Assembly (NCBI RefSeq): GCF_017948305.1 | Contig: NZ_CP072842.1 | Location: 2,486,501 to 2,550,500 of the forward strand | Length of the DNA stretch: 64,000 bases | DNA from: Faecalibacter bovis | Lineage (GTDB): Bacteria; Bacteroidota; Bacteroidia; Flavobacteriales; Weeksellaceae | Direction of reading: 5' to 3' | Part shown: positions 1 through 64,000 of the stretch, piece after piece | Numbering within the stretch: the first letter of the stretch is position 1 | Layout of the letters: each line of letters begins with the position of its first letter | Notes under the pieces: model-generated | Seen by the model: only the letters and a program-made list of their open reading frames with translations | Database searches by the model: none | What the model was told of the DNA's origin: nothing | Made by a program: the position numbers and the translations under genes

Positions 1-727
1 TTTCATACAAAATATTTCAATAAATGGGGATTATTCTGTTGGAGATTTTGAACGCGATGGACTTGCCTTTTTACAAAATTATTTCAAAGAAAATGACGTT
101 TGTGTCATGGTTGGTGGTTCTGGATTATACGAAAAAGCGATTACTGTTGGTTTTGATTCTTTTCCTGATGTAGATCCTAAAATTCGTGAAGATTTAAATA
201 AAGAATTGGAAGAATTTGGTATTGAAAAACTTCAAGAAGAATTAAAAGCGGCAGATTTAACTTATTATAACGAAGTTGATATTCAAAATAAACAACGAGT
301 TATTCGTGCTTTAGAAATAATTAGAGGAACAGGAAAACCATTTTCATCTTTTAGAAATCAAAATACTAATCCGCGATTTTTTAATATTATTAAAATTGGA
401 TTAAAATTACCACGAGAAGAAATGTATGACCGAATTAACAAACGAGTTGATATTATGATGAATAACGGTTTGTTGAGTGAAGCTAAAAATTTATTTCATT
501 TAAAAGAATTAAACGCTTTGCAAACTGTGGGTTATCGAGAATTATTCGACTATTTCGAGGGTAATATTACTAAAGAATTCGCAATCGAAGAAATTAAGAA
601 AAATACTCGTCGATTTGCTAAACGTCAAATGACATGGTTTAAAAAAGATGAATCTGTGGAGTGGTTCTCCCCTTTTGAATTTGATAAAATTATTGAAAAT
701 ATAGAAGTAAAAAAATCGAGCATTTAG
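1..727 (+). CDS. miaA: tRNA dimethylallyltransferase MiaA, 5' end outside window
   Basis: MiaA transfers a dimethylallyl group to N6 of A37 in tRNAs reading UNN codons. The open frame runs from base 2 at the window edge, before the first in-window ATG at 107, so the N-terminal P-loop part is missing. Visible family signatures are SVGDFERD near the edge, VMVGGSGLYEKAI, NKQRVIRALEI, GKPFSSFR, and the C-terminal LNALQTVGYREL followed by KKNTRRFAKRQMTWFKKD, where the RRxAKRQxTWF block is diagnostic. The C-terminus is intact, and the stop codon lies in the loop of a terminator hairpin. Confidence 0.95.
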   Translation, partial: FIQNISINGDYSVGDFERDGLAFLQNYFKENDVCVMVGGSGLYEKAITVGFDSFPDVDPKIREDLNKELEEFGIEKLQEELKAADLTYYNEVDIQNKQRVIRALEIIRGTGKPFSSFRNQNTNPRFFNIIKIGLKLPREEMYDRINKRVDIMMNNGLLSEAKNLFHLKELNALQTVGYRELFDYFEGNITKEFAIEEIKKNTRRFAKRQMTWFKKDESVEWFSPFEFDKIIENIEVKKSSI

Positions 728-745
728 TGTTCGATTTTTTTTTTA
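709..745 (+). terminator. Rho-independent terminator of miaA
   Basis: A 12-bp stem (arms beginning AAAAATCGAGCA and TGTTCGATTTTT, one G-U pair) with a 5-nt loop is followed by a T run. The TAG stop of miaA lies in the loop, so gene end and terminator overlap. Confidence 0.8.
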
Positions 746-878
746 TTTTCGGATTTTCACCCCTTTTTTGATTAAATTTCATTAGAAATAACAATATAAT
801 CCTAGTAATACGATAGATTATATTATTTAAATATATTAATGTTTAGCATAATTATTGATTCAATTAAAAAAAAACATT

Positions 879-1649
879 ATGAATAAATATCAAGAATTTA
901 AAAAGTTACACTACAAAAATGAACCATTACTTGTTGCAAATGTTTGGGATGTGATAAGTACAAATGCTGCTGAAAAAGCTGGATTTACTGTTGCAGCCGC
1001 TTCTAGTCATCCAATTGCTGATATGCTTGGACATAAAGATGGGCAAACGATGGATTTTGAAGAACTTTTTTATATTGCAAAACGTATTTCAAGCACTACT
1101 CCACTCCTTGTTTCTTTGGACATTGAAGCTGGTTATACAGAAGATTTAAACACTCTAAACAATTATATCGAAAAACTGGTTGATATTGGTGTTAGCGGTA
1201 TTAATATAGAAGATGGAATTACTAATGGTGCAGCTCGTCAATTAGCCGATACAAGTATTTTAGAAAACAAAATAAAATCAATCAAATCACATTTGCATTC
1301 AAAAGGTAAAGACATTTTTATTAATGCAAGAATTGATACATACACAACAAAACATCCTGAAGCATTTAATGAAACGTTGAATCGTGCACAAATTTATGAA
1401 GAAGCTGGAGCCGATGGCATATTTGTACCATTAATCGAAGACGAACACGAAATCAGAACGTTATTACAAACCGTTAATATTGCTTTGAACATATTTTTAA
1501 CTCCAAATTTAAACGATTACAACCAAATAAAATCTTTAGGAATACATCGTATTAGTAGCGGAAATAAAACACAAGCAAAGGTAAACGAATTTACAAATTC
1601 AATTTTTAATGATCTCTTTCAAACTAAAGATTTCAAAATGTTGTTTTAA
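879..1649 (+). CDS. Isocitrate lyase / PEP phosphonomutase family protein
   Basis: A protein of 256 aa with a PEP mutase/isocitrate lyase superfamily TIM barrel. Visible landmarks are LLVANVWDVISTNAAEKAG near residue 20, the SSHPIADMLGHKDG loop, VSLDIEAGY (equivalent of the D-x-E-x-G metal-binding strand), GVSGINIEDG, and FINARIDTY followed by GADGIFVPL. Members cleave or form C-C or C-P bonds in 2-methylisocitrate-like, oxaloacetate or phosphonopyruvate substrates; the substrate here cannot be read from sequence. I chose the ATG at 879 over an in-frame TTG at 855 because family similarity begins just after it. It stands alone between miaA and a broken protease-like gene, with no prp or phosphonate neighbours. 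Confidence 0.8.
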   Translation: MNKYQEFKKLHYKNEPLLVANVWDVISTNAAEKAGFTVAAASSHPIADMLGHKDGQTMDFEELFYIAKRISSTTPLLVSLDIEAGYTEDLNTLNNYIEKLVDIGVSGINIEDGITNGAARQLADTSILENKIKSIKSHLHSKGKDIFINARIDTYTTKHPEAFNETLNRAQIYEEAGADGIFVPLIEDEHEIRTLLQTVNIALNIFLTPNLNDYNQIKSLGIHRISSGNKTQAKVNEFTNSIFNDLFQTKDFKMLF

Positions 1650-1684
1650 ATTTTATATTTAAAAATTGTTGTAGATTTAGGGAA

Positions 1685-2591
1685 ATGAATTCTATGAGAA
1701 AGGTTTCCCTATTTTTTTATTTATTTTTTTTGAGTTTCATTGCAAATGCTCAAAATCCTCAAAACGAAATCCCTTTCCGTCTTACGAAATTCAACAATAT
1801 TGTATTGCCAGTGATTTTGAATAATAAAGATACTTTGCAATTAATGTTTCATACAGGATCTGATTATATTTCTATCATTGAAAAAAGTTTACCAAAGTTT
1901 AAAACTATTGAACTAAATGATACAATTAAAGATGTTACTTCGTGGGCGGGTTATTCAGATCAAGCAATGAGTTTTAATAATTTGATCATTCTTGGTAAAA
2001 AAAAATTCAAAAAAACTCCAATTTTCATCGATCAACAATCCGGACATGAAACAGATGGAAAAATTGGAATGAAATATTTCGAAAATAAATATCTCGAAAT
2101 TGATTTTGATTCAAATAAATTAAAAGTTTATGATGAGATGCCTGAATCGATTACAACATTTCAAAAACTAAAATCGAGGTATGAAAATCAATCATTATTT
2201 TTTGAAGCTTTTTCCAATGATAGAAAATCTTCCAATCCAATCCGAATTTATGTTTCATACTGGTTATTCAGGCGCAATTATTTTCTCGGACGAGTATGTA
2301 AGAAATAATCAATTATTAGAAAAAATTAAACCAACTGGACAAACTAAATTTAGCGATGCAGCTGGAAATGAAATTATATCGAAAACTGCTATATTAAATC
2401 AATTAAACATTAATACTATTAAATTTAAGAACGTGCCAATTTCTTATTTTGATAGCCAAGTAAAAATTCAATATATCAATATCTTTGGAGGAGATTTAAT
2501 TAAACGATTTAATTGGATTTTTTCTCCAGATTTTAAAACGATTTATTTTAAGTCAAATTCCCATTTTTACGATTCATATTATCAACTATAA
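1685..2591 (+). pseudogene. Secreted aspartyl-protease-like protein, frameshifted
   Basis: The first frame (1685-2308) starts with a signal peptide ending FIANAQ and contains a pepsin/retropepsin-like first lobe with LMFHTGSDYISI. After about 2240 the similarity moves to another frame, open to the stop at 2591, with the second-lobe segment FMFHTGYSGAIIFSDEYV. Joining them needs one base skipped near the AATCCGAATTTATG stretch around 2245, giving roughly 300 aa. Both lobes carry His where aspartyl proteases have the catalytic Asp (HTG instead of DTG), so even a repaired protein may not be a classical protease. A real mutation, a sequencing error and a recoding site cannot be told apart here. 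Confidence 0.7.
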
Positions 2592-2598
2592 AAACAAA

Positions 2599-2627
2599 AA
2601 AACCACTTCAATTGAAGTGGTTTTTTT
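2599..2627. terminator. Bidirectional terminator between the protease-like gene and the paa operon
   Basis: A perfect 11-bp stem, AAAACCACTTC/GAAGTGGTTTT with loop AATT, has T runs on both strands. It closes the + strand gene ending at 2591 and the - strand paa operon ending at 2663. Confidence 0.9.
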
Positions 2628-2662
2628 CTCATAATAAATAATACAATCAATAAATAGTAATC

Positions 2663-3418
2663 TTATTTAGCTTTGAATTTGTTAATCGCGTTGATTGTAA
2701 ATTCCGATAAAACTAATTCACCTGAAATTTTCGCACGTTCGATTAATAATTCATCCCAATTTTCTGTTCCTTCCCAAGATACACGCTTTAAATGCATCAT
2801 TGCATCTGGATTAGAGTTAGCCAACTTAGTAGCTAAAGAATTGATCGACGCATCCATTTCCTCAATAGTTTCAAAAACTTCTGCGTATAAACCTTTTTCT
2901 TTTGCCCATTCTGCTGTTTGGAACTCAGTTGCATTAATTGCCATTTGAGTAAAAGCTGAAGTTCCAACTTTACGTTCAACAGCAGGTCCAACTACGAAAG
3001 GTCCGATTCCTACTGCTAATTCAGATAATTTTACAGATGCATGTTGTGTTGCATAAGTATAATCTGCAGCAGAAGCAATACCAACTCCACCTCCAACAGC
3101 TTTACCTTGAATATGTGCTAAAACAAATTTTGGTGCTTTACGAATCGCGTTAATTACGTGTGCAAATCCAGAAAAGAATTCTAATCCAGTTTCACGATCT
3201 TTGATTGAGATTAACTCGTCGAAAGATGCTCCTGCACAAAATGTACGCTCTCCAGCACTTTTTAAAACGATTACTTTTACCGTTTCATCGTTTCCTAATT
3301 TTTCAATTTCAGCTGCCAAGTTTCTTAATTGACTTCCTGGCATTGAATTACTTTGGTAGTGGTAAAATTCAATAGTACCAATTCCGTTTTGTATTTCCGA
3401 TTTTACGTAAGCTTCCAT
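2663..3418 (-). CDS. Enoyl-CoA hydratase/isomerase family protein, probable PaaF role
   Basis: A crotonase-fold protein of 251 aa and the last gene of the paa operon. The oxyanion-hole segments are FCAGASFDEL (about residues 60-70) and GKAVGGGVGIASAADY (about 105-120); LSELAVGIGPFVVG follows and has a Glu at the first catalytic position. The second catalytic Glu of rat crotonase is not evident, as in methylglutaconyl-CoA-hydratase-like members. The other crotonase of the operon looks like PaaG, so by elimination this one may do the PaaF step, hydration of 2,3-dehydroadipyl-CoA. The family call is firm; the PaaF role is inference. Confidence 0.8.
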   Translation of the reverse strand: MEAYVKSEIQNGIGTIEFYHYQSNSMPGSQLRNLAAEIEKLGNDETVKVIVLKSAGERTFCAGASFDELISIKDRETGLEFFSGFAHVINAIRKAPKFVLAHIQGKAVGGGVGIASAADYTYATQHASVKLSELAVGIGPFVVGPAVERKVGTSAFTQMAINATEFQTAEWAKEKGLYAEVFETIEEMDASINSLATKLANSNPDAMMHLKRVSWEGTENWDELLIERAKISGELVLSEFTINAINKFKAK

Positions 3419-3439
3419 GTCTTAATTTGTTAATGTGAG

Positions 3440-3487
3440 AATGTGATAATTTGAAAATTAATTCGATAATTAACGAACTATCACATT
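3440..3487 (-). repeat. Intra-operon hairpin between paaZ and the enoyl-CoA hydratase gene
   Basis: Outer arms AATGTGATA (3440-3448) and TATCACATT (3479-3487) are perfect complements. Inner TTTG/CGAA and TTAATT/AATTAA pairs extend the stem around a CGAT loop. No T run follows on the - strand, so it is not a standard terminator; a stabilising or processing hairpin is possible. Confidence 0.6.
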
Positions 3488-3502
3488 ATATAATTAATAA
3501 AA

Positions 3503-5554
3503 TTAGTCTTGATTTAATTTTTTAACCATTGTTAAAATAGTCGCGATTCCAACTGTTTCACCAGTTTCATCATAAATATCTACTAACCAACGAACAATAC
3601 CTTTTGCGATATCATTTTCGTCCTTTTTCTCTTGATCGATTTTCTCTTTACAAGTAAAACGAACTCCGATTGTAGAACCTGGATAAACAGGTTTTACGAA
3701 ACGACACTCATCTAATCCGTAGTTTAATAAAACTGGACCTTTTTTCGCTAAAACGAATAAACCTGCTGCTTTAGATAATAAGTAATATCCGTGCGCAACA
3801 TTACGCTCGAAAATAGTTCCTTCTAATGAAGTTGCATCAACGTGAGCATAGAAATTATCTCCTGATAATGCAGCGAAAGCATTAATATCAGATTGTTGAA
3901 TTGTGTGTTTCGCTGTGATTAATGTATCCCCAACTTTAACTTCTTCGAAGTGTTTCGCGAATGGATGTTTATCTTCTTCGATGTAATCTGCTCCGTATTG
4001 GTATTGTTGAGTTACAGCTGTTAATTTGTTTGGTGAACCTTGGATTGCAGTACGTTGCATATAGTGTAAAACACCACGTTTTCCACCCATTTCTTCTCCA
4101 CCTCCTGCACGACCTGGACCACCGTGTACTAATAATGGTAATGGCGAACCGTGTCCTGTTGATTCTTTGATACATTCTGCATCTAAAATAACGATACGTC
4201 CGTGTAAAGATCCTGCATTTAAAACAAATTCTGTTGCGATATCGTTATCAGCCGTTACAATTGAACAAACTAATGATCCTTTACCCATACGAACTAATTC
4301 AACCGCTTCTGCTGTTCCGTTGTAAGGAATAATTGTAGAAACTGGTCCAAATGCTTCGATGTTGTGAACATCTGTTTTATTGAATGGATCGTTATTTAAG
4401 AATAAAATTGGAGAAATGAAAGATCCTTTGTTTTTATCCGCTCCTTTCACTTCGAAGTTATCTAAATCACCAAAAACAATTTCTTGTGATTTTGCTAATT
4501 CTTCAACTTTATCACGAACTTCTTTAACTTGAGCAGCACCTGCTAATGCTCCCATACGAACACCTTCCACATTTGGATCTCCAATTGTAGTCGTAGCTAA
4601 ACGTTGTCCTAATGCAATTTGTACATCTTCTACTAAATGTGTTGGTACTAACGCGCGACGAACAGCCGTACATTTCTGACCTGCTTTCGTAGTCATTTCA
4701 CGTGTTACTTCTTTGATGAAAATATCAAATTCTGGAGATCCGACTTTTACATCTTCTCCTAATACACACGCATTTAATGAATCTGCTTCTAAATTGAAAG
4801 GAACACCTTCTGATGTAATTCTTGGGTGTGCTTTTAACATTTGTCCTGTCCAAGCTGATCCAGTAAATGTTACCACATCCTCAGACTCTACATTGTCTAA
4901 AATTCCGTTTGCAGAACCTGTGATTAATTGTAAAGCTCCTTCTGGTAAAATGTTTGATTCGATAATTGCACGAACTACAGCTTCTGTTAAGAAAGATGTA
5001 ATAGCTGCTGGTTTTACAATTGCTGGTACACCTGCTAAAAAGTTAACTGCAATTTTTTCTAACATACCCCAAACTGGGAAGTTGAAAGCATTGATATGAA
5101 TTGCAACCCCACGTTTTGGTGTTAAAATATGTGTTCCTAAGAACGTTCCATTCTTTGAAATTTTGTGTGTTTCTCCCTCAACATAAAAAGGTTGATCACC
5201 AAATTGGCGGCGTAATGATGCGTTTGCAAATAAGTTACCAATTCCACCTTCGATATCAACCCAAGAATCTGAACGCGTTGCTCCAGTTGCCCAAGAAACT
5301 GCATAGAATTCTTCTTTTCTTTCCATTAAGTATAATGCTAATTTCTTTAACATTAAACCTCTTTCTTGGAAAGTCATTTTGCGTAATTTTGGTCCTCCAA
5401 CTGTACGCGCATAATCCATCATCGCACCGAAATCTAATCCTGCTGATGATGCTGTTGCGATTTCTTCTCCAGTAATCGCATTATATAACATTTGCCCTTC
5501 AGACGAACCTTTTGTCCATTGTCCTAAAGCATAATTTTCTAATTGATTAGCCAT
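3503..5554 (-). CDS. paaZ: PaaZ: oxepin-CoA hydrolase / 3-oxo-5,6-dehydrosuberyl-CoA semialdehyde dehydrogenase
   Basis: A bifunctional ring-opening enzyme of 683 aa, the usual length for PaaZ. The N-terminal ~520 residues are an aldehyde dehydrogenase with NLEADSLN (general-base Glu near 256) and GQKCTAVRRALVP, whose nucleophile is Cys295, the same position as I recall for E. coli PaaZ. The C-terminal ~150 residues are a MaoC/hotdog hydratase with ALSGDNFYAHVD and NVAHGYYLL. The hydratase opens oxepin-CoA to an aldehyde and the dehydrogenase oxidises it to 3-oxo-5,6-dehydrosuberyl-CoA. It lies between paaY and the final crotonase gene, with a large palindrome upstream. Confidence 0.95.
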   Translation of the reverse strand: MANQLENYALGQWTKGSSEGQMLYNAITGEEIATASSAGLDFGAMMDYARTVGGPKLRKMTFQERGLMLKKLALYLMERKEEFYAVSWATGATRSDSWVDIEGGIGNLFANASLRRQFGDQPFYVEGETHKISKNGTFLGTHILTPKRGVAIHINAFNFPVWGMLEKIAVNFLAGVPAIVKPAAITSFLTEAVVRAIIESNILPEGALQLITGSANGILDNVESEDVVTFTGSAWTGQMLKAHPRITSEGVPFNLEADSLNACVLGEDVKVGSPEFDIFIKEVTREMTTKAGQKCTAVRRALVPTHLVEDVQIALGQRLATTTIGDPNVEGVRMGALAGAAQVKEVRDKVEELAKSQEIVFGDLDNFEVKGADKNKGSFISPILFLNNDPFNKTDVHNIEAFGPVSTIIPYNGTAEAVELVRMGKGSLVCSIVTADNDIATEFVLNAGSLHGRIVILDAECIKESTGHGSPLPLLVHGGPGRAGGGEEMGGKRGVLHYMQRTAIQGSPNKLTAVTQQYQYGADYIEEDKHPFAKHFEEVKVGDTLITAKHTIQQSDINAFAALSGDNFYAHVDATSLEGTIFERNVAHGYYLLSKAAGLFVLAKKGPVLLNYGLDECRFVKPVYPGSTIGVRFTCKEKIDQEKKDENDIAKGIVRWLVDIYDETGETVGIATILTMVKKLNQD

Positions 5555-5597
5555 TTTTTATGTTGTTTGTTGTGTTTAGTTATAAGTATTAAGTCGT

Positions 5598-5703
5598 AAG
5601 TATTATGTTTTGTCAATCTGAAATAATAGCACAATCTCATAGTTTTGATGTGATGTAGCAATTCGTCTTCGCTCAGTGACGATTTCAGAATAACATAATA
5701 CTT
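5598..5703 (-). repeat. 106-bp palindromic element in the paaY-paaZ gap
   Basis: Perfect 12-bp end arms AAGTATTATGTT (5598-5609) and AACATAATACTT (5692-5703) are followed inward by AATCTGAAAT/ATTTCAGAAT arms with one mismatch and a central TCGTC...GACGA. The right half, read on the - strand, contains TCACTGAGCGAAGACGAA. This resembles the GAGCGAAG-containing palindromic intergenic repeats common in Bacteroidetes genomes (from memory). It occupies most of the 170-bp gap; a 61-codon open frame across it is not considered a gene. Confidence 0.65.
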
Positions 5704-5724
5704 GATCCATTTTACATAATACAA

Positions 5725-6318
5725 TTATTTCGTTTCATTCCAAGTTTTATAATTACTCGCCATCGACTCGTAATAGTAATCTGGAACTTCAGTTAATGGT
5801 TCACAAGGTTTTAAACTTTCATGACAATCACTTGGTAATTGCATGTATTGTTGAGTTCCTTGATCTTTCCATTCGATCATTTGATCAGAAACTTGTTTTA
5901 CGATTTTCGCAGGATTGCCCACTACAACGCTTCTTGTTGGAATATGGGTATCAGCTTTTACAAAAGCTAAAGCACCGATAATACATTCATCTTCGATGAT
6001 TACATTATCCATTACGACTGCATTCATTCCAACCATACAATTACGTCCGATTGTAGCACCATGAATAATTGCTCCATGACCAATATGTGCCTTTTCTTTT
6101 AATCGAACAGTCGTTCCTGGAAACATATGAATTGTACAATTTTCTTGTACATTACAATTATCTTCGATAATAATTTGTCCCCAATCGCCACGTAAAGCAC
6201 ATCCTGGACCGATATATACATCTTTCCCGATAATCACATTTCCTGTTACCACTGCTTGTGGATGAATAAATGCTGTTGGATGAACAACGGGTTTATATCC
6301 TTTGAATTCGTAAATCAT
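5725..6318 (-). CDS. paaY: PaaY-like hexapeptide-repeat (gamma carbonic anhydrase fold) protein
   Basis: A left-handed beta-helix protein of 197 aa, built from hexapeptide repeats over about residues 12-135 (for example VVTGNVIIGKDVYIG and VIIEDECIIGALAFV). IHMFPGT, HIGHGAIIHG and the His residues around 70-95 match the trimeric gamma-class metal site. In E. coli, PaaY is a thioesterase that relieves dead-end CoA esters in phenylacetate catabolism. Its place inside the operon between paaJ and paaZ supports the name; the activity of this protein is inferred from context. Confidence 0.85.
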   Translation of the reverse strand: MIYEFKGYKPVVHPTAFIHPQAVVTGNVIIGKDVYIGPGCALRGDWGQIIIEDNCNVQENCTIHMFPGTTVRLKEKAHIGHGAIIHGATIGRNCMVGMNAVVMDNVIIEDECIIGALAFVKADTHIPTRSVVVGNPAKIVKQVSDQMIEWKDQGTQQYMQLPSDCHESLKPCEPLTEVPDYYYESMASNYKTWNETK

Positions 6319-6340
6319 TTCAATATAGTTTTTCGTTTAA

Positions 6341-6385
6341 CGAAATTCGAAGTTAGTTTTAACGAAATACTAATCTCGAATTTCG
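6341..6385 (-). repeat. Intra-operon hairpin between paaJ and paaY
   Basis: Arms CGAAATTCGAAGTTAG (6341-6356) and CTAATCTCGAATTTCG (6370-6385) are complementary at 14 of 16 positions around a 13-nt loop. There is no T run after it on the - strand. Confidence 0.6.
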
Positions 6386-6396
6386 AATCACGAATA

Positions 6397-7602
6397 TTAC
6401 GCTCTTTCAATAATTACAGCATATCCTTGTCCTAATCCGATACACATTGTAACTAATGCATAACGTTTACCTGTAGCTTGTAATTCGTAAGCAGCAGAGT
6501 TTAAGATACGCGCTCCTGACATTCCAAGTGGATGACCTAAAGCGATTGCACCACCGTTTGGATTGATACGAGAATCATTATCTGCTAAACCTAAGGCACG
6601 AGTACACGCTAATGATTGTGCAGCGAAAGCTTCATTTAATTCGATAACATCAATATCATTCATAGTTAAACCAGCTTTTTCTAATGCAATTTTAGATGCA
6701 TTAACTGGTCCGATTCCCATGATACGAGGTTCAACTCCAGCAACACCAGAAGAAACGATTCTTGCCATTGGCGTTAATCCGAAATCTTTGATCGCTTGCT
6801 CTGAAGCTAAAATGTTCGCAGCAGCACCGTCATTTAAACCAGAAGCATTACCAGCAGTTACTGTACCATCCGCTTTGAACGCTGGACGTAACTTTGATAA
6901 AATCTCCATTGTAGTATTGTTCTTAGGGAATTCATCTGTATCAAAAATGATTGGATCACCTTTACGTTGAGGAATAACAACAGGAACAATTTCTTTTGCT
7001 AAACGACCATTTGCTTGAGCAGCAGCAGTTTTTTGTTGAGACCAAACAGCAAATAAATCTTGATCTTCACGAGAAATATTATCACGTTCAGCTAAATTTT
7101 CGGCTGTATACCCCATACCATCAACACCCCACATTTCTTTCATTTTAGGGTTAATGAAACGCCATCCGAAAGTAGAATCATAAATCTGAGCATCACCACC
7201 AAATGGAGAAGCTGATTTAGAAACAACTAAAGGGGCGCGAGTCATCGATTCAGCTCCACCTGAAATCATTAATTGTGCATCTCCAACTTGAATTGCTCTT
7301 GATGCAGCAATTGCAGCTGATAAACCTGAAGCACATAAGCGGTTTACTGTTTCACCAGGAACCGTGTAAGGTAATCCTGATAATAAAGCCGACATACGAG
7401 CAATATTTCTATTGTCTTCCCCTGCTTGATTCGCATTTCCGAAAATTACATCGTAAAAAGCAGCAGGATCAATTGATGGATTTCTTTTTAATAATTCAGC
7501 GATTACCATTGCTCCCATATCGTCTGGACGTACAGCAGCTAATCCACCTTTTAATTTACCAATTGGAGTTCTTACTCCGTCAATTATATATGTTTGGTTC
7601 AT
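6397..7602 (-). CDS. paaJ: 3-oxoadipyl-CoA / 3-oxo-5,6-dehydrosuberyl-CoA thiolase
   Basis: A 401-aa thiolase with nucleophile Cys90 in NRLCASGLSAA, His357 in GGAIALGHPLGMSG, and Cys387 in MCIGLGQGYAVI. The MCIG(L/V)GQG ending, rather than the CGGGGMG type, is typical of the PaaJ/PcaF branch. It acts twice in the pathway: once on 3-oxo-5,6-dehydrosuberyl-CoA and once on 3-oxoadipyl-CoA, releasing acetyl-CoA and finally succinyl-CoA. It follows paaI after an 81-bp gap that contains a hairpin. Confidence 0.93.
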   Translation of the reverse strand: MNQTYIIDGVRTPIGKLKGGLAAVRPDDMGAMVIAELLKRNPSIDPAAFYDVIFGNANQAGEDNRNIARMSALLSGLPYTVPGETVNRLCASGLSAAIAASRAIQVGDAQLMISGGAESMTRAPLVVSKSASPFGGDAQIYDSTFGWRFINPKMKEMWGVDGMGYTAENLAERDNISREDQDLFAVWSQQKTAAAQANGRLAKEIVPVVIPQRKGDPIIFDTDEFPKNNTTMEILSKLRPAFKADGTVTAGNASGLNDGAAANILASEQAIKDFGLTPMARIVSSGVAGVEPRIMGIGPVNASKIALEKAGLTMNDIDVIELNEAFAAQSLACTRALGLADNDSRINPNGGAIALGHPLGMSGARILNSAAYELQATGKRYALVTMCIGLGQGYAVIIERA

Positions 7603-7622
7603 TTTATTTACGTTTTACGTAT

Positions 7623-7672
7623 TAGGTTTTACATGATAAGTAACTAAAAATTAGTACTTATTACATAAAACT
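7623..7672 (-). repeat. Intra-operon long hairpin between paaI and paaJ
   Basis: An almost full-gap inverted repeat: core ATAAGT-ACTAA pairs with TTAGT-ACTTAT around an AAA loop with one bulged base. The stem extends outward through GGTTTTACATG against CATAAAACTT with several G-U pairs, giving roughly 20 paired positions. There is no terminator-like T run. Confidence 0.55.
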
Positions 7673-7683
7673 TAAAACTAAAT

Positions 7684-8097
7684 TTATTCTTCAATTAAAG
7701 GTTTACCTGTTCTAAAGCAAGTTCCTTTAAATAAAGCAATTAACTCGTTGTTTTGATTTGTTATAGTGATATCGTAAATTCCTGTTTTTCTTGTTGTAGA
7801 AATTTCTTTAGATTCAATTGTAAGTACATCACCTAATTTACCAGGTTTTGTAAATGAAATATGAACATCTAAAGCCACAGAAATATTATTATACATATTA
7901 CATGAAAAAGCAAAAGCTGAATCAGCCATTGAAAAAGTAACTCCACCGTGAACAATTCCAAATCCATTCATCATTTCTGGACGAATTGTTGCTTGTAATT
8001 TTGAGTACCCTTCTTTAACTTCTAAAACTTCTAAACCTAACCATTTACTAAAATTATCGTGTTCAGTCATTGCAGATAATAATCTTTGAGCTTCCAT
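7684..8097 (-). CDS. paaI: PaaI-type hotdog thioesterase
   Basis: A 137-aa hotdog-fold acyl-CoA thioesterase. The signature MNGFGIVHGGVTFSMADSAF around residues 43-62 holds the HGG and Asp that shape the PaaI active site. It probably hydrolyses stalled ring-hydroxylated phenylacetyl-CoA intermediates and frees CoA. It lies 29 bp after paaH in the same operon. Confidence 0.93.
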   Translation of the reverse strand: MEAQRLLSAMTEHDNFSKWLGLEVLEVKEGYSKLQATIRPEMMNGFGIVHGGVTFSMADSAFAFSCNMYNNISVALDVHISFTKPGKLGDVLTIESKEISTTRKTGIYDITITNQNNELIALFKGTCFRTGKPLIEE

Positions 8098-8126
8098 TTT
8101 TTGTGTGTTTTGTAGTTTATAAAATT

Positions 8127-9284
8127 TTAGTAAAAAGTTTGATTGGCTTTCACCATATTACGTATAATTGGGCTCAATCTATAACGATCTTCGTGGTAAT
8201 AGTTGTACAATTCGTCTAAATCATTTTGCACATTTTCAATCCCGTATTCATCCGCCCATTTCAATAATCCTTTTGGATAATTTACTCCTTTCGTCATTGC
8301 TGTATCTAAATCTTCTTTCGTCGCAATGTTTAAGAATAATGCATCAGCTGCTTCATTAATTAACATCACTAAAATACGTTTGTAGATTTTTTCTAATAAA
8401 GCCTGATCTTGCGATGGTTCATTTCTCGTTGCTCCTTCCGCGTAGTTATAGAATCCACGTCCAGATTTACGACCGTAAAAACCAGCTTCGAATAAACGTT
8501 TTTGAGAAAATGAAGGTTTGAAACGAGGATCATAAAAGAATGATTCGAATACAGATTCAGTCACACGATAATTGACATCGTGGCCAATGAAATCCATTAA
8601 TTCGAATGGTCCCATACGGAAACCACCCACAGAAGTCATTGCATAATCGATTGTTTCTGCATCAGCAACGCCTTCTTCTAACAAACGAATAGCTTCGCTG
8701 TAAAATGGACGAGCAACACGATTTACAATGAAACCAGGTGTATCTTTTGTAATTACCGGTAATTTATTAACCGATTGAATTAAAGCTTTAATTTCTTCAG
8801 CTAATCCTTCATGCGTTTGTACTGCTGGAATAATTTCAACTAAAGCCATTAATGGCGCTGGGTTGAAAAAGTGAATTCCAATTACACGTTCTGGTTTTGC
8901 ACACGCTGAAGCGATTGATGCAATCGATAAAGAGGAAGTATTTGAAGCTAAAATACAGTTTTCAGAAACGATTTCTTCCACGTTTTTAAAAACTGATTTT
9001 TTGATATCAAGATTCTCGATAATTGCTTCGATGATTAAATCACAAGTTGCAAATGCATTTAAATCTGCTGCATATTCAATATTATTTTGAATTTCTTGTG
9101 CTTGATCAGAAGTATATTTTTCTTTCGCAACTAACTTTTCAAAAGTCTTTGCTAAATTTTGTTTTGAACGATCTAACGCGTCTTGGTTTGTGTCATATAA
9201 AACTACTTCATGTCCAGATTGCGCAAATACTTGTGCAATTCCAGATCCCATAGCTCCACCACCAATAATACCTATTTTTTTCAT
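8127..9284 (-). CDS. paaH: 3-hydroxyacyl-CoA dehydrogenase PaaH
   Basis: A 385-aa NAD-dependent dehydrogenase that oxidises 3-hydroxyadipyl-CoA to 3-oxoadipyl-CoA. The N-terminal Rossmann motif is GIIGGGAMGSGIAQVFAQSG (residues 5-24), the catalytic His is in IGIHFFNPAPLM, and PGFIVNRVARPFYSEA and GPFELMDFIGHDVN follow. A second, partly duplicated C-terminal 3HCDH domain starts near residue 290. It follows paaG by 3 bp, so the two are probably translationally coupled. Confidence 0.94.
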   Translation of the reverse strand: MKKIGIIGGGAMGSGIAQVFAQSGHEVVLYDTNQDALDRSKQNLAKTFEKLVAKEKYTSDQAQEIQNNIEYAADLNAFATCDLIIEAIIENLDIKKSVFKNVEEIVSENCILASNTSSLSIASIASACAKPERVIGIHFFNPAPLMALVEIIPAVQTHEGLAEEIKALIQSVNKLPVITKDTPGFIVNRVARPFYSEAIRLLEEGVADAETIDYAMTSVGGFRMGPFELMDFIGHDVNYRVTESVFESFFYDPRFKPSFSQKRLFEAGFYGRKSGRGFYNYAEGATRNEPSQDQALLEKIYKRILVMLINEAADALFLNIATKEDLDTAMTKGVNYPKGLLKWADEYGIENVQNDLDELYNYYHEDRYRLSPIIRNMVKANQTFY

Positions 9285-9287
9285 GGC

Positions 9288-10073
9288 TTATTCTCCTTTA
9301 AAAATTGGATTTCTTTTTTCTAAGAACGCATCTACTCCTTCTTGGTAATCTGAAGTTTTTCCTGATTTGTCTTGAAAAATTCCTTCTTGTGCTAATTGCT
9401 CTTCCATTGTATTTTGGAATGTTTGATTCAATAACTTCTTGGTATAAGCTAAGCCTTTCGTAGGTAGATTTGCTAATTTTGAAGCTAATTTTGAAACTTC
9501 TTCTTCGAATGTATCATCCGAATAGAATTCGTAAATCATTCCGATTTCTTTGGCTTGAGCAGCAGAAACTTTATCTGCTAACATCATCATGGCTGATGCA
9601 CGTTGCATTCCAATTAATCGAGGTAAGAAATAAGTTCCTCCACAATCTGGGATTAAACCAATTTTAGAAAAAGCCTGAATAAAATTTGCTGATTCTTTTG
9701 CAACTACAATATCACAAGCTAAAGCTAAGTTTGCACCTGCTCCAGCAGCAACACCATTAACAGCGGCAATAACTGGTTTATCCATATTTCTAATTTTAAG
9801 AACTAATGGATTATAATTTTCTGTTACAATTTTATTGAAATCGATGTCTTTTTCCTCTAACACTTCACCCAAATCTTGTCCAGCGCAAAATGCCTTTACT
9901 GTAGCCGTTAAAACGACTGCACGAACAGAAGAATCTTGAGCTGCAACATCCAAATGATGTTGAAGTGAATGAATCATTTCGTGGTTAAAACTGTTAAAGA
10001 CCGAAGGACGATTCAACGTAATCGTAGCAATTCCTCCTTCTTGTGTATATAGGATTGATGTTGAATTTTCCAT
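9288..10073 (-). CDS. paaG: 1,2-epoxyphenylacetyl-CoA isomerase PaaG
   Basis: A 261-aa crotonase-superfamily member. Oxyanion-hole segments are FCAGQDLGEV (near 60-70) and GVAAGAGANLALACDI (near 107-122); the active-site loop SKIGLIPDCGGTYFLPRLIG has Asp where hydratases have Glu, typical of the PaaG isomerase branch. It converts the ring epoxide to oxepin-CoA and later moves the double bond of 3,4-dehydroadipyl-CoA. It sits between paaD and paaH with gaps of a few bases. Confidence 0.92.
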   Translation of the reverse strand: MENSTSILYTQEGGIATITLNRPSVFNSFNHEMIHSLQHHLDVAAQDSSVRAVVLTATVKAFCAGQDLGEVLEEKDIDFNKIVTENYNPLVLKIRNMDKPVIAAVNGVAAGAGANLALACDIVVAKESANFIQAFSKIGLIPDCGGTYFLPRLIGMQRASAMMMLADKVSAAQAKEIGMIYEFYSDDTFEEEVSKLASKLANLPTKGLAYTKKLLNQTFQNTMEEQLAQEGIFQDKSGKTSDYQEGVDAFLEKRNPIFKGE

Positions 10074-10079
10074 AATTTT

Positions 10080-10568
10080 TTAGTGATGACATTTGAAATA
10101 ATCAAACGGTTCGTGACAATCATTACATTGATACATCGCTTTGCAGGCAGTCGAACCGAATTGACTGATTAGACGCGTGTTGTCTGAACCACATTGTGGA
10201 CATTCAATATTTTGCTCATCCGAGAAAAGTGCGTCTGTAGAAGGATTTTTTGTAGGTGGCGCAATTCCGTACGCTTTCATTTTTTGTTTTCCTTCTTCTG
10301 ACATCCAATCAGTTGACCACGGAGGGCTCAACTGATTGATGACATTAATATTTTTTAATCCTTTTTCTACTAACTTTAGTCGTATTGAAATTGAAATTGC
10401 GCTCATTGCAGGACATCCTGAATAGGTTGGTGTAATGGTTACATTAACCTTGTCGTCTTCTAAAATTTCAACTTTACGAACGACTCCTAAATCAAGGACG
10501 CTAATCACTGGAATTTCAGGATCAGGAACTTCCTCCAACCATTGCCAAATCTCTTTTTCTGTTACCAT
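10080..10568 (-). CDS. paaD: PaaD, maturation subunit of the phenylacetyl-CoA epoxidase
   Basis: A 162-aa protein with an N-terminal MIP18/DUF59 domain (PDPEIPVISVLDLGVVR, then the TPTYSGCPAMSAI loop with its conserved Cys) and a C-terminal zinc-ribbon of CPQCG...CNDCHEPFDYFKCHH type. PaaD is needed for epoxidase activity in vivo, probably for iron or Fe-S assembly. Its start overlaps the end of paaC by 7 bases, so translation is probably coupled. Confidence 0.94.
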   Translation of the reverse strand: MVTEKEIWQWLEEVPDPEIPVISVLDLGVVRKVEILEDDKVNVTITPTYSGCPAMSAISISIRLKLVEKGLKNINVINQLSPPWSTDWMSEEGKQKMKAYGIAPPTKNPSTDALFSDEQNIECPQCGSDNTRLISQFGSTACKAMYQCNDCHEPFDYFKCHH

Positions 10569-11338
10569 TGTAAGTTTGGATATGTTCTTTGCATATATTG
10601 CAACTCTGTTAAAATATAACCTAAATGTTCTGTATGAACACCTTCTTTACCACCTTTTTGTGCAAATGCATTTTCAATATCTGCAGTTAAAGTAGCTTCT
10701 TCTAAGATTTCGTTTACTTTTGCTAACCAAGCTGCTTTAAAATCAGCTGCATCATCAATTAAACCTTCTTCGATTAAAGCTTTTTGGTAAGAAGCTGGAA
10801 TGAAAGCTTCATTTACGTAAGGCAAAATATCATTAACAGATTGTTGAATTTTATCGTGAGATTCTTGCGTACCATCACCTAAACGAATCATCCATTCAGA
10901 AGACCATTTAGCATGGTATTTTACTTCTTTTAATGATTTTTCTGCGATAGATTGTAATTTTAAATCTTTTGCTTTTAACAACTGCTCTAACAACATTACA
11001 TGGTAAGTGTCGTAGAAAAATTGACGTGCAACTGTATCACCGAAATGACCGTTTGGTAATTCAACTAATAATAAGTTTTTGTATTCACGTTCTTCACGCA
11101 ACATTGCTAAAGTATCTTCAGTAGCTCCATTACCAATCATTTCAGCAGCATACTCATAGTAATTAGATGTTTGACCTAATAAATCTAATGAGATATTTGT
11201 GATTGCAATATCTTGCTCTAAAATTGGTCCATGACCACATAATTCAGCAAGGCGTTGCGCTAAAATTAGATTAGTATCTGCTAAATGCAAGATAAAATCG
11301 ATGTAATTTTGATTGTTTTGATATACTGTTGCAGTCAT
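10562..11338 (-). CDS. paaC: Phenylacetyl-CoA epoxidase subunit PaaC
   Basis: A 258-aa ferritin-like helical protein, the structural, non-catalytic partner of PaaA. Recognisable parts are LADTNLILAQRLAELCGHGP, ITNISLDLLGQTSNYYEYAAE and KEVKYHAKWSSEWMIRLGDGT, which keep several ferritin-like helix residues. It stabilises the PaaA subunit in the (PaaAC)2 core. It lies 3 bp after paaB. Confidence 0.95.
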   Translation of the reverse strand: MTATVYQNNQNYIDFILHLADTNLILAQRLAELCGHGPILEQDIAITNISLDLLGQTSNYYEYAAEMIGNGATEDTLAMLREEREYKNLLLVELPNGHFGDTVARQFFYDTYHVMLLEQLLKAKDLKLQSIAEKSLKEVKYHAKWSSEWMIRLGDGTQESHDKIQQSVNDILPYVNEAFIPASYQKALIEEGLIDDAADFKAAWLAKVNEILEEATLTADIENAFAQKGGKEGVHTEHLGYILTELQYMQRTYPNLQW

Positions 11339-11341
11339 AAA

Positions 11342-11629
11342 TTACATGTTTTTAATTTCTTCAGGAACATCATAAAATGTTGGATGACGATAAACTTTAT
11401 CTTCAGCTGGATCAAAAAATTGCTCCGCTTCATCTGGATTTGAAGCATGAATATTACAAGATTCAACAACCCAAATACTAACACCTTCCATACGACGAGT
11501 ATAAACGTCACGAGCATTTTCTAATGCCATTTTTTCGTCAGCAGCGTGTAAGCTTCCAACGTGTTTGTGATCTAATCCTTGTCTACTTCTAATGAATACT
11601 TCCCATAAAGGCCAATCTCTATTTTCCAT
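11342..11629 (-). CDS. paaB: Phenylacetyl-CoA epoxidase subunit PaaB
   Basis: A 95-aa protein of the small epoxidase bridging-subunit family. The pattern WPLWEVFIRSRQGLDHKHVG at the start, DEKMALENARDVYTRR, and the C-terminal YRHPTFYDVPEEIKNM are typical. PaaB bridges PaaAC heterodimers and may guide electron transfer from PaaE. An overlapping out-of-frame reading (11335-11517) is a shadow. Confidence 0.95.
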   Translation of the reverse strand: MENRDWPLWEVFIRSRQGLDHKHVGSLHAADEKMALENARDVYTRRMEGVSIWVVESCNIHASNPDEAEQFFDPAEDKVYRHPTFYDVPEEIKNM

Positions 11630-11635
11630 TTTATT

Positions 11636-12601
11636 TTATGCGTTTTTGCGTTGTTCTTGATTTAATTGTCTTTGTTTTCTCTTTTCTTGGTAAGCTGTTG
11701 CAGCATCGCGTACCCAAGCTCCATTTTCATGAGCTTTACGACGAGCATCTAAACGTTGTTTGTTACATTTTCCGTTACCTTTAACAACATTCCAGAATTC
11801 TTCCCAATCAATTTCTCCGAAATCGTAGTGACCTCTTTCCTCGTTCCATTTTAAATCTGGATCAGGAATAGTTAATCCTAAATATTCAGCTTGGTGAACA
11901 GTAATATCTACGAAACGTTGACGTAATTCGTCATTAGAGAAACGTTTAATTCTCCATTTCATTGATAATTCTGAGTTTGAAGAATCTTCGTCTTTTGGAC
12001 CAAACATCATTAAAGTTGGCCACCACCAGCGATTCATTGCATCTTGCATCATTGCTTTTTGCTCTTCTGAACCACGAGATAAAACTACTAAAGATTCGTA
12101 CCCTTGTCTTTGGTGGAAAGATTCTTCTTTACAAACACGTACCATTGCACGAGCGTATGGTCCGTAAGAAGTACGACATAATGGGACTTGATTTAAAATC
12201 GCTGCTCCGTCAACTAACCATCCAATCATACCTATATCAGCCCATGTTAAAACTGGGTAATTAAAGATTGATGAGTATTTTGCTTTACCAGAATGTAAAT
12301 CATTTAATGTTTGAATACGAGAAACACCTAATGTTTCTGCTGCACAATATAAATATAATCCGTGACCAGCTTCATCTTGAACTTTTGCTAACAAGATTTT
12401 CTTTCTGTTTAAAGAAGGAGCTCTTGTTATCCAATTTGCTTCTGGCAACATCCCTACAATTTCTGAGTGAGCATGTTGTGAGATTTGTCTAATTAATGTT
12501 TTGCGGTATGCTTCAGGCATCCAATCTTTTGGTTCGATACGAACCTCATTATCGATTTTTTCGTCGAATAATTTTTGTAAATCAATTTCTTTAGCGCTCA
12601 T
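11636..12601 (-). CDS. paaA: Phenylacetyl-CoA epoxidase catalytic subunit PaaA
   Basis: A 321-aa di-iron oxygenase subunit. Carboxylate/His ligand regions are visible in the helices around [33 protein letters not shown] and [16 protein letters not shown], giving the two ExxH-type pairs. With O2 and electrons from PaaE it converts ring-1,2 of phenylacetyl-CoA to the epoxide. It is first of the paaABCD block and follows paaE by 27 bp. Confidence 0.96.
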
Positions 12602-12628
12602 AGCTTTTTCTTTTTTCAGTTGAATAAA

Positions 12629-13711
12629 TTACTTGATATCAAAATTAACTACTACTTCTTCTGAACGAGGATGCGCTTGACATGATAAAACAAATCCTGC
12701 CTCAACTTCATCTAGCTCTAATGAGTAATTGATATCCATATGTACCTCACCTTTTTCAACTTTACACTTACATGTAGCACAAACACCACCTTTACAAGCA
12801 TAAGGTAAATCGGCACCATTTTTTAAAGCTGCATCTAAGATTGTCTCACCATGGTAACCTAAATCAATAATTAAAGCCGAAGCATCTAATTTGATTGTTA
12901 ACTTACTCATTGTATCATCAGAATCTGTTACTGCATTTTGGTGTTCAACCTTTTTAGCTTCTGCTGTAGCACTGTAAAATAATTCGAAATGAACTTTTTT
13001 ATTATCTACACCTGCTTCAACGAAAGCGTCACGACCGCTTAAAATCATTTCTTCCGGTCCGCATAAGAATACTTCATCAACTTGTTTAGGATCGATAATG
13101 TTTTGTAAAAAATAATCAATTTTTTCACGATCGATTCTACCACTTAAAATTTCAGCATCAGCGATTTCACGGCTCAAAATGTTGTAAACACTTAAGCGAT
13201 CCATGTACTTATTTTTTAATGCTTCAATTTCTTCTTTGAAGATGATATTTCCTTTGTTACGGTTTCCGTATAATAGCACAAATTTGCTATTAGGTTCTGT
13301 GTTAAGAACTGCTTTCATGATTGACATTACTGGAGTAATACCAGATCCTGCAACAATTCCTACATATAATTTTTCGTTAGTACTTTCAACTTCTGTAAAG
13401 AAATTTCCTTGAGGAGTCATTACATCTAATGTATCTCCTACTTGTAAAGAATCATTTACATAAGTTGAAAAAACTCCGTTTTGAATTTTTTTAACTGCTA
13501 CTCTTAATTCGCCTTCAGTTGGGCAAGAACAAATAGAGTAAGAACGTCTAATTTCTTGATCGTCTTTAATATCTTTAAACGTAAGGTATTGACCTTGTTT
13601 AAATTTAAATTCGTTTTGTAATTCAGTTGGCACATCTAAAACAACAGAAACACATTCAGGCGTTTCGCGTTTTACTTGTTTAACTGTTAATTTGTGAAAA
13701 TTGATTGCCAT
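12629..13711 (-). CDS. paaE: Phenylacetyl-CoA epoxidase reductase PaaE
   Basis: A 360-aa flavin/iron-sulfur reductase. The N-terminal FAD domain has RRSYSICSCP, the NAD-binding domain begins at VGIVAGSGITPVMSIMKAVL, and the C-terminal plant-type 2Fe-2S ferredoxin has CKGGVCATCKCKVEKG with the fourth Cys in LSCQAHP. It passes electrons from NAD(P)H to PaaA. It lies 10 bp downstream of the TetR gene, ahead of the other epoxidase subunits rather than at the end as in E. coli. Confidence 0.95.
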   Translation of the reverse strand: MAINFHKLTVKQVKRETPECVSVVLDVPTELQNEFKFKQGQYLTFKDIKDDQEIRRSYSICSCPTEGELRVAVKKIQNGVFSTYVNDSLQVGDTLDVMTPQGNFFTEVESTNEKLYVGIVAGSGITPVMSIMKAVLNTEPNSKFVLLYGNRNKGNIIFKEEIEALKNKYMDRLSVYNILSREIADAEILSGRIDREKIDYFLQNIIDPKQVDEVFLCGPEEMILSGRDAFVEAGVDNKKVHFELFYSATAEAKKVEHQNAVTDSDDTMSKLTIKLDASALIIDLGYHGETILDAALKNGADLPYACKGGVCATCKCKVEKGEVHMDINYSLELDEVEAGFVLSCQAHPRSEEVVVNFDIK

Positions 13712-13721
13712 TACTTTAAGC

Positions 13722-14294
13722 TTAATTTTTTAATCCGTGTACTAAAAACGTTGTTAAATCATGTTTTAATTCGTCAGGTGTTACATCACGTCCAGGACGA
13801 TACCATAATTCAATCCAACGTAAAGATGATAATAAGGTGAAAAGAGCCACTGAAACATGTAACTGTCTGAATTCGCCGGCTTGCATACCTTTTGTTAAGA
13901 TATTAGCAATACGATTTTCATATCCTTTACGAACTTCTTTGTATAATTTCTTTTTAGGATCTGAAAGATTTTTCCAATCGTTGTTTGCAACTGATACATC
14001 ATTTGGTCTTTCAATCATTAATTTAATATGTAAATCTATTAAACCTTTTAATTTATCAGTATACGTCCAATCTCTTTCTTCAATTTCAGTGATAAAAGAC
14101 AAGTATTCGTGCGCAACACTGAAACAAATCTCTTCTAAGATTTCGTCTTTTGAACGAATGTGATTATAAAGACTAGCTGCTTCTATTCCAACTTTTTCGG
14201 CTAATTCACGCATAGATGTTGCCGAATACCCTTTTTGTTTAAAAATAATGGCAGCTTCATTAATTATAAGTTCTTTCCTACTCTGTTTCGCCAT
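13722..14294 (-). CDS. TetR-family regulator of the paa locus (PaaR-like)
   Basis: A 190-aa protein with an N-terminal TetR helix-turn-helix: FKQKGYSATSMRELAEKVGI then AASLYNHIRSKDEILEEI (residues 18-57). The remainder is an all-helical ligand domain. It lies between paaK and paaE with 10-bp gaps, so it is co-transcribed with the pathway. By analogy with Thermus PaaR it would repress the locus and be released by phenylacetyl-CoA; the three pseudopalindromes at 15695, 19121 and 21948 are its likely operators. The TetR family is certain; the effector and targets are inference. Confidence 0.85.
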   Translation of the reverse strand: MAKQSRKELIINEAAIIFKQKGYSATSMRELAEKVGIEAASLYNHIRSKDEILEEICFSVAHEYLSFITEIEERDWTYTDKLKGLIDLHIKLMIERPNDVSVANNDWKNLSDPKKKLYKEVRKGYENRIANILTKGMQAGEFRQLHVSVALFTLLSSLRWIELWYRPGRDVTPDELKHDLTTFLVHGLKN

Positions 14295-14304
14295 ATATTT
14301 TCAA

Positions 14305-15636
14305 CTATCGATTATCAATAATACGGTTAAGTTTACCTCCATCACTTTGAGGTAAAGTACCATTTTGGTATAATTTAACACTCATACCTAAACCAATATT
14401 ATCTTTGATTTTCTTTTGAATGTTAGAAACTAATTTTTTAACCTCATCTGGTGCACCACCGTTTAAATCATCAAATGGAATACCATAGTGATTGAAATAA
14501 CTTGGATTAATTTCGATACCAACCTCAACTGCGTCCATATTTTTTGGACGAGTTAAAACTACTTGATAATTTACTGATAATTGTGGGAAATCTGGTAAAA
14601 TATCCGCTACTTGTGTGTGGAAGAAATTTACACCTCTAATAATCATCATATCATCTGCACGACCAATGATTGGTCCCATTTTGATGTGAGTTCTTTTTTC
14701 AGAGTGTTCGTAAGTGATTGTAGTGATATCACCTGTCCAATAACGAACCATTGGCATTGCCTCTTTAGTTAAAGAAGTTAAAACTAATACACCTGGCTCA
14801 CCGTATGGTAATGGTTCTCCTGTAAGTTTGTCTACAATTTCTGGGTAGAAATGATCTTCCCAAATATAGCTTCCAGTTCCTTGCTCTTCGAAATCTTCAT
14901 TCGAAACTCCAGGACCTATAATTTCACTTAAACCATAAATATTAGAAGCTTTTAAGTTTAATCCTTGCTCAACTTCAGTACGTAAAGCTTCAGACCATGG
15001 TTCTGCTCCTAAAACAGCAACTTTTAAATTAAAATCTCTAATATCTTCTCCTCTTTTCTTTAATTCTTCTGCGATAGTTAAAGCATAAGATGGAGTAGCT
15101 GTTAAAGCCTCTGCTTGGAAGTCTTTTAATAACATGATTTGTTTCTCAGTTCCACCCCCTGAAATTGGAACAACTGCCATTCCTAATTTTTCAGCTCCGT
15201 AGTGAATTCCGATACCACCTGTAAAAAGACCATATCCATAAGCATTTTGTAATTTCATACCTGGCCTACATCCTGCAGCTGCTAAAGAACGAGCTACAAC
15301 TTCAGAAAACACTTCAATATCATTTTTAGTGTAAGCTACTACAGTTGGTTTTCCTGTAGTTCCAGAAGAACAATGTACACGAGATAATTCTGTCTGTGGT
15401 ACAGCTAACATTCCGAAAGGGTAGTTATCACGTAAGTGATTTTTTTTCGTAAATGGAAGTTTGTGTAAATCGTTAACCGATTTAATCTCGCTAAGATTTA
15501 CTCCTGCTTGATCATATAAATCCTTGTAAAAAGGAATGTTATTGTAAGCACGTTGCAGCGTACTAACTAATCTTTCATTTTGAACTGTGCGCAATTTCTC
15601 GATTGGCATCAATTCCATTTCTGGGTTGAAGATCAT
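14305..15636 (-). CDS. paaK: Phenylacetate-CoA ligase PaaK
   Basis: A 443-aa adenylate-forming ligase that activates phenylacetate with ATP and CoA. Visible motifs are VHCSSGTTGKPTVVAYTKND (P-loop-like ATP site), NIYGLSEIIGPGVS, YWTGDIT, IIGRADDMMIIRGVNFFHTQ and a C-terminal catalytic Lys in GGKLNRIIDNR. I place the start at the ATG at 15636 (MIFNPEMELMPIEKLR); the open frame extends 22 codons further, into the promoter and leader. First gene of the long paa operon, directly downstream of an operator-like palindrome. Confidence 0.95.
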   Translation of the reverse strand: MIFNPEMELMPIEKLRTVQNERLVSTLQRAYNNIPFYKDLYDQAGVNLSEIKSVNDLHKLPFTKKNHLRDNYPFGMLAVPQTELSRVHCSSGTTGKPTVVAYTKNDIEVFSEVVARSLAAAGCRPGMKLQNAYGYGLFTGGIGIHYGAEKLGMAVVPISGGGTEKQIMLLKDFQAEALTATPSYALTIAEELKKRGEDIRDFNLKVAVLGAEPWSEALRTEVEQGLNLKASNIYGLSEIIGPGVSNEDFEEQGTGSYIWEDHFYPEIVDKLTGEPLPYGEPGVLVLTSLTKEAMPMVRYWTGDITTITYEHSEKRTHIKMGPIIGRADDMMIIRGVNFFHTQVADILPDFPQLSVNYQVVLTRPKNMDAVEVGIEINPSYFNHYGIPFDDLNGGAPDEVKKLVSNIQKKIKDNIGLGMSVKLYQNGTLPQSDGGKLNRIIDNR

Positions 15637-15668
15637 ATTTTGGTTGTGGTGTTTAAAATACGTTATTC

Positions 15669-15676
15669 CAAATTTA
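15669..15676 (-). promoter_or_regulatory. -7 box of the paaK operon promoter
   Basis: On the - strand this reads TAAATTTG, an exact match to the Bacteroidetes -7 consensus TAnnTTTG. It lies 33 bp upstream of the paaK ATG. A TTTG overlapping the operator could serve as the upstream element, although the spacer of about 15 nt is short. Confidence 0.55.
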
Positions 15677-15694
15677 AATAAAAAAATGAAACAA

Positions 15695-15710
15695 ACTAAC
15701 ATTTGTTAGT
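15695..15710. promoter_or_regulatory. Candidate PaaR/TetR operator upstream of paaK
   Basis: A perfect 16-bp palindrome, ACTAACATTTGTTAGT, lies just upstream of the -7 box. Its core CTAACATTTGTTAG fits CNAACRNNTGTTAG, shared with two other sites in the locus. A block TGAAAC lies a few bases to its left, as at both other sites. Confidence 0.7.
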
Positions 15711-15751
15711 AAAAGTTGTTGTTTTTTTTACACCACAACCAATTTAATATA

Positions 15752-17809
15752 TTAATAATCTAATAATGAATCAATTAGACGTTTTAATTTTTCAGCATTT
15801 GGTAACATTTCTGCTTCTAAAACACTATTTAAAGGTATAGCTGGCAAGTCTTTAGCACCTAAAACTTCAACTGGAGCATCTAAAAATTGAAAACATTCTT
15901 TCGAAATACGGCCAGAAATTGATTCAGCATAAGAACCAGATATTTGCTCTTCTGTTAAGACGATACAACGACTGTGTTTTTTGACACTATTAAAAATTGT
16001 AGTTTCATCTAAAGGAACAAGAGTTCTTAAATCAATAATTTCAACTTGATTGTCAAAATTCTTAGCCGCTTCTTTTGCCCAATATACACCCATACCATAA
16101 GTAATAATCGTTACAGTGTTTTTATCTGGACGAACTGCCACTTCATTTACAATACGAGCTTTACCAAATGGAAGGACATAATCTTCATCAGGTTCAATCG
16201 TTGCAGCATCTTCAGTCCCTTTCATCTTAGACCAATACAATCCTTTATGCTCTAGCATCACAACAGGATTTGGATCATAATATGCAGCTTTCATTAAACC
16301 TTTTAAATCAGCACCCGTAGATGGATAAGCAATTTTAATTCCTTTAATAGAAGTTAAAACACTTTCTACTGAACTTGAATGGTAAGGACCACCACTACCA
16401 TAAGCACCAATTGGAACACGAAGAATCATAGAAACTGGCCATTGCCCATTTGATAAATAATTCGAACGAGCAACTTCTGTAAATAATTGATTAAGTCCTG
16501 GCCAAATATAATCTGCAAATTGAACCTCAACAATAGGTTTTAGACCAACTGCAGACATACCAACAGTAGAACCTATAATAAAAGCTTCTTGAATTGGCGT
16601 ATTAAATACACGTTCTTGACCGAATTGTTTTGCCAAAGTTGCAGCTTCTCTAAAAACACCGCCTAATCGTAAACCAACATCTTGACCATATAATAAAGCT
16701 TCTGGATGTTTAGCCATTAATTCACGGATAGCGAAAAGAGCAGAATCAACCATAACAGTTTTATCTTTTCCTTCTGGGGAACGATTACCTTTTTCTTCAG
16801 TGATTGGTGTAGGTGCAAAAACGTGCGTGTATAGATCTTCAGGTTTTGGATCTTCCGCTTCACAAGCTTTTTTAAAATCAGATTGAACTAATTCAAAAAT
16901 TTCTTTTTCAATTTGATCAATTTCAGAAACCTCCACATCATAAGAATATAAAAGTTCTTTAAGTTTTTGATAAGGATCACGAGATTGAGCTTCTTCTAAA
17001 TCATCACGGTACCATTCTTTACGAACACCAGAAGTATGATGATTTAATAAAGGAACTTTTGCATGCACTAAAACCGGTCGATTTTCATTACGAATGATAT
17101 TAAAAGCTTTTTCAATCGTAGTATAAGATTCTATAAAATCTGTACCATCAATTGTAAATGTTTCAAGTCCTTTAAAACCTTTTGCAAAATGCGTCATGTC
17201 TTGTGCACGAATTTCATCAGCCGATGCTGAAATATCCCATTCATTATCTTGAACTAAATATAAAATAGGAAGCTTTTTTAGCACAGCCATTTGCAAAGCT
17301 TCAGAAACTTCGCCTTCAGTACAACTAGCATCACCAAGAGAACAAACAGCTAAAGGTTTTTCATCTTTCAAAAGACCTATTTGTTGCGAATATTGTATAC
17401 CCATTGCAATACCAGTTGTTGGAATCGCTTGCATTCCTGTTGCACTACTTTGATGAGGGATTTTTGGAAAACCTTCACGTTTTAAACTTGGATGAGAATA
17501 ATAAGTACGACCACCAGAAAAAACATCATCACGCTTAGCTAGTAATTGTAGCATTAATTCGTAAGGTGTAATCCCGATAGCTAAAAGCATCGCATCATCA
17601 CGATAGTATGCACTTAAATAATCTTGAGCTGTTAAATGAAGTCCGGTTGCGATTTGAATTGCTTCATGACCACGAGATGTTGCATGAACGTATTTACCTG
17701 TTATATGTTTTTGATCTTCGTAAAGTTCAGCCAATGTTTTAGCAGTAACTAAATGTTTGAAAGCCTTTTTTACGATGTCTATATGAATTTGATTTTTTTG
17801 AAGTTCCAT
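15752..17809 (-). CDS. 2-oxoacid dehydrogenase E1, alpha and beta subunits fused
   Basis: A 685-aa protein joining both E1 subunits of a branched-chain-type 2-oxoacid dehydrogenase. The N-terminal alpha part has the thiamine diphosphate motif CSLGDASCTEGEVSEALQMA...QDNEWDIS (about 170-215) and the phosphorylation-loop-like region YYSHPSLKREGFPKIPHQSS. The beta part from about 350 has LLYGQDVG, GGVFREAATL and VEVQFADYIWPGLNQL. E1 decarboxylates a 2-oxoacid and loads the acyl group on E2. It is directly downstream of the E2 gene and ahead of paaK, inside the PaaR-like regulon. It may act on branched-chain 2-oxoacids or phenylpyruvate; substrate unknown. Confidence 0.9.
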   Translation of the reverse strand: MELQKNQIHIDIVKKAFKHLVTAKTLAELYEDQKHITGKYVHATSRGHEAIQIATGLHLTAQDYLSAYYRDDAMLLAIGITPYELMLQLLAKRDDVFSGGRTYYSHPSLKREGFPKIPHQSSATGMQAIPTTGIAMGIQYSQQIGLLKDEKPLAVCSLGDASCTEGEVSEALQMAVLKKLPILYLVQDNEWDISASADEIRAQDMTHFAKGFKGLETFTIDGTDFIESYTTIEKAFNIIRNENRPVLVHAKVPLLNHHTSGVRKEWYRDDLEEAQSRDPYQKLKELLYSYDVEVSEIDQIEKEIFELVQSDFKKACEAEDPKPEDLYTHVFAPTPITEEKGNRSPEGKDKTVMVDSALFAIRELMAKHPEALLYGQDVGLRLGGVFREAATLAKQFGQERVFNTPIQEAFIIGSTVGMSAVGLKPIVEVQFADYIWPGLNQLFTEVARSNYLSNGQWPVSMILRVPIGAYGSGGPYHSSSVESVLTSIKGIKIAYPSTGADLKGLMKAAYYDPNPVVMLEHKGLYWSKMKGTEDAATIEPDEDYVLPFGKARIVNEVAVRPDKNTVTIITYGMGVYWAKEAAKNFDNQVEIIDLRTLVPLDETTIFNSVKKHSRCIVLTEEQISGSYAESISGRISKECFQFLDAPVEVLGAKDLPAIPLNSVLEAEMLPNAEKLKRLIDSLLDY

Positions 17810-17830
17810 TTTTTAATGATTTTGTGGTTT

Positions 17831-19066
17831 TTAAATGGATTGATTAATATCCCAATTTTCCATGTAGTCTGAAATTCGTTTTAAGAAAACTCCTCCCAAT
17901 GAACCATCAACAACGCGATGATCGAAAGAAAGTGATAAATACATAAATTGTCTTACGACAACAATATCTCCATATTCAGTTTCTAAAACGGCAGGTTTTT
18001 TCTTAATTACACCAGTAGCAAGTATGGCAACTTCTGGCTGATTAATAATTGGAGTTCCCATTAAATTTCCAAAAACACCAACGTTAGAAATAGTAAATGT
18101 TCCACCTGTTATATCATCAGGAGATAATTTATTATTACGCGCTTTATCTACAATGGTATTCACTCCTTTTGCAAGTCCTTCAAGATTTAAGGTATTTGCA
18201 TTTTTAATTACAGGAACAATCAGATTATTATTTGGTAAAGCAGTCGCAATTCCGATATTAATGTCATTGTGTTTTATAATCTTTGTTTCTGTTTCATCAA
18301 CAGATACATTAATTAAAGGAAAATCTTTAATTGCTCGAACGACACAATCTACAAGGATTGGTGTAAATGTTAATTTTTGATTGTACTTCGCTTCAAATTT
18401 ATCTTTATTCGCTTCGCGCCATTTCACCAAATTAGTTACGTCTGGTTCTACATAAGCAGTAACATGAGGAGAAGTTTTTTTACTATTCTTCATGTGTTTT
18501 GCAATTAAAAGACGCATTTTATCCATTTCTATAATTTCTGAATTTCCATTTAGAGAAGCAGAAGAAATAACTGGATTATCATTTGAAGTTTGCTCTGAAG
18601 TATTATTGATAAAATTTAAAACATCATTTTTAGAAATACGACCATTATAACCAGATCCTTTAATTTTTAAAACTTCATCAAGATTAAGATTTTCTTCTTT
18701 TATAATTCGTTTCACTAAAGGAGAAAGAAATTGATCTATTTTTGTAGAAGTTTCTTTTTTATTGATCTCGGTATTGGAATTATCTACAACAACTTCTTCC
18801 TTAATTGGATTAGTTACATCAGAATTTGAAATTTCAATCACAGCGAACACATCACCAATCGCAATTGTATCACCTTCTTCAAATTTTAACTCTTTAATTA
18901 TTCCGGCATGCGTAGAAGGCACTTCAGAATCAACTTTATCTGTAGAGACTTCGGCAATAGTTTCGTCAAGTTGAATCGTATCACCAACTTGCTTTAGCCA
19001 TTTAGATAAAGTAACCTCTGATACACTTTCCCCTAACTTAGGAATAGTAAGTTCAATTATATTCAT
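17831..19066 (-). CDS. 2-oxoacid dehydrogenase E2 (dihydrolipoyl acyltransferase)
   Basis: A 411-aa E2 protein starting MNIIELTIPKLGESVSEVTL; I use the ATG at 19066 because the 19 extra upstream codons are not domain-like and run towards the operator. A single lipoyl domain carries the target Lys44 in VSTDKVDSE. A peripheral subunit-binding domain lies near 115-155 (SPLVKRIIKEENLNLDEVL, then GSGYNGRISKNDVL). The catalytic domain ends with SFDHRVVDGSLGGVFLKRI, the HxxxDG motif. No E3 lies nearby, so it must be shared from elsewhere. E2 precedes E1 by 21 bp. Confidence 0.92.
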   Translation of the reverse strand: MNIIELTIPKLGESVSEVTLSKWLKQVGDTIQLDETIAEVSTDKVDSEVPSTHAGIIKELKFEEGDTIAIGDVFAVIEISNSDVTNPIKEEVVVDNSNTEINKKETSTKIDQFLSPLVKRIIKEENLNLDEVLKIKGSGYNGRISKNDVLNFINNTSEQTSNDNPVISSASLNGNSEIIEMDKMRLLIAKHMKNSKKTSPHVTAYVEPDVTNLVKWREANKDKFEAKYNQKLTFTPILVDCVVRAIKDFPLINVSVDETETKIIKHNDINIGIATALPNNNLIVPVIKNANTLNLEGLAKGVNTIVDKARNNKLSPDDITGGTFTISNVGVFGNLMGTPIINQPEVAILATGVIKKKPAVLETEYGDIVVVRQFMYLSLSFDHRVVDGSLGGVFLKRISDYMENWDINQSI

Positions 19067-19120
19067 TTTAGTAGTTTGCAGTTTGAAAGTTGAAGATATT
19101 AAATATTTTTGTTTTTGAAA

Positions 19121-19134
19121 CAAACGAATGTTAG
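19121..19134. promoter_or_regulatory. Candidate PaaR/TetR operator upstream of the E2-E1 genes
   Basis: CAAACGAATGTTAG fits the shared pattern CNAACRNNTGTTAG, and is flanked by TGAAAC on the left and TT on the right as in the related sites. It lies 54 bp upstream of the E2 start. Of the three it is the closest to the pattern CNAACGNNCGTTNG that I remember for Thermus PaaR. Confidence 0.6.
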
Positions 19135-19143
19135 TTCAAATAA

Positions 19144-19170
19144 AAAAAGGCTCAAATAAATGAGCCTTTT
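19144..19170 (-). terminator. Terminator of the porin-transporter unit
   Basis: Stem AAAAGGCTCA/TGAGCCTTTT with a 6-nt loop, followed by a run of T on the - strand. It separates the MFS gene from the E2 promoter region, so porin-MFS and E2-E1 are separate units. Confidence 0.85.
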
Positions 19171-19180
19171 ATTGTTGTTT

Positions 19181-20557
19181 TTAATCCTTTGTTAAATCTG
19201 TTTTGTAAGTTTCTGGAACTGTAAAAAAGTTGACTAGGATTGCTATAAATATTAATATTAACGGATAAGTTAAACCAACATATGGTGACATAGCTGCCGA
19301 TACAATTAATGTACTTTTTAATAATTCGGTTACGAAAGTTGTTGCACCTCCAATAAAACCATTACCCATATTTTGAGCGAATCCCATACTTGTGTATCGA
19401 ATTTTTGTTGGGAAAATTTCTAACATAAACGCTCCTAATGGTCCATAAGTTGCTGCACCTGCAATAGAAGTTATTAAACTAATACCTGCTATTGCTAAGA
19501 TTGCTGGAGTACCAATTTCGTGGACTTCTTTTAAACCTTCTGGATTTCCGATCGACATGTACATATAGAAAGAAAATGGAATTAAGATAAATGAAGCAAT
19601 CATACCTCCTAACATTACTGGTTTACGACCAATTTTATCAGATAATGAACCGAAGTATTGGTAGAAGAATGAACTGAATAATGTTGCAATTAATACAATT
19701 ACTAATACCGTTTCGTAAGGTAACATTACAGCACGTTGTAAAAAGAATAACGTAACAAATAATGTTGTTTGCATAATTGTAGATTGAGCAGCATTTCCTC
19801 CAAAGATAGCTTTTAACATCACTTTAATATTACCTGGAGTTGTGAAAGTATCTTTTACTGGAGATTTAGAAGTTTTACCTTCTTTTTTTAATTGTTCGAA
19901 TACTGGTGATTCGTGTAATTTTTTACGGATAAAGTAGCTGATTAAAACTAATACTCCTGAAAATAAGAAAGGAATACGCCATCCAAAAGAGTTAAATGCT
20001 TCTTCTGTCATAATAGCTTTCGTAAAATATACTACTAATAAACAAATTAATAAACCTAATGGAACTGTTGCTTGAATAAAACCAGTGTAGTGTCCACGTT
20101 TTTCTTGAGGTGCGTGTTCAGCAACGTAAATTACTGCTCCAGCATACTCACCAGAAATTGCTAAACCTTGGAAAATACGACAGATTAATAAAAGAACTGG
20201 TGCAAACCAACCTACTGATTCGAAAGTTGGAATTAATCCAATACCGAAAGTTGCAATTCCCATCATGATTAATGAAACTAAGAACGAATATTTACGACCT
20301 ATTCTATCCCCAATACTACCAAAAACCAATGATCCAATTGGACGGAACATAAATGATGAAACAACAACAGCCAAAGTCTCTAAAAAGTGAGATGAACCGT
20401 CGTTAGGAAATAATTGTGTAGATAAAACTCCAGCTAAAATAATAGCTAAGAACATATCGTACCACTCGATAAGTGTACCAACTGAAGAGGCAATAATAAC
20501 TTGTAAAATATTATTATCCTTTTTTTCAATTTGTGAAGAATTTGCAGATGTCTCCAT
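19181..20557 (-). CDS. MFS transporter, metabolite:H+ symporter type, probable phenylacetate importer
   Basis: A 458-aa inner-membrane protein with about 12 hydrophobic segments. Family marks are SVGTLIEWYDMFLA in TM1, FRPIGSLVFGSIGDRIGRKY in loop 2-3, RIFQGLAISGEYAGAVIYVA in TM4 and SLSDKIGRKPVMLGG in loop 8-9. These fit the ProP/ShiA-like metabolite:H+ symporters that take up organic acids. It is 28 bp downstream of the porin gene and shares its operator-like site, so uptake of phenylacetate or a related aromatic acid is the likely role. Substrate not proven. Confidence 0.88.
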   Translation of the reverse strand: METSANSSQIEKKDNNILQVIIASSVGTLIEWYDMFLAIILAGVLSTQLFPNDGSSHFLETLAVVVSSFMFRPIGSLVFGSIGDRIGRKYSFLVSLIMMGIATFGIGLIPTFESVGWFAPVLLLICRIFQGLAISGEYAGAVIYVAEHAPQEKRGHYTGFIQATVPLGLLICLLVVYFTKAIMTEEAFNSFGWRIPFLFSGVLVLISYFIRKKLHESPVFEQLKKEGKTSKSPVKDTFTTPGNIKVMLKAIFGGNAAQSTIMQTTLFVTLFFLQRAVMLPYETVLVIVLIATLFSSFFYQYFGSLSDKIGRKPVMLGGMIASFILIPFSFYMYMSIGNPEGLKEVHEIGTPAILAIAGISLITSIAGAATYGPLGAFMLEIFPTKIRYTSMGFAQNMGNGFIGGATTFVTELLKSTLIVSAAMSPYVGLTYPLILIFIAILVNFFTVPETYKTDLTKD

Positions 20558-20585
20558 GTTTGTGTTATATTAAATGATTTTTAAA

Positions 20586-21905
20586 TTAAAAACTAAAAGT
20601 AGTTGTCAAGTGAACACGATAATTTGTTGCTAAAAACTTGTTATCAAATCCAATTGCTTTATTTGTTGCGTCAGCCCATTGAGCAGAAGAACGTTCCATT
20701 TCTAAACGGAATTTAAGAGCTTTATTAGGAGTAAAATCCAAACGTGGAACTACTTTGTATAAATAATTCACAGTTCTACCTCCTGGCGTTGCAGATACAG
20801 CACCCCAATTTGTCGTAACTCCATACGATGTAGAAGATGCTCCTTCGATTGGCTCATCAACTCCTCTGTTGTAAACTACGCCAGCAAAAGCACCAAATGC
20901 CCATTTACCAGTTGTATTTTGTTGCACATCTAACCAAACGGCTTCTGTATCTATTGGCTTATAAGTTTCAACTTGTCCTGGTAATTGGTAACCAACATAG
21001 CCACCTAATTGTACAAAAGAAGATGCATTTTGCATTAAATATCCTGTAGCTGTAATTGTAACAGGTTTTGTAATCACTTTAGCATAAGCCGATGCAGAAA
21101 AACCTTCAGCACGTTCATTAGATTTTAAATCCTGAGATACTAATTTAGGTTTTTGGCTTTCATACTGACCTGCTACACCTACTACAAATTTATCTGTTTT
21201 ATATTGTACCTGTAAATGTCCAGCAGGACCACCATTACGGTAAGGATCTGTATTTGGAGTAAAATCTCTTTGAGAATGAATTGTAGCGATAACTTTTAAA
21301 TTATCAGTGAATTTATGAGTTAATCTAATTTGTGGATTTCTATTTAAACCATAGATTGGTGCACCTGTACCATAATTTACAACATTAGGTAACGCTTCTA
21401 AAACTACAAATGGATGCCAATATTGACCAATTCCTAATTGAGTCTTTTCCCAATCTAACATGATATACGCATGACGTAAACGAAATTCGTTAATACCACC
21501 CTCAGTAGCTCCAAAGAATTCTCCTTCTAAAACTCCTGATGATTTAGCTCCTAAAATTTCTGGACCTTTAAGTGTAACTCCAGCTCTAGAAATTACAGAT
21601 AACATGTGAAATTTACCTGTTGCATTAATATCTTGTCCGTTGGCGTCTAATTGTCTATCTTTAGGATATAACATTACAACATTTTCTCCGGCTCCAATAT
21701 TTTGCCTACTATCAGCAAATATGTCACTACGAACAAATCCGTAAAAATTAACATCAACCTTCTGATCTTTACCAATTGTTAAATCTGGTTTATCAATTTT
21801 AACAATTGTATCATTAGATTTTAACGTTACAATATCTTGCGCAACCCCTTCTACACCAGTAAACATAATGGTTAGCAGGGAAAAATTTAATAATGTTCTC
21901 TTCAT
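20586..21905 (-). CDS. Outer-membrane porin, DcaP-like
   Basis: A 439-aa outer-membrane beta-barrel protein. A signal peptide ending near GVEGVAQ is followed by a short polar stretch and then alternating barrel strands such as VNFYGFVRSDIFADSR, LEGEFFGATEGG and FRLRHAYIMLDWEKTQLGIG. The last residues HLTTTFSF end in Phe, the usual barrel assembly signal. It resembles DcaP-type porins, which pass dicarboxylic and aromatic acids. It is first in a two-gene unit with the MFS transporter and is preceded by a PaaR-like operator. Confidence 0.8.
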   Translation of the reverse strand: MKRTLLNFSLLTIMFTGVEGVAQDIVTLKSNDTIVKIDKPDLTIGKDQKVDVNFYGFVRSDIFADSRQNIGAGENVVMLYPKDRQLDANGQDINATGKFHMLSVISRAGVTLKGPEILGAKSSGVLEGEFFGATEGGINEFRLRHAYIMLDWEKTQLGIGQYWHPFVVLEALPNVVNYGTGAPIYGLNRNPQIRLTHKFTDNLKVIATIHSQRDFTPNTDPYRNGGPAGHLQVQYKTDKFVVGVAGQYESQKPKLVSQDLKSNERAEGFSASAYAKVITKPVTITATGYLMQNASSFVQLGGYVGYQLPGQVETYKPIDTEAVWLDVQQNTTGKWAFGAFAGVVYNRGVDEPIEGASSTSYGVTTNWGAVSATPGGRTVNYLYKVVPRLDFTPNKALKFRLEMERSSAQWADATNKAIGFDNKFLATNYRVHLTTTFSF

Positions 21906-21947
21906 TTTATTTGTGATAATGTGTTAAAATTATACAAAAAAATGAAA

Positions 21948-21961
21948 CGAACAAATGTTAG
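21948..21961. promoter_or_regulatory. Candidate PaaR/TetR operator upstream of the porin gene
   Basis: CGAACAAATGTTAG fits CNAACRNNTGTTAG. The context AAAAAATGAAAC before it and TAAG after it closely matches the paaK site. It lies 42 bp upstream of the porin ATG. The rest of the gap 21906-22102 shows no further gene. Confidence 0.65.
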
Positions 21962-22102
21962 TAAGTGTTTTTTGTACACTAACGATAAAATAAATATAAA
22001 ATTATTAATTAAAGCAATATTTTAAACAATTTTATACCTTTAAAAATCAATTTTTGTTAGTTTATCATAAAAAGACACCAAAAAAACATAGAAGTGTACA
22101 TG

Positions 22103-23347
22103 TTACCCATTTAATAAATTAATCGTGAATATTTGTAACCAAAGTTTATTTTCATCATTTAATACATATTGATTAAAAACAATGTTATTTCCTGTTTTAT
22201 CAAAATTTGGAATACCAGATATGTGTTTATTACTATATATAACCTCAGTTTTAAGTGATACTAAATCAAGGAGTATTAAAGAATCATTTTGTTTGTAGAT
22301 GGCTGTTTTTCCGTCCGGAGCTATATTAAATGGAGATTGAATAGAAGTTGTATGATCAGTTAATTTTTTAATTTCTGATTGATTTATATTATAAGAATAC
22401 AATTGAGTATTCCCTACACTATCCTCTTTTAAAAAATAAACAACATCACCTGCTGGATTTGATCTTAGCCAATGTCTAAAATTTGAAATTCCATTTTCTG
22501 TATAAGTCATTCTTTTTTGAATTACACCCTTTGGTACACCAGGTCGAAGAATTTCTGTACCTTCTAGCGGAACATCATTTGGTTGTGTTAAATCATCAGG
22601 CAAATCAATCATAAAAACTTCTGTTTTACGATTCCCATTTAAATCTCTTACCCAACCCTGAAAAACCAATTTATTCGTATTTCCTAACCAACATTCATCA
22701 AATGCTTTTTCAATTTCATCTGAACCATGAACTGCATCATCAACAATTTTAGAAACTATAACTGAAAACATTTCTCCTGTTATATTTTCTAAAGAAGAAT
22801 CTGACGGAATATTTACTTTTTTAGGAAACATTACACCAACTACACGTTCGTCTTTTACCTTATTATATGCTAACACATAATCATTATAAGTAAAGCTAAT
22901 CATTGATCCATCATAATTCCAACAATGCGAATGCGTTCCTCCACGTAATGCACCTTTTGAGAACGGAGAATAAATATTTCTTGCATCCATATGAATCGGA
23001 ATATTAGGATTTGAAAGATCTATTGCTACACCTGTACGACGAGAAATACCATAAGGTTTACTTTGTGACGCATTCTGAATACCATGTATAAAGATTACTT
23101 TATCTTTTTCGGGCGAAAAAGTAGCCGCACCAACTCCTGGACCAAATTCATTAGGATTTTGAACTTCGTATAAAACTTCAATTTGTTTAGTATTGATTTT
23201 TACACGTTCTATACGAGTTGTTGTACCAATCTGTGAATCCTCATTACGTGTATCATAAACTATCCAATGATTATCTGGAGAAAAAACTTGACAATGATGC
23301 AGTGTATGACCGTAGTTTCCGAATGTGAGTTGAATTGCTTTTTTCAT
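22103..23347 (-). CDS. YidR-like DUF3748 beta-propeller protein
   Basis: A 414-aa protein resembling E. coli YidR (DUF3748). Repeated TolB-like blades are visible, for example CQVFSPDNHWIVYDTRNED at the start, AATFSPEKDKVIFIHG, SKGALRGGTHSHCWNYDGSM, RHWLRSNPAGDVVYFLKED and FNIAPDGKTAIYKQND. There is no signal peptide, so it is probably cytoplasmic. Function is unknown in the family. It is a single gene, divergent from a small + strand ORF, and separated from the porin by 197 bp. Confidence 0.75.
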   Translation of the reverse strand: MKKAIQLTFGNYGHTLHHCQVFSPDNHWIVYDTRNEDSQIGTTTRIERVKINTKQIEVLYEVQNPNEFGPGVGAATFSPEKDKVIFIHGIQNASQSKPYGISRRTGVAIDLSNPNIPIHMDARNIYSPFSKGALRGGTHSHCWNYDGSMISFTYNDYVLAYNKVKDERVVGVMFPKKVNIPSDSSLENITGEMFSVIVSKIVDDAVHGSDEIEKAFDECWLGNTNKLVFQGWVRDLNGNRKTEVFMIDLPDDLTQPNDVPLEGTEILRPGVPKGVIQKRMTYTENGISNFRHWLRSNPAGDVVYFLKEDSVGNTQLYSYNINQSEIKKLTDHTTSIQSPFNIAPDGKTAIYKQNDSLILLDLVSLKTEVIYSNKHISGIPNFDKTGNNIVFNQYVLNDENKLWLQIFTINLLNG

Positions 23348-23475
23348 GAATGTTTTCTAATGAAAACAAATTTATTTGATTTTAATAAGTTTTATAGCAC
23401 AACTTTAACATTGTTTTTTTCTTTGTTTACTATCAATGATTTAACTTTAATTTAAACAAATCAAAATCTATCATT

Positions 23476-23601
23476 ATGACAAACGAAAAACAAAAAAATC
23501 ACTTAGAAGTATTAGTTAACAAGTTAAAAGATCCTGCGTATAAGTTATTAAAATCAACAAATAGAGAAAAAAAGAGAAGAAGAAATAACGCAAAATCATA
23601 A
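23476..23601 (+). CDS. Small basic hypothetical protein, 41 aa
   Basis: The frame begins ATGACAAACGAAAAACAAAA and encodes 41 residues. The first part is helix-forming and polar (NHLEVLVNKLKDPAYKLL); the tail is strongly basic (REKKRRRNN). It fills the gap between the YidR-like gene and a terminator and does not overlap any other gene. No family was recognised. It may be real or a chance frame. Confidence 0.35.
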   Translation: MTNEKQKNHLEVLVNKLKDPAYKLLKSTNREKKRRRNNAKS

Positions 23602-23650
23602 TTCAAATTCAAAATTATTTGGCTGTATTTTATGACATTACGTCATTGGC

Positions 23651-23666
23651 AATCTTGTACAAGATT
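23651..23666. repeat. Perfect 16-bp palindrome
   Basis: AATCTTGTACAAGATT lies between the 41-aa ORF and the terminator, preceded by a TGACATTACGTCA near-palindrome. No T run follows. It could be a protein-binding site or chance. Confidence 0.4.
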
Positions 23667-23683
23667 ACATCCTATATAATTAC

Positions 23684-23719
23684 AAAAAAAAGAGTTCAAA
23701 ATATTGAACTCTTTTTTTG
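23684..23719. terminator. Bidirectional terminator
   Basis: Stem AAAGAGTTCAA/TTGAACTCTTT around AATA, with A and T runs on both sides. It ends the - strand DUF493 gene and any + strand transcript of the 41-aa ORF. Confidence 0.88.
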
Positions 23720-23721
23720 TA

Positions 23722-24048
23722 TTATAACATCATAACTCCCGGAATTTGGGAAACTTCTTGATAAAAACTGATAACTTGATCTGAATCTAACGCATAAATT
23801 ACAACTGTTATTGATGTATATTTTCTATTTTTAGAAGCTTTATATTCAAAATTAGGATTTGCATTTTTAAAGATTTCCTTTACTTTACTCATAATTTCCT
23901 CACTTGTAGGATATATGAATTTGTAAGTATAATCTGCAGGAAAAGAAGTAACGTCGTCTAATCTTTCTTTAAATTTAACGTAGAAATCTTCTTTGTTTAA
24001 ACCGTCACTATCTTCTATATTTTGAAAATTGATATTGAAATCACTCAT
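23722..24048 (-). CDS. DUF493 family protein
   Basis: A 108-aa protein whose second half matches the DUF493 (YbeD-like) pattern: FKNANPNFEYKASKNRKYTS, then ITVVIYALDSDQVISFYQEV and a C-terminal PGVMML. The fold is ferredoxin-like and resembles ACT regulatory domains; the biochemical role is unknown. The gene is monocistronic with its own terminator. A CTTAGTT/AACTAAG inverted repeat (24054-24072) and a GCACAATTTGTGC palindrome (24072-24084) lie directly upstream. Confidence 0.8.
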   Translation of the reverse strand: MSDFNINFQNIEDSDGLNKEDFYVKFKERLDDVTSFPADYTYKFIYPTSEEIMSKVKEIFKNANPNFEYKASKNRKYTSITVVIYALDSDQVISFYQEVSQIPGVMML

Positions 24049-24267
24049 AATTCTTAGTTTTTATTAACTAAGCACAATTTGTGCCAATTGACCATATTCA
24101 CAATTCTAGAGAATTTATGTGAAAATTTGTCATGATTTATCATAAATAACCATTTTATATTTTATATAAATAATGATGAGATTTATAGAATTTACGCTTA
24201 AAGCTGGTTTTTAAATAAAATCACAATATTCTATTAATTATCATAGATCAATAAAAATGCAGCCATA

Positions 24268-24275
24268 TAATTTTG
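24268..24275 (+). promoter_or_regulatory. -7 box upstream of the VGINT secreted-protein gene
   Basis: TAATTTTG matches TAnnTTTG and lies 34 bp before the ATG at 24310. No clear upstream TTG at the usual spacing. Confidence 0.4.
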
Positions 24276-24309
24276 CGCCCGGAAAAAATATAAACGACAT
24301 TAATCATTA

Positions 24310-24975
24310 ATGAAAAAATTATCATCAGGTGCTTTAGTATGCTTAGCTATGTTTACTTATGCACAAGTAGGTATTAATACTGAAAAACCTGAAACTGCTT
24401 TACATATAGAAGCGAAAGAAACTGCTAAAGGTTTAAAATTAGTAGACGGAACACAAGGAAATGGAAAAGTATTAATGTCTGATAAAAATGGAATTGCCTC
24501 TTGGAAAAGTCTTTTTTCAGCAGATGAAATTTATGGCACATATACATGGGCAGCTAACACAAACATAAATAATGTAAACTGGAATTCCATTGCGAATCTT
24601 AAAGTTACTCCTGTAACGCACATGATCTATTATCGTATTCATATACTAAATAATAACTCTTCACTTTCTAGTACAAGAAATGTATATAATAGAGTTTATG
24701 TGAGTACGCTTGATTGGAGTAAAGTTACTAACCAAAATACTAAAGATACACCAATTATTGGTACAACAGGATTTCAAGGCTTACAAGGAAATGATTTAGA
24801 AATTGCTTTATCATTTATGTATACAAATAAAAGCGATACAGATGAAACATTATTTCTGAATTTTCAATCAGATAGAAACAGTGTTAGAAGAAGCAAATAT
24901 GCTCAGCAAACCCCAACTGAATTTAAAAATGTTAATTTAATCGAAAATTACTTCTATTCAGTTAAAATTAATTAA
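24310..24975 (+). CDS. Secreted protein with Bacteroidetes VGINT N-terminal motif
   Basis: A 221-aa protein with a signal peptide (cleavage near MFTYA-Q) followed by VGINTEKPETALHIEAKETA and GNGKVLMSDKNGIASWKSL. This VGINT..P...LH and GkvL.SD.nG.asW pairing is a frequent start of flavobacterial cell-surface proteins. The remaining ~150 residues, rich in Asn, Ser and Tyr, look beta-rich; I do not recognise a domain. No C-terminal type IX sorting domain was seen. Likely an exported surface or outer-membrane-associated protein. Confidence 0.7.
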   Translation: MKKLSSGALVCLAMFTYAQVGINTEKPETALHIEAKETAKGLKLVDGTQGNGKVLMSDKNGIASWKSLFSADEIYGTYTWAANTNINNVNWNSIANLKVTPVTHMIYYRIHILNNNSSLSSTRNVYNRVYVSTLDWSKVTNQNTKDTPIIGTTGFQGLQGNDLEIALSFMYTNKSDTDETLFLNFQSDRNSVRRSKYAQQTPTEFKNVNLIENYFYSVKIN

Positions 24976-24980
24976 ACCAA

Positions 24981-25012
24981 AAAAAACGGATTCTTTAAGA
25001 TATCCGTTTTTT
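24981..25012. terminator. Bidirectional terminator between convergent genes
   Basis: Stem AAAAACGGAT/ATCCGTTTTT with loop TCTTTAAG plus flanking A and T runs, between the + strand gene ending at 24975 and the - strand gene ending at 25012. Confidence 0.85.
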
Positions 25013-25503
25013 TATTTTGTGCTAAAAAATGATTTCATCACGTTACGTTGTTTTTCACCTAACTTTTTTATTGTTTCGAAATCATAATCTTTATAATAAT
25101 CATCATTCACAAATCTAGATTCGGTTAACATAAACATTTCCTCGCAATCTTTTTCATAACCAGCAAAACACAGTGCTACTATATGATCCATCGATTCTTT
25201 ATTGGACATCGATAATTTTGTAGATGTTACTAATTCATCAATAACATATGAACGCCCTTTTTCTAAATGACGATTGGCTAATTTTCGATTACGCTGTAAT
25301 TGATAAATAAAACCTAACGAAATGTGATAATGTGTTTCATCTTTATGAAATTCAATCAATTTTTGTAAAGATTGAATTGTCTTGTTTAAATCTTTATCAA
25401 TTATATTTTGCTTGTAAGTTTTTATTAATTCAATTTCTTCCTGAGAAATTTGAGCAAATAAAAAATTACTGAATAGCGAAAGTATAAAAAAGATTTTTTT
25501 CAT
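25012..25503 (-). CDS. Secreted tetratricopeptide-like hypothetical protein
   Basis: A 163-aa protein starting at MKKIFFILSLFSNFLFAQ, a clear signal peptide; the eight extra upstream codons overlap the preceding gene and are not used. The mature part is helical, with IIDKDLNKTIQSLQKLIEFH and THYHISLGFIYQLQRNRKLA suggesting one or two TPR-like helix pairs. Two Cys near residues 110 and 118 could pair. Function unknown. It follows the Asp-box protein gene by 2 bp and is probably co-transcribed. Confidence 0.65.
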   Translation of the reverse strand: MKKIFFILSLFSNFLFAQISQEEIELIKTYKQNIIDKDLNKTIQSLQKLIEFHKDETHYHISLGFIYQLQRNRKLANRHLEKGRSYVIDELVTSTKLSMSNKESMDHIVALCFAGYEKDCEEMFMLTESRFVNDDYYKDYDFETIKKLGEKQRNVMKSFFSTK

Positions 25504-25505
25504 AA

Positions 25506-25865
25506 TTATCTTGGATTTTTCTCCCAACGGCGACCTTCGTCTGGAGAATATCTAATTCCTCTTGTTGTTTCTGCAGATAAATGAGTTCCATTAAAGTTTA
25601 ATTTAATAAAATCTCCTGTAAATGCATTTGGTTTAAATCGTCTTTCCCAACTAATTCCGTTGTCGTTAGAAAAGAATAAACCCTTTTCTGCAATTGCTAA
25701 AATTACTGGACCAAGATCAATCAAATCTTTAAATTCACCGACTTGATAATCCCCTTTAAAACGCATTTTCCAAGTTTTACCTTTCGTAATTGAATATTCG
25801 ATTTGTCCGTAAACTTTTTGACTAATTCGAATTTGTTCTTCTCCTAAGTTTAATATCTCTGCCAT
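25506..25865 (-). CDS. Small protein with BNR/Asp-box-like repeats
   Basis: A 119-aa protein starting MAEILNLGEEQIRIS; I chose the ATG at 25865 because the seven codons before it do not add recognisable structure. Three Asp-box-like turns recur: YSITKGKTWKMRF (about 24-36), FFSNDNGISWERRF (about 71-84) and RYSPDEGRRWEKN (about 105-117). Such S-x-D-x-G-x-x-W turns are typical of beta-propeller blades, but this protein is too short for a full propeller unless it oligomerises. It has no signal peptide. Function unknown. Confidence 0.6.
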   Translation of the reverse strand: MAEILNLGEEQIRISQKVYGQIEYSITKGKTWKMRFKGDYQVGEFKDLIDLGPVILAIAEKGLFFSNDNGISWERRFKPNAFTGDFIKLNFNGTHLSAETTRGIRYSPDEGRRWEKNPR

Positions 25866-25925
25866 TTTATTCTTAATAGGCTCCAAAGATAGTAGAATTC
25901 TACAACATTAGCTTTATTCTACAAT

Positions 25926-26528
25926 TTAATCATTAGATAGAATTTGATATTTTAATTTTGATTGATTAATTTCTGTTCCCAAATTATTGACGATAATTTC
26001 TTCTAATATTTCATAAAATTCTGATGAATAATCATATTTCAAATCTTCGTGTAACTTTCCAAATAAAGAAATCATAGTTTTAATTTTAGAAACCTGATAT
26101 AATCTTGTTTTATAACCAATTACAGTATCTTCTTTTTGTAATTGATTATATTTTTTTGTCGATTCAATCAATAAAAATGTTCTTAAACGCAGCTCACCAT
26201 TAACATCTTTAGTAACCTTAGCAAAATGATTGATTTTTGAAGATAATCCACGAATTAATCGTAAATACATTCTTCCTTTATCATTAAATTTTACATTCAT
26301 GATAGCTTTATAATTATCATTTAAAGTTGATTCAATTTCAGTTTTTAAATCTTCAAAACGTTTATTCAAATCAAATTCATCTTCTAATAATCTAAAAAGA
26401 AGCTGCTCTATTAAAACCTGATCTTTATTAATTAATCGAATTAATAATTGATTTTTCTCTTTTTCAGGTAAATCAAGAATTTCTTGTTTTAAAGCTGGTA
26501 TGTGATTAACGTTGAATTTCTGTTTCAT
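25926..26528 (-). CDS. Hypothetical helical protein, 200 aa
   Basis: A charged, almost entirely alpha-helical, probably cytoplasmic protein. Segments such as EILDLPEKEKNQLLIRLINK and LNKRFEDLKTEIESTLNDNY suggest coiled coils in the first half; RMYLRLIRGLSSKINHFAKV and RLRTFLLIESTKKYNQLQ follow. I do not recognise the family. It is upstream of the Asp-box and TPR-like genes on the same strand with a 60-bp gap, so the three may form one unit. Confidence 0.6.
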   Translation of the reverse strand: MKQKFNVNHIPALKQEILDLPEKEKNQLLIRLINKDQVLIEQLLFRLLEDEFDLNKRFEDLKTEIESTLNDNYKAIMNVKFNDKGRMYLRLIRGLSSKINHFAKVTKDVNGELRLRTFLLIESTKKYNQLQKEDTVIGYKTRLYQVSKIKTMISLFGKLHEDLKYDYSSEFYEILEEIIVNNLGTEINQSKLKYQILSND

Positions 26529-26571
26529 TATTCTATAATCATTATAATGTTAAGTTAATTCTTTTTATCCA

Positions 26572-26604
26572 AAAAAAAAGCGATTGAATAAATTCAACCG
26601 CTTT
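26572..26604 (-). terminator. Terminator of the polyamine gene pair
   Basis: Stem AAAGCGATTGAA/TTCAACCGCTTT with one mismatch and loop TAAA, followed on the - strand by nine T residues. It lies 24 bp downstream of the deoxyhypusine-synthase-like gene. Confidence 0.85.
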
Positions 26605-26627
26605 AATATGTTAAATAGAATTTTCTA

Positions 26628-27602
26628 TTATTGACCTAAGATGTAAGCGAATACTAAAGGTGCAACGATTGTTGCATCAGATTCGATCATGAATTTAGGT
26701 GTATCAACATCTAATTTACCCCAAGTAATTTTCTCATTTGGAACAGCTCCTGAATAAGAACCGTAAGATGTTGTTGAATCAGAAATCTGACAGAAATAAG
26801 ACCAGAAAGGAACATCTGTCCACTCTAAATCTTGGTACATCATTGGAACCACACAAATTGGGAAATCTCCAGAAATACCACCAGCAATTTGGAAGAATCC
26901 AACACCGTGTCCGTCTGAATTTGCACGATACCATTCTGTTAAGTAAATCATGTACTCAATACCAGATTTTACAGTATCAGCTTTTAAATTTCCTTTAATT
27001 ACGTTAGATGCGAAAATGTTACCTGTTGTAGAATCTTCCCATCCTGGACAAACGATTGGTAAATTTTTCTCTGCAGCTGCAACAATCCAAGAATCTTTAG
27101 GATCAATTTCATAGTATTGCTCTAAAACTCCTGAATTTACAACTTGGTATAAATACTCGTGTGGTAAATATCTTTCTCCTTTAGCTTCAGCTGCGTGCCA
27201 AACATCTTCTAAGTGTTGTTGTAAACGACGGAATGCTTCTTCTTCTGGGATACAAGTATCAGTTACACGATTAAAGTGTTGATCTAATAATTCACGCTCT
27301 TGCTCTGGAGTTAAATCTCTATAATTAGGAATTCTCTTGTAGTGAGAGTGTGCCACTAAATTCATCACATCTTCTTCTAAGTTTGCTCCTGTACAAGAAA
27401 TGAAGTGAACTTTATCTTGACGAATCATCTCAGCTAAAGATACACCTAACTCTGCAGTAGACATTGCACCTCCTAATGAGATTAACATTTTTCCTCCAGC
27501 ATCTAAGTGTGCTTCATATCCTTTCGCAGCATCAACTAATGCCGCAGCATTGAAGTGACGGTAGTTGTGCTCAATAAATTGACTGATTGGCCCTTTGCTC
27601 AT
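26628..27602 (-). CDS. Deoxyhypusine-synthase-like enzyme, probable polyamine aminobutyltransferase
   Basis: A 324-aa member of the deoxyhypusine synthase family. NAD-binding and active-site segments are MLISLGGAMSTAELGVSLAE, FISCTGANLEEDV, PIVCPGWEDSTTGN and FFQIAGGISGDFP. The imine-forming Lys of human DHS (VSWGK) is conserved as Lys296 in ITWGKLDVD. Bacteria lack eIF5A, so the enzyme probably transfers an aminobutyl group from one polyamine to another small amine, as in homospermidine synthesis. It lies 20 bp downstream of arginine decarboxylase, with no agmatinase gene beside them. Family firm; product unknown. Confidence 0.88.
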   Translation of the reverse strand: MSKGPISQFIEHNYRHFNAAALVDAAKGYEAHLDAGGKMLISLGGAMSTAELGVSLAEMIRQDKVHFISCTGANLEEDVMNLVAHSHYKRIPNYRDLTPEQERELLDQHFNRVTDTCIPEEEAFRRLQQHLEDVWHAAEAKGERYLPHEYLYQVVNSGVLEQYYEIDPKDSWIVAAAEKNLPIVCPGWEDSTTGNIFASNVIKGNLKADTVKSGIEYMIYLTEWYRANSDGHGVGFFQIAGGISGDFPICVVPMMYQDLEWTDVPFWSYFCQISDSTTSYGSYSGAVPNEKITWGKLDVDTPKFMIESDATIVAPLVFAYILGQ

Positions 27603-27622
27603 TTTATTATTATTTTATTATA

Positions 27623-29008
27623 TTAAACTGTATAACCTAATGTTTTTAAAATTCCTTCGTGTCCTTGCTCTTCCGAATAAACTGTTGTATCGTAGTTTTC
27701 GTCAATTAACACATATTTTGGTTGTGGAATTAAACAGTGATGTACACCGCCAAAACCACCGATATTATCTTGGTAAGCACCTGTATTAAAGAAACCAATA
27801 TATAATGGTTTTGCAGAATCGTATTTTGGTAAATAGATTGCATTTGTGTGCTGCTCTGAGTTATAATAATCGTCAGAATCACAAGTTAATCCTCCTAATA
27901 AAACTCGCTCATATTTGTCATACCAACGGTTTACAGGCAACATGATAAAACGCTTAGAAATTGCCCAAGCATCTGGTAATGTTGTCATGAAAGAAGAATC
28001 AATCATATCCCAATATTCACGATCGTTTTGTTTCTTTTGGTATAAGATTTTATACACTACACCTCCAGATTCACCAACTGTAAAAGAACCAAATTCTGTA
28101 AAAATATTTGGCACAGGAATTCCTTCTTCCTCACAAATTGATTGGATTTGAGATAAAATTTCCTTTGCCATGTATTGATAATCGTATTCAAAAGTTAAAG
28201 ACGATTTAATAGGAAAACCACCTCCGATATTTAAACTATCTAACTCTGGACAAACTTTCTTTAAGTTTACATAAACGCGTAAACATTTTGTTAATTCGTT
28301 CCAATAATACGAGTTGTCTTTAATTCCTGTATTGATAAAGAAGTGTAACATCTTTAATTTAATACGATCATTAGGCTTTACCATATTTTGGTAAAAAGGA
28401 ACAATATCCTTATAACCTATTCCTAAACGCGATGTATAAAACTCAAATTTAGGTTCCTCTTCCGATGCAATTCGAATCCCGATTTCAAAATCTCCCTCGA
28501 TTGCTTCCGAGAATAAATCGACTTCTTCGTAATTATCAATTACAGTTATTGTTTTACGATGACCATTATTAACTAAACGCGCGATATTTTCAACATATTC
28601 TTCGCGTTTAAAACCGTTACATACAACGTATTGGTCATGGTTCATTAATCCTTCCGCCAATAAACTCTCAACAATATTAATATCGTAAGCAGAAGATGTT
28701 TCGATATGAATATCATTCTTTAAAGCTTCTTTTACAATATGTTTAAAGTGAGAACTTTTAGTACAATAACAATAATTGTAAGTTCCTTCGTAGTTCAATT
28801 CTTGACGTGCTTTCTCAAACCAACCTTTTGCTTTTTGAATATTCTGAGAAATTTTAGGTAAATAAGTAAATTTCAATGGAGTTCCGTGTTCTTCAACCAA
28901 CTTCATTAAGTCGATTCCATGAAATTTTAAATATTCTCCGTCTAAAGTGAATTCTTCTTGTGGAAAATCAAAAGATTGAGTGATTAAGTCGATGTATTTA
29001 GTTTTCAT
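27623..29008 (-). CDS. speA: Arginine decarboxylase, PLP-dependent fold III type
   Basis: A 461-aa alanine-racemase-fold decarboxylase, much shorter than the ~630-aa E. coli SpeA, as usual for Bacteroidetes. The PLP Lys is probably in TYNYCYCTKSSHFKHIVKEA near residue 80; IHIETSSAYDINIVESLL, FINTGIKDNSYYWNEL, SLNIGGGFPIKSS and GGLTCDSDDYYNSEQ are typical of biosynthetic arginine decarboxylases. It would make agmatine. First of a two-gene unit with the DHS-like enzyme; a long structured leader precedes it. The arginine specificity is inferred from family resemblance. Confidence 0.87.
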   Translation of the reverse strand: MKTKYIDLITQSFDFPQEEFTLDGEYLKFHGIDLMKLVEEHGTPLKFTYLPKISQNIQKAKGWFEKARQELNYEGTYNYCYCTKSSHFKHIVKEALKNDIHIETSSAYDINIVESLLAEGLMNHDQYVVCNGFKREEYVENIARLVNNGHRKTITVIDNYEEVDLFSEAIEGDFEIGIRIASEEEPKFEFYTSRLGIGYKDIVPFYQNMVKPNDRIKLKMLHFFINTGIKDNSYYWNELTKCLRVYVNLKKVCPELDSLNIGGGFPIKSSLTFEYDYQYMAKEILSQIQSICEEEGIPVPNIFTEFGSFTVGESGGVVYKILYQKKQNDREYWDMIDSSFMTTLPDAWAISKRFIMLPVNRWYDKYERVLLGGLTCDSDDYYNSEQHTNAIYLPKYDSAKPLYIGFFNTGAYQDNIGGFGGVHHCLIPQPKYVLIDENYDTTVYSEEQGHEGILKTLGYTV

Positions 29009-29254
29009 TATGCTATTATTTTTATAAAATGTTACGTGTAAAATTTATGGTACTAAAAATGCGTTTCTAAAAGAATTTTACTTTTAGAAATAACCATTAA
29101 ACACGTATAGCATAATATACTTGGCGAAGTAAATTTTGAGAAGATATTTTTTTTAATCCGCTGCTTTTTTGAAAAGCCAGAAAACCTAGGTTCCTCCCTA
29201 CCTCAGTTCTCTCGAATAAAAGGTCAACACCCATTAATAATTAAAAAACTTTTG
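29009..29254 (-). promoter_or_regulatory. Long 5' leader of speA with candidate structured RNA
   Basis: The 454-bp region 29009-29462 has no gene. On the - strand, downstream of a -7 box, an RNA of about 245 nt would precede speA. Near its 5' end, 29163-29211 is GC-richer than its surroundings and folds into two adjacent hairpins: a 12-bp stem with two wobbles and one mismatch (29180-29191 with 29200-29211, 8-nt purine loop AGGGAGGA), then GCTTTT/AAAAGC (29163-29177). It does not match the riboswitch consensus sequences I know. The rest of the leader is AT-rich. Confidence 0.45.
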
Positions 29255-29260
29255 CTTTTG

Positions 29261-29268
29261 CAAATATA
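29261..29268 (-). promoter_or_regulatory. -7 box of the speA promoter
   Basis: Reads TATATTTG on the - strand, an exact TAnnTTTG match. It places transcription start near 29254, just ahead of the structured leader. No clear TTG at usual spacing. Confidence 0.45.
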
Positions 29269-29433
29269 TAGAATTTAAAAGAGTATGAATGATAAATTAA
29301 TCGTAAAATTTAATTACTTTCACTTACAATTTATGAATTGAAAACCAACACTTAAATAACTATACGGATGATATTTCTTAAAATCTGTTTATAAATTTCT
29401 GTATATCTAATGGTTTCCATAACTGAATTATTG

Positions 29434-29441
29434 TATTTTTG
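29434..29441 (+). promoter_or_regulatory. -7 box of the parA promoter
   Basis: TATTTTTG matches TAnnTTTG and lies 21 bp before the parA ATG, predicting a short leader of about 15 nt. Confidence 0.45.
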
Positions 29442-29462
29442 AAATCGTTTTGAATATAAAAT

Positions 29463-30236
29463 ATGGGGAAAATAATAGCAGTAGCAAACCAAAAAGGTGG
29501 TGTAGGTAAAACTACGACTTCTGTTAATTTAGCAGCTTCATTAGGAGTATTAGAGAAAAAAGTATTATTAATTGACGCCGATCCACAAGCAAATGCAACA
29601 TCTGGATTAGGTTTCGATTTGGAAACCATTGAATGTGGTACGTATGAAGTTTTAGAAAATCAAATTGCAGCAAGTGAAGCAATTTTTGAAACTGAATCTC
29701 CAAATCTAGACTTAATGCCTGCACATTTAGATTTAGTTGCAGCAGAAATTGAAATTGTAGATTATGAAAATCGTGAATATATGTTGAAAACTGCTTTGGC
29801 AGAAATCAAAGATAATTACGATTACATTGTGATTGATTGTGCTCCATCTTTAGGTTTAATCACTCTTAATGCATTAACTGCAGCAGATTCTGTGATTATT
29901 CCAATTCAATGTGAATATTTTGCTTTAGAAGGTTTAGGTAAATTGTTAAACACCGTTAAAGGAATTCAACAACATCATAATAAAGATTTAGATATAGAAG
30001 GTCTTTTATTAACGATGTATGATTCGCGTTTACGTTTATCTAACCAAGTTTTAGATGAAGTTAGTAATCACTTTCCACAAATGGTTTTCAAGACGATAAT
30101 TGCTCGTAATGTTCGTTTATCCGAAGCTCCAAGTTTTGGTGAAACGATTATACAATACGATGCAGGAAGTAAAGGAGCAGAAAATTATTTAAATTTAGCT
30201 CGAGAATTTTTAATAAATAACAACGATACCGTATAA
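29463..30236 (+). CDS. parA: Chromosome partitioning ATPase ParA (Soj)
   Basis: A 257-aa deviant-Walker ATPase: KGGVGKTTTSVNLAASLG at residues 10-27 (two-Lys Walker A), LLIDADPQANATSGLG and YIVIDCAPSLGLITLNAL. It works with ParB and parS to segregate chromosome origins. The length is that of the chromosomal Soj type, without the N-terminal HTH of plasmid ParA. First gene of a + strand run: parA, parB, DUF5683, dapB, lepB, WbqC. No parS-like TGTTNCACGTGAAACA was noticed in the window. Confidence 0.95.
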   Translation: MGKIIAVANQKGGVGKTTTSVNLAASLGVLEKKVLLIDADPQANATSGLGFDLETIECGTYEVLENQIAASEAIFETESPNLDLMPAHLDLVAAEIEIVDYENREYMLKTALAEIKDNYDYIVIDCAPSLGLITLNALTAADSVIIPIQCEYFALEGLGKLLNTVKGIQQHHNKDLDIEGLLLTMYDSRLRLSNQVLDEVSNHFPQMVFKTIIARNVRLSEAPSFGETIIQYDAGSKGAENYLNLAREFLINNNDTV

Positions 30237-30237
30237 T

Positions 30238-31137
30238 ATGGCAAAATCTAATAAGAATAATCGTCTAGGTAGAGGATTATCAGCCTTATTAAAAGATGAA
30301 CCTACTGTGCATTCAGCTTCGGATGATGGTGCTAAGAAATTAGTTGGAAACATAATCGAAGTTGAATTAAATAAGATTACTGCTAATCCTTGGCAACCAA
30401 GGACAAATTTTGATAAAAGAAATTTAGAAGATTTAGTAACTTCTATTCAAGCATTAGGCGTAATACAGCCTATTACAGTAAGAAAGAAAAACGACGGCAC
30501 ATACGAATTAATTTCTGGTGAACGTCGTTTTCGTGCTTCAATAATTGCCGATAAAAAAACAATTCCTGCTTTTGTTCGATTAGCGAATGATCAGGAAATG
30601 TTAGAAATGGCATTAGTTGAAAATATTCAACGACAAGACTTAGATGCCATAGAAATTGCGCTTTCCTATCAACAATTAATTGATGAAGTAAAGTTAACGC
30701 AAGAAGAATTAAGCAAACGAGTTGGTAAAGAACGTTCTTCTATTACTAATTATTTACGTCTTTTAAAATTAGATCCAATCATCCAAACCGGAATTAGAGA
30801 TGGTATGATTGCGATGGGTCACGGACGTGCATTAATGGCTATTGTTGATGCGGATAAGCAGTTCGAAATTTATGAACGAATTGTTCGTGATAATTTATCT
30901 GTTCGTGAAACAGAGAAGTTAATAAAAGCTGTAAAAGAAGGACAACAACCAGAAGAAAAACAGAAGGATAAAGTTGAATTGCCAGAACATTATCAAACTG
31001 CTATGAATCGTTTCCAAGAACGATTAAATACAGCTGTTAAAATTCAACGTGCGAAAAATGGAAAAGGTAAAATCATAATTGATTTTGCTTCTGATGAAGA
31101 ATTTGAACGTTTAAGAAGTTTTTTAAATGAAAACTAA
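30238..31137 (+). CDS. parB: Chromosome partitioning protein ParB
   Basis: A 299-aa ParB/Spo0J protein. After a basic start with GRGLSALL, the CTPase/ParB domain has ITANPWQPRTNFDKRNLEDL, GVIQPITVRK, ELISGERRFRAS (the GERRxRA box) and ALVENIQRQDLDAIEIA. An HTH follows at LTQEELSKRVGKERSSITNY, then a C-terminal dimerisation domain. Starts one base after the parA stop region, and its end overlaps the next gene by 11 bases. Confidence 0.95.
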   Translation: MAKSNKNNRLGRGLSALLKDEPTVHSASDDGAKKLVGNIIEVELNKITANPWQPRTNFDKRNLEDLVTSIQALGVIQPITVRKKNDGTYELISGERRFRASIIADKKTIPAFVRLANDQEMLEMALVENIQRQDLDAIEIALSYQQLIDEVKLTQEELSKRVGKERSSITNYLRLLKLDPIIQTGIRDGMIAMGHGRALMAIVDADKQFEIYERIVRDNLSVRETEKLIKAVKEGQQPEEKQKDKVELPEHYQTAMNRFQERLNTAVKIQRAKNGKGKIIIDFASDEEFERLRSFLNEN

Positions 31138-31693
31138 AATCTTAATCCTAACATTTGTTTTCCTTTCTCAATTTGGATATGGTCAACAAATTATTACGGA
31201 TGAAATTGTTGTAGATACAGTAAAAACAGACTCTATCAATAAGTTAACTCTTAAAGAGTTAAGCCCTATAAAAGCTTCTTTGTATTCTGCAGTTTTACCA
31301 GGTGCAGGACAATTGTACAATAAAAAATGGTGGAAAGCACCTATTGCTTTGGGATTAGTTGGAACAGGAATTGGTTTTACAGCGTATTACAATGGATTGC
31401 AAAATAAATTTAGATCAGCTTACATCGCTGAACTTGAAGGTAGAACGCATGAATATACTGGAATTTTAAATGCTGAGCAATTAGCTGTTTATCAGGATGA
31501 ATATAAAAGAAATCGTGATTATAGCATGGCTCTAACGGTATTAGCATATATACTTAATATTGTTGATGCAACTGTTGATGCGCATTTATTTAGCATCAAA
31601 AATGATCCTGATTTTACTTGGAAACCAGTAATTATTCAAGATCAAAATACATATCAGCCTGTAATGGGGTTGAATTTAAATTTTAAATTTTAA
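31127..31693 (+). CDS. DUF5683 membrane protein
   Basis: A 188-aa protein with a signal peptide ending near FGYGQ. The DUF5683 core is SPIKASLYSAVLPGAGQLYN followed by KKWWKAPIALGLVGTGIGFT, and a second hydrophobic stretch YSMALTVLAYILNIVDATVD; the end GLNLNFKF resembles an outer-membrane strand. In Bacteroidetes it is often found in the parA-parB-dapB-lepB neighbourhood, as here. Function unknown. It overlaps parB by 11 bases, pointing to translational coupling. Confidence 0.85.
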   Translation: MKTKILILTFVFLSQFGYGQQIITDEIVVDTVKTDSINKLTLKELSPIKASLYSAVLPGAGQLYNKKWWKAPIALGLVGTGIGFTAYYNGLQNKFRSAYIAELEGRTHEYTGILNAEQLAVYQDEYKRNRDYSMALTVLAYILNIVDATVDAHLFSIKNDPDFTWKPVIIQDQNTYQPVMGLNLNFKF

Positions 31694-31702
31694 GAAGGAT
31701 AA

Positions 31703-32410
31703 ATGATGAAAGTAGGATTAATTGGATATGGAAAAATGGGTAAAGCCATTGAAGAAATTGTTGTTGAAAGAGGACATGAAGTTGTATTAAAAATTTCTCA
31801 TACTCCAACACCTGAAGAATTAAAAAATGTTGATGTAGCAATTGAATTTTCTCGACCTGAATATGCTTACGACAATCTTAAAGTATTACTAGAATCAAAC
31901 ACACCAACTATTTGTGGAACAACAGGTTGGTTAGATAAGCAAGAAGAAATTAATCAATTAACTATTTCAAATAATACTGCATTTTTATATGCATCAAATT
32001 TTAGTTTAGGTGTTAATTTATTTTTTGAGTTAAATCAACAATTAGCTCGAATGATGAATAAATACAGAGCTGAATACAATATTAATTTAGAGGAAATTCA
32101 CCATACTCAAAAATTAGACGCACCATCAGGAACAGCTATTACAATTGCTGAAGGAATTATTGATAATTCATCTTACAATAATTGGTCGATGGAAGAACAA
32201 GGTGATGCTATTATTCCTATTGAAGCGAAACGAATTGAAAATGTACCTGGTACACATATTGTGCAATACACAAGTGAAGTAGATACTATCGAAATCTCTC
32301 ATACTGCACATTCTCGCAAAGGTTTTGCATTAGGAGCTGTTATTGCAGCTGAATGGATTGCTGATAAAAAAGGTGTCTTCTCGATGAAAGACGTTTTAGA
32401 ATTGAATTAA
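31703..32410 (+). CDS. dapB: 4-hydroxy-tetrahydrodipicolinate reductase
   Basis: A 235-aa DapB for lysine and diaminopimelate synthesis. The NAD(P) motif is VGLIGYGKMGKAIEEIV at the start, with CGTTGW in the middle and the catalytic block EIHHTQKLDAPSGTAITIAE including the HH and K of the active site. The start could be the ATG at 31703 or the adjacent one at 31706; the product differs by one residue. It lies between DUF5683 and lepB. Confidence 0.95.
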   Translation: MMKVGLIGYGKMGKAIEEIVVERGHEVVLKISHTPTPEELKNVDVAIEFSRPEYAYDNLKVLLESNTPTICGTTGWLDKQEEINQLTISNNTAFLYASNFSLGVNLFFELNQQLARMMNKYRAEYNINLEEIHHTQKLDAPSGTAITIAEGIIDNSSYNNWSMEEQGDAIIPIEAKRIENVPGTHIVQYTSEVDTIEISHTAHSRKGFALGAVIAAEWIADKKGVFSMKDVLELN

Positions 32411-32433
32411 CAAACTACAAATAAAAAATACTT

Positions 32434-33999
32434 ATGTCACTAATCATTTATTGGGTTATTGGTTTTGTACTTTATAACATCCTTTACGGAGCAGGTACAT
32501 GGAAATTATATAGAAATGCAGGCAAACCAGCTTGGTCAGCATTTATACCCTTTTTAAACATTTGGAACGGATTACAAATTATTGATAGACCTAAATGGTG
32601 GATTATATTGTTCTATTTACCAATTGTAGGTCCTATTTTTTGGTTAGTAATGTATGTAGATTTAGCTGATACATACGGAAAAGTAGAATTAAAGGATAAA
32701 ATCATTATGGTTTTAACTTTAGGTTTATACATTTTCGCAATCAATTATTCAGATAATCCAAAATATTTAGGAGCTGAAAAACGTACTTCTACAATTGTAT
32801 CTTCATTGTTATTTGCTTTAGTTTTAGCAACATTGGTACACAATTGGTTTATCCAACCGATGATTGTTCCGACAGGTTCGATGGAAAATACAATCAAAAT
32901 TGGTGATGCTTTATTTGTAGAAAAAGTTAGTTTTGGTGCTCGCGTACCTACTACTCCATTAGGAATTCCATTTTCTGAATTTATTTATCGTGATGCATTT
33001 ATCGACAAAGCTCGATTACCTTATATGCGTTTACCAGGTTGGAGAGATTTAAAATCAAATGACATTGTCGTTTTCAACTACCCAACAGATTCAGTTTACT
33101 CGGCAATTGATCGTAAAGATGCTTACGTTAAACGTTTAGTTGGTATGCCAGGTGAAACGGTTGAAATTAACAACGGAATATTATATGTTGACGGAAAAAA
33201 ATTCCAACCAAAATTAGATGCTTTAGTACAACATTCTTATAAAGTTGTTTCTAAAATTCAATTATCTCCAGCAGTTTTATATCAAGATTTTGGAATAATC
33301 CCAACAGATTACCAAGGAACATCTTACCAAGAAGGAAGCACATTTGTTTATGGTTTCCCAGCTTTAACTGAAGCACACGTAACTGCCTTCAAAAACAACT
33401 CTAACATCATCAGTGTAGAGCCAGTTTTAAAAGCAAAAGGTGATAAAACTGAGCGTATCCGTTACGGTAACCAAATTGATAGTACTTATACAATTTTCCC
33501 TGTAAACAAGGATTGGAACGAAGATCAATATGGTAAATTATACATACCGAAAAAAGGAGATGTAGTTGACATTAACAAAGAAACTTTACCACAATACATC
33601 AACGTAATTCGTAAATACGAGCAAAACACATTACGTGTTGATTCTGCAAATGGAAAATATGATATTTTTATCAACGATCAAAAAGCGGATAAATACGAAA
33701 TCAAACAAAATTATTACTTTATGGTTGGGGACAACAGAAACCAATCGTTAGACGCTCGTTTCTTTGGTTATGTTCCAGAAGATCATATCATTGGACGTCC
33801 AATTTTAATTTGGGCAAACATGAATGGAATGTTCGAACAAGCACCTAAAAAATTCATTTGGGAAAGATGGTTTACATCAATCAATAACGATAACCCAAAT
33901 AAAACATCATACGGTATTTACGTATTAATCGCTTTTATTGGATGGATTGGATATGATATCTGGAAAGCAAGAAAAGAAAAACAGAAAAATAAATATTAA
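32434..33999 (+). CDS. lepB: Signal peptidase I
   Basis: A 521-aa S26 peptidase, longer than proteobacterial LepB. The N-terminal ~125 residues hold several membrane segments of a DUF5684-like region (VIGFVLYNILYGAGTWKLYR, WWIILFYLPIVGPIFWLVMY). The catalytic Ser149 is in VPTGSMENTIKIGD and Lys233 in DAYVKRLVGMPGE; GDNRNQSLDARFFGYVPEDH is box E. A large insertion lies between the Lys box and box E, as in other Flavobacteria. A C-terminal hydrophobic segment (YGIYVLIAFIGWIGYDIW) suggests a further anchor. Confidence 0.94.
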   Translation: MSLIIYWVIGFVLYNILYGAGTWKLYRNAGKPAWSAFIPFLNIWNGLQIIDRPKWWIILFYLPIVGPIFWLVMYVDLADTYGKVELKDKIIMVLTLGLYIFAINYSDNPKYLGAEKRTSTIVSSLLFALVLATLVHNWFIQPMIVPTGSMENTIKIGDALFVEKVSFGARVPTTPLGIPFSEFIYRDAFIDKARLPYMRLPGWRDLKSNDIVVFNYPTDSVYSAIDRKDAYVKRLVGMPGETVEINNGILYVDGKKFQPKLDALVQHSYKVVSKIQLSPAVLYQDFGIIPTDYQGTSYQEGSTFVYGFPALTEAHVTAFKNNSNIISVEPVLKAKGDKTERIRYGNQIDSTYTIFPVNKDWNEDQYGKLYIPKKGDVVDINKETLPQYINVIRKYEQNTLRVDSANGKYDIFINDQKADKYEIKQNYYFMVGDNRNQSLDARFFGYVPEDHIIGRPILIWANMNGMFEQAPKKFIWERWFTSINNDNPNKTSYGIYVLIAFIGWIGYDIWKARKEKQKNKY

Positions 34000-34013
34000 G
34001 ATTAATAATTGAA

Positions 34014-34613
34014 ATGAAAAATACATTTCCAGCTTTTTACTTTGGACCGATTAATTATTTCGCTGATATCGTAAAAAGTGAAGCAATTGATTTAGAAGTT
34101 TGCGAAAACTTTCAGAAACAAACGTACAGAAGTCGTACAAACATTTTAGGAGCTAATGGTAAATTATCTTTAACTATTCCCTTAGTACACGACGGAAAAC
34201 GTAGCATGAAAGACATTAAACTTTCGTACGATCATAATTGGCAAAAAGAACATTTCAAATCGTTACGATCTGCATATTTAAGCTCTCCTTATTTCGAATA
34301 TTATGAAGATGAGATTGCTAAATTTTATGATGAAAAAGAAACGTATTTATTAGATTTTAACATCAAAACAATCGAATTTATTCTATCAAAATTAAAAGTT
34401 GATACTGTAGTTACAAAGACAGAATCATATCAAAAATTAGATGAACAATTCGATTTCAGAAATAAATACAGCGCAAAAAAAGATCCTGAAGTACATTTCC
34501 CTGAATATGTACAAGTATTTGACGAAAAATTTGGCTTTACATCAGGTTTAAGTATTCTTGATATTTTATTTAGCCAAGGGCCACATGCAGCCATTTATTT
34601 AAAAAATTTATAA
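34014..34613 (+). CDS. WbqC family protein
   Basis: A 199-aa protein of the WbqC family: PAFYFGPINYFADIVKSEAI, ENFQKQTYRSRTNILGANG, LSLTIPLVHDGKRSMKDIKL and WQKEHFKSLRSAYLSSPYFE are the conserved blocks. WbqC-like proteins occur in polysaccharide gene sets, sometimes as nucleotide-sugar modification enzymes, but this one sits directly downstream of lepB, 14 bp away, in a housekeeping context. Its substrate is unknown. Confidence 0.85.
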   Translation: MKNTFPAFYFGPINYFADIVKSEAIDLEVCENFQKQTYRSRTNILGANGKLSLTIPLVHDGKRSMKDIKLSYDHNWQKEHFKSLRSAYLSSPYFEYYEDEIAKFYDEKETYLLDFNIKTIEFILSKLKVDTVVTKTESYQKLDEQFDFRNKYSAKKDPEVHFPEYVQVFDEKFGFTSGLSILDILFSQGPHAAIYLKNL

Positions 34614-34626
34614 ATTAAACATAAAA

Positions 34627-36231
34627 ATGAAAAAATTAGTTTTAGCCCTTTCATTTGCTTTCTCTGTAGGTTTTGCACAAGCACAAACTGTTGAAGTTCC
34701 AAAAGAAACTTGGTATCATGCAGATGTTGAAAAAACTGGTGTTTACGGTGTAAATACTGAAAAAGCGTTAGACTTTTTAAAAGATAAAAAAAGAAAGCCA
34801 CAAACGATTGTTGTTGGTGTTTTAGATTCTGGTGTGGAACATTTCCATGAAGATTTAAAAGCGAACATGTGGGTGAACAAAAAAGAAATTCCAGGTAACG
34901 GAATCGATGATGATAAAAACGGATTCATTGACGATGTACACGGATGGTCTTATTTAGGTACAGCTAAAGGAATTAACTACAATGATGATTCTGTAGAATT
35001 AACTCGTATCTACAAAACGTTAGCAGAAAAATACGATTCTTACGATCAAAAAAAGAATCATGATGCTATCGTAAAAAATCCTACTGAATATGCTGAATAT
35101 GTAAAAATCAAAAGAGAATATTTAGAAACAGTTGGAAAAACTAAATATAACCAACAAGTTGCTCAAGCAAAATTAAACGCTATCGAGCCAGGTTTAAATA
35201 AAATGGTTTTAGAATTTGGTGATACTAAATTAACTAAAGATATTATCGCTAATTACCAACCAATCGATAATCAAGTTATCGAATCTTTATGGATTTTTGG
35301 TGAGTTAAAAGAAGAGCAATGGGTTGGTAAAACAATGACTCAAGTAGCAAATTCTTACTTAGGAATGGCTCGTCGTCAAGCAAAAGCTGATGGATTAACT
35401 TCTCACTACAACTTAAATTTAGTTGATCGTAAAGATGTAGATAATCCAAACGATTTAAAAGAAAGACACTACGGAAACGGTGATTCTAATGGACCTGAGT
35501 CTTCGCACGGAACTCATGTTGCAGGAATTATTGCAGCTGTTCGTGGAAATAAAATCGGAAACGAAGGTACTGCTGGAGGAAATCACGTAAAAATTATGTC
35601 AGTTCGTACAGTTCCTAATGGAGACGAAAGAGACAAAGACGTTGCAAACTCTATTTACTACGCTGTAGATAATGGTGCGAAAATCTTAAATATGTCTTTT
35701 GGAAAGAAATACTCTCCTAACAAAGATATCGTTTGGGATGCATTTAAATATGCAGCTGACAAAGGTGTTTTAATTGTAAAAGCGGCTGGTAATAGTAACG
35801 AAGATATCGATACGCACATCCACTACCCTACAAATTTCAAAGCTGATGGTACTTCAGTATCTAACGCTGTTTTAACAGTTGGTGCATCAACTCGTACATC
35901 TGATAAATTAAAAGCTGGATTCTCTAACTTTGGTAAGAAATCAGTTGACGTTTTCGGACCTGGAGCTGAAATTTACGCTACTTACCCAGGTGTAGATCAA
36001 TACCGTTTCTTAAACGGAACTTCTATGGCATCTCCTGCTGTTGCTGGTGTTGCTGCTTTAGTTTGGTCACATTATCCAAAATTAAGTGCTGCTGATATCC
36101 GCACTATTTTAATGGAAACAGTAAACAAAAATGAACAATTAAAAGATATTTCTGTAACTGGTGGTGTTGTAGATGCTTACAAAGCTGTACAACGTGCTGA
36201 AGAAATCTACAAACAAAGAAAATTAAAATAA
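34627..36231 (+). CDS. Secreted S8 (subtilisin-like) peptidase, copy 1
   Basis: A 534-aa protein with signal peptide MKKLVLALSFAFSVGFAQA. The catalytic triad is Asp67 in VGVLDSGVEHFHEDL, His294 in SSHGTHVAGIIAA and Ser466 in NGTSMASPAVAGVAAL. Between Asp and His is a ~200-residue helical insertion typical of this Bacteroidetes group, with DDDKNGFIDDVHGW calcium-loop-like sequence. It lies 13 bp after the WbqC gene and is followed by a terminator and a paralog. No type IX C-terminal domain is visible. Probably periplasmic or outer-membrane associated. Confidence 0.93.
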   Translation: MKKLVLALSFAFSVGFAQAQTVEVPKETWYHADVEKTGVYGVNTEKALDFLKDKKRKPQTIVVGVLDSGVEHFHEDLKANMWVNKKEIPGNGIDDDKNGFIDDVHGWSYLGTAKGINYNDDSVELTRIYKTLAEKYDSYDQKKNHDAIVKNPTEYAEYVKIKREYLETVGKTKYNQQVAQAKLNAIEPGLNKMVLEFGDTKLTKDIIANYQPIDNQVIESLWIFGELKEEQWVGKTMTQVANSYLGMARRQAKADGLTSHYNLNLVDRKDVDNPNDLKERHYGNGDSNGPESSHGTHVAGIIAAVRGNKIGNEGTAGGNHVKIMSVRTVPNGDERDKDVANSIYYAVDNGAKILNMSFGKKYSPNKDIVWDAFKYAADKGVLIVKAAGNSNEDIDTHIHYPTNFKADGTSVSNAVLTVGASTRTSDKLKAGFSNFGKKSVDVFGPGAEIYATYPGVDQYRFLNGTSMASPAVAGVAALVWSHYPKLSAADIRTILMETVNKNEQLKDISVTGGVVDAYKAVQRAEEIYKQRKLK

Positions 36232-36254
36232 TTTTTTTAAAATTTCTATAAATA

Positions 36255-36287
36255 AAAAGGTTCCAACTTAGTTTGGAGCCTTTTTTG
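36255..36287 (+). terminator. Terminator after S8 peptidase copy 1
   Basis: Stem AAAGGTTCCAA/TTTGGAGCCTTT with one wobble pair, followed by TTTTTT. It separates the two peptidase genes into distinct transcripts. Confidence 0.8.
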
Positions 36288-36370
36288 TTTTAATGTAATT
36301 GTAGGTTAATAGCGTAACATTTTATACTTTTAATCTACTAATTTGAAAATTGACAAAAAACATTAACAAT

Positions 36371-37981
36371 ATGAAAAAAATAGTTTACAGTTTAGCTGTA
36401 GCTTTGATGGTTTCAACATCAACTTTTGCTCAACAAACGCCAAGACAAGATATAGATTTAAAATCATGGCAACATAAGTCATATGAGGAATCAGGAGTTT
36501 ATGGTGTAAATACTCAGAAAGCATTAGAATTTTTAAAACAAAAAAATAAGAAAGGAAATACACTTGTTGTTGCTGTATTAGATTCTGGAGTTGAGGTTAC
36601 ACACGAAGATTTAAAAGATAATGTTTGGGTCAATCCGAAAGAAAAAAAGGACGGAAAAGATAACGATAAAAATGGCTACATTGATGATATACATGGATGG
36701 AATTTTATCGGTGGAAAAGATGGAAAAAATGTAGATGCTGATACTTTAGAATTAACTCGATTATTCAAAAAATTAAAAGATAAATTTGAAACGAGTAAAG
36801 ACGCTGCTACTAACAAAACTAAATTCCCAGCAGAGTACGAAGAATATACTAAGTTAAAGAAAGAGTATGAAACTAAATTTGCTGAAGCTAAACAAATGGC
36901 AACGCAAATGAAAATGATTTCTGATAATCTTTCTAAACCTTTAGATGTTTTAATCAATGAATTAGGTGATCAGAAGTTAACTGAAGAATTTATGCTATCG
37001 TACGAACCTAAATCTGAAGAAGCTAAACAAGGAATGATGCTATTTGCTATGGTTCCTAAGGAAGCATGGGCTGGTAAAACAATGAAAGTTTTCGGGAAAG
37101 AAATTTTAGACGAAATAAACGAAGGTTACAAACATTATTCAGATCAAGAGAAATATAATTTAAATTTAGATTTTGATCCTCGTTCTATTGTTGGTGATGA
37201 CTATGCTAATATCAAAGAGAAATCTTATGGTAATGCTGATGTTGATGGGCCAGATTCTAACCACGGAACTCATGTATCAGGAATTATTGCTGCAAAACGT
37301 GGAAATGGATTAGGAATTGACGGAATCGCTGGTGATGGTAACGTAAGAATTATGTCTATACGTACGGTTCCTAATGGGGATGAACGTGACAAAGATGTAG
37401 CAAATGCAATTCGTTACGCGGTAGATAATGGAGCTAAAATTTTAAATATGTCTTTTGGTAAAGATTATTCTCCTGACAAAGAAATTGTTTGGGAAGCATT
37501 TAAATATGCTGCTGACAAAGGTGTTTTATTAGTAAAAGCAGCTGGTAACGATGATTTAAATATTGATACAGATATTCATTACCCAACAGTTTACAATGAT
37601 AAAGGAATTGCAGTTTCTAATAACGTAATTACTGTAGGATCATCTACAAGTGATTCATCTTTATTAAAATCAAGTTTCTCAAACTACGGTAAAAAATCTG
37701 TTGACGTTTTTGCTCCAGGATCTGAAATTTATTCAGCTATCCCTACACGAGATGGTGCGTATAAATCTAACTCAGGTACTTCTATGGCTTCTCCAGTAGT
37801 AGCTGGTGTTGCGGCATTAGTTTGGTCTCATTATCCAAGCTTAACTGCAGTACAAGTAAAACAAATTATTATGGAATCGGTTAATAAAAATGATCAATTA
37901 ACTGAAATATCTGTAACAGGTGGTGTTGTTGATGCCTTAAAAGCTGTACAATTAGCTGATAAAATGACTTCTAAAAAGTAA
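36371..37981 (+). CDS. Secreted S8 (subtilisin-like) peptidase, copy 2
   Basis: A 536-aa paralog of the preceding gene. Signal peptide MKKIVYSLAVALMVSTSTFA; I start at the ATG at 36371, not at the upstream TTG, because the signal peptide begins there. Triad: Asp71 in VAVLDSGVEVTHED, His in SNHGTHVSGIIAAKRG, Ser in SGTSMASPVVAGVAAL. The blocks around His and Ser are nearly identical to copy 1, while the inserted region and N-terminus differ more, as expected after tandem duplication and divergence. Confidence 0.93.
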   Translation: MKKIVYSLAVALMVSTSTFAQQTPRQDIDLKSWQHKSYEESGVYGVNTQKALEFLKQKNKKGNTLVVAVLDSGVEVTHEDLKDNVWVNPKEKKDGKDNDKNGYIDDIHGWNFIGGKDGKNVDADTLELTRLFKKLKDKFETSKDAATNKTKFPAEYEEYTKLKKEYETKFAEAKQMATQMKMISDNLSKPLDVLINELGDQKLTEEFMLSYEPKSEEAKQGMMLFAMVPKEAWAGKTMKVFGKEILDEINEGYKHYSDQEKYNLNLDFDPRSIVGDDYANIKEKSYGNADVDGPDSNHGTHVSGIIAAKRGNGLGIDGIAGDGNVRIMSIRTVPNGDERDKDVANAIRYAVDNGAKILNMSFGKDYSPDKEIVWEAFKYAADKGVLLVKAAGNDDLNIDTDIHYPTVYNDKGIAVSNNVITVGSSTSDSSLLKSSFSNYGKKSVDVFAPGSEIYSAIPTRDGAYKSNSGTSMASPVVAGVAALVWSHYPSLTAVQVKQIIMESVNKNDQLTEISVTGGVVDALKAVQLADKMTSKK

Positions 37982-37999
37982 TTTAAATATTTTATTATT

Positions 38000-38028
38000 A
38001 AAAAGCGACCTCAACGGGTCGCTTTTTT
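38000..38028 (+). terminator. Terminator after S8 peptidase copy 2
   Basis: Stem AAAAGCGACC/GGTCGCTTTT with a 6-nt loop and a T run. Confidence 0.9.
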
Positions 38029-38067
38029 ATTTGTCATTCTATTTTAACTCATTACATTATTGTAAAA

Positions 38068-38412
38068 TTATTCTCTTAGGATTTTATCTAAAGCTTTGCC
38101 TTTAGCTAATTCATCAATGATTTTATCTAAATAACGAATTTTTTGATATAAAGGATCTTCTATATTTTCCACTCTATACCCACAAATAACACCTTTAATT
38201 TTAGCAGCGTTTGGATTTAGTTTTGCTTCATTAAAAAAAGTTTCGAAATCAATTTTATTTTCGATTATTTGATTCAAATCAGATGCAGTATAACCTGTCA
38301 ACCATTCAATTACCTGGTGTAATTCTTCAACAGTTCTACCCTTTGATTCCACTTTCTTTAAATAGTGTGGATAGACGCTGGCGAAGGTCATTTTAAAAAC
38401 TTTAGTATTCAT
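38068..38412 (-). CDS. DUF2200 family protein
   Basis: A 114-aa protein closely following the DUF2200 pattern: FKMTFASVYPHYLKKVESKG, RTVEELHQVIEWLTGYTASD, FETFFNEAKLNPNAAKIKGV, and a C-terminal IRYLDKIIDELAKGKALDKI. Function unknown; it is small, soluble and probably helical. The start is ambiguous between ATGs at 38418 and 38412; the family usually begins a few residues before FKMTFASVYP. It overlaps the upstream hypothetical gene by about 11 bases. Confidence 0.83.
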   Translation of the reverse strand: MNTKVFKMTFASVYPHYLKKVESKGRTVEELHQVIEWLTGYTASDLNQIIENKIDFETFFNEAKLNPNAAKIKGVICGYRVENIEDPLYQKIRYLDKIIDELAKGKALDKILRE

Positions 38413-38839
38413 CTTCATCGTCAATTTTATCTACAAAATTTACCAAAAGTAATAATTCATCGGTATCTATCGCTTCAGAATTAAATACAGATAATTTAAA
38501 ACTACATTCTGGAAAATGAAGTTTTATACAATCATTTAATAAATGAATATCTCCAAAAAATAGTTCAGATTCTTTCGGACAAAATACATCCATCGTGATC
38601 CCAAATTTTTCATGATGATCAATGATACGATTACTATATTTTTCGTTCATTTCGATGATAATATCTTCAATTTTCCCTTTGTATTTATATGACATTTGGG
38701 ACTGTGGAAAAAACTTAAATAGTTGATTTCTACATTCAGCAATTATATTTTTCTGTTCTTCATTATCTGAATCTAAAGAAATATAATCCAGTTTTCTAAT
38801 CACATTCAAAATTGTGTCTGATAAATTTAAATTCTCCAT
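38402..38839 (-). CDS. Hypothetical acidic protein, 145 aa
   Basis: A cytoplasmic-looking, acidic protein with a helical N-terminus (LSDTILNVIRKLDYISLDSD) and a mixed second half (GITMDVFCPKESELFFGDIH, then ECSFKLSVFNSEAIDTDELL), ending in DKIDDEDEY. I do not recognise the family. It overlaps the DUF2200 gene downstream, so the two are probably co-translated. Confidence 0.6.
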   Translation of the reverse strand: MENLNLSDTILNVIRKLDYISLDSDNEEQKNIIAECRNQLFKFFPQSQMSYKYKGKIEDIIIEMNEKYSNRIIDHHEKFGITMDVFCPKESELFFGDIHLLNDCIKLHFPECSFKLSVFNSEAIDTDELLLLVNFVDKIDDEDEY

Positions 38840-38869
38840 AAATACAAATGCTTGTTTTTATAAATGTAC

Positions 38870-38902
38870 TAAAAATAAAACAGCGAACATTTCTGTTCGC
38901 TG
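38870..38902 (-). terminator. Terminator of the pepE unit
   Basis: A perfect 9-bp stem CAGCGAACA/TGTTCGCTG around TTTC, followed on the - strand by TTTTATTTTT. Confidence 0.82.
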
Positions 38903-38916
38903 CTCATTATATTAAA

Positions 38917-39636
38917 TTATTTATAAATTTCTTCGTTTAAAATTCCAGCCACAATTTCCACAGGAATTTGATTTGGCTTAAAAATTCGAGCTGTTAAATT
39001 CCCTTTTAATTCGATTACCGAATTTTCAACACGTAACCAACTTCCTTCTCGTAATCCAATCACTGTTTGAGTATTAAATTTATGAAATTCGTTAATACGT
39101 GTTTCTCTCGTTTCGCCTTTATGCGTAGAATTTGGATCAGGATCTAAATAATGCGGATTTAGATTAAATGGCAAAAACTGTAAGGCATCAAAGCTTGGTG
39201 GATAAACAATAGGCATATCATTGGTTGTACCAATAGTTAAACCAGTTAAATTACTTCCAGCACTACTTCCCATATATGGAATCTCATTCGCCACAACTTC
39301 TTTTATCGTATCAATTAAACCTAATTCATATAAAGTTTTTAGTAATAGAAATGTATTTCCACCTCCAATAAAAATTGCTTTAGCATTTAGAATTGCTTCT
39401 TTTTTATTTTCGTAAGAATGTAGCCCAGTAACATTGATTCCAAAAGGATTTAATGCATTTTTAACACTTTGCGTATATTCATCATGTGTAATACCAGAAG
39501 GGCGAGCAAATGGTACAAACAATAATTCATTGGTTTGTAAAAAATCTAAAATCTCTTCTCGAATATATTCTAAATATCCACTACCATGAATTGTACTTGT
39601 GCTTATTACAAGTAAACGATAATTTGGATTGATCAT
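38917..39636 (-). CDS. pepE: Dipeptidase E (peptidase S51)
   Basis: A 239-aa Ser peptidase of glutamine-amidotransferase-like fold that cleaves Asp-X dipeptides. AIFIGGGNTFLLLKTLYELG precedes the nucleophile elbow YMGSSAGSNLTGL, and NLNPHYLDPDP provides the His region. A single gene with its own terminator. Length matches the PepE family. Confidence 0.93.
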   Translation of the reverse strand: MINPNYRLLVISTSTIHGSGYLEYIREEILDFLQTNELLFVPFARPSGITHDEYTQSVKNALNPFGINVTGLHSYENKKEAILNAKAIFIGGGNTFLLLKTLYELGLIDTIKEVVANEIPYMGSSAGSNLTGLTIGTTNDMPIVYPPSFDALQFLPFNLNPHYLDPDPNSTHKGETRETRINEFHKFNTQTVIGLREGSWLRVENSVIELKGNLTARIFKPNQIPVEIVAGILNEEIYK

Positions 39637-39765
39637 TTTAATTTAATTTGAAACAAAAATAAAATTTATCATTGAAAATAATACAAAAAGGGACCTAGTA
39701 AAACTAGATCCCCCCATAAATAAACAATAGTATTTACACCAAGACAAGGCTTTGGCTTAAATTGG

Positions 39766-41562
39766 TTAATATTTAAAAGAATTGATTCCATCAAATTCTG
39801 CTTGTTCAATAGCCCACGCAAAAGCATTTGCTGTAAATTGTGAATTGTAAACATCAGCTCGGTTATTTCGACCATAATTAGGTTTGGCAATTGGTCGATT
39901 ACTACCATTAACATTGAAAGGGCAAATGGTATTACTTGTACCACAATTTGAATTAAATCCACCATCACCAACCCAAATAAGATGGAGTGACTTGTGCTTG
40001 AATGCTGTAACTCGTCCGGCTGTACCACCAGGATTATTTTGAGAATAATCTGAATCGGTTGAATAAATATCAATTTCATTCGTTGGTAAACCTTGTAGAT
40101 AAGAAGTAAAAGAAGCATCTTCTCCCCAATATTTTCCTCTTAAATCTCCAAATGGACCATTGACAATTTTATCGTTAAGTAAAGGTAATTTATATAAAGC
40201 ACCGGCAGCATTTACTGTTCCACTTGTAATTGTATTATCATTGAATATATTTCGCATTAAACGTTGATTTCCCACATTAGATTCACTAAATGCTAATACA
40301 ACACCTTTTTTTGACAGATATTCGGTAAAAAGATCAGCCTCTGCTTCAGACATTGTCCAAGGAAATCCAATTACAACAATATCTACAGGATCGTTGATTA
40401 ACCAATTTTGCAAATTTGAAATACTTGGAAGCGATGTCCCATTGATTCGAGTAAATCCTTCAGATTTAACTAAACTATTAACTATTGATCCAAAATTATC
40501 TTGAGCAGAAATCATTCTTCCTGAAGCGGCATTACCAGAAAAATTATAACCAAATCCATTCTCTCCCGAACCAATAGTTAGTAATCGTTTTACTGGAATA
40601 GTCATTGTAATTTTAACGGAACAAGAAGCTTCTCCATCTGCACTATTAGTAAGTAATGTAACCGTTTTTGGTTCAATAGATGTAGGTGTTCCATTCCCTA
40701 TTAATTGGATAATTTGCTGACCTATCGTTGTAAACGTTCCAGAAGCACGGAAAGAAATTCCATCTACAGTATTGGACGTAATGTCATAACTACCTAATTT
40801 TGAAACTTGAATTGTTAGTGTAATTGTATTCGAATTATCTAAAGCGATACCCTTTTTATATACACCATTAACGATTGCAGTGCGACAATTGATACTATAA
40901 GTAGCAGCTGCTGTTAAAACATTTACCTCTGGTAAAGGATCACATTCTACGTCAATTCCATTCGCAGAAATCGATAATGCATCTGTTCCAACTTCAATTG
41001 GTGTACCTTGTGCTTCTAATCGCACGGTATAAGTACCTTTTTCTAAAAATGTACCTGTAGAAGAAAAACTATATCCATTTCCTGATATAGCAAAAATTGC
41101 ATAATCACCAGGTTTTGTAACATTTACTTTTATACTTACATAATTGTTAGCTGTGACTTCTTTTCCTTCAATATAAGTTCCGAAAACGGCTACATCCGTT
41201 GGACAATTAAACGTAAACTCAGATTTTCCAAGTTTACCACATAAACTTTTCCATTCTTGTTCAATAAAGTTCCAATAATTGTAACAATCTTCGGTTGTAT
41301 TGTATATTAATAAACTATTGTCACTTGCTTGAAGTTGTAACACTTTCGGATTTGCCAATGGATTTTCGTAGGTTAATTCATCTCTTTCAGTTTCAGTCAA
41401 ACGGGGAATCATTATACCTTTTTTAATAATCGACTGATCGTCCATCTTTTCTGAAACATGTAACAACGTATTCTTTTCAGGTGTTGAGGTATTAATACCT
41501 ACCTGCGCAATGAGGGGCGAAATGATTAAAAAAGAAAAGAGAATAAAAATAATTTTTTTCAT
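39766..41562 (-). CDS. Large secreted surface protein with VGINT start and GATase-like C-terminal domain
   Basis: A 598-aa protein with signal peptide MKKIIFILFSFLIISPLIAQ then VGINTSTPEKNTLLHVSEK. Residues ~100-320 hold two tandem repeats with Cys-containing strands, FNCPTDVAVFGTYIEGKEVT and INCRTAIVNGVYKKGIALDN, each followed by a GDYAIFA/GSYDITS strand and a GTP-I-E turn, resembling Ig-like or CARDB-like modules. The last ~260 residues (GSGENGFGYNFSGNAA, DIVVIGFPWTMSEAEADLFT, YLSKKGVVLAFSESN, HKSLHLIWVGDGGFNSNCG) look like a Rossmann or glutamine-amidotransferase-like domain of unknown role. An antisense frame at 39669-40118 is a shadow. Confidence 0.75.
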   Translation of the reverse strand: MKKIIFILFSFLIISPLIAQVGINTSTPEKNTLLHVSEKMDDQSIIKKGIMIPRLTETERDELTYENPLANPKVLQLQASDNSLLIYNTTEDCYNYWNFIEQEWKSLCGKLGKSEFTFNCPTDVAVFGTYIEGKEVTANNYVSIKVNVTKPGDYAIFAISGNGYSFSSTGTFLEKGTYTVRLEAQGTPIEVGTDALSISANGIDVECDPLPEVNVLTAAATYSINCRTAIVNGVYKKGIALDNSNTITLTIQVSKLGSYDITSNTVDGISFRASGTFTTIGQQIIQLIGNGTPTSIEPKTVTLLTNSADGEASCSVKITMTIPVKRLLTIGSGENGFGYNFSGNAASGRMISAQDNFGSIVNSLVKSEGFTRINGTSLPSISNLQNWLINDPVDIVVIGFPWTMSEAEADLFTEYLSKKGVVLAFSESNVGNQRLMRNIFNDNTITSGTVNAAGALYKLPLLNDKIVNGPFGDLRGKYWGEDASFTSYLQGLPTNEIDIYSTDSDYSQNNPGGTAGRVTAFKHKSLHLIWVGDGGFNSNCGTSNTICPFNVNGSNRPIAKPNYGRNNRADVYNSQFTANAFAWAIEQAEFDGINSFKY

Positions 41563-41629
41563 AATAATAGATATAGGTTGGTTATTTAACTTTTAAATGT
41601 TATTTGTTTCGTGTTTTATAATTACACCG

Positions 41630-41637
41630 CAAATGTA
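41630..41637 (-). promoter_or_regulatory. -7 box upstream of the large surface-protein gene
   Basis: Reads TACATTTG on the - strand (TAnnTTTG match), 67 bp before the start codon. The rest of 41563-41772 holds only a weak CTCAAA/TTTGAG hairpin at 41683-41700. Confidence 0.4.
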
Positions 41638-41772
41638 TTTATCATCAGGTATAAGATTGAATTTTAAGCACCTTCAAAACCACTCAAAAGAATATTTGAG
41701 GGATTTTTTCCGATATTATAAAATTTAATTGCAGAATTTTTAAGGATTGATATATATAATCGTTTGACTACA

Positions 41773-42765
41773 TCAAAAATTTTCTAAAAAAGTAGAACTA
41801 TTAGAATTTAATTTAAGTTTCTTTCTGATGCGATATTTACGAGATTCAACAGATTTAATCGTTGTATCAGTATAAATTGCTATTTGTTTGGTTGAATATC
41901 CTAATTTAAATAAAGCACAATATTTTAAATCACTTTGATTTAATGGTTGTTGAGCTAAAGCTTTAATTTTATCAAAGAAATCGGGATATATAATTTCAAA
42001 TTTTTCTATAAAAATAGTATCACTTAAAGGAATACATTCTATTAATTCATTTAAGAAATCTTCAGAAATCATATTAGAATTTAATACAGCTTTTAAGCGA
42101 ATTACTTCTGATTGAAGGTGACTAATTTCTTCTCTTTTCAAAATATTTCGATGCTCTAATAAATGATACCCTTCCCATTTATCAACAATTATTAAATAAA
42201 TTAAAAACTTAACAATCAGAATACAACTCAGATTTAATAATTGTAATGCTTTTTGTTCAAAAGGATTTATTTCACTTTTTGGAACTATTAGTACATCTTC
42301 CAAGATTACTGCACAATACATATTTAGGATGATGAATAAAATAAGACCATGAAAATAAATCGGATCTTTCTTTTGATTAAATAATACACCTACTGTAATC
42401 AATAATGGCAGAAAGTATAAAAATACACCACTTTCTAGCCCACAAAAATGTGAGTAGTAATTAATAATAAGTGTAATGATTACGGTTATAACATAGATAA
42501 TCTTTCGATTTGGTTTTAAATTTTTAAAAATATAAGGTGAAGCTCCAAATCCAACCGCCAAAATTGAAATGATAAAAACATCTATTGAAAAATTGAAGTG
42601 GATATAATTGAAAACAGAAATGATGAAGAAAACAATAAATAATACCAAAGAATATTGATTAATCACCATTTTAAATTCGCGGTCATCTTTAGATAGTGTC
42701 TCGTCAATCCCATAATAAAAAATATATGTATATAACCAATTCCTGATGTTGTCGAAGTAGTTCAT
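41773..42765 (-). CDS. Membrane-bound LuxR-type HTH protein
   Basis: A 330-aa protein with six predicted membrane segments between residues 40 and 195 (for example SLVLFIVFFIISVFNYI and KIIYVITVIITLIINYY). A short coiled coil follows (NILKREEISHLQSEVIRLKA), then a C-terminal GerE/LuxR-type HTH: KYCALFKLGYSTKQIAIYTD and TTIKSVESRKYRIRKKLKL. The arrangement resembles the many flavobacterial membrane-anchored transcriptional regulators. It lies next to the large surface-protein gene on the same strand, with a 210-bp gap; a regulatory link is possible but unproven. Confidence 0.8.
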   Translation of the reverse strand: MNYFDNIRNWLYTYIFYYGIDETLSKDDREFKMVINQYSLVLFIVFFIISVFNYIHFNFSIDVFIISILAVGFGASPYIFKNLKPNRKIIYVITVIITLIINYYSHFCGLESGVFLYFLPLLITVGVLFNQKKDPIYFHGLILFIILNMYCAVILEDVLIVPKSEINPFEQKALQLLNLSCILIVKFLIYLIIVDKWEGYHLLEHRNILKREEISHLQSEVIRLKAVLNSNMISEDFLNELIECIPLSDTIFIEKFEIIYPDFFDKIKALAQQPLNQSDLKYCALFKLGYSTKQIAIYTDTTIKSVESRKYRIRKKLKLNSNSSTFLENF

Positions 42766-42934
42766 TTTAAGTTGGTTTGATTAATAATACAAAGTTAGTT
42801 TTATCAATATAGGAATGATATTTTTTGCACTATTTAGTATGAATAAAAAATATATAAGCGGAAAACTTTAACAAATGGATTAGATATAATTCTTATAAAG
42901 TAATGATCAAATTCAATCAATAAAATATAATTAT

Positions 42935-42962
42935 AAAAAAACCTCAAGAAATCTTGAGGCTT
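42935..42962 (-). terminator. Terminator of the FAS1 gene
   Basis: Perfect stem CCTCAAGA/TCTTGAGG with a 2-nt AA centre and a T run on the - strand, 18 bp after the FAS1 stop. Confidence 0.85.
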
Positions 42963-42979
42963 TACACACATAAATTAAT

Positions 42980-43939
42980 TTACGGTAACAAAACTTGATC
43001 AATTACGTGAACTACTCCATTTGTTGCTAAAACATTCGGAGCTATAACAGTTGATGCAGTTGAATTTGTTCTACCTTTTATAGTTACTTGATTTCCTATA
43101 TTAACCAATAAAGTTCCACCTTGAACTGTATTTAAAGCTTGATTATTCGTTAAATCCGAAGAAAACGCTCTCGCTCCTACTACATGGTAAGTTAAGATTG
43201 ATGTTAGAACATCAGGATCTGCTGCTTGAATAGAAGCAATTGTAGGAAAACCTGCATTGATAAACGCTTGGTTTGTTGGTGCAAAAACAGTTAAACCTTC
43301 AGTAGAAGCTAATACATTGGCAACATTTGTATTACCTTGACTGGCTCTTACTACAGCAGCAACTAGATAAGTTAAATTCTCATTTCCTTGAGCTGTTTCA
43401 ACTAAATTGCCTGGAGCTGGTAATAACACTCGTTCAATTGAATGAATAATACCGTTAGACGCCATAATATCTGCTTGATTTACTTTCCATCCGTTTACAA
43501 ATACACCACGAGCATCTTTAGTAACATAAATAGGATCTCCTTGCGCTGTTGTAACTTTTGCATTTGGTCCTGCTGGCACGGCCGAAGATGCAACTTTACT
43601 AGCTAAAGTATGATACAATAATATATCTTTAGTTTGATCTGTAGTTAGTGTAGCTAAAGTTGCGCTTGTAATTCCACTCGCTTCGAAAGCAGCATTATTA
43701 GGTGCAAAAACAGTAAATTCACCGTTACCGCTTAGAGTTGCTCCTAATCCGGCTTTAGTTACTGCTTGACTTAATGTTGAAAATGAAGAATTAGAAGTTA
43801 CTATTCCAGCTATTGTCTGATCATTAGGGGCAATCCCTTGATTGTCGTCATCATCATTACAAGATACCAAAACTGAACCTGCCATTACTAAACCTAGACC
43901 AACTTTAGTCATCGATTTTACCATTGATTTTAATTTCAT
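42980..43939 (-). CDS. Lipoprotein with two fasciclin (FAS1) domains
   Basis: A 319-aa protein. The N-terminus MVKSMTKVGLGLVMAGSVLVSC carries a lipobox with the acylated Cys followed by NDDDDN, consistent with Bacteroidetes lipoproteins bearing acidic residues after the Cys. Two FAS1 repeats: the first with FSTLSQAVTKAGLGATLSGN, FTVFAPNNAAFEASG and GIIHSIERVLLP; the second with LTVFAPTNQAFINAGFPTIA and a C-terminal GVVHVIDQVLLP. Likely a surface or periplasmic adhesion or matrix protein. Monocistronic. Confidence 0.9.
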   Translation of the reverse strand: MKLKSMVKSMTKVGLGLVMAGSVLVSCNDDDDNQGIAPNDQTIAGIVTSNSSFSTLSQAVTKAGLGATLSGNGEFTVFAPNNAAFEASGITSATLATLTTDQTKDILLYHTLASKVASSAVPAGPNAKVTTAQGDPIYVTKDARGVFVNGWKVNQADIMASNGIIHSIERVLLPAPGNLVETAQGNENLTYLVAAVVRASQGNTNVANVLASTEGLTVFAPTNQAFINAGFPTIASIQAADPDVLTSILTYHVVGARAFSSDLTNNQALNTVQGGTLLVNIGNQVTIKGRTNSTASTVIAPNVLATNGVVHVIDQVLLP

Positions 43940-44284
43940 ATTTATTTTATTGGTTTTAATTATAGTACTAAATTATACTATTATTTTTAATGTTAGGTTT
44001 TTTTAGCACTATTTTAACATAAATATAAGATTATATAGTATTATAAAATTCTATTTACTATTATAATAAAATATGATTAGGTAAAATACATTTTCAATTT
44101 ATAAAGAAAAGTATTGATAAGTAATAAATAGATGTGTTATGATTTAAAATTTTTATAGAAATAATTATGTGATTACATAACTAACTTAAGTCGAAGATTT
44201 TTTAATATACATTTGATCATAACAAAAAAGGTATATATAAATACCTTTACATAAATGAACCTCAAAATTCAATAAACAAGCATC
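43940..44284. other. AT-rich intergenic region without a gene
   Basis: 345 bp upstream of the FAS1 gene and downstream of the ligase-associated operon. It holds the presumed FAS1 promoter (TATAATTTAG on the - strand near 43970, one step from consensus) and the terminator at 44226-44248. No convincing frame, repeat or structured element was seen elsewhere in it. Confidence 0.6.
44226..44248 (-). terminator. Terminator of the ligase-associated repair operon
   Basis: Stem AAAGGTAT/ATACCTTT around a 7-nt AT loop, followed on the - strand by TTTTTTG. Confidence 0.7.
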
Positions 44285-44932
44285 TCACAACTCCATTATA
44301 AAATCATCGTTAAATACATATTTTTTAGAATTTGGAAAATAATCTTTCGTATCCAATCCTGTAAATGAGCTAAATGCAGGTAATATTAATTGATTTTGAT
44401 CGACTACATAACATGGAAGTTTTATAGTATTTCTTGTTGTCATTTTGATACATGCACCTGGATGAATATGCCCTGAAATAACGAAAGCTTTATCAACTAC
44501 AACCTCTTCATGACTGAATAATAAAGTATCCATTTTAAGAATTGAATGGATGTTAAGAATTCCTAAATCTTTAAAATATTCATTAGAAATTCTGTCATGG
44601 TTTCCTTTTATAAGTTCTATTTGTAAAGTTTTAAACTGCGATTTCCAATTTTTAAACGTTTCAAACTCTGAATTTTTACCAGCATGCAAAAAATCCCCCA
44701 CTATTATTAATTTTTGAGCTGAAAAATGATTGATAAGATTTGATAAACGCTGCAAATCCACATTAATCAAGTTGGAAGGCAACGCAATTCCATGTTTTCT
44801 GAAATGTGCTGTTTTTCCTAAATGTAAATCGGAAAGAATTAAAGATTTTTCTTTTGGCCAAAACATCGCCCTTTGATTCGTTAATATCAAATTTTCTAAT
44901 CCTAACTTAACTTCTTTTTCGACGATTTTCAT
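44285..44932 (-). CDS. pdeM: Ligase-associated phosphoesterase/endonuclease PdeM
   Basis: A 215-aa calcineurin-like metallophosphoesterase. Metal-binding motifs in order: LILSDLHLGKTAHF (DxH), IIVGDFLHAG (GD), LIKGNHDR (GNHD) and VISGHIHPG (GHxH). In the ligase-associated DNA damage response cluster this member is called PdeM. It is the last gene of the four-gene operon and overlaps the helicase gene by 26 bases. Confidence 0.92.
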   Translation of the reverse strand: MKIVEKEVKLGLENLILTNQRAMFWPKEKSLILSDLHLGKTAHFRKHGIALPSNLINVDLQRLSNLINHFSAQKLIIVGDFLHAGKNSEFETFKNWKSQFKTLQIELIKGNHDRISNEYFKDLGILNIHSILKMDTLLFSHEEVVVDKAFVISGHIHPGACIKMTTRNTIKLPCYVVDQNQLILPAFSSFTGLDTKDYFPNSKKYVFNDDFIMEL

Positions 44933-47390
44933 TCTTTTTTGCTTTCTTTTTTAAAGTCGCTTCTTGCATTTTACGAATTCGTGTTGCTAAATCTTCACTC
45001 GATAATGATTGTCTTAAACTATCCACTTTTATTGGAAAACTTAGAGGAGAAAAACGATCTGAATTTACTAAAATTATTTTACTGTCATGAATTCTTTCAA
45101 AGGCAGCACGCAAACGAGCTTCTTCCAATTGTAAATTAAAAACTTCCGTGTACGCTTGTCTTAAAAGTAAATTTTCAGGATCGTGTTCATCTAAAACCGA
45201 AAAAATTATACCCGAAGATGATTGTAACGAACGATTATTTACTTGTCTGCCAGGCATTGTTTGCACTACTAAACCTGCTATAACAGCAATATCTCTAAAT
45301 TTACGTTTCGCCATTTCTGCTGCATTAACACTAGAAATAACATCTTGCATAAGATTTTCTTTAGACAAGACAATTTTTAATTCTTCTTCAGTTAAGTTTA
45401 TTTCTGTATCCGAGAATAATTCAAAACCATAATCATTCATTGCCATAGAAAAACTGATTGGATATAATTTCGAAATTCGATAAGCTAGCAATGCAGACAT
45501 GACTTCGTGAACTAATCGACCTTCAAATGGATAAAAAAACAAATGATAACCTTCTCTCGTTTTAATTTTCTCGACTAAAAATTCGTCTTCTTTTGGAATG
45601 AAAGAATTTTCACTTTGAGCTGATAATAATGGATGTAAAAAACGCAGTTCTTTTTCACGAGCGTTTGAACTTAAAGAATCGGCTAATTTTTTTCGTAAAA
45701 AGAAACTTAAATTTGATGTTAATGGTAAACGTCCTCCTAACCAACTTGGTGCAATTGCCTTTCCACTAGAAGCTTTAACGAGCACAGTCATTTCTTTTAA
45801 CATCACAAATTCTAGCACACGACCGGCCAATATAAATTTATCGCCTTTATTTAATTTCGTAATAAAATATTCTTCGACCATTCCGATATATCCACCCGAC
45901 ATAAATTTAACGCGCAACATGGCTTCACTTACAATAGCTCCAATATTCATTCGATGCAACATTGCGATTTTACGTTTTTCAACGACAAGTAATCCATTTT
46001 CATTTTGAACAACTTTATGAAAATCTTCATAATTCTCACCCGTTTTACCGCCTTGCGTGATGAAATAAATACACCATTTCCATTCATCTTCAGTCAATTC
46101 TGAAAACGCAAAAGTTTTCTTTATAATTGGATATATCTCATCTCTTTTAAACCCACCTCCTAATGCCAGAGTCACTAAAAATTGCACCAAAACATCATAT
46201 GCTAAAACAAAAGGTTCACGACTTTCTATTTTTTTCTGTTTCACTGCTTCTTTTAATGCTGAAGCTTCAATTAATTCTAAAGAATGTGTTGGAACAAAAT
46301 AGATGGTTGAAGTTTCAAAAGGTGAATGACCACTTCGACCAGCGCGTTGCATAAAACGTGCAACGCCTTTGCTAGAACCAATTTGTATCACGGTATCCAC
46401 AGGTTTGAAATCGACACCAAGATCAAGAGAAGATGTTGAAACTACTGCCTTTAGCATTCCATTACTCAAATTATCTTCTACCCACTCTCGCAAATTGGCA
46501 TCAATAGAACCGTGATGTAAAGCAATTTGACCAGCAAAATCAGGATATGCATTTAACAATAATTGATACCACATTTCTGCCTGATTTCTGGTATTAGTAA
46601 AAATTAGTGTTGAATTTGAATTTAAAATTATCGGTACAATTTCTTCTACCATTTTTCCACCTAAATGACCTGCCCAAGGTAAAATCTCGACTTCTGGAGG
46701 AAATACAGATATGATTTCGATATTTTTCTTTTCTTTGGCAACTACTTTAGTTCTTTTCTTTTCATAAGGAATCAGAACATCTAAAGCTTCATCTAAATTT
46801 CCAATTGTAGCAGTGATTCCCCAAATTCTAAGTTTTGGATTTCGATGTTTCAAAATAGCCAAAGCCAATTCAATCATCACACCTCTTTTCGTACTTAACA
46901 ATTCATGCCACTCATCAATAGCAATACAAGCAGTCGATTTAAAAAAGCGTTGATTATCTTTTTGTGCTAAAAGCAAGTGTAAACTTTCTGGCGTTACCAA
47001 TAAAACATCAGGCATGTTTTTAACCTGCTGTGTTTTTTTCTTTGGATCGGTATCTCCATTTCGTACATCAACTTCCCAATCTAATCCTATTTCATCAATC
47101 GCTTGTTGCATCGCTCGACCTAAATCTTTTGCTAACGAACGTAATGGAGTAACCCAAATTAATTTTAAACCTTTGGAATATTTCTCTGGTTGATTAAAAA
47201 AATCAATTAAAACTGCGATAAAAACAGAATAAGTTTTACCAAAACCTGTTGGCGCAATGACCATACCTGAATAACCATTAGAAAATCTTTGCCATGCTTC
47301 TTTCTGAAAAGAAAAAGGCTCAATATTTTTCTCGGTCATCCAGTTATGAATTATTTGATATCCTGTTGATTGTTCAAATTTATTGCTCAC
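44907..47390 (-). CDS. Ligase-associated DEXH-box DNA helicase (Lhr-like)
   Basis: An 827-aa SF2 helicase of the Lhr family. Walker A is MVIAPTGFGKTYSVFIAVL near residue 42, followed by TPLRSLAKDLGRAM, the DEXH box CIAIDEWHELLSTKRG, and the C-terminal motifs STSSLDLGVDFKPVDTVIQI and FMQRAGRSGHSPFE. A long C-terminal extension with WH and Lhr-core-like parts completes the family length. It starts inside the ligase stop region (4-base overlap), so the genes are translationally coupled. Confidence 0.93.
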   Translation of the reverse strand: MSNKFEQSTGYQIIHNWMTEKNIEPFSFQKEAWQRFSNGYSGMVIAPTGFGKTYSVFIAVLIDFFNQPEKYSKGLKLIWVTPLRSLAKDLGRAMQQAIDEIGLDWEVDVRNGDTDPKKKTQQVKNMPDVLLVTPESLHLLLAQKDNQRFFKSTACIAIDEWHELLSTKRGVMIELALAILKHRNPKLRIWGITATIGNLDEALDVLIPYEKKRTKVVAKEKKNIEIISVFPPEVEILPWAGHLGGKMVEEIVPIILNSNSTLIFTNTRNQAEMWYQLLLNAYPDFAGQIALHHGSIDANLREWVEDNLSNGMLKAVVSTSSLDLGVDFKPVDTVIQIGSSKGVARFMQRAGRSGHSPFETSTIYFVPTHSLELIEASALKEAVKQKKIESREPFVLAYDVLVQFLVTLALGGGFKRDEIYPIIKKTFAFSELTEDEWKWCIYFITQGGKTGENYEDFHKVVQNENGLLVVEKRKIAMLHRMNIGAIVSEAMLRVKFMSGGYIGMVEEYFITKLNKGDKFILAGRVLEFVMLKEMTVLVKASSGKAIAPSWLGGRLPLTSNLSFFLRKKLADSLSSNAREKELRFLHPLLSAQSENSFIPKEDEFLVEKIKTREGYHLFFYPFEGRLVHEVMSALLAYRISKLYPISFSMAMNDYGFELFSDTEINLTEEELKIVLSKENLMQDVISSVNAAEMAKRKFRDIAVIAGLVVQTMPGRQVNNRSLQSSSGIIFSVLDEHDPENLLLRQAYTEVFNLQLEEARLRAAFERIHDSKIILVNSDRFSPLSFPIKVDSLRQSLSSEDLATRIRKMQEATLKKKAKKNENRRKRS

Positions 47391-48967
47391 GTTATTAGTT
47401 TTTTTATCTCTTCGATATCATCTATTTCATCAACTTTTTTATCTTTTCTCCATCTTATAATTCGTGGAAATCGTAGGGCAACTCCAGATTTATGTCGGCT
47501 GCTGTAACCAATACCTTCAAAAGCCAGTTCGAACACAAGTTCAGGTTTTACAGTACGAACGGGACCAAATTTTTCTACCACGTTTTTAGAAATAAATTTG
47601 CTGATTTCTTGTATTTCTTTATCAGTTAAACCAGAATAAGCTTTAGCAATTGTAACTAATTTTCCCTCTTTTTTAACTGCAAATGTGTAATCTGTATAAT
47701 ATCCACTTCTTCTACCACTACCTTTCTGAGCATAAACTAAAACTGCATCTATGGTTAATGGATCAATTTTCCATTTCCACCAATCCCCTTTTTTTCTCCC
47801 AGTATGATAAGGTGAATTAGTCGCTTTTAACATCAATCCTTCGGAATTAATATTTCTAGAATTTTCACGTATGCTTATTAAATCGTTCCAATTCTTAAAA
47901 TTGATAGCTTCTGAAATAAAAACTCTTTCAGAAGGATTATCCATTAAAATATGTTGAAGCATTTTACGTCTTTCAGCAAGTGGTATCTCTCGTAAATCTT
48001 CGCCTTCAAACTCTAATAAATCATAAGCAAAAACAACGACAGGAATTTCATCCAACATTTTTTTACTTAACGTTTTACGATTTAACCTTTTCTGAAGTTC
48101 ATTAAAATTTAAAACTTTCCCCTCTTTATAAGCTAGAATTTCTCCATCTAAAACGAAATTTCCTTTCCAATTTAAAAGTTCTTCATGAATTTCAGGAAAT
48201 TGATTTGTAACCAATTCTTCACCACGCGACCAAATAAAAATTTCTTCATTACGCTTAATCATTTGGCCTCTAATTCCATCCCATTTGTATTCGATTTGCC
48301 ATTCGTTAACCGAACCTAAATCTTCCAAATCTTTTTCGAGTGAATAAGCCAAACAAAATGGATAAGGTTTTGACAAATTAGTGTCAGTATACTCGCCTTT
48401 TATCAAGGAATCAAAATCCACATCTTGAGGATTCCAATCTCCCATAATTGCGTGTGCAACAGCACTAGAATCCATGTCATAATACTTTGCAAGTGTATTA
48501 ATTAATCCCTTTGAAGAAACACCTATTCTGAAACTTCCACCTAATAATTTATTGAAAATAAAACGTTCAATCGTATCTAAACCTTCCCATGCTTGAAGCA
48601 CAAAATCTTTTTTTTCATCTTCAGATTTATCTTTCAATTCAATAATTTTCTGCATCCAATCTGCTAAAGAATTCTCTATTTTATACTTTGGCGGAGGAAG
48701 TAAAAGTGAAATCGTTTCGCCCAAATCACCAACAGAAGAATAACTTTCGACAAACAACCATTCTGGGATTTGAGTAATTTCCATCACCCATTGTTTAATC
48801 AAAGTAGAATTTACATTTCTCTTTGGTTTTTTACCTGTGAACAAAGCCAAAAACCACAATTTATCTTCTGAAGAAGCAACATTTAGATATTGAATTATTG
48901 CTTCCTGTTTTAATAAAGTTTTGTTTGTGCTTTCTAATGCATTAATTAAAATTGCAAATTCTCTCAT
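47387..48967 (-). CDS. ATP-dependent DNA ligase of the ligase-associated repair cluster
   Basis: A 526-aa ATP-dependent DNA ligase. An N-terminal helical DNA-binding domain (residues 1-200) precedes the adenylation motif QIEYKWDGIRGQMIKRNEE, whose Lys receives AMP. Further motifs are FVLDGEILAYKEG, SEGLMLKATNSPYHTGRKKG and WWKWKIDPLTIDAVLVYAQ. An OB-fold C-terminus ends with ALRFPRIIRWRKDKKVDEID. Bacteria keep an NAD ligase for replication; this type is linked to damage repair such as cross-links. It overlaps its neighbours on both sides by 4 bases. Confidence 0.94.
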   Translation of the reverse strand: MREFAILINALESTNKTLLKQEAIIQYLNVASSEDKLWFLALFTGKKPKRNVNSTLIKQWVMEITQIPEWLFVESYSSVGDLGETISLLLPPPKYKIENSLADWMQKIIELKDKSEDEKKDFVLQAWEGLDTIERFIFNKLLGGSFRIGVSSKGLINTLAKYYDMDSSAVAHAIMGDWNPQDVDFDSLIKGEYTDTNLSKPYPFCLAYSLEKDLEDLGSVNEWQIEYKWDGIRGQMIKRNEEIFIWSRGEELVTNQFPEIHEELLNWKGNFVLDGEILAYKEGKVLNFNELQKRLNRKTLSKKMLDEIPVVVFAYDLLEFEGEDLREIPLAERRKMLQHILMDNPSERVFISEAINFKNWNDLISIRENSRNINSEGLMLKATNSPYHTGRKKGDWWKWKIDPLTIDAVLVYAQKGSGRRSGYYTDYTFAVKKEGKLVTIAKAYSGLTDKEIQEISKFISKNVVEKFGPVRTVKPELVFELAFEGIGYSSRHKSGVALRFPRIIRWRKDKKVDEIDDIEEIKKLIT

Positions 48968-49968
48968 TCGTTCTCAGATTCAAGAGTTACTTCATCATTT
49001 CCATATTCAGTTTTAACTTCTGCAGCTTTGATTCCAATTTCATTTAGATATTTTGAAAACACAGCAGTTTGACCATGAGTGACATGAACCATTTCGGCAC
49101 CTGTATCTTTAATAGCACTTATCAAACCTTGCCAATCAGCATGATCGCTAATAGCAAAACCAGCATCAGCACTTCTCCAACGACGAGCTCCACGAATCTG
49201 CATCCATCCAGAGCAAATAGCATATGCTAAATTTGGAATTTTCTTCATTCCAGGATTTTCAACTAATGCAGGAGGTAAAATAACTATTTTTTTATCAAGA
49301 ATTTTTTTGTCTTCGCGTAAATCCGCTATTTTATAATCTGGTAATCGGACTCCAACACTTTCGTAGGCTTCATTTAATTTCGCAATAGAATAATGAACAT
49401 ACATTTCATCTAAACCTTCCAAAGCTTTCATTATACGTTGCGATTTACCCAATGAATACCCAATGAAAACTGATGTTTTTCCAATTTCTTGATTTTTCAA
49501 AACCCAATTTCTTAACATTTGCTCTTGTTCAGATATAGTTAACCAATTATAAATAGGAAGTCCAAAAGTACTTTCGGTAACAAATTCATTACATTTAACG
49601 ACTTCAAAAGGAGTTGAAATCCCATCATCTTGTGTTTTGTAATCACCTGAAACGACTGAAACAAAACCTTTATATTCCATACGAATTTGAGCAGAACCTA
49701 TAATATGACCAGCAGGATGCATAGAGACTTTAACCCCATTTATATTTAGAACCTCACCATAAGAAATACTTTGACAAGTGATGTCTTTACCAATGCGAGA
49801 ATGTAGAATCGGTTTGGTAAAATGATGACAAAGATATTTTTTCATTCCACTACGAGCATGATCTGCGTGCCCATGCGTTATCACAGCTAAATCAACTGGT
49901 CGCCAAGGATCGATGTAAAATTTGCCCGGAATACAGTATATTCCTTTGTTTGTAAATTTTAAAAGCAT
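48964..49968 (-). CDS. Ligase-associated metallo-beta-lactamase-fold exonuclease
   Basis: A 334-aa MBL/beta-CASP-fold nuclease related to mRNA 3'-end processing factors and SNM1. The HxHxDH motif is VITHGHADHARSG near residue 33; MHPAGHIIGSAQI, SVVSGDYKTQDDG and the C-terminal AGFAISDHADWQGLI are the other metal or active-site blocks. It is the first gene of the operon, preceded by a perfect 24-bp inverted repeat about 40 bp upstream of its start. Confidence 0.92.
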   Translation of the reverse strand: MLLKFTNKGIYCIPGKFYIDPWRPVDLAVITHGHADHARSGMKKYLCHHFTKPILHSRIGKDITCQSISYGEVLNINGVKVSMHPAGHIIGSAQIRMEYKGFVSVVSGDYKTQDDGISTPFEVVKCNEFVTESTFGLPIYNWLTISEQEQMLRNWVLKNQEIGKTSVFIGYSLGKSQRIMKALEGLDEMYVHYSIAKLNEAYESVGVRLPDYKIADLREDKKILDKKIVILPPALVENPGMKKIPNLAYAICSGWMQIRGARRWRSADAGFAISDHADWQGLISAIKDTGAEMVHVTHGQTAVFSKYLNEIGIKAAEVKTEYGNDEVTLESENE

Positions 49969-50007
49969 GAAAAACTTAATAGATTAAAACCACTAGCAAT
50001 AACCTTC

Positions 50008-50031
50008 CCATTTGAAATTGATTTCAAATGG
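50008..50031. promoter_or_regulatory. Perfect inverted repeat upstream of the ligase-associated operon
   Basis: Two 11-bp arms, CCATTTGAAAT and ATTTCAAATGG, around a TG centre. No T run follows on either strand, so it is unlikely to be a terminator. Position about 40 bp upstream of the first gene suits an operator overlapping a promoter. The protein that would bind is unknown. Confidence 0.5.
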
Positions 50032-50123
50032 TTTATTTACAACTAATCTTAACAATTATTATGCCTTAGAATGATATTCAATTCATTAAAAACTTGAATC
50101 ACGTTTTAAAAATCTATGGGTAT

Positions 50124-50148
50124 AAAAAAAGCAGGAATGAATCCTGCT
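50124..50148 (-). terminator. Terminator of the zeta-like module (copy A of a 25-bp repeat)
   Basis: Seven A, then an 18-bp palindrome-like segment GCAGGAAT-G-AATCCTGC; on the - strand it ends in a T run. It differs by one base from the terminator at 51186-51210. Confidence 0.85.
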
Positions 50149-50152
50149 GAAG

Positions 50153-50881
50153 TTATTGTAATAATTTGATAAACCAATTGGGTACTTTATCATCCATGAT
50201 TTCTAATTCACTTTTTTTAACTTGTGCGAAAAGCTTCATTTCTTTAGTCGAATTATCAAAAATATAGGCTTTATCAACCAATTTTAGTGCTGGAAATAAA
50301 TTTTTCAAAGTAGAGTAATAACGCTTAATTACCTTTTCTTCTGGTACTGGATGTCCCCCTTTCTCAACCCTATTCTCTATACGAGAAATATTAATCAAAG
50401 GATCTTCAATACATACAAAATACATATATGTTTTGAACCCACGCCTTTTAGCATCCATAATCTCATCCAATTTCGATGGATGACTCATTACAGTTTCGAA
50501 TGAATAGGATTTACCTTTAACTAATAAGTGTTTGCGTATAAATGATGTAATAAATGCTGCTTCATAACTGTGCGTAGATTTCGATTTATCCACTAACACA
50601 TTATTTTTGAATATAACATCAATGGATTTACCCTCTAATTTTGCCTTCTCAAAAAGAGAAATTGATGCTGATTCTGTTTTAAAATCTTAAAAATCCTTTT
50701 CGGTAAGTTTCAGTTCATATCGATCAAGATCTATGAACCCTTTTAATGAAATTTCCTTTTCGATCAGATCAGAATTGATGAAATATCCTGCATTAAATTT
50801 AGATGAAATGGTTTCGAATAGTGTAGACTTTCCAGATCCGTTTGGACCAGCAAAAACGCGTAAACGTTTTATTTTAGGCAT
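50153..50881 (-). pseudogene. Zeta-toxin-like kinase gene interrupted by one in-frame TAA
   Basis: The N-terminal part (50687-50881) has the P-loop RVFAGPNGSGKSTLFETI and NSDLIEKEISLKG and ends TEKDF-stop. The same frame continues without any other stop as DFKTESASISLFEKAKLEGK up to KSYSFETVMSHPSKLDEIMD, FKTYMYFVCIEDPLINISRI, ENRVEKGGHPVPEEKVIKRY and a normal end at 50153, 242 codons in all. This is the order of zeta-toxin/UDP-N-acetylglucosamine-kinase-like proteins of Bacteroidetes. The break is a single TAA (codons TTT-TAA-GAT at about 50687). It could be a recent nonsense mutation or an error. Confidence 0.75.
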
Positions 50882-51108
50882 AGTTTAGAACCTTTTTTTA
50901 ATTCAGCTGGAACCTTAACACGATCAATAGTCTTGATAACCTTAATCTCACCATTTGGTTGTTTTTCTACAATTCGATTCCCTTGAACATACTGAACCGA
51001 TAAATCTAATGCTTCCGAAACTCTTATTGCAGTTTGAGATGCAGACTTGGCTAAACGATTAAGAACGTTAGTTTCTTCTAATTTTAGTATATCTGAGTCT
51101 TTGTTCAT
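50869..51108 (-). CDS. Small partner (antitoxin-like) protein of the zeta-like kinase
   Basis: A 79-aa protein starting at MNKDSDILKLEETNVLNRLA; the longer open frame upstream encodes a hydrophobic stretch I consider non-coding. The second half, VQYVQGNRIVEKQPNGEIKV then IKTIDRVKVPAELKKGSKL, is the pattern seen in small genes just before zeta-like kinases in Bacteroidetes. It overlaps the kinase gene by 13 bases, so translation is coupled. An antitoxin role is inferred from position only. The small gene looks intact although the kinase is broken. Confidence 0.65.
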   Translation of the reverse strand: MNKDSDILKLEETNVLNRLAKSASQTAIRVSEALDLSVQYVQGNRIVEKQPNGEIKVIKTIDRVKVPAELKKGSKLCLK

Positions 51109-51185
51109 TTTGAAAGGTTTTATTGAAAATAGTTTCCAAATAAATATAAGCAAATTTAGTGAAACCATTACAATAATCAAATCCA

Positions 51186-51210
51186 AAAAAAAGCAGGAAT
51201 AAATCCTGCT
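51186..51210 (-). terminator. Terminator of the secreted small-protein gene (copy B of a 25-bp repeat)
   Basis: Seven A then GCAGGAAT-A-AATCCTGC, one base different from copy A at 50124. It forms a stem with a T run on the - strand, 8 bp after the gene stop at 51218. Confidence 0.88.
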
Positions 51211-51217
51211 TTGTATG

Positions 51218-51613
51218 TTATAATGAACATGCGTATTCCATCATTATTTCTCCTAAAGAGTCTGGTACTGCATCAGTCCATTCTCTATTATAAATTTCTA
51301 CTTTATGTCTCTCTACAATTTTACCTTCTGAATTATAGAATATCATTTCATGCATCATAGATGTATTTTCTTCACAGTTATATTCATGTAAGATTAATGC
51401 ATAACCATTTTTAATTTTAACGTTATTTGATAATTCAAATTCATCACTAAAATACTTTGTCCATACTTTTCTATTATTAGAGGCAAAAACTTTTGAGTAT
51501 TTATCTTGCATAAAATAAGTATTTCCTTCTGATGTTTCACCTATTTCTACCCATTCCTGAGCATTAACAAACCCTGAAATTAGCATTACTGCCACAATGT
51601 ATAAATTATTCAT
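51218..51613 (-). CDS. Secreted protein resembling surface-adhesin E domain
   Basis: A 131-aa protein with signal peptide MNNLYIVAVMLISGFVNAQ. The mature part has EWVEIGETSEGNTYFM, RKVWTKYFSDEF, LILHEYNCEEN and ends TDAVPDSLGEIMMEYACSL. The two Cys (in YNCEE and YACSL), the W near the middle and the PxS near the end match the pattern of the small surface-adhesin protein E-like family. It begins 9 bp after the hsdR stop, so it may be co-transcribed with the restriction genes. Function unknown. Confidence 0.6.
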   Translation of the reverse strand: MNNLYIVAVMLISGFVNAQEWVEIGETSEGNTYFMQDKYSKVFASNNRKVWTKYFSDEFELSNNVKIKNGYALILHEYNCEENTSMMHEMIFYNSEGKIVERHKVEIYNREWTDAVPDSLGEIMMEYACSL

Positions 51614-51622
51614 AATCAATGA

Positions 51623-54484
51623 TTATCTACCAAACCCTACAACGTAAGTATTTACAAAGTCGTAGATTCGGTGTGTTACTCTTTCTATTTTTGTTTTTCT
51701 TTCTTTTAAAGTTGGTTTCGTCAGCATTGTGCCTACAATGTCATCACGCAAAGGTTTCTTCTCCGTAAAAAGGTATTCACCAATAACGTTTTCAACTTTC
51801 GTTGGATCTAAAGCTTCTTCTTGACTCAATGATAACATTGCTTCTCTACGTTCAGCTACAATGAAATCATCGAAAGCTTGGATCACTTGGTCTGGATCTG
51901 TTACCAATGGTAAATTTTTCTGAATAAACTTCTCAATTAATTCCTTCTTACTTCGTAATTTGATGTCTGAGTTTAAAAGATCCTGAATCATCTTCTCTTG
52001 TGATGGTTTCTCAGCAACTGGTGCTGCTTGTAACTTAATCAAAAGGTTCATAATGTAAGTAACATTAATCTCATCACGATGGATTAATTCTAGCTCGAAA
52101 TCTAAATCATCCAAAATTGAATGTGAAGTAGAATCTTCTGTTGGAGGTTTGATTTTCTCTTCGTAAATGTCCAGATATTTACTTTTGTAATCTTCAAATT
52201 CTTGGTGAGATATTGGTAAATTATCAAAACTAAAATCACCGTACTGCTTCATTTTATTGATCAAACGCATCACATCTCTAAACGCTTGAATAAATTCAGC
52301 TTGTTCTTCTTCGTTACGCAATTTGTTTACACTATCAACAGTTGGTGTAATTGCCAGTAATGATTGATATTTCTCTTGTAACTTTACATCTAATGCTTCG
52401 TATGGTGGTTCGATAATTTCACTTACAGCATCTCTGTTTGCAAATAATTCAATCGCTTCATCCGTAGCATCTTTCAAGTTTCGGTAGCAAACGATATTCC
52501 CATGACTCTTAACCTCATCAAGAATTCGATTTGTGCGTGAATAGGCTTGAATTAATCCATGATATTTCAAATTCTTATCAACATATAACGTGTTCAAGGT
52601 TTTGCTGTCAAATCCCGTTAAAAACATGTTTACGACCAATAATATATCAATCTGTTTTGCTTTTACTTTGTCTGCAATATCATTGTAATATTGGTAGAAC
52701 AACGCTGAGTCTTTCGTTGAATAATTTCGTTGGAACATGGCATTGTAATCCTTGATAAAATCATCCAACTCCTCACGTTTGTATTTTGCTAAATATGGTG
52801 TTTGTTCTTCAGCTGCAACATCCATTTCATCTTCATCAGGAATGAAACTAGATTCTGGATTTTTCTTCTCCTCCTCATTCGCTGCATAAGTAAAAATAGT
52901 AGCCACTTTCAGGTTATGTTCCCCACGCTCTTTTGCTTCCTTAAAGAGTTTATAATAAGCAATTGCTGCATCTGTATCACTAACACAAAACATTGCTGTA
53001 AACTCCTTATTATGGGTTTTCTTTTGATGGTTTTGGATGATGTGATTAACGATGGCTTTTCTACGTATTAGAGAATTCATTACCTCAGCTTCATCGATCT
53101 TTTCAATCTCGATGTCCTGAATATCATCCTTACCTTTGAAGGTTTTGATATACTCAATTGCGAAACGAAGAACATTCCCATCACGAATGGCATCAGTTAT
53201 CACATATTTATGTAACGGTTTACCAAATAACATTTCTGTCGTTCGTTTTCCATAATCATTCGTTCCTGCGTTTGCAGCAAAAATTGGAGTTCCAGTGAAA
53301 CCGAACATCTGACAACCTTTGAAGAAATTCTTAATGGTTTCGTGGGTTTGTCCAAACTGTGAACGGTGACATTCATCAAAAATAAAGACGATACGCTCGT
53401 TTTCTAAGGCTTTCATATCCTTTAGGTAATATGGCTTAGAAATCGCGTTATTTAGCTTCTGTATCGTTGTTACAATCAGTTTATTCTTACCCGTCATTTG
53501 ATCAACCAGTGTTTTGGTGTTGTTGGTAGAATCAATTGAACCTTTGCTAAAACTATTGAACTCCTTTGCCGTTTGTGTGTCCAAATCTTTACGATCGACC
53601 ACAAACACCACTTTATGAACTTCTGGTAATGTTGTTAAGATCTGAGCAGCTTTAAATGATGTTAAAGTTTTTCCTGATCCCGTCGTGTGCCAAATATAAC
53701 CGTAATCTGTTGTCGTCTTTACTTGGTTGATAATCGCTTCAACAGCATAGTATTGGTAAGGTCTAAGAACCATTAACGCTTTCTGTGTTTCATTCAGTAC
53801 GATGTACTGTGTGATCATTTTTGATAGCTGACATGGATTCATGAACGCATCAGCAAATTCAGATAAATTAGTGATGAGTTCATTTTCTTTATCAGCCCAG
53901 TAAAAAGTTTGTTTAAACGATCGATCCTTTACTCGTCCGTTGCAGTAATATTTCGTATTAACGCCATTACTGATCACGAAAAGTTGAATGAATTGGAACA
54001 ATCCGAAACCTGCACCGTACGAATGTCTTTGGTAACGGTTGATTTGATTGAAAGCTTCTTTTAGTTCTAAACCTCGTCTTTTCAATTCGATCTGCACCAA
54101 AGGTAAACCATTGATTAGTATGGTAACATCGTAACGGTTTTGGTAATCACCTTTCATCGAAATTTGATTCGAAACTTGGAACTCGTTTTTACACCAATTC
54201 TTAGCATCGATCAGTTGGATGGTTTTATTCTCACCCAATTCGTTGACATAAGGAATACGCGAACGCAATGTCTTTGCACGGTCGAAAGTATTCCCTTTGT
54301 TGATATAGATTAGAATCTGGTTAAATTCTGAATCTGTTAGGGTTATTTTATTATGTTTTTCGATCTGTTGTTTGAAGTTAGCCACAACATCTGCTTCCTG
54401 ACGAAGTGTAATGCGTTCGTAGCCTAATCCCACCAACTGATCGATTAAGTTGTTTTCTAGTAGTTGTTCTGGTTGTGCGTTCAT
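51623..54484 (-). CDS. hsdR: Type I restriction enzyme R subunit HsdR
   Basis: A 953-aa motor and nuclease subunit; I start at the ATG at 54484 (MNAQPEQLLENNLIDQLVGL). The N-terminal PD-(D/E)xK nuclease is visible at YDVTILINGLPLVQIELKRRG. The SF2 motor has Walker A IWHTTGSGKTLTSFKAAQIL, DEAD-like FIFDECHRSQFG, GFTGTPIFA and the QAYSRTNRI motif VI. The helical C-terminus links to the methylase. It is separated from the other hsd genes by a DUF3800 gene and a 137-bp gap containing a candidate + strand RNA. Confidence 0.94.
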   Translation of the reverse strand: MNAQPEQLLENNLIDQLVGLGYERITLRQEADVVANFKQQIEKHNKITLTDSEFNQILIYINKGNTFDRAKTLRSRIPYVNELGENKTIQLIDAKNWCKNEFQVSNQISMKGDYQNRYDVTILINGLPLVQIELKRRGLELKEAFNQINRYQRHSYGAGFGLFQFIQLFVISNGVNTKYYCNGRVKDRSFKQTFYWADKENELITNLSEFADAFMNPCQLSKMITQYIVLNETQKALMVLRPYQYYAVEAIINQVKTTTDYGYIWHTTGSGKTLTSFKAAQILTTLPEVHKVVFVVDRKDLDTQTAKEFNSFSKGSIDSTNNTKTLVDQMTGKNKLIVTTIQKLNNAISKPYYLKDMKALENERIVFIFDECHRSQFGQTHETIKNFFKGCQMFGFTGTPIFAANAGTNDYGKRTTEMLFGKPLHKYVITDAIRDGNVLRFAIEYIKTFKGKDDIQDIEIEKIDEAEVMNSLIRRKAIVNHIIQNHQKKTHNKEFTAMFCVSDTDAAIAYYKLFKEAKERGEHNLKVATIFTYAANEEEKKNPESSFIPDEDEMDVAAEEQTPYLAKYKREELDDFIKDYNAMFQRNYSTKDSALFYQYYNDIADKVKAKQIDILLVVNMFLTGFDSKTLNTLYVDKNLKYHGLIQAYSRTNRILDEVKSHGNIVCYRNLKDATDEAIELFANRDAVSEIIEPPYEALDVKLQEKYQSLLAITPTVDSVNKLRNEEEQAEFIQAFRDVMRLINKMKQYGDFSFDNLPISHQEFEDYKSKYLDIYEEKIKPPTEDSTSHSILDDLDFELELIHRDEINVTYIMNLLIKLQAAPVAEKPSQEKMIQDLLNSDIKLRSKKELIEKFIQKNLPLVTDPDQVIQAFDDFIVAERREAMLSLSQEEALDPTKVENVIGEYLFTEKKPLRDDIVGTMLTKPTLKERKTKIERVTHRIYDFVNTYVVGFGR

Positions 54485-54510
54485 TATTTTCAACACATTT
54501 TTTTATAAAA

Positions 54511-54543
54511 TTGTTATATATATGATTATTATAACTATATTTG
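54511..54543 (+). promoter_or_regulatory. Candidate + strand promoter in the hsdR upstream region
   Basis: A TTG at 54511-54513 and TATATTTG at 54536-54543 (exact TAnnTTTG) with a 22-nt spacer fit the Bacteroidetes promoter pattern. It points away from hsdR and towards the terminator at 54606-54635. Confidence 0.45.
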
Positions 54544-54549
54544 TACCAT

Positions 54550-54634
54550 AATTAAGTCTTTAACAAAAGAATATAAAAAGGATTGGGGTGTCCCCGGTCG
54601 AGCAGAAGCCAATCTTATGATTGGCTTTTGTTTT
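54550..54634 (+). ncRNA. Candidate small RNA between hsdR and DUF3800
   Basis: About 80 nt from the expected start near 54550 to a strong terminator: AAGCCAATC/GATTGGCTT (54606-54627, loop TTAT) plus TTGTTTTT. The body is GC-richer than the flanks and has GGGG-TGT-CCCC (54585-54595) followed by GGTCGAGCAG. GATTGG at 54581-54586 could also pair with CCAATC at 54609-54614, in competition with the terminator stem. There is no ATG in the body before the terminator loop. No + strand gene lies downstream for several kb, so it is not an ordinary leader. It does not resemble an RNA family I know. Confidence 0.45.
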
Positions 54635-55371
54635 TAAGGGAAAATCTTAATCCCATATATCTTCCCTTCTTTTTGATAAATTTTTTCCTTTAACACTTCG
54701 AAAGATGGATTAGCTCTATCTGGCTCAATAACATATCTTGCTATTGGATATGCTATCAGATCACTTAATTGTAATCCATTAATATTGTCTTTTTTTGATT
54801 TAAAGAAAATTTTTAAATTAACTTCTTTTAATCTTTCAGGTTTAACAAAGGAAGTTCCTCTTGATAAAAGTCGTTGGAAGTGTTCCTCAAGTTTCTTATC
54901 TTCTCTCTTACCTCGTTTTTCAATTATAATCTCTAACTCTTTCCTTACACCTCTTACTTCATCTAATGAAAATATTGCTCTTTCAATAATAAAAGAGAGG
55001 GCAAGTTCATATACATCGTTTGAAAGCTTACCATACATATTAATATATTTTTCTTTTTTAATAGCAGATGCTAATATTCTATATTTACTATCTGATATTA
55101 AAGAATTTATCATATGGTAAAATTCTTTTTTTAACTCCATATCAAATAAAATCTGAAACTCTTTTTCACATTTACGTATATCCCTTGAATGTAAAATTAC
55201 TTTTTTATCTCTCCAGAATTTTGTCTTGATAGAATTAATAGAGTCTTTAATCACTTGATAATTATCCTCACTTGTAAGTACAGCACACAAAAGGAAAACT
55301 GGAAATGACGGATCAAGATTAATCAAACCATGATCTCCACTCTCATCAATAAATAGGTAATATTTTTTCAT
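54634..55371 (-). CDS. DUF3800 protein inside the type I restriction locus
   Basis: A 245-aa DUF3800 protein: the start KKYYLFIDESGDHG carries the family's D-E-S-G-D motif, with FPVFLLCAVL and a C-terminal INGLQLSDLIAYPIARYVIE including a conserved Asp. The fold is thought to be RNase-H-like, suggesting a nuclease, but the activity is unproven. It lies 31 bp after hsdS and before hsdR. DUF3800 genes often accompany defence loci, so an accessory defence role is possible. Confidence 0.85.
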   Translation of the reverse strand: MKKYYLFIDESGDHGLINLDPSFPVFLLCAVLTSEDNYQVIKDSINSIKTKFWRDKKVILHSRDIRKCEKEFQILFDMELKKEFYHMINSLISDSKYRILASAIKKEKYINMYGKLSNDVYELALSFIIERAIFSLDEVRGVRKELEIIIEKRGKREDKKLEEHFQRLLSRGTSFVKPERLKEVNLKIFFKSKKDNINGLQLSDLIAYPIARYVIEPDRANPSFEVLKEKIYQKEGKIYGIKIFP

Positions 55372-55402
55372 AATGGCTTAGTTAAGTTTAGGATTAATAT
55401 GC

Positions 55403-56623
55403 TTATACAAACATTTGCTGCAACATCGCTTTCTTAAAGTTTTGGGTTTCTTTGATCTGTTGCTCTACTTTGGTGATACTTTCATCAATTGCAGATAAGA
55501 AATCGGCAATTTTTTGTTGTTCATGGTAATTTGGAAACGGTAATTTTATTTTAAAAAAACCATCTTTACTAATATTAAGTAATCCATCCATTCTTGCAGA
55601 ACTAGATACTAATTTTCTTAAATCTCTATCTAAATAATGATTTTCAAAAAGTTTTGCATAGAAATTAGTTGAAACTTCACTGACATTTAATGGACGAAAA
55701 CTTATAAAAACATTAGGAACTGAAATTTGATAATCAAAATTAGATAAATAAACACAACCATATGTATATGTCTTAGAATTACCTTTATTGTACGATAAAT
55801 CACCCTTATTTAATATAATATAATTTGCGTTCTGTTTTCCTGAAATATCTCTTCCAAATTTTTCTTCTTGACTTATAAATCCTTTACCAGCAGATATGCT
55901 GTAAGTTGCAATTTTCTTGTTTCCTACTTTATCTTTAATCTCTATAAAAATCTCACCCAAACGTTTCTCTTCCCACTCAGGATAGTCGTTGCCGTTTTCA
56001 TCTTTAAAACGAATTTCTTGTGTAAACAATTTTTGCATCATCGCTTTTTTGTAGCGTGATAATTCTGTTTTCTTCTCTTCGAGTAACTCGATCTTCTTGT
56101 CGATGGTTGTTAAGTAATCGGCAATTTTTTGTTGTTCTGGGAGGGAAGTTGTATATACTTTGATATTAGAAAAATCAGTTTTATTTATTAAAGGGACAGC
56201 CTGTGTACCAGCTATCATTTTAATAATATTCTGTCTTTTCTCCAGGGAATAATAAATAAAATCATTAGAGAAATCATCAAATGCTGTTAATGAATTTATT
56301 TGCTGATTAGTTGTATAATCGATTGGTACAATAGCTAATTTACCTATTGTAGAACCAATACATACAAATGCAATACTACCTCCTGAAACCTTACGACATT
56401 TATCGAATCCTTTTTTAGTTAAAGTTGTTTTTGTTTGGGTAACATATTTATTCTCGTTTATATCATATGGACTAACAAAAAGATATTCACCTCCATAGTA
56501 TGTTCTATTACTAGTTGATGGTGTAGAACCTGTTATTATATGACTTATTGATCCTAGTCTATAACTTTTCCAATCCCCATTAAATTCATGAAACCTCAAC
56601 TTAGGCTGTAATTGTATTTCCAT
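55403..56623 (-). CDS. hsdS: Type I restriction specificity subunit HsdS
   Basis: A 406-aa DNA-recognition subunit with two target-recognition domains: residues ~15-165 (starting WKSYRLGSISHIITGSTPST) and ~215-370 (starting YPEWEEKRLGEIFIEIKDKV). Each is followed by a conserved helical spacer, LPEQQKIADYLTTIDKKIEL and YHEQQKIADFLSAIDESITK. Recognition sequence cannot be read. It is 1 bp after hsdM. No second hsdS fragment or inverted recombination arms were seen, so no sign of shuffling in this window. Confidence 0.94.
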   Translation of the reverse strand: MEIQLQPKLRFHEFNGDWKSYRLGSISHIITGSTPSTSNRTYYGGEYLFVSPYDINENKYVTQTKTTLTKKGFDKCRKVSGGSIAFVCIGSTIGKLAIVPIDYTTNQQINSLTAFDDFSNDFIYYSLEKRQNIIKMIAGTQAVPLINKTDFSNIKVYTTSLPEQQKIADYLTTIDKKIELLEEKKTELSRYKKAMMQKLFTQEIRFKDENGNDYPEWEEKRLGEIFIEIKDKVGNKKIATYSISAGKGFISQEEKFGRDISGKQNANYIILNKGDLSYNKGNSKTYTYGCVYLSNFDYQISVPNVFISFRPLNVSEVSTNFYAKLFENHYLDRDLRKLVSSSARMDGLLNISKDGFFKIKLPFPNYHEQQKIADFLSAIDESITKVEQQIKETQNFKKAMLQQMFV

Positions 56624-56624
56624 A

Positions 56625-58175
56625 TTAAAACGGTGTTGGGATATTTAATTGTTTACAGAAGTCAGCCAATTGTTTATCTACCTCTAAAAGTTCTTTATTA
56701 ATCGTTTTCAAACGATCTGACACCACATCTACATCAATTGCTTCCTCTTCCTCAAACGTATCCACATAACGTGGGATATTCAAGTTATAATCGTTTTCAG
56801 CAATCTCTGCTAAAGTCGTGATATGACAATATTTTTCTATCTCTTGTCGGTTCGCATAAGCATCCACAATACGATCAATATCTTCTGGTCGAAGTTTGTT
56901 CTGTGTACCTTCTTTGGTATAGTTCTCTTCACCACTTGCATCAATAAAGACAATGTTATCATCCGCTTTACGGCATTTCTTCAGTACCACTATACATGTT
57001 GGGATCGATGTTCCGTAAAAGATATTGGCAGGTAAACCAATGATTGCATCAATGGCATTTAATTCTTTGATGAAATACTCACGTATTACACCTTCTGCTG
57101 CACCACGAAATAATACCCCATGAGGAAAAACAGAAGCCACTGTTCCGTTATCTGCCAATTGGTAGTACATGTGTTGTAAGAACGCAAAATCGGCTTTTGT
57201 TTTGGGTGCTAGTTTTCCAAATTGGTTGAATCGTGGATCTGAAGCATTTAAAGGATTCGCATCACCTTTCCAGTTAGCAGAAAATGGAGGATTTGCGACA
57301 ATTGCTTCAAATCGTTGTTCTAAGTGATGAGGTTCTTCTAGTGTATCATCCTGCTCGATGTTGAAACGTGAGAAATGCACATCGTGCAAAATCATGTTCA
57401 TACGAGCCAAGTTGTATGTTGTTGGGTTTAATTCTTGTCCGTAAAAATCAGCCACATTAGATTCTTTCGCAACACGAAGCAATAAGGAACCAGAACCACA
57501 TGTAGGATCATAAACCGAACGGATCTTATCTTTTCCTAATGTTACAATCTTCGCAAGAATCGTAGAAACTTGTTGAGGTGTATAGAATTCTCCAGCACTT
57601 TTACCTGCACCAGCCGCGAAGTTGGAGATCAAATACTCGTAAGCATCACCTAAAACATCAGAATCGATTTCGTTAAGTTTAAAGTCGATTTCAGCTAACT
57701 TGCCTAAGATTTCTACAATTACTTCATTACGTTTGTCTGGAGTCTTACCAAGCTTACTTGAAGCTAGATCCACATCTTGGAACAAACCATTGAAATCTTC
57801 TTCAGACTCTGTACCCATTGTCGATTGCTCGATGTAGTTCAGTGTCGCTTCTAATTCTTCAATAATGTATTCTTTCTCACCTTTCTTTGCAATGATCTCG
57901 AATAACTGGTTTGGTGCAAGGTAATAACCTAATTGTGCCAACGACTCTTCCTGAATAGCTTCTAAAGTTTCAGGATCAGACACAAGTGTGTATTCCTTCA
58001 CTTCCTCGTCCTCTAAAAGAGTGTTAGCGTATAAATGTTGCTTCTCTGATAAGTATTTAAAGAAGATAAATCCTAATATGTAGTTACGGTATTCATCTGC
58101 GTTGATTCGTCCTCGTAAGGTATTTGCAATATCCCAAAGCTTTTGCTCTAGTTGCTGTTTTTGATCTCCTGACAT
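56625..58175 (-). CDS. hsdM: Type I restriction methylase HsdM
   Basis: A 516-aa N6-adenine methylase. I start at MSGDQKQQLEQKLWDIANTL (ATG at 58175); the 24 upstream codons encode an unrelated hydrophobic tract. After the N-terminal helical domain the SAM site is VYDPTCGSGSLLLRVAKES and the catalytic motif is ANPPFSANWKGD (NPPF). FPHGVLFRGAAEGVIREYFI follows. First of hsdM-hsdS-DUF3800-hsdR. A TATATTTA box on the - strand near 58200 may be its promoter. Confidence 0.95.
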   Translation of the reverse strand: MSGDQKQQLEQKLWDIANTLRGRINADEYRNYILGFIFFKYLSEKQHLYANTLLEDEEVKEYTLVSDPETLEAIQEESLAQLGYYLAPNQLFEIIAKKGEKEYIIEELEATLNYIEQSTMGTESEEDFNGLFQDVDLASSKLGKTPDKRNEVIVEILGKLAEIDFKLNEIDSDVLGDAYEYLISNFAAGAGKSAGEFYTPQQVSTILAKIVTLGKDKIRSVYDPTCGSGSLLLRVAKESNVADFYGQELNPTTYNLARMNMILHDVHFSRFNIEQDDTLEEPHHLEQRFEAIVANPPFSANWKGDANPLNASDPRFNQFGKLAPKTKADFAFLQHMYYQLADNGTVASVFPHGVLFRGAAEGVIREYFIKELNAIDAIIGLPANIFYGTSIPTCIVVLKKCRKADDNIVFIDASGEENYTKEGTQNKLRPEDIDRIVDAYANRQEIEKYCHITTLAEIAENDYNLNIPRYVDTFEEEEAIDVDVVSDRLKTINKELLEVDKQLADFCKQLNIPTPF

Positions 58176-58515
58176 TTTTGTTCTATTGGTGGTTAAATAT
58201 ACGAAATGGAGTGTGGAAAAAAGATACAAAAAGAAATTTATACACAAAAAAAAACCACATCAACTAAGATGTGGTTTTACTTGGTATTGATACCCAATTG
58301 AGAAAAATGAACTTCTGGGACAACTATGAATTTTACTTCAAAAAATCATTAAAAATGATAGGATTGATAAATTATAAAGAATTAAAAAACCAGCCATAAA
58401 GGCTGGTTTTTTATTTATTATCAGTATAGATCTTTGAATTTATTACCGCTAATTCTACCACATTACAAATTCTTTTAAGTTGAAATTATGATGTAGTTAA
58501 TTTTTAGAAATTTAA
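58176..58515. other. Intergenic region with two terminators
   Basis: Holds a terminator stem AAAACCACATC/AGATGTGGTTTT at 58251-58278 (T run on the - strand) and a second stem AAAAAACCAGCC/GGCTGGTTTTTT at 58385-58412 with T runs on both strands. Between them is a possible 30-codon + strand frame (58307-58399, starting MNFWDNYEFY) whose end runs into the second hairpin; I do not count it as a gene. The double terminator isolates the hsd genes from the ABC transporter unit. Confidence 0.75.
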
Positions 58516-59835
58516 TTAGTTTTTATAAGTAATCCATTTCAACATTTCTTTTACCGTTGGTTTTTTACCGTAAATTAAAATTCCAATACGATAAATTTTT
58601 GAGGCTAAAAAGATCATTCCTATTGTACTTACAAATAAGATTGAAATAGATAATACCAATTCCCATATCGGAATATCGAAAGGTATTCTTGTAATCATTG
58701 ATATTGGAGATGTAAATGGTATCATTGATAGCCAAAATGCAACCGGACCGTCAGGGTTTTGTAAAGTAGAGAATGAACCATAAAGTCCAATCATCATAGG
58801 AACTAACGGGAAATAAGTAAACTGTTGCGTATCTGTATCGTTATCAACCGCAGAACCAATTGCTGCAAAAATTGCTGAATAAAATAAATATCCTAAAATG
58901 AAATAAATAATAAATGTAAAGATAATTAACGGGTAATTGAATGAAAGTAATATTTCACTTGTTTCAGCCACCATTTGCATTAATTCAGGATTTTGTTCTG
59001 TAATTTTTGCTTGTTGCATCGCATCTGTAGCCATTTCCACTCGACTTGCAGCGATTGCTGGAAAAATCATTAAAAGTCCCAATGTCATGGTAATCCAAAT
59101 AGTAAATTGGGTAACAGCAACCATAGTTGTTCCAAGAATTTTACCCATCATCAGCTGGAAAGGTTTAACCGAAGAAATGATAATTTCTACAACACGGTTG
59201 TTTTTTTCTTCCACAACAGAACGCATTACTTTTACCCCATAAATCATGATGAACATAAAAATAATATATGTCAATGCACCTGATAATGCGATTTTAAGTT
59301 CAACTCCCTTATCTTCTTTACCTTCTTTTACATTAAATACATTAAGCGAAACATTAGAATCAGTTTGTTTTAATTTTTCTTGATCAATACCAGAACTTTT
59401 CATTCTAAATTCTTCAATCTTTGAAGACATCATGCTCGAAATCTTTTCACGATCTGTAATTCCTAAATTACCATTCGTTGAAAGTTTTGTATTTTTCTCA
59501 ATATTGGTATAATTACCATCTGTATTGGCCGGAATTTCTAATACTGCATTTAAATATTCGCTTCCACTTAAAGTATCTTTTATTGCTTTCGCTTCGTCAG
59601 GCGTATAAATATTAAAAATCATATTTTCGTCTGACTTAAATGTTGTTACGAATTGAGCACTTTCGTCGATTACAGCAATATTTTTAACTTCAGCATTATT
59701 AGTTGCCGTCAGCCAAAATATTACACCTCCTGCACCAACAATTAACAAAGGTGCTAAAACCGTCATGACTAAAAAAGATTTATTTTTTACTTGCGAAAAA
59801 AACTCTCTTGATGCTACTAAAAATATATTTTTCAT
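58516..59835 (-). CDS. ABC-2 type exporter permease, NatB-like
   Basis: A 439-aa membrane protein: TM1 at FLVMTVLAPLLIVGAGGVIF, a ~150-residue extracytoplasmic loop, then five membrane segments (LTYIIFMFIMIYGVKVMR, FTIWITMTLGLLMIFPAIAA, PLIIFTFIIYFILGYLFY and two more). VVEEKNNRVVEIIISSVKPF is the conserved ABC-2 NatB-type motif. It pairs with the ATPase gene 12 bp upstream. Members export sodium or unidentified compounds; substrate unknown. Confidence 0.88.
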   Translation of the reverse strand: MKNIFLVASREFFSQVKNKSFLVMTVLAPLLIVGAGGVIFWLTATNNAEVKNIAVIDESAQFVTTFKSDENMIFNIYTPDEAKAIKDTLSGSEYLNAVLEIPANTDGNYTNIEKNTKLSTNGNLGITDREKISSMMSSKIEEFRMKSSGIDQEKLKQTDSNVSLNVFNVKEGKEDKGVELKIALSGALTYIIFMFIMIYGVKVMRSVVEEKNNRVVEIIISSVKPFQLMMGKILGTTMVAVTQFTIWITMTLGLLMIFPAIAASRVEMATDAMQQAKITEQNPELMQMVAETSEILLSFNYPLIIFTFIIYFILGYLFYSAIFAAIGSAVDNDTDTQQFTYFPLVPMMIGLYGSFSTLQNPDGPVAFWLSMIPFTSPISMITRIPFDIPIWELVLSISILFVSTIGMIFLASKIYRIGILIYGKKPTVKEMLKWITYKN

Positions 59836-59847
59836 CTTCTTTATTTG

Positions 59848-60783
59848 TTAAATGTTTTGAGCTGAATTTGATTGTTTTACGGCTTGTAAGAATACATCAT
59901 TCATAGATGGAATGATTTCTTTAAACTGATTTATTTGTCCCATTTCTATTAATTCATTCAACAAAACATTAGACGCTATCGATTTATCAATCAATAAATT
60001 AAAAGAAGTCATATCACCTTTTACATTAACATCTCTAATTTGATATTTATTTCCTAAAAGTGCTAAATTATATTCAGAAATATTATGAATTCCAATATTA
60101 AACTCACCTGATTTGAATTGATTTCTAACCTCTTCTATAGTTCCATCTAATACCTTATTGGATTGATTAATTAAAGCAACATGGTCACACATTTCTTCAA
60201 CCGATTCCATTCTGTGAGTTGAAAAGATAATTGTTGTTCCTTTTTTACGAAGTTCTAAAATTTCATTTGCAATTAATTGCGCATTAACTGGATCAAAACC
60301 TGAAAATGGTTCATCAAAAATCAGTAAAGATGGTTCGTGTATAACTGTAACCACAAACTGAACTTTTTGCCCCATCCCTTTAGAAAGCTCACTTAATTTT
60401 TTATCCCACCAAGACATCATGTCTAATTTTTCAAACCAATATTGGGTGCGTTTTCTAGCTTCGGCTGATGACATACCTTTTAATCTTGCGAAATAAATGG
60501 CTTGCTCTCCTACTTTCATATTTTTATATAACCCACGTTCCTCTGGCATGTAACCAACTTGAGCAATTGATTTTTTGGTTAAAGGTTCACCGTTTAATAA
60601 AATTCGACCTTCGTCTGGAGCTGTAATTTGATTAACAATTCTAATAAAAGTAGTTTTTCCTGCACCATTTGGTCCTAAAAGTCCATAAATTGAACCTTGA
60701 GGTATATTTATACTAAAGTTGTTTAATGCAACTTTATCTTTGTAGCGTCTTGTTAAATTTTCTGCTTGTAATAAGTAGTCCAT
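59848..60783 (-). CDS. ABC transporter ATP-binding protein, NatA-like
   Basis: A 311-aa ATPase. Walker A GLLGPNGAGKTTFIRIVNQI near residue 36, Q-loop VGYMPEERGLYKNM, signature LSKGMGQKVQFVVTVI, Walker B LLIFDEPFSGFDPVN and switch His in IIFSTHRMESVEEM. A ~90-residue C-terminal DUF4162-like domain follows. It is 5' of the permease gene on the same strand and forms one exporter with it. Confidence 0.93.
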   Translation of the reverse strand: MDYLLQAENLTRRYKDKVALNNFSINIPQGSIYGLLGPNGAGKTTFIRIVNQITAPDEGRILLNGEPLTKKSIAQVGYMPEERGLYKNMKVGEQAIYFARLKGMSSAEARKRTQYWFEKLDMMSWWDKKLSELSKGMGQKVQFVVTVIHEPSLLIFDEPFSGFDPVNAQLIANEILELRKKGTTIIFSTHRMESVEEMCDHVALINQSNKVLDGTIEEVRNQFKSGEFNIGIHNISEYNLALLGNKYQIRDVNVKGDMTSFNLLIDKSIASNVLLNELIEMGQINQFKEIIPSMNDVFLQAVKQSNSAQNI

Positions 60784-60833
60784 TTTGTATATAAATTGAA
60801 TTTACAAAGTTAGTAAGAAGATAATGAAAAACG

Positions 60834-61175
60834 TTACAAATTATTTTCATCTATCAAAGGATTCCAAAGATGATCTTTAAAATTTACCACTTGCTCATTC
60901 TTTATTTTGACACCTTCATTTTCTAAAAGTTGAATCATTAATTCTGGAGGTGAAAAATGATGTTTTCCCGTTAATAGTCCATTCCTATTTACCACACGAT
61001 GTGCAGGAATATCATCTAAATGATGCACTCGATTCATTGCATAACCAACAACACGCGCAGAGAATCCAGCCCCAATTATTTTTGCAATAATTCCATACGT
61101 TGTTACTTTTCCGGTTGGTATTTGCTTAACAATATCGTATATCATTTTATAATTCTCCGATATTTCATTCTCCAT
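60834..61175 (-). CDS. Alkyltransferase-like (ATL) DNA-binding protein
   Basis: A 113-aa member of the MGMT family. VKQIPTGKVTTYGIIAKIIG is the DNA-binding HTH with the flipping residues. The alkyl-acceptor motif PCHRV is PAHRVVNRNGLLTGKHHF here: the Cys is replaced by Ala, which marks non-enzymatic ATL proteins that flag O6-alkylguanine for nucleotide excision repair. It is 50 bp upstream of the ABC ATPase gene and divergent from a two-TM protein gene. Confidence 0.92.
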   Translation of the reverse strand: MENEISENYKMIYDIVKQIPTGKVTTYGIIAKIIGAGFSARVVGYAMNRVHHLDDIPAHRVVNRNGLLTGKHHFSPPELMIQLLENEGVKIKNEQVVNFKDHLWNPLIDENNL

Positions 61176-61217
61176 AATTAATTGATTTATTGTAAATTTA
61201 ATGAATGCTAATATATA

Positions 61218-61754
61218 ATGGAGAATAAAGTTAGAATCAAAACGCTTAAGAGTAGACCTCGTTTTAAGGTTTATACAAAAGCTTCTAAAACAGAATTAAT
61301 CAATACAATAAAAATTCAATTAGCCATACATAATAAAGAAATCGGTGGATATGCAAACCAAGAATTTGCTATGGTAAGATTAAGACGTGAGAAGGAAAAA
61401 TATTGGGCTCCACAACTACAAATTAGATGGGAAATTGATGAAGAACATCATAATGTAACGGTTGTTCGTGGTGTAATTGGACCAAGACCAAGTATTTGGA
61501 CTATGTTTATGTTTTTGTACGGATTATCCGGAGCTTTATTTATTACTTTAGGCACATATTCTATTTCTGAATATTATGTAACCGGTTCGAGTAATTGGAT
61601 TTGGGTCATTCCTTCAGCTATTTTATTAGCTTTAGGTACTTATGTCGCTTCAAAAATTGGTCAACACATTTCAAAAGATCATTTAGCAGAAATTTATAAA
61701 TTTATTGATCAAGTGTTTAATGATCTTGATTTTTATGAAGATAAAAAAATGTAA
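61218..61754 (+). CDS. Hypothetical protein with two C-terminal membrane segments
   Basis: A 178-aa protein. The first ~95 residues are basic and soluble (FKVYTKASKTELINTIKIQL, then YWAPQLQIRWEIDEEHHNVT) and the second part has two membrane segments (MFMFLYGLSGALFITLGTY, WVIPSAILLALGTYVASKIG) ending in an acidic helix. I do not recognise the family. It is transcribed divergently from the ATL gene with only 42 bp between the starts and ends before a bidirectional terminator. Confidence 0.7.
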   Translation: MENKVRIKTLKSRPRFKVYTKASKTELINTIKIQLAIHNKEIGGYANQEFAMVRLRREKEKYWAPQLQIRWEIDEEHHNVTVVRGVIGPRPSIWTMFMFLYGLSGALFITLGTYSISEYYVTGSSNWIWVIPSAILLALGTYVASKIGQHISKDHLAEIYKFIDQVFNDLDFYEDKKM

Positions 61755-61809
61755 AACTTTAGGTTATTATTATAAAATCATACCCTAAAACATTTAAATT
61801 TTAAATAAA

Positions 61810-61836
61810 AAAACCACTTCTTTAGGAAGTGGTTTT
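61810..61836. terminator. Bidirectional terminator
   Basis: A perfect 11-bp stem AAAACCACTTC/GAAGTGGTTTT with loop TTTAG. It lies between the + strand two-TM gene and the convergent cold-shock gene. Its stem is the same as that of the terminator at 2599. Confidence 0.9.
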
Positions 61837-61858
61837 GTATTCAAGAAATATGTAATGA

Positions 61859-62050
61859 TTATGATAATTTTACATTTACAGCCATTGTACCTTTCTTACC
61901 TTCAGCTAATTCAAAAGTAACCTCATCGTTTTCAGATACTTTATCAATTAATCCTGTAACGTGTACAAAATATTCTTTTCCTGACCCATCTTCTTTAATG
62001 AATCCAAATCCTTTTTCTTCATTAAAGAATTTAACAGTTCCTTTGTTCAT
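61859..62050 (-). CDS. Cold-shock domain protein (CspA family)
   Basis: A 63-aa single cold-shock domain. RNP1 is KGFGFIKEDG and RNP2 is EYFVHVTG, with the family start MNKGTVKFFNEEKGFGFIK. It binds single-stranded RNA or DNA. Monocistronic, with the bidirectional terminator at 61810 just after its stop. It is divergent from hemW. Confidence 0.95.
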   Translation of the reverse strand: MNKGTVKFFNEEKGFGFIKEDGSGKEYFVHVTGLIDKVSENDEVTFELAEGKKGTMAVNVKLS

Positions 62051-62142
62051 AGTATTATAATTATTGTGGAAAGATAAATCATTCTATTTAAAAAATTATA
62101 ATTTTTAATAATTAATTTTAAATAATTTTCAAAATCCACTAC

Positions 62143-62174
62143 TTGATAATTTAAAGTTTTTAAAATTACCTTTG
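62143..62174 (+). promoter_or_regulatory. hemW promoter
   Basis: TTG at 62143-62145 and TACCTTTG at 62167-62174 with a 21-nt spacer match the Bacteroidetes pattern. The predicted transcription start near 62181 is only about 10 nt before the hemW start codon. Confidence 0.5.
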
Positions 62175-62189
62175 TAAAAATATTTACTT

Positions 62190-63317
62190 TTGGCCGGAAT
62201 TTACTTACATATACCTTATTGCAAACAAAAATGCAGCTATTGTGATTTTCATTTTTCAACGAATTTAAACTCTAAAAATGAGCTTATATCTTCATTGTTA
62301 AAAGAAATTGAATTAAGGTATCAGGAAATCAACGAACCTATCGAAACCATCTATTTTGGTGGCGGAACTCCTTCTATTCTAAGCAATCAAGAATTGGATT
62401 CTATATTTAATAAATTAAATAAGCACTTCGATTTATCATCAGTAAAAGAAGTTACATTAGAAGCCAATCCCGATGATTTAACGAAAGAAAAATTAGCCTA
62501 TTTCCAAAACACACCAATCAATCGATTTTCAATCGGGATTCAATCATTTTTTGAAGAAGATTTGCGCTTAATGAATCGTGCTCATAACGCGTTAGAAGCT
62601 GAAAATTGCATTAAACTTACGCAAGATTTTGGTTTTGATAATTTAACGATTGATTTAATTTACGGTTCAAATACAACAACGCACGAAATGTGGCGTCAAA
62701 ATCTTCAAAAAGCGGTTGATTTAGGAATAAATCATATTTCATCTTATGCGCTAACGGTTGAAGAAAAAACAATTTTGAATCGTAAAATTGAAAAAGGTGA
62801 ATGGAAGCCGATCAATGATAAACACCAATCAGATCAGTTTGATTATTTAGTTAATTTCCTGGAATCTAACGGATTTATTCAGTATGAAATTTCTAATTTC
62901 GGTAAACCAGGATATTTTTCCCAACACAATTCTAATTATTGGAAAGGCATTCCATATATTGGTTTCGGACCATCTGCTCACTCCTTTTTTGGAAATAAAC
63001 GTGCTTGGAATATAGCAAATAATGCAAAATATATTAATAATTTAAAAAATAACAATTTACCATTAGAGATAGAAACATTAAATTTAAAAGATCAATACAA
63101 CGAAATGATGATGATTGGCTTAAGAACAATTTACGGAATTGATCCAATTTTAGTTAAATCTACTTTTGGTAAATTAATTTCAGCTCATTTTGATTTAGAA
63201 ATTGAACAATTATTTAAAGAAAATTTAGTGCAACAAATTGACGGTAAAATTGTTTTAACTAAAGAAGCTAAATTTTTCGCGGACGGAATAGCTTCTCGCC
63301 TATTTTACGTTGATTAA
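62190..63317 (+). CDS. hemW: HemW-like radical SAM protein
   Basis: A 375-aa radical SAM protein. The iron-sulfur motif is IPYCKQKCSYCDFHF with Cys11, Cys15 and Cys18 when translation starts at the TTG at 62190 (MAGIYLHIPYC). No ATG lies close upstream, and the next in-frame ATG would remove the cluster motif, so the TTG start is well supported. IYFGGGTPSILSNQEL, NRFSIGIQSFFEEDL and HISSYALTVEE are HemW-type blocks. HemW is thought to insert heme into respiratory enzymes and is often misnamed as coproporphyrinogen oxidase. Confidence 0.92.
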   Translation: MAGIYLHIPYCKQKCSYCDFHFSTNLNSKNELISSLLKEIELRYQEINEPIETIYFGGGTPSILSNQELDSIFNKLNKHFDLSSVKEVTLEANPDDLTKEKLAYFQNTPINRFSIGIQSFFEEDLRLMNRAHNALEAENCIKLTQDFGFDNLTIDLIYGSNTTTHEMWRQNLQKAVDLGINHISSYALTVEEKTILNRKIEKGEWKPINDKHQSDQFDYLVNFLESNGFIQYEISNFGKPGYFSQHNSNYWKGIPYIGFGPSAHSFFGNKRAWNIANNAKYINNLKNNNLPLEIETLNLKDQYNEMMMIGLRTIYGIDPILVKSTFGKLISAHFDLEIEQLFKENLVQQIDGKIVLTKEAKFFADGIASRLFYVD

Positions 63318-63335
63318 TTTTATAAATTTGCAACT

Positions 63336-64000
63336 ATGAATGATAACAGACCGATTGGGGTTTTTGACTCTGGTGTAGGTGGATTAACTTTTGCGAAAGA
63401 AATTAAACGTTTATTACCTAACGAAAGTTTGATCTACTTTGGTGATACTCAACATTTGCCTTATGGTGAAAAATCGAAAGAAGCAATAACGCGTTTTTCT
63501 GTTGATATTACTAATTTCTTAAAATCACACGATTGTAAGGCAATTTTAGTTGCATGTAATTCTGCAACAGCAAATTCTATTGACGCTATTAAGGATGCTG
63601 CAGGAGAAGATGTTGTTGTAATTGACGTGATATCGCCAGTTGCCGAAAAAGTTGCATTCGAGTTAAGAGAAAAAATAGGTGTTATCGCTACAAAAGCAAC
63701 TATCAATTCTGGAGCTTACAAAAAATCGATACGTAAATACAACAAACATGTAAAAGTCATCGAAATGGCGACTCCTTTGCTTGTGCCTGTGATCGAAGAA
63801 GGTTATGCGAATTCGCCTATTTCTAAGGCTGTTTTAGAAGCATATTTAACCAATAAAAAATTAGACGGAATTGATTCTATAATTTTAGGATGCACACATT
63901 ATCCACTTGTAGAAAAAGAAATTAATCAGGTTTTTGAAGGGAAAGTTAACATTATTAATTCTCCACTAATTGTTGTAAATCATCTGATTTATTTATTAGG
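63336..64000 (+). CDS. murI: Glutamate racemase, 3' end outside window
   Basis: The frame from ATG at 63336 is open to the window edge (221 codons). RPIGVFDSGVGGLTFAKEI has the first catalytic Asp region, FGDTQHLPYGEKS follows, then ILVACNSATANS with the first catalytic Cys and IILGCTHYPLVEKEI with the second. MurI supplies D-glutamate for peptidoglycan. The C-terminal ~40 residues are beyond the window. A TAAATTTG box at 63323-63330 ends only 5 bp before the ATG. Confidence 0.95.
   Translation, partial: MNDNRPIGVFDSGVGGLTFAKEIKRLLPNESLIYFGDTQHLPYGEKSKEAITRFSVDITNFLKSHDCKAILVACNSATANSIDAIKDAAGEDVVVIDVISPVAEKVAFELREKIGVIATKATINSGAYKKSIRKYNKHVKVIEMATPLLVPVIEEGYANSPISKAVLEAYLTNKKLDGIDSIILGCTHYPLVEKEINQVFEGKVNIINSPLIVVNHLIYLL

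Follow-up and report, generated by a model that had tools for sequence, protein, structure and literature searches.

Based on the analysis of a 64,000-nucleotide stretch of Faecalibacter bovis DNA (the window), we propose that positions 54550-54635 encode a dedicated partner RNA of the adjoining DUF3800 protein, an RNA which we hold, with a confidence slightly above even, to be the silencer of a nuclease, the copies of its hairpin found in phages being decoys. The small RNA itself, which is predicted from the sequence, is very probably real and would be transcribed from the promoter described below. DUF3800 is a widespread domain of unknown function, which recent work has noted both beside non-coding RNAs and, in CRISPR loci, as an accessory protein with an RNase H fold. 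The elements of the locus, in window coordinates, are the following.

54511..54513, plus strand: TTG, the -33 element of a Bacteroidota promoter, with a 22-nt spacer to TATATTTG
54536..54543, plus strand: -7 element TATATTTG (TAnnTTTG), present in 17 of 21 loci
54550..54635, plus strand: predicted small RNA, putative DUF3800 partner, about 85 nt (fold z -6.2, conservation beside DUF3800, covariation)
54580..54600, plus strand: core hairpin GGATTGGGGTGTCCCCGGTCG, stem 54581-54588 with 54592-54599, loop 54589-54591; a 21-nt element also found in phages
54600..54635, plus strand: second hairpin and U run, an intrinsic terminator, with a 15-bp stem (54600-54614 with 54619-54633)
54634..55371, minus strand: DUF3800 gene, 245 aa, PF12686, convergent with the RNA; predicted RNase HII-like fold
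51623..54484, minus strand: hsdR of the surrounding type I restriction locus (context, outside the RNA-protein pair)
55403..56623, minus strand: hsdS (context)
56625..58247, minus strand: hsdM (context), translation of which probably begins downstream of the frame's first TTG

The features which the initial annotation had described at 54511-54635 are all present. The promoter does lie opposite to the hsd strand, but it is not of the sigma-70 type (a generic scan reports none at 54511-54543); its layout, TTG-22-TATATTTG, is instead that of Bacteroidota promoters, and it is from this promoter that the 5' end of the RNA would be placed at 54550. The core is, as had been seen, GC-richer (71%, against 32% across the window) and forms the hairpin GGATTGGGGTGTCCCCGGTCG, whose arms, GAUUGGGG-UGU-CCCCGGUC at 54581-54599, pair in a GC-rich stem of 8 bp. 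This helix abuts directly, with zero nucleotides between the two, on that of the perfect-stem terminator, the U run of which overlaps the DUF3800 stop codon (54634-54636), the last two U lying over the stop-codon complement. The free energy of the RNA is -34.5 kcal/mol, against -15.9 +/- 3.0 in shuffled sequences (z = -6.2), and none of 200 shuffles folded as well. The RNA is single copy, with no second occurrence (for instance as a REP element) in its own genome. The window contains no tRNA, so that a tRNA relic or a tRNA integration site was rejected. The competing fold that had been proposed as a built-in terminator switch, in which GATTGG would pair with CCAATC, had a similar fate: GATTGG does occur twice, but the two-hairpin fold is better than the switch by 18 kcal/mol, and the switch is found in one of 29 relatives, so that, not being conserved, it was taken for a coincidence of one sequence. 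The RNA points toward the DUF3800 gene and ends in the terminator at its stop codon. A cis-regulatory leader or riboswitch stands upstream of the gene it controls, on the same strand, whereas here the RNA is convergent and no plus-strand gene follows; it is thus not a leader, in agreement with the initial annotation.

Conservation in related loci, which had been suggested as a check, is indeed found. Every one of the close DUF3800 homologues read (59-80% identity, from genome searches; Flavobacteriia, Pedobacter, Chitinophaga, a Melioribacteraceae MAG and others) is followed by such a convergent RNA, encoded on the other strand, whose terminator directly adjoins the stop codon of the gene. Among 12 distant homologues (about 30-39% identity, from plasmids and phages), the convergent two-hairpin RNA is present in ten, of Proteobacteria, including those on plasmids of Methylorubrum, Bradyrhizobium, Paraburkholderia and Acinetobacter and in the phages Pkon1 (Paracoccus) and JBD68 (Pseudomonas), and is absent beside two Lactobacillales relatives. 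In an alignment of 29 RNAs, standard pairs make up 90.4% of the pair cells, and the structure has a covariation score of 0.433, compared with a shuffle mean of 0.209 and with at most 0.206 for slid structures. Both helices covary (14 of the 20 pairs are changed on both sides somewhere), and hairpin 2 keeps its pairing though most of its bases change. Additionally, 17 of 21 loci have TAnnTTTG in the 80 nt that precede the core, where 1.6 such loci would be expected, and in 10 of 21 a TTG also stands 17-23 nt before this -7 element. Covariation and promoter conservation contradict the suggestion that the RNA is a relic.

Within cells, this RNA stays close to DUF3800. The exact hairpin pattern occurs in one of 396 genomes across the phylum, that of the window itself, and a covariance model of the RNA (R1), run over 247 Bacteroidia genomes, matches six of them with 59 bits or more, five of these matches being beside a DUF3800 gene and one an orphan; a weak match (L139, 31.8 bits) also adjoins a DUF3800 gene. 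Conserved, covarying and with the same recurrent neighbor, the RNA belongs to the DUF3800-associated structured RNAs. It has no match in Rfam 15, either in the window or in 8 close and 9 distant loci, at gathering score and at permissive E-values, and the DUF3800-I and -VII families are also absent from the whole genome. The conservation data already contradict the idea that the element is a mere transcription terminator for convergent genes, accompanied by chance features, which we regard as scarcely credible. Terminators are common between convergent genes, and R1 matches below about 37 bits are mostly ordinary terminators, but here there is no T run on the DUF3800 side of the stem, the core hairpin is conserved and covaries, and a dedicated promoter is followed by no ORF before the terminator.

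Some individual loci depart from the usual arrangement. An orphan RNA without a DUF3800 gene (L135:1501-1570) adjoins short ATCCCGTAGGGATGA-like repeats; in L134, tandem RNA copies (1220-1285 and 1507-1570) lie about 285 bp apart, the second beside DUF3800, and both have a longer leader with a further possible hairpin. In two other loci (L039:5001-5604 and L051:1350-2072) the DUF3800 gene is apparently shortened or interrupted and the RNA hairpin is retained.

In the window, as in about ten relatives, a type I restriction locus surrounds the DUF3800-RNA pair, typically in the order hsdM-hsdS-DUF3800-RNA-hsdR (the hsd context of the relatives was judged from ORFs and their first residues). On this position, between DUF3800 and hsdR and on the opposite strand, rests the proposal that the RNA regulates the hsd genes, by antisense or by transcription interference over hsdR/DUF3800, to which we give very little credence: the RNA starts at least 52 nt outside hsdR and runs away from it, the terminator would stop it at the DUF3800 stop codon, and the pair is also found in loci without hsd genes (e.g. 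L030, L033, L034, L036 and L037). Since the RNA is conserved equally where hsdR is absent, the regulation of hsdR advanced by the initial annotation is unsupported. There is strong support for the other role put forward there, that of a partner RNA to DUF3800, since the RNA is present in all close and most distant homologues, including those without hsd. Judging from gene neighborhoods, it is DUF3800, and not hsdR, that is the constant companion of the RNA. In the surroundings of these pairs we also observed a zeta-toxin-like kinase gene in two ORFs, apparently broken, downstream of hsdR in the window (50153-50881), and two Abi_2/AbiF-like genes (by eye, from first residues) between the DUF3800-RNA pair and hsdR at L026:6135-8192, that is, defence modules stacked within one hsd locus. 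A match to the abiF RNA below threshold (32 bits, cut-off 37) lies directly upstream of the DUF3800 coding region at L023:4940-4975.

The DUF3800 protein has a confident AlphaFold model (pLDDT 90), for which the best Foldseek match is RNase HII (1eke, E 1.1e-5, TM about 0.5), followed by other RNase H enzymes. Across the alignment, D204 never varies, nor do D9 and E10, which belong to a DESG motif. The protein is thus predicted to have an RNase HII-like fold, within the RNase H class, with an acidic active site, and it would cleave nucleic acids. A sequence search against solved structures gave insignificant matches only, and the gene has no match among the PADLOC defence genes. An RNase H fold has been reported for DUF3800, in agreement with our model, and DUF3800 proteins have been linked to RNA-guided Cas12 loci (PMC10910872).

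In the mechanism that we favor, the RNA would be made from its own promoter toward DUF3800, ending at its stop codon and folding into a core hairpin stacked on the long terminator hairpin. The RNase HII-like protein would recognize the core hairpin, which is most likely the element to which it binds, and the RNA would keep the nuclease inactive in healthy cells, as an RNA antitoxin does. Phage infection or transcription damage could then upset the ratio, releasing the nuclease, and phages may counter by producing decoys, in which this hairpin is mounted on different RNA scaffolds. An inhibitory RNA is favored by analogy with the abiF RNA, a protein-binding RNA antitoxin (PMC12373285). Points against this explanation are the two Lactobacillales relatives without the RNA, the orphan in L135, a layout unlike that of type III toxin-antitoxin systems, the possibly fragmentary nature of the viral contigs and the failure, in the short hairpin type, of a wobble rule first noticed in the long type. 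Its main rival, which we consider possible but clearly short of even odds, holds that DUF3800 is active as a ribonucleoprotein, to which the RNA would contribute as activating cofactor or as guide scaffold, the phage hairpins being competitive inhibitors that give rise to dead complexes. The same evidence of RNA-DUF3800 association applies to it, and it is in line with the Cas12 connection of DUF3800 (PMC10910872) and with the RNA mimics known to form aberrant complexes (PMC10651486); as to a guide scaffold, however, the 5' leader is A/U-rich, variable in length and has no sign of a guide, only the hairpin pair being conserved. Whether the RNA is inhibitor or cofactor, hairpins that a phage provides in free form would calm the system or put it out of action, an effect like that of RNA anti-CRISPRs (PMC10651486).

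The phage side of the silencing proposal is based on scans of 2.9 million viral contigs with hairpin patterns derived from the cellular RNAs, in which the fourth-pair positions were left free or scanned separately. The long-type pattern (GGAYYGGGGWGTCCCCGRTCG) was found in 37 viral stretches, just two of them beside a DUF3800 gene, and, with any loop allowed, in 64 stretches, compared with 9 for a control pattern with swapped stem arms. The short-stem type (GGATTGGGNNNTCCCGGTCGG) was found in 76 stretches, 24 with a DUF3800 gene, and in 27 distinct contexts without it. Outside DUF3800 loci the flanks are unrelated, but the hairpin always points the same way with respect to promoters, T runs and tRNA-like genes. 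The scaffolds are of four kinds: (a) tips of terminator stems; (b) small RNAs right behind TACCTTTG promoters; (c) 3' regions of phage genes; and (d) D-loops of tRNA-like genes (e.g. gtggcggaa-[hairpin]-tggtagacgc). With DUF3800 loci counted in, there are 83 distinct contexts, and in 43 of these a stem of at least 6 bp surrounds the hairpin; exchanging the downstream flanks lowers this number to 17 on average and 27 at most. No DUF3800 gene was detected in any of 25 whole viral records bearing the hairpin, a count in which many records are fragments and very distant members may escape the search profile. A DNA-similarity search for the phage hosts gave tRNA and weak matches only; in one of the 25 records, that of the cultured Flavobacterium phage vB_FspM_immuto (host Flavobacterium sp. 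LMO8), the hairpin is located between two tRNA genes. One viral contig carries a short-type hairpin inside a terminator-like stem (L128:5610-5650), together with catalase-peroxidase-like and heme-oxygenase-like genes (by eye) and with no DUF3800 in the stretch read.

The tRNA-like genes with the hairpin in the D-arm region (viral contigs L043, L053, L055, L061, L063, L071 and L072) have seemingly intact acceptor and T arms and a degenerate anticodon region, and may be stable RNA scaffolds rather than tRNAs. With the hairpin removed, a default ARAGORN search called just two of them (L071 and L072), both poorly, and an intron-allowing search added a few calls with unconvincing anticodons; given such few and poor calls, the case for these scaffolds relies on the acceptor, D- and T-arm sequences read by eye.

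The phage hairpins also follow the stem rules of the cellular RNAs. In the long type, the fourth pair (4/18) is U.G in 19 and C.A in 16 of the 37 viral cases, 35 in all, a bias which holds over distinct contexts (Fisher p = 0.0003), and U.G or C.A is also what Bacteroidota DUF3800 RNAs have at this pair. In the short type, the viral counts are 76 U.G, 20 C-G, 0 C.A and 2 U-A, these two resembling coding sequence, and the short-type DUF3800 RNAs examined likewise have U.G or C-G. A universal wobble rule at pair 4/18 (U.G or C.A) was tried; it fails for the short type and holds as a subtype rule only. Such agreement, subtype by subtype, between phage and cellular hairpins is to be expected if the former mimic a recognized element. 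It also bears on the view, which we find improbable, that the hairpin is a general RNA element (for stability, for processing or as a common host-protein site), with phage copies unrelated to DUF3800. Most viral copies are in terminators, 3' regions and tRNA-like RNAs, as expected of stability elements; however, a general element should occur in many host RNAs, and the cellular hairpin is almost confined to DUF3800 loci, while in stem length and permitted pairs the phage copies follow the two subtypes of DUF3800 RNA.

As to the decoy reading, we lean, by a little, toward an arms race by RNA mimicry, in which DUF3800 nucleases would be held by the 21-nt hairpin and many unrelated phages would express it as decoys on promoter-driven small RNAs, on terminator tips and in the D-loops of anticodon-less tRNA-like RNAs; the latter, as part of the same reading and with the same cautious preference, would be natural 'tRNA scaffolds' for an RNA aptamer. 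We know of no precedent for tRNA-like decoy scaffolds, which would be new if this reading is true, and a further class of defence would then be countered by phage RNA mimics. In practical terms, the locus offers a compact, testable pair (one 245-aa protein and one RNA of about 85 nt), a 21-nt element as the likely recognition site and candidate natural inhibitors in phages, one of them a cultured Flavobacterium phage.

Structured RNAs adjoining DUF3800 genes are a known kind: the DUF3800 RNA motifs reportedly come from a 2017 screen by Weinberg and colleagues (cited in PMC10910872), with 224 candidate structured RNAs, and DUF3800-I (RF02969), DUF3800-VII (RF02967) and DUF3800-IX (RF02968) are present in Rfam. 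The RNA described here shares with them its position next to a DUF3800 gene, and differs in having its own core hairpin, a convergent position and phage copies; compared with the motifs present in Rfam, it is another class of DUF3800-associated RNA. We found no report of this class or of its phage copies, which is weak evidence, given a literature coverage outside most subscription journals. In type III toxin-antitoxin systems (ToxIN and others), tandem RNA repeats are co-transcribed upstream of the toxin. The proposed mode of action, an RNA that binds directly to a nuclease and so silences it, would be alike, but the layout is not of type III, the RNA being single copy, on the opposite strand, with its own promoter and at the 3' end of the gene.

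A comparable protein-binding RNA antitoxin is the abiF RNA (RCd22) of the type III-like AbiF system (PMC12373285). In both cases one protein is accompanied by one cognate structured small RNA, in defence or prophage settings; the abiF RNA, however, is upstream of its gene and has two motif repeats, whereas here the 3' end of the gene faces a single convergent RNA, and AbiF is an Abi_2 protein, whereas DUF3800 is predicted to be RNase HII-like. On the phage side, Racrs (RNA anti-CRISPRs) are stand-alone phage copies of the short RNA element, a CRISPR repeat, to which a defence protein responds, and block a Cas complex (PMC10651486). The phage hairpins are similarly found apart from the defence protein; the mimicked element, however, is the hairpin of a DUF3800 RNA and not a CRISPR repeat, so that we do not claim Racr membership, and their inhibitory action is presumed. 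Finally, PrrC and RloC are anticodon nucleases, and PrrC is linked to type I restriction loci (PMC2610378); the DUF3800 protein, a putative RNase, likewise lies within an hsd locus. PrrC, however, owes its silencing to the linked restriction enzyme itself, whereas the DUF3800 pair also lives without hsd genes and has an RNA of its own.
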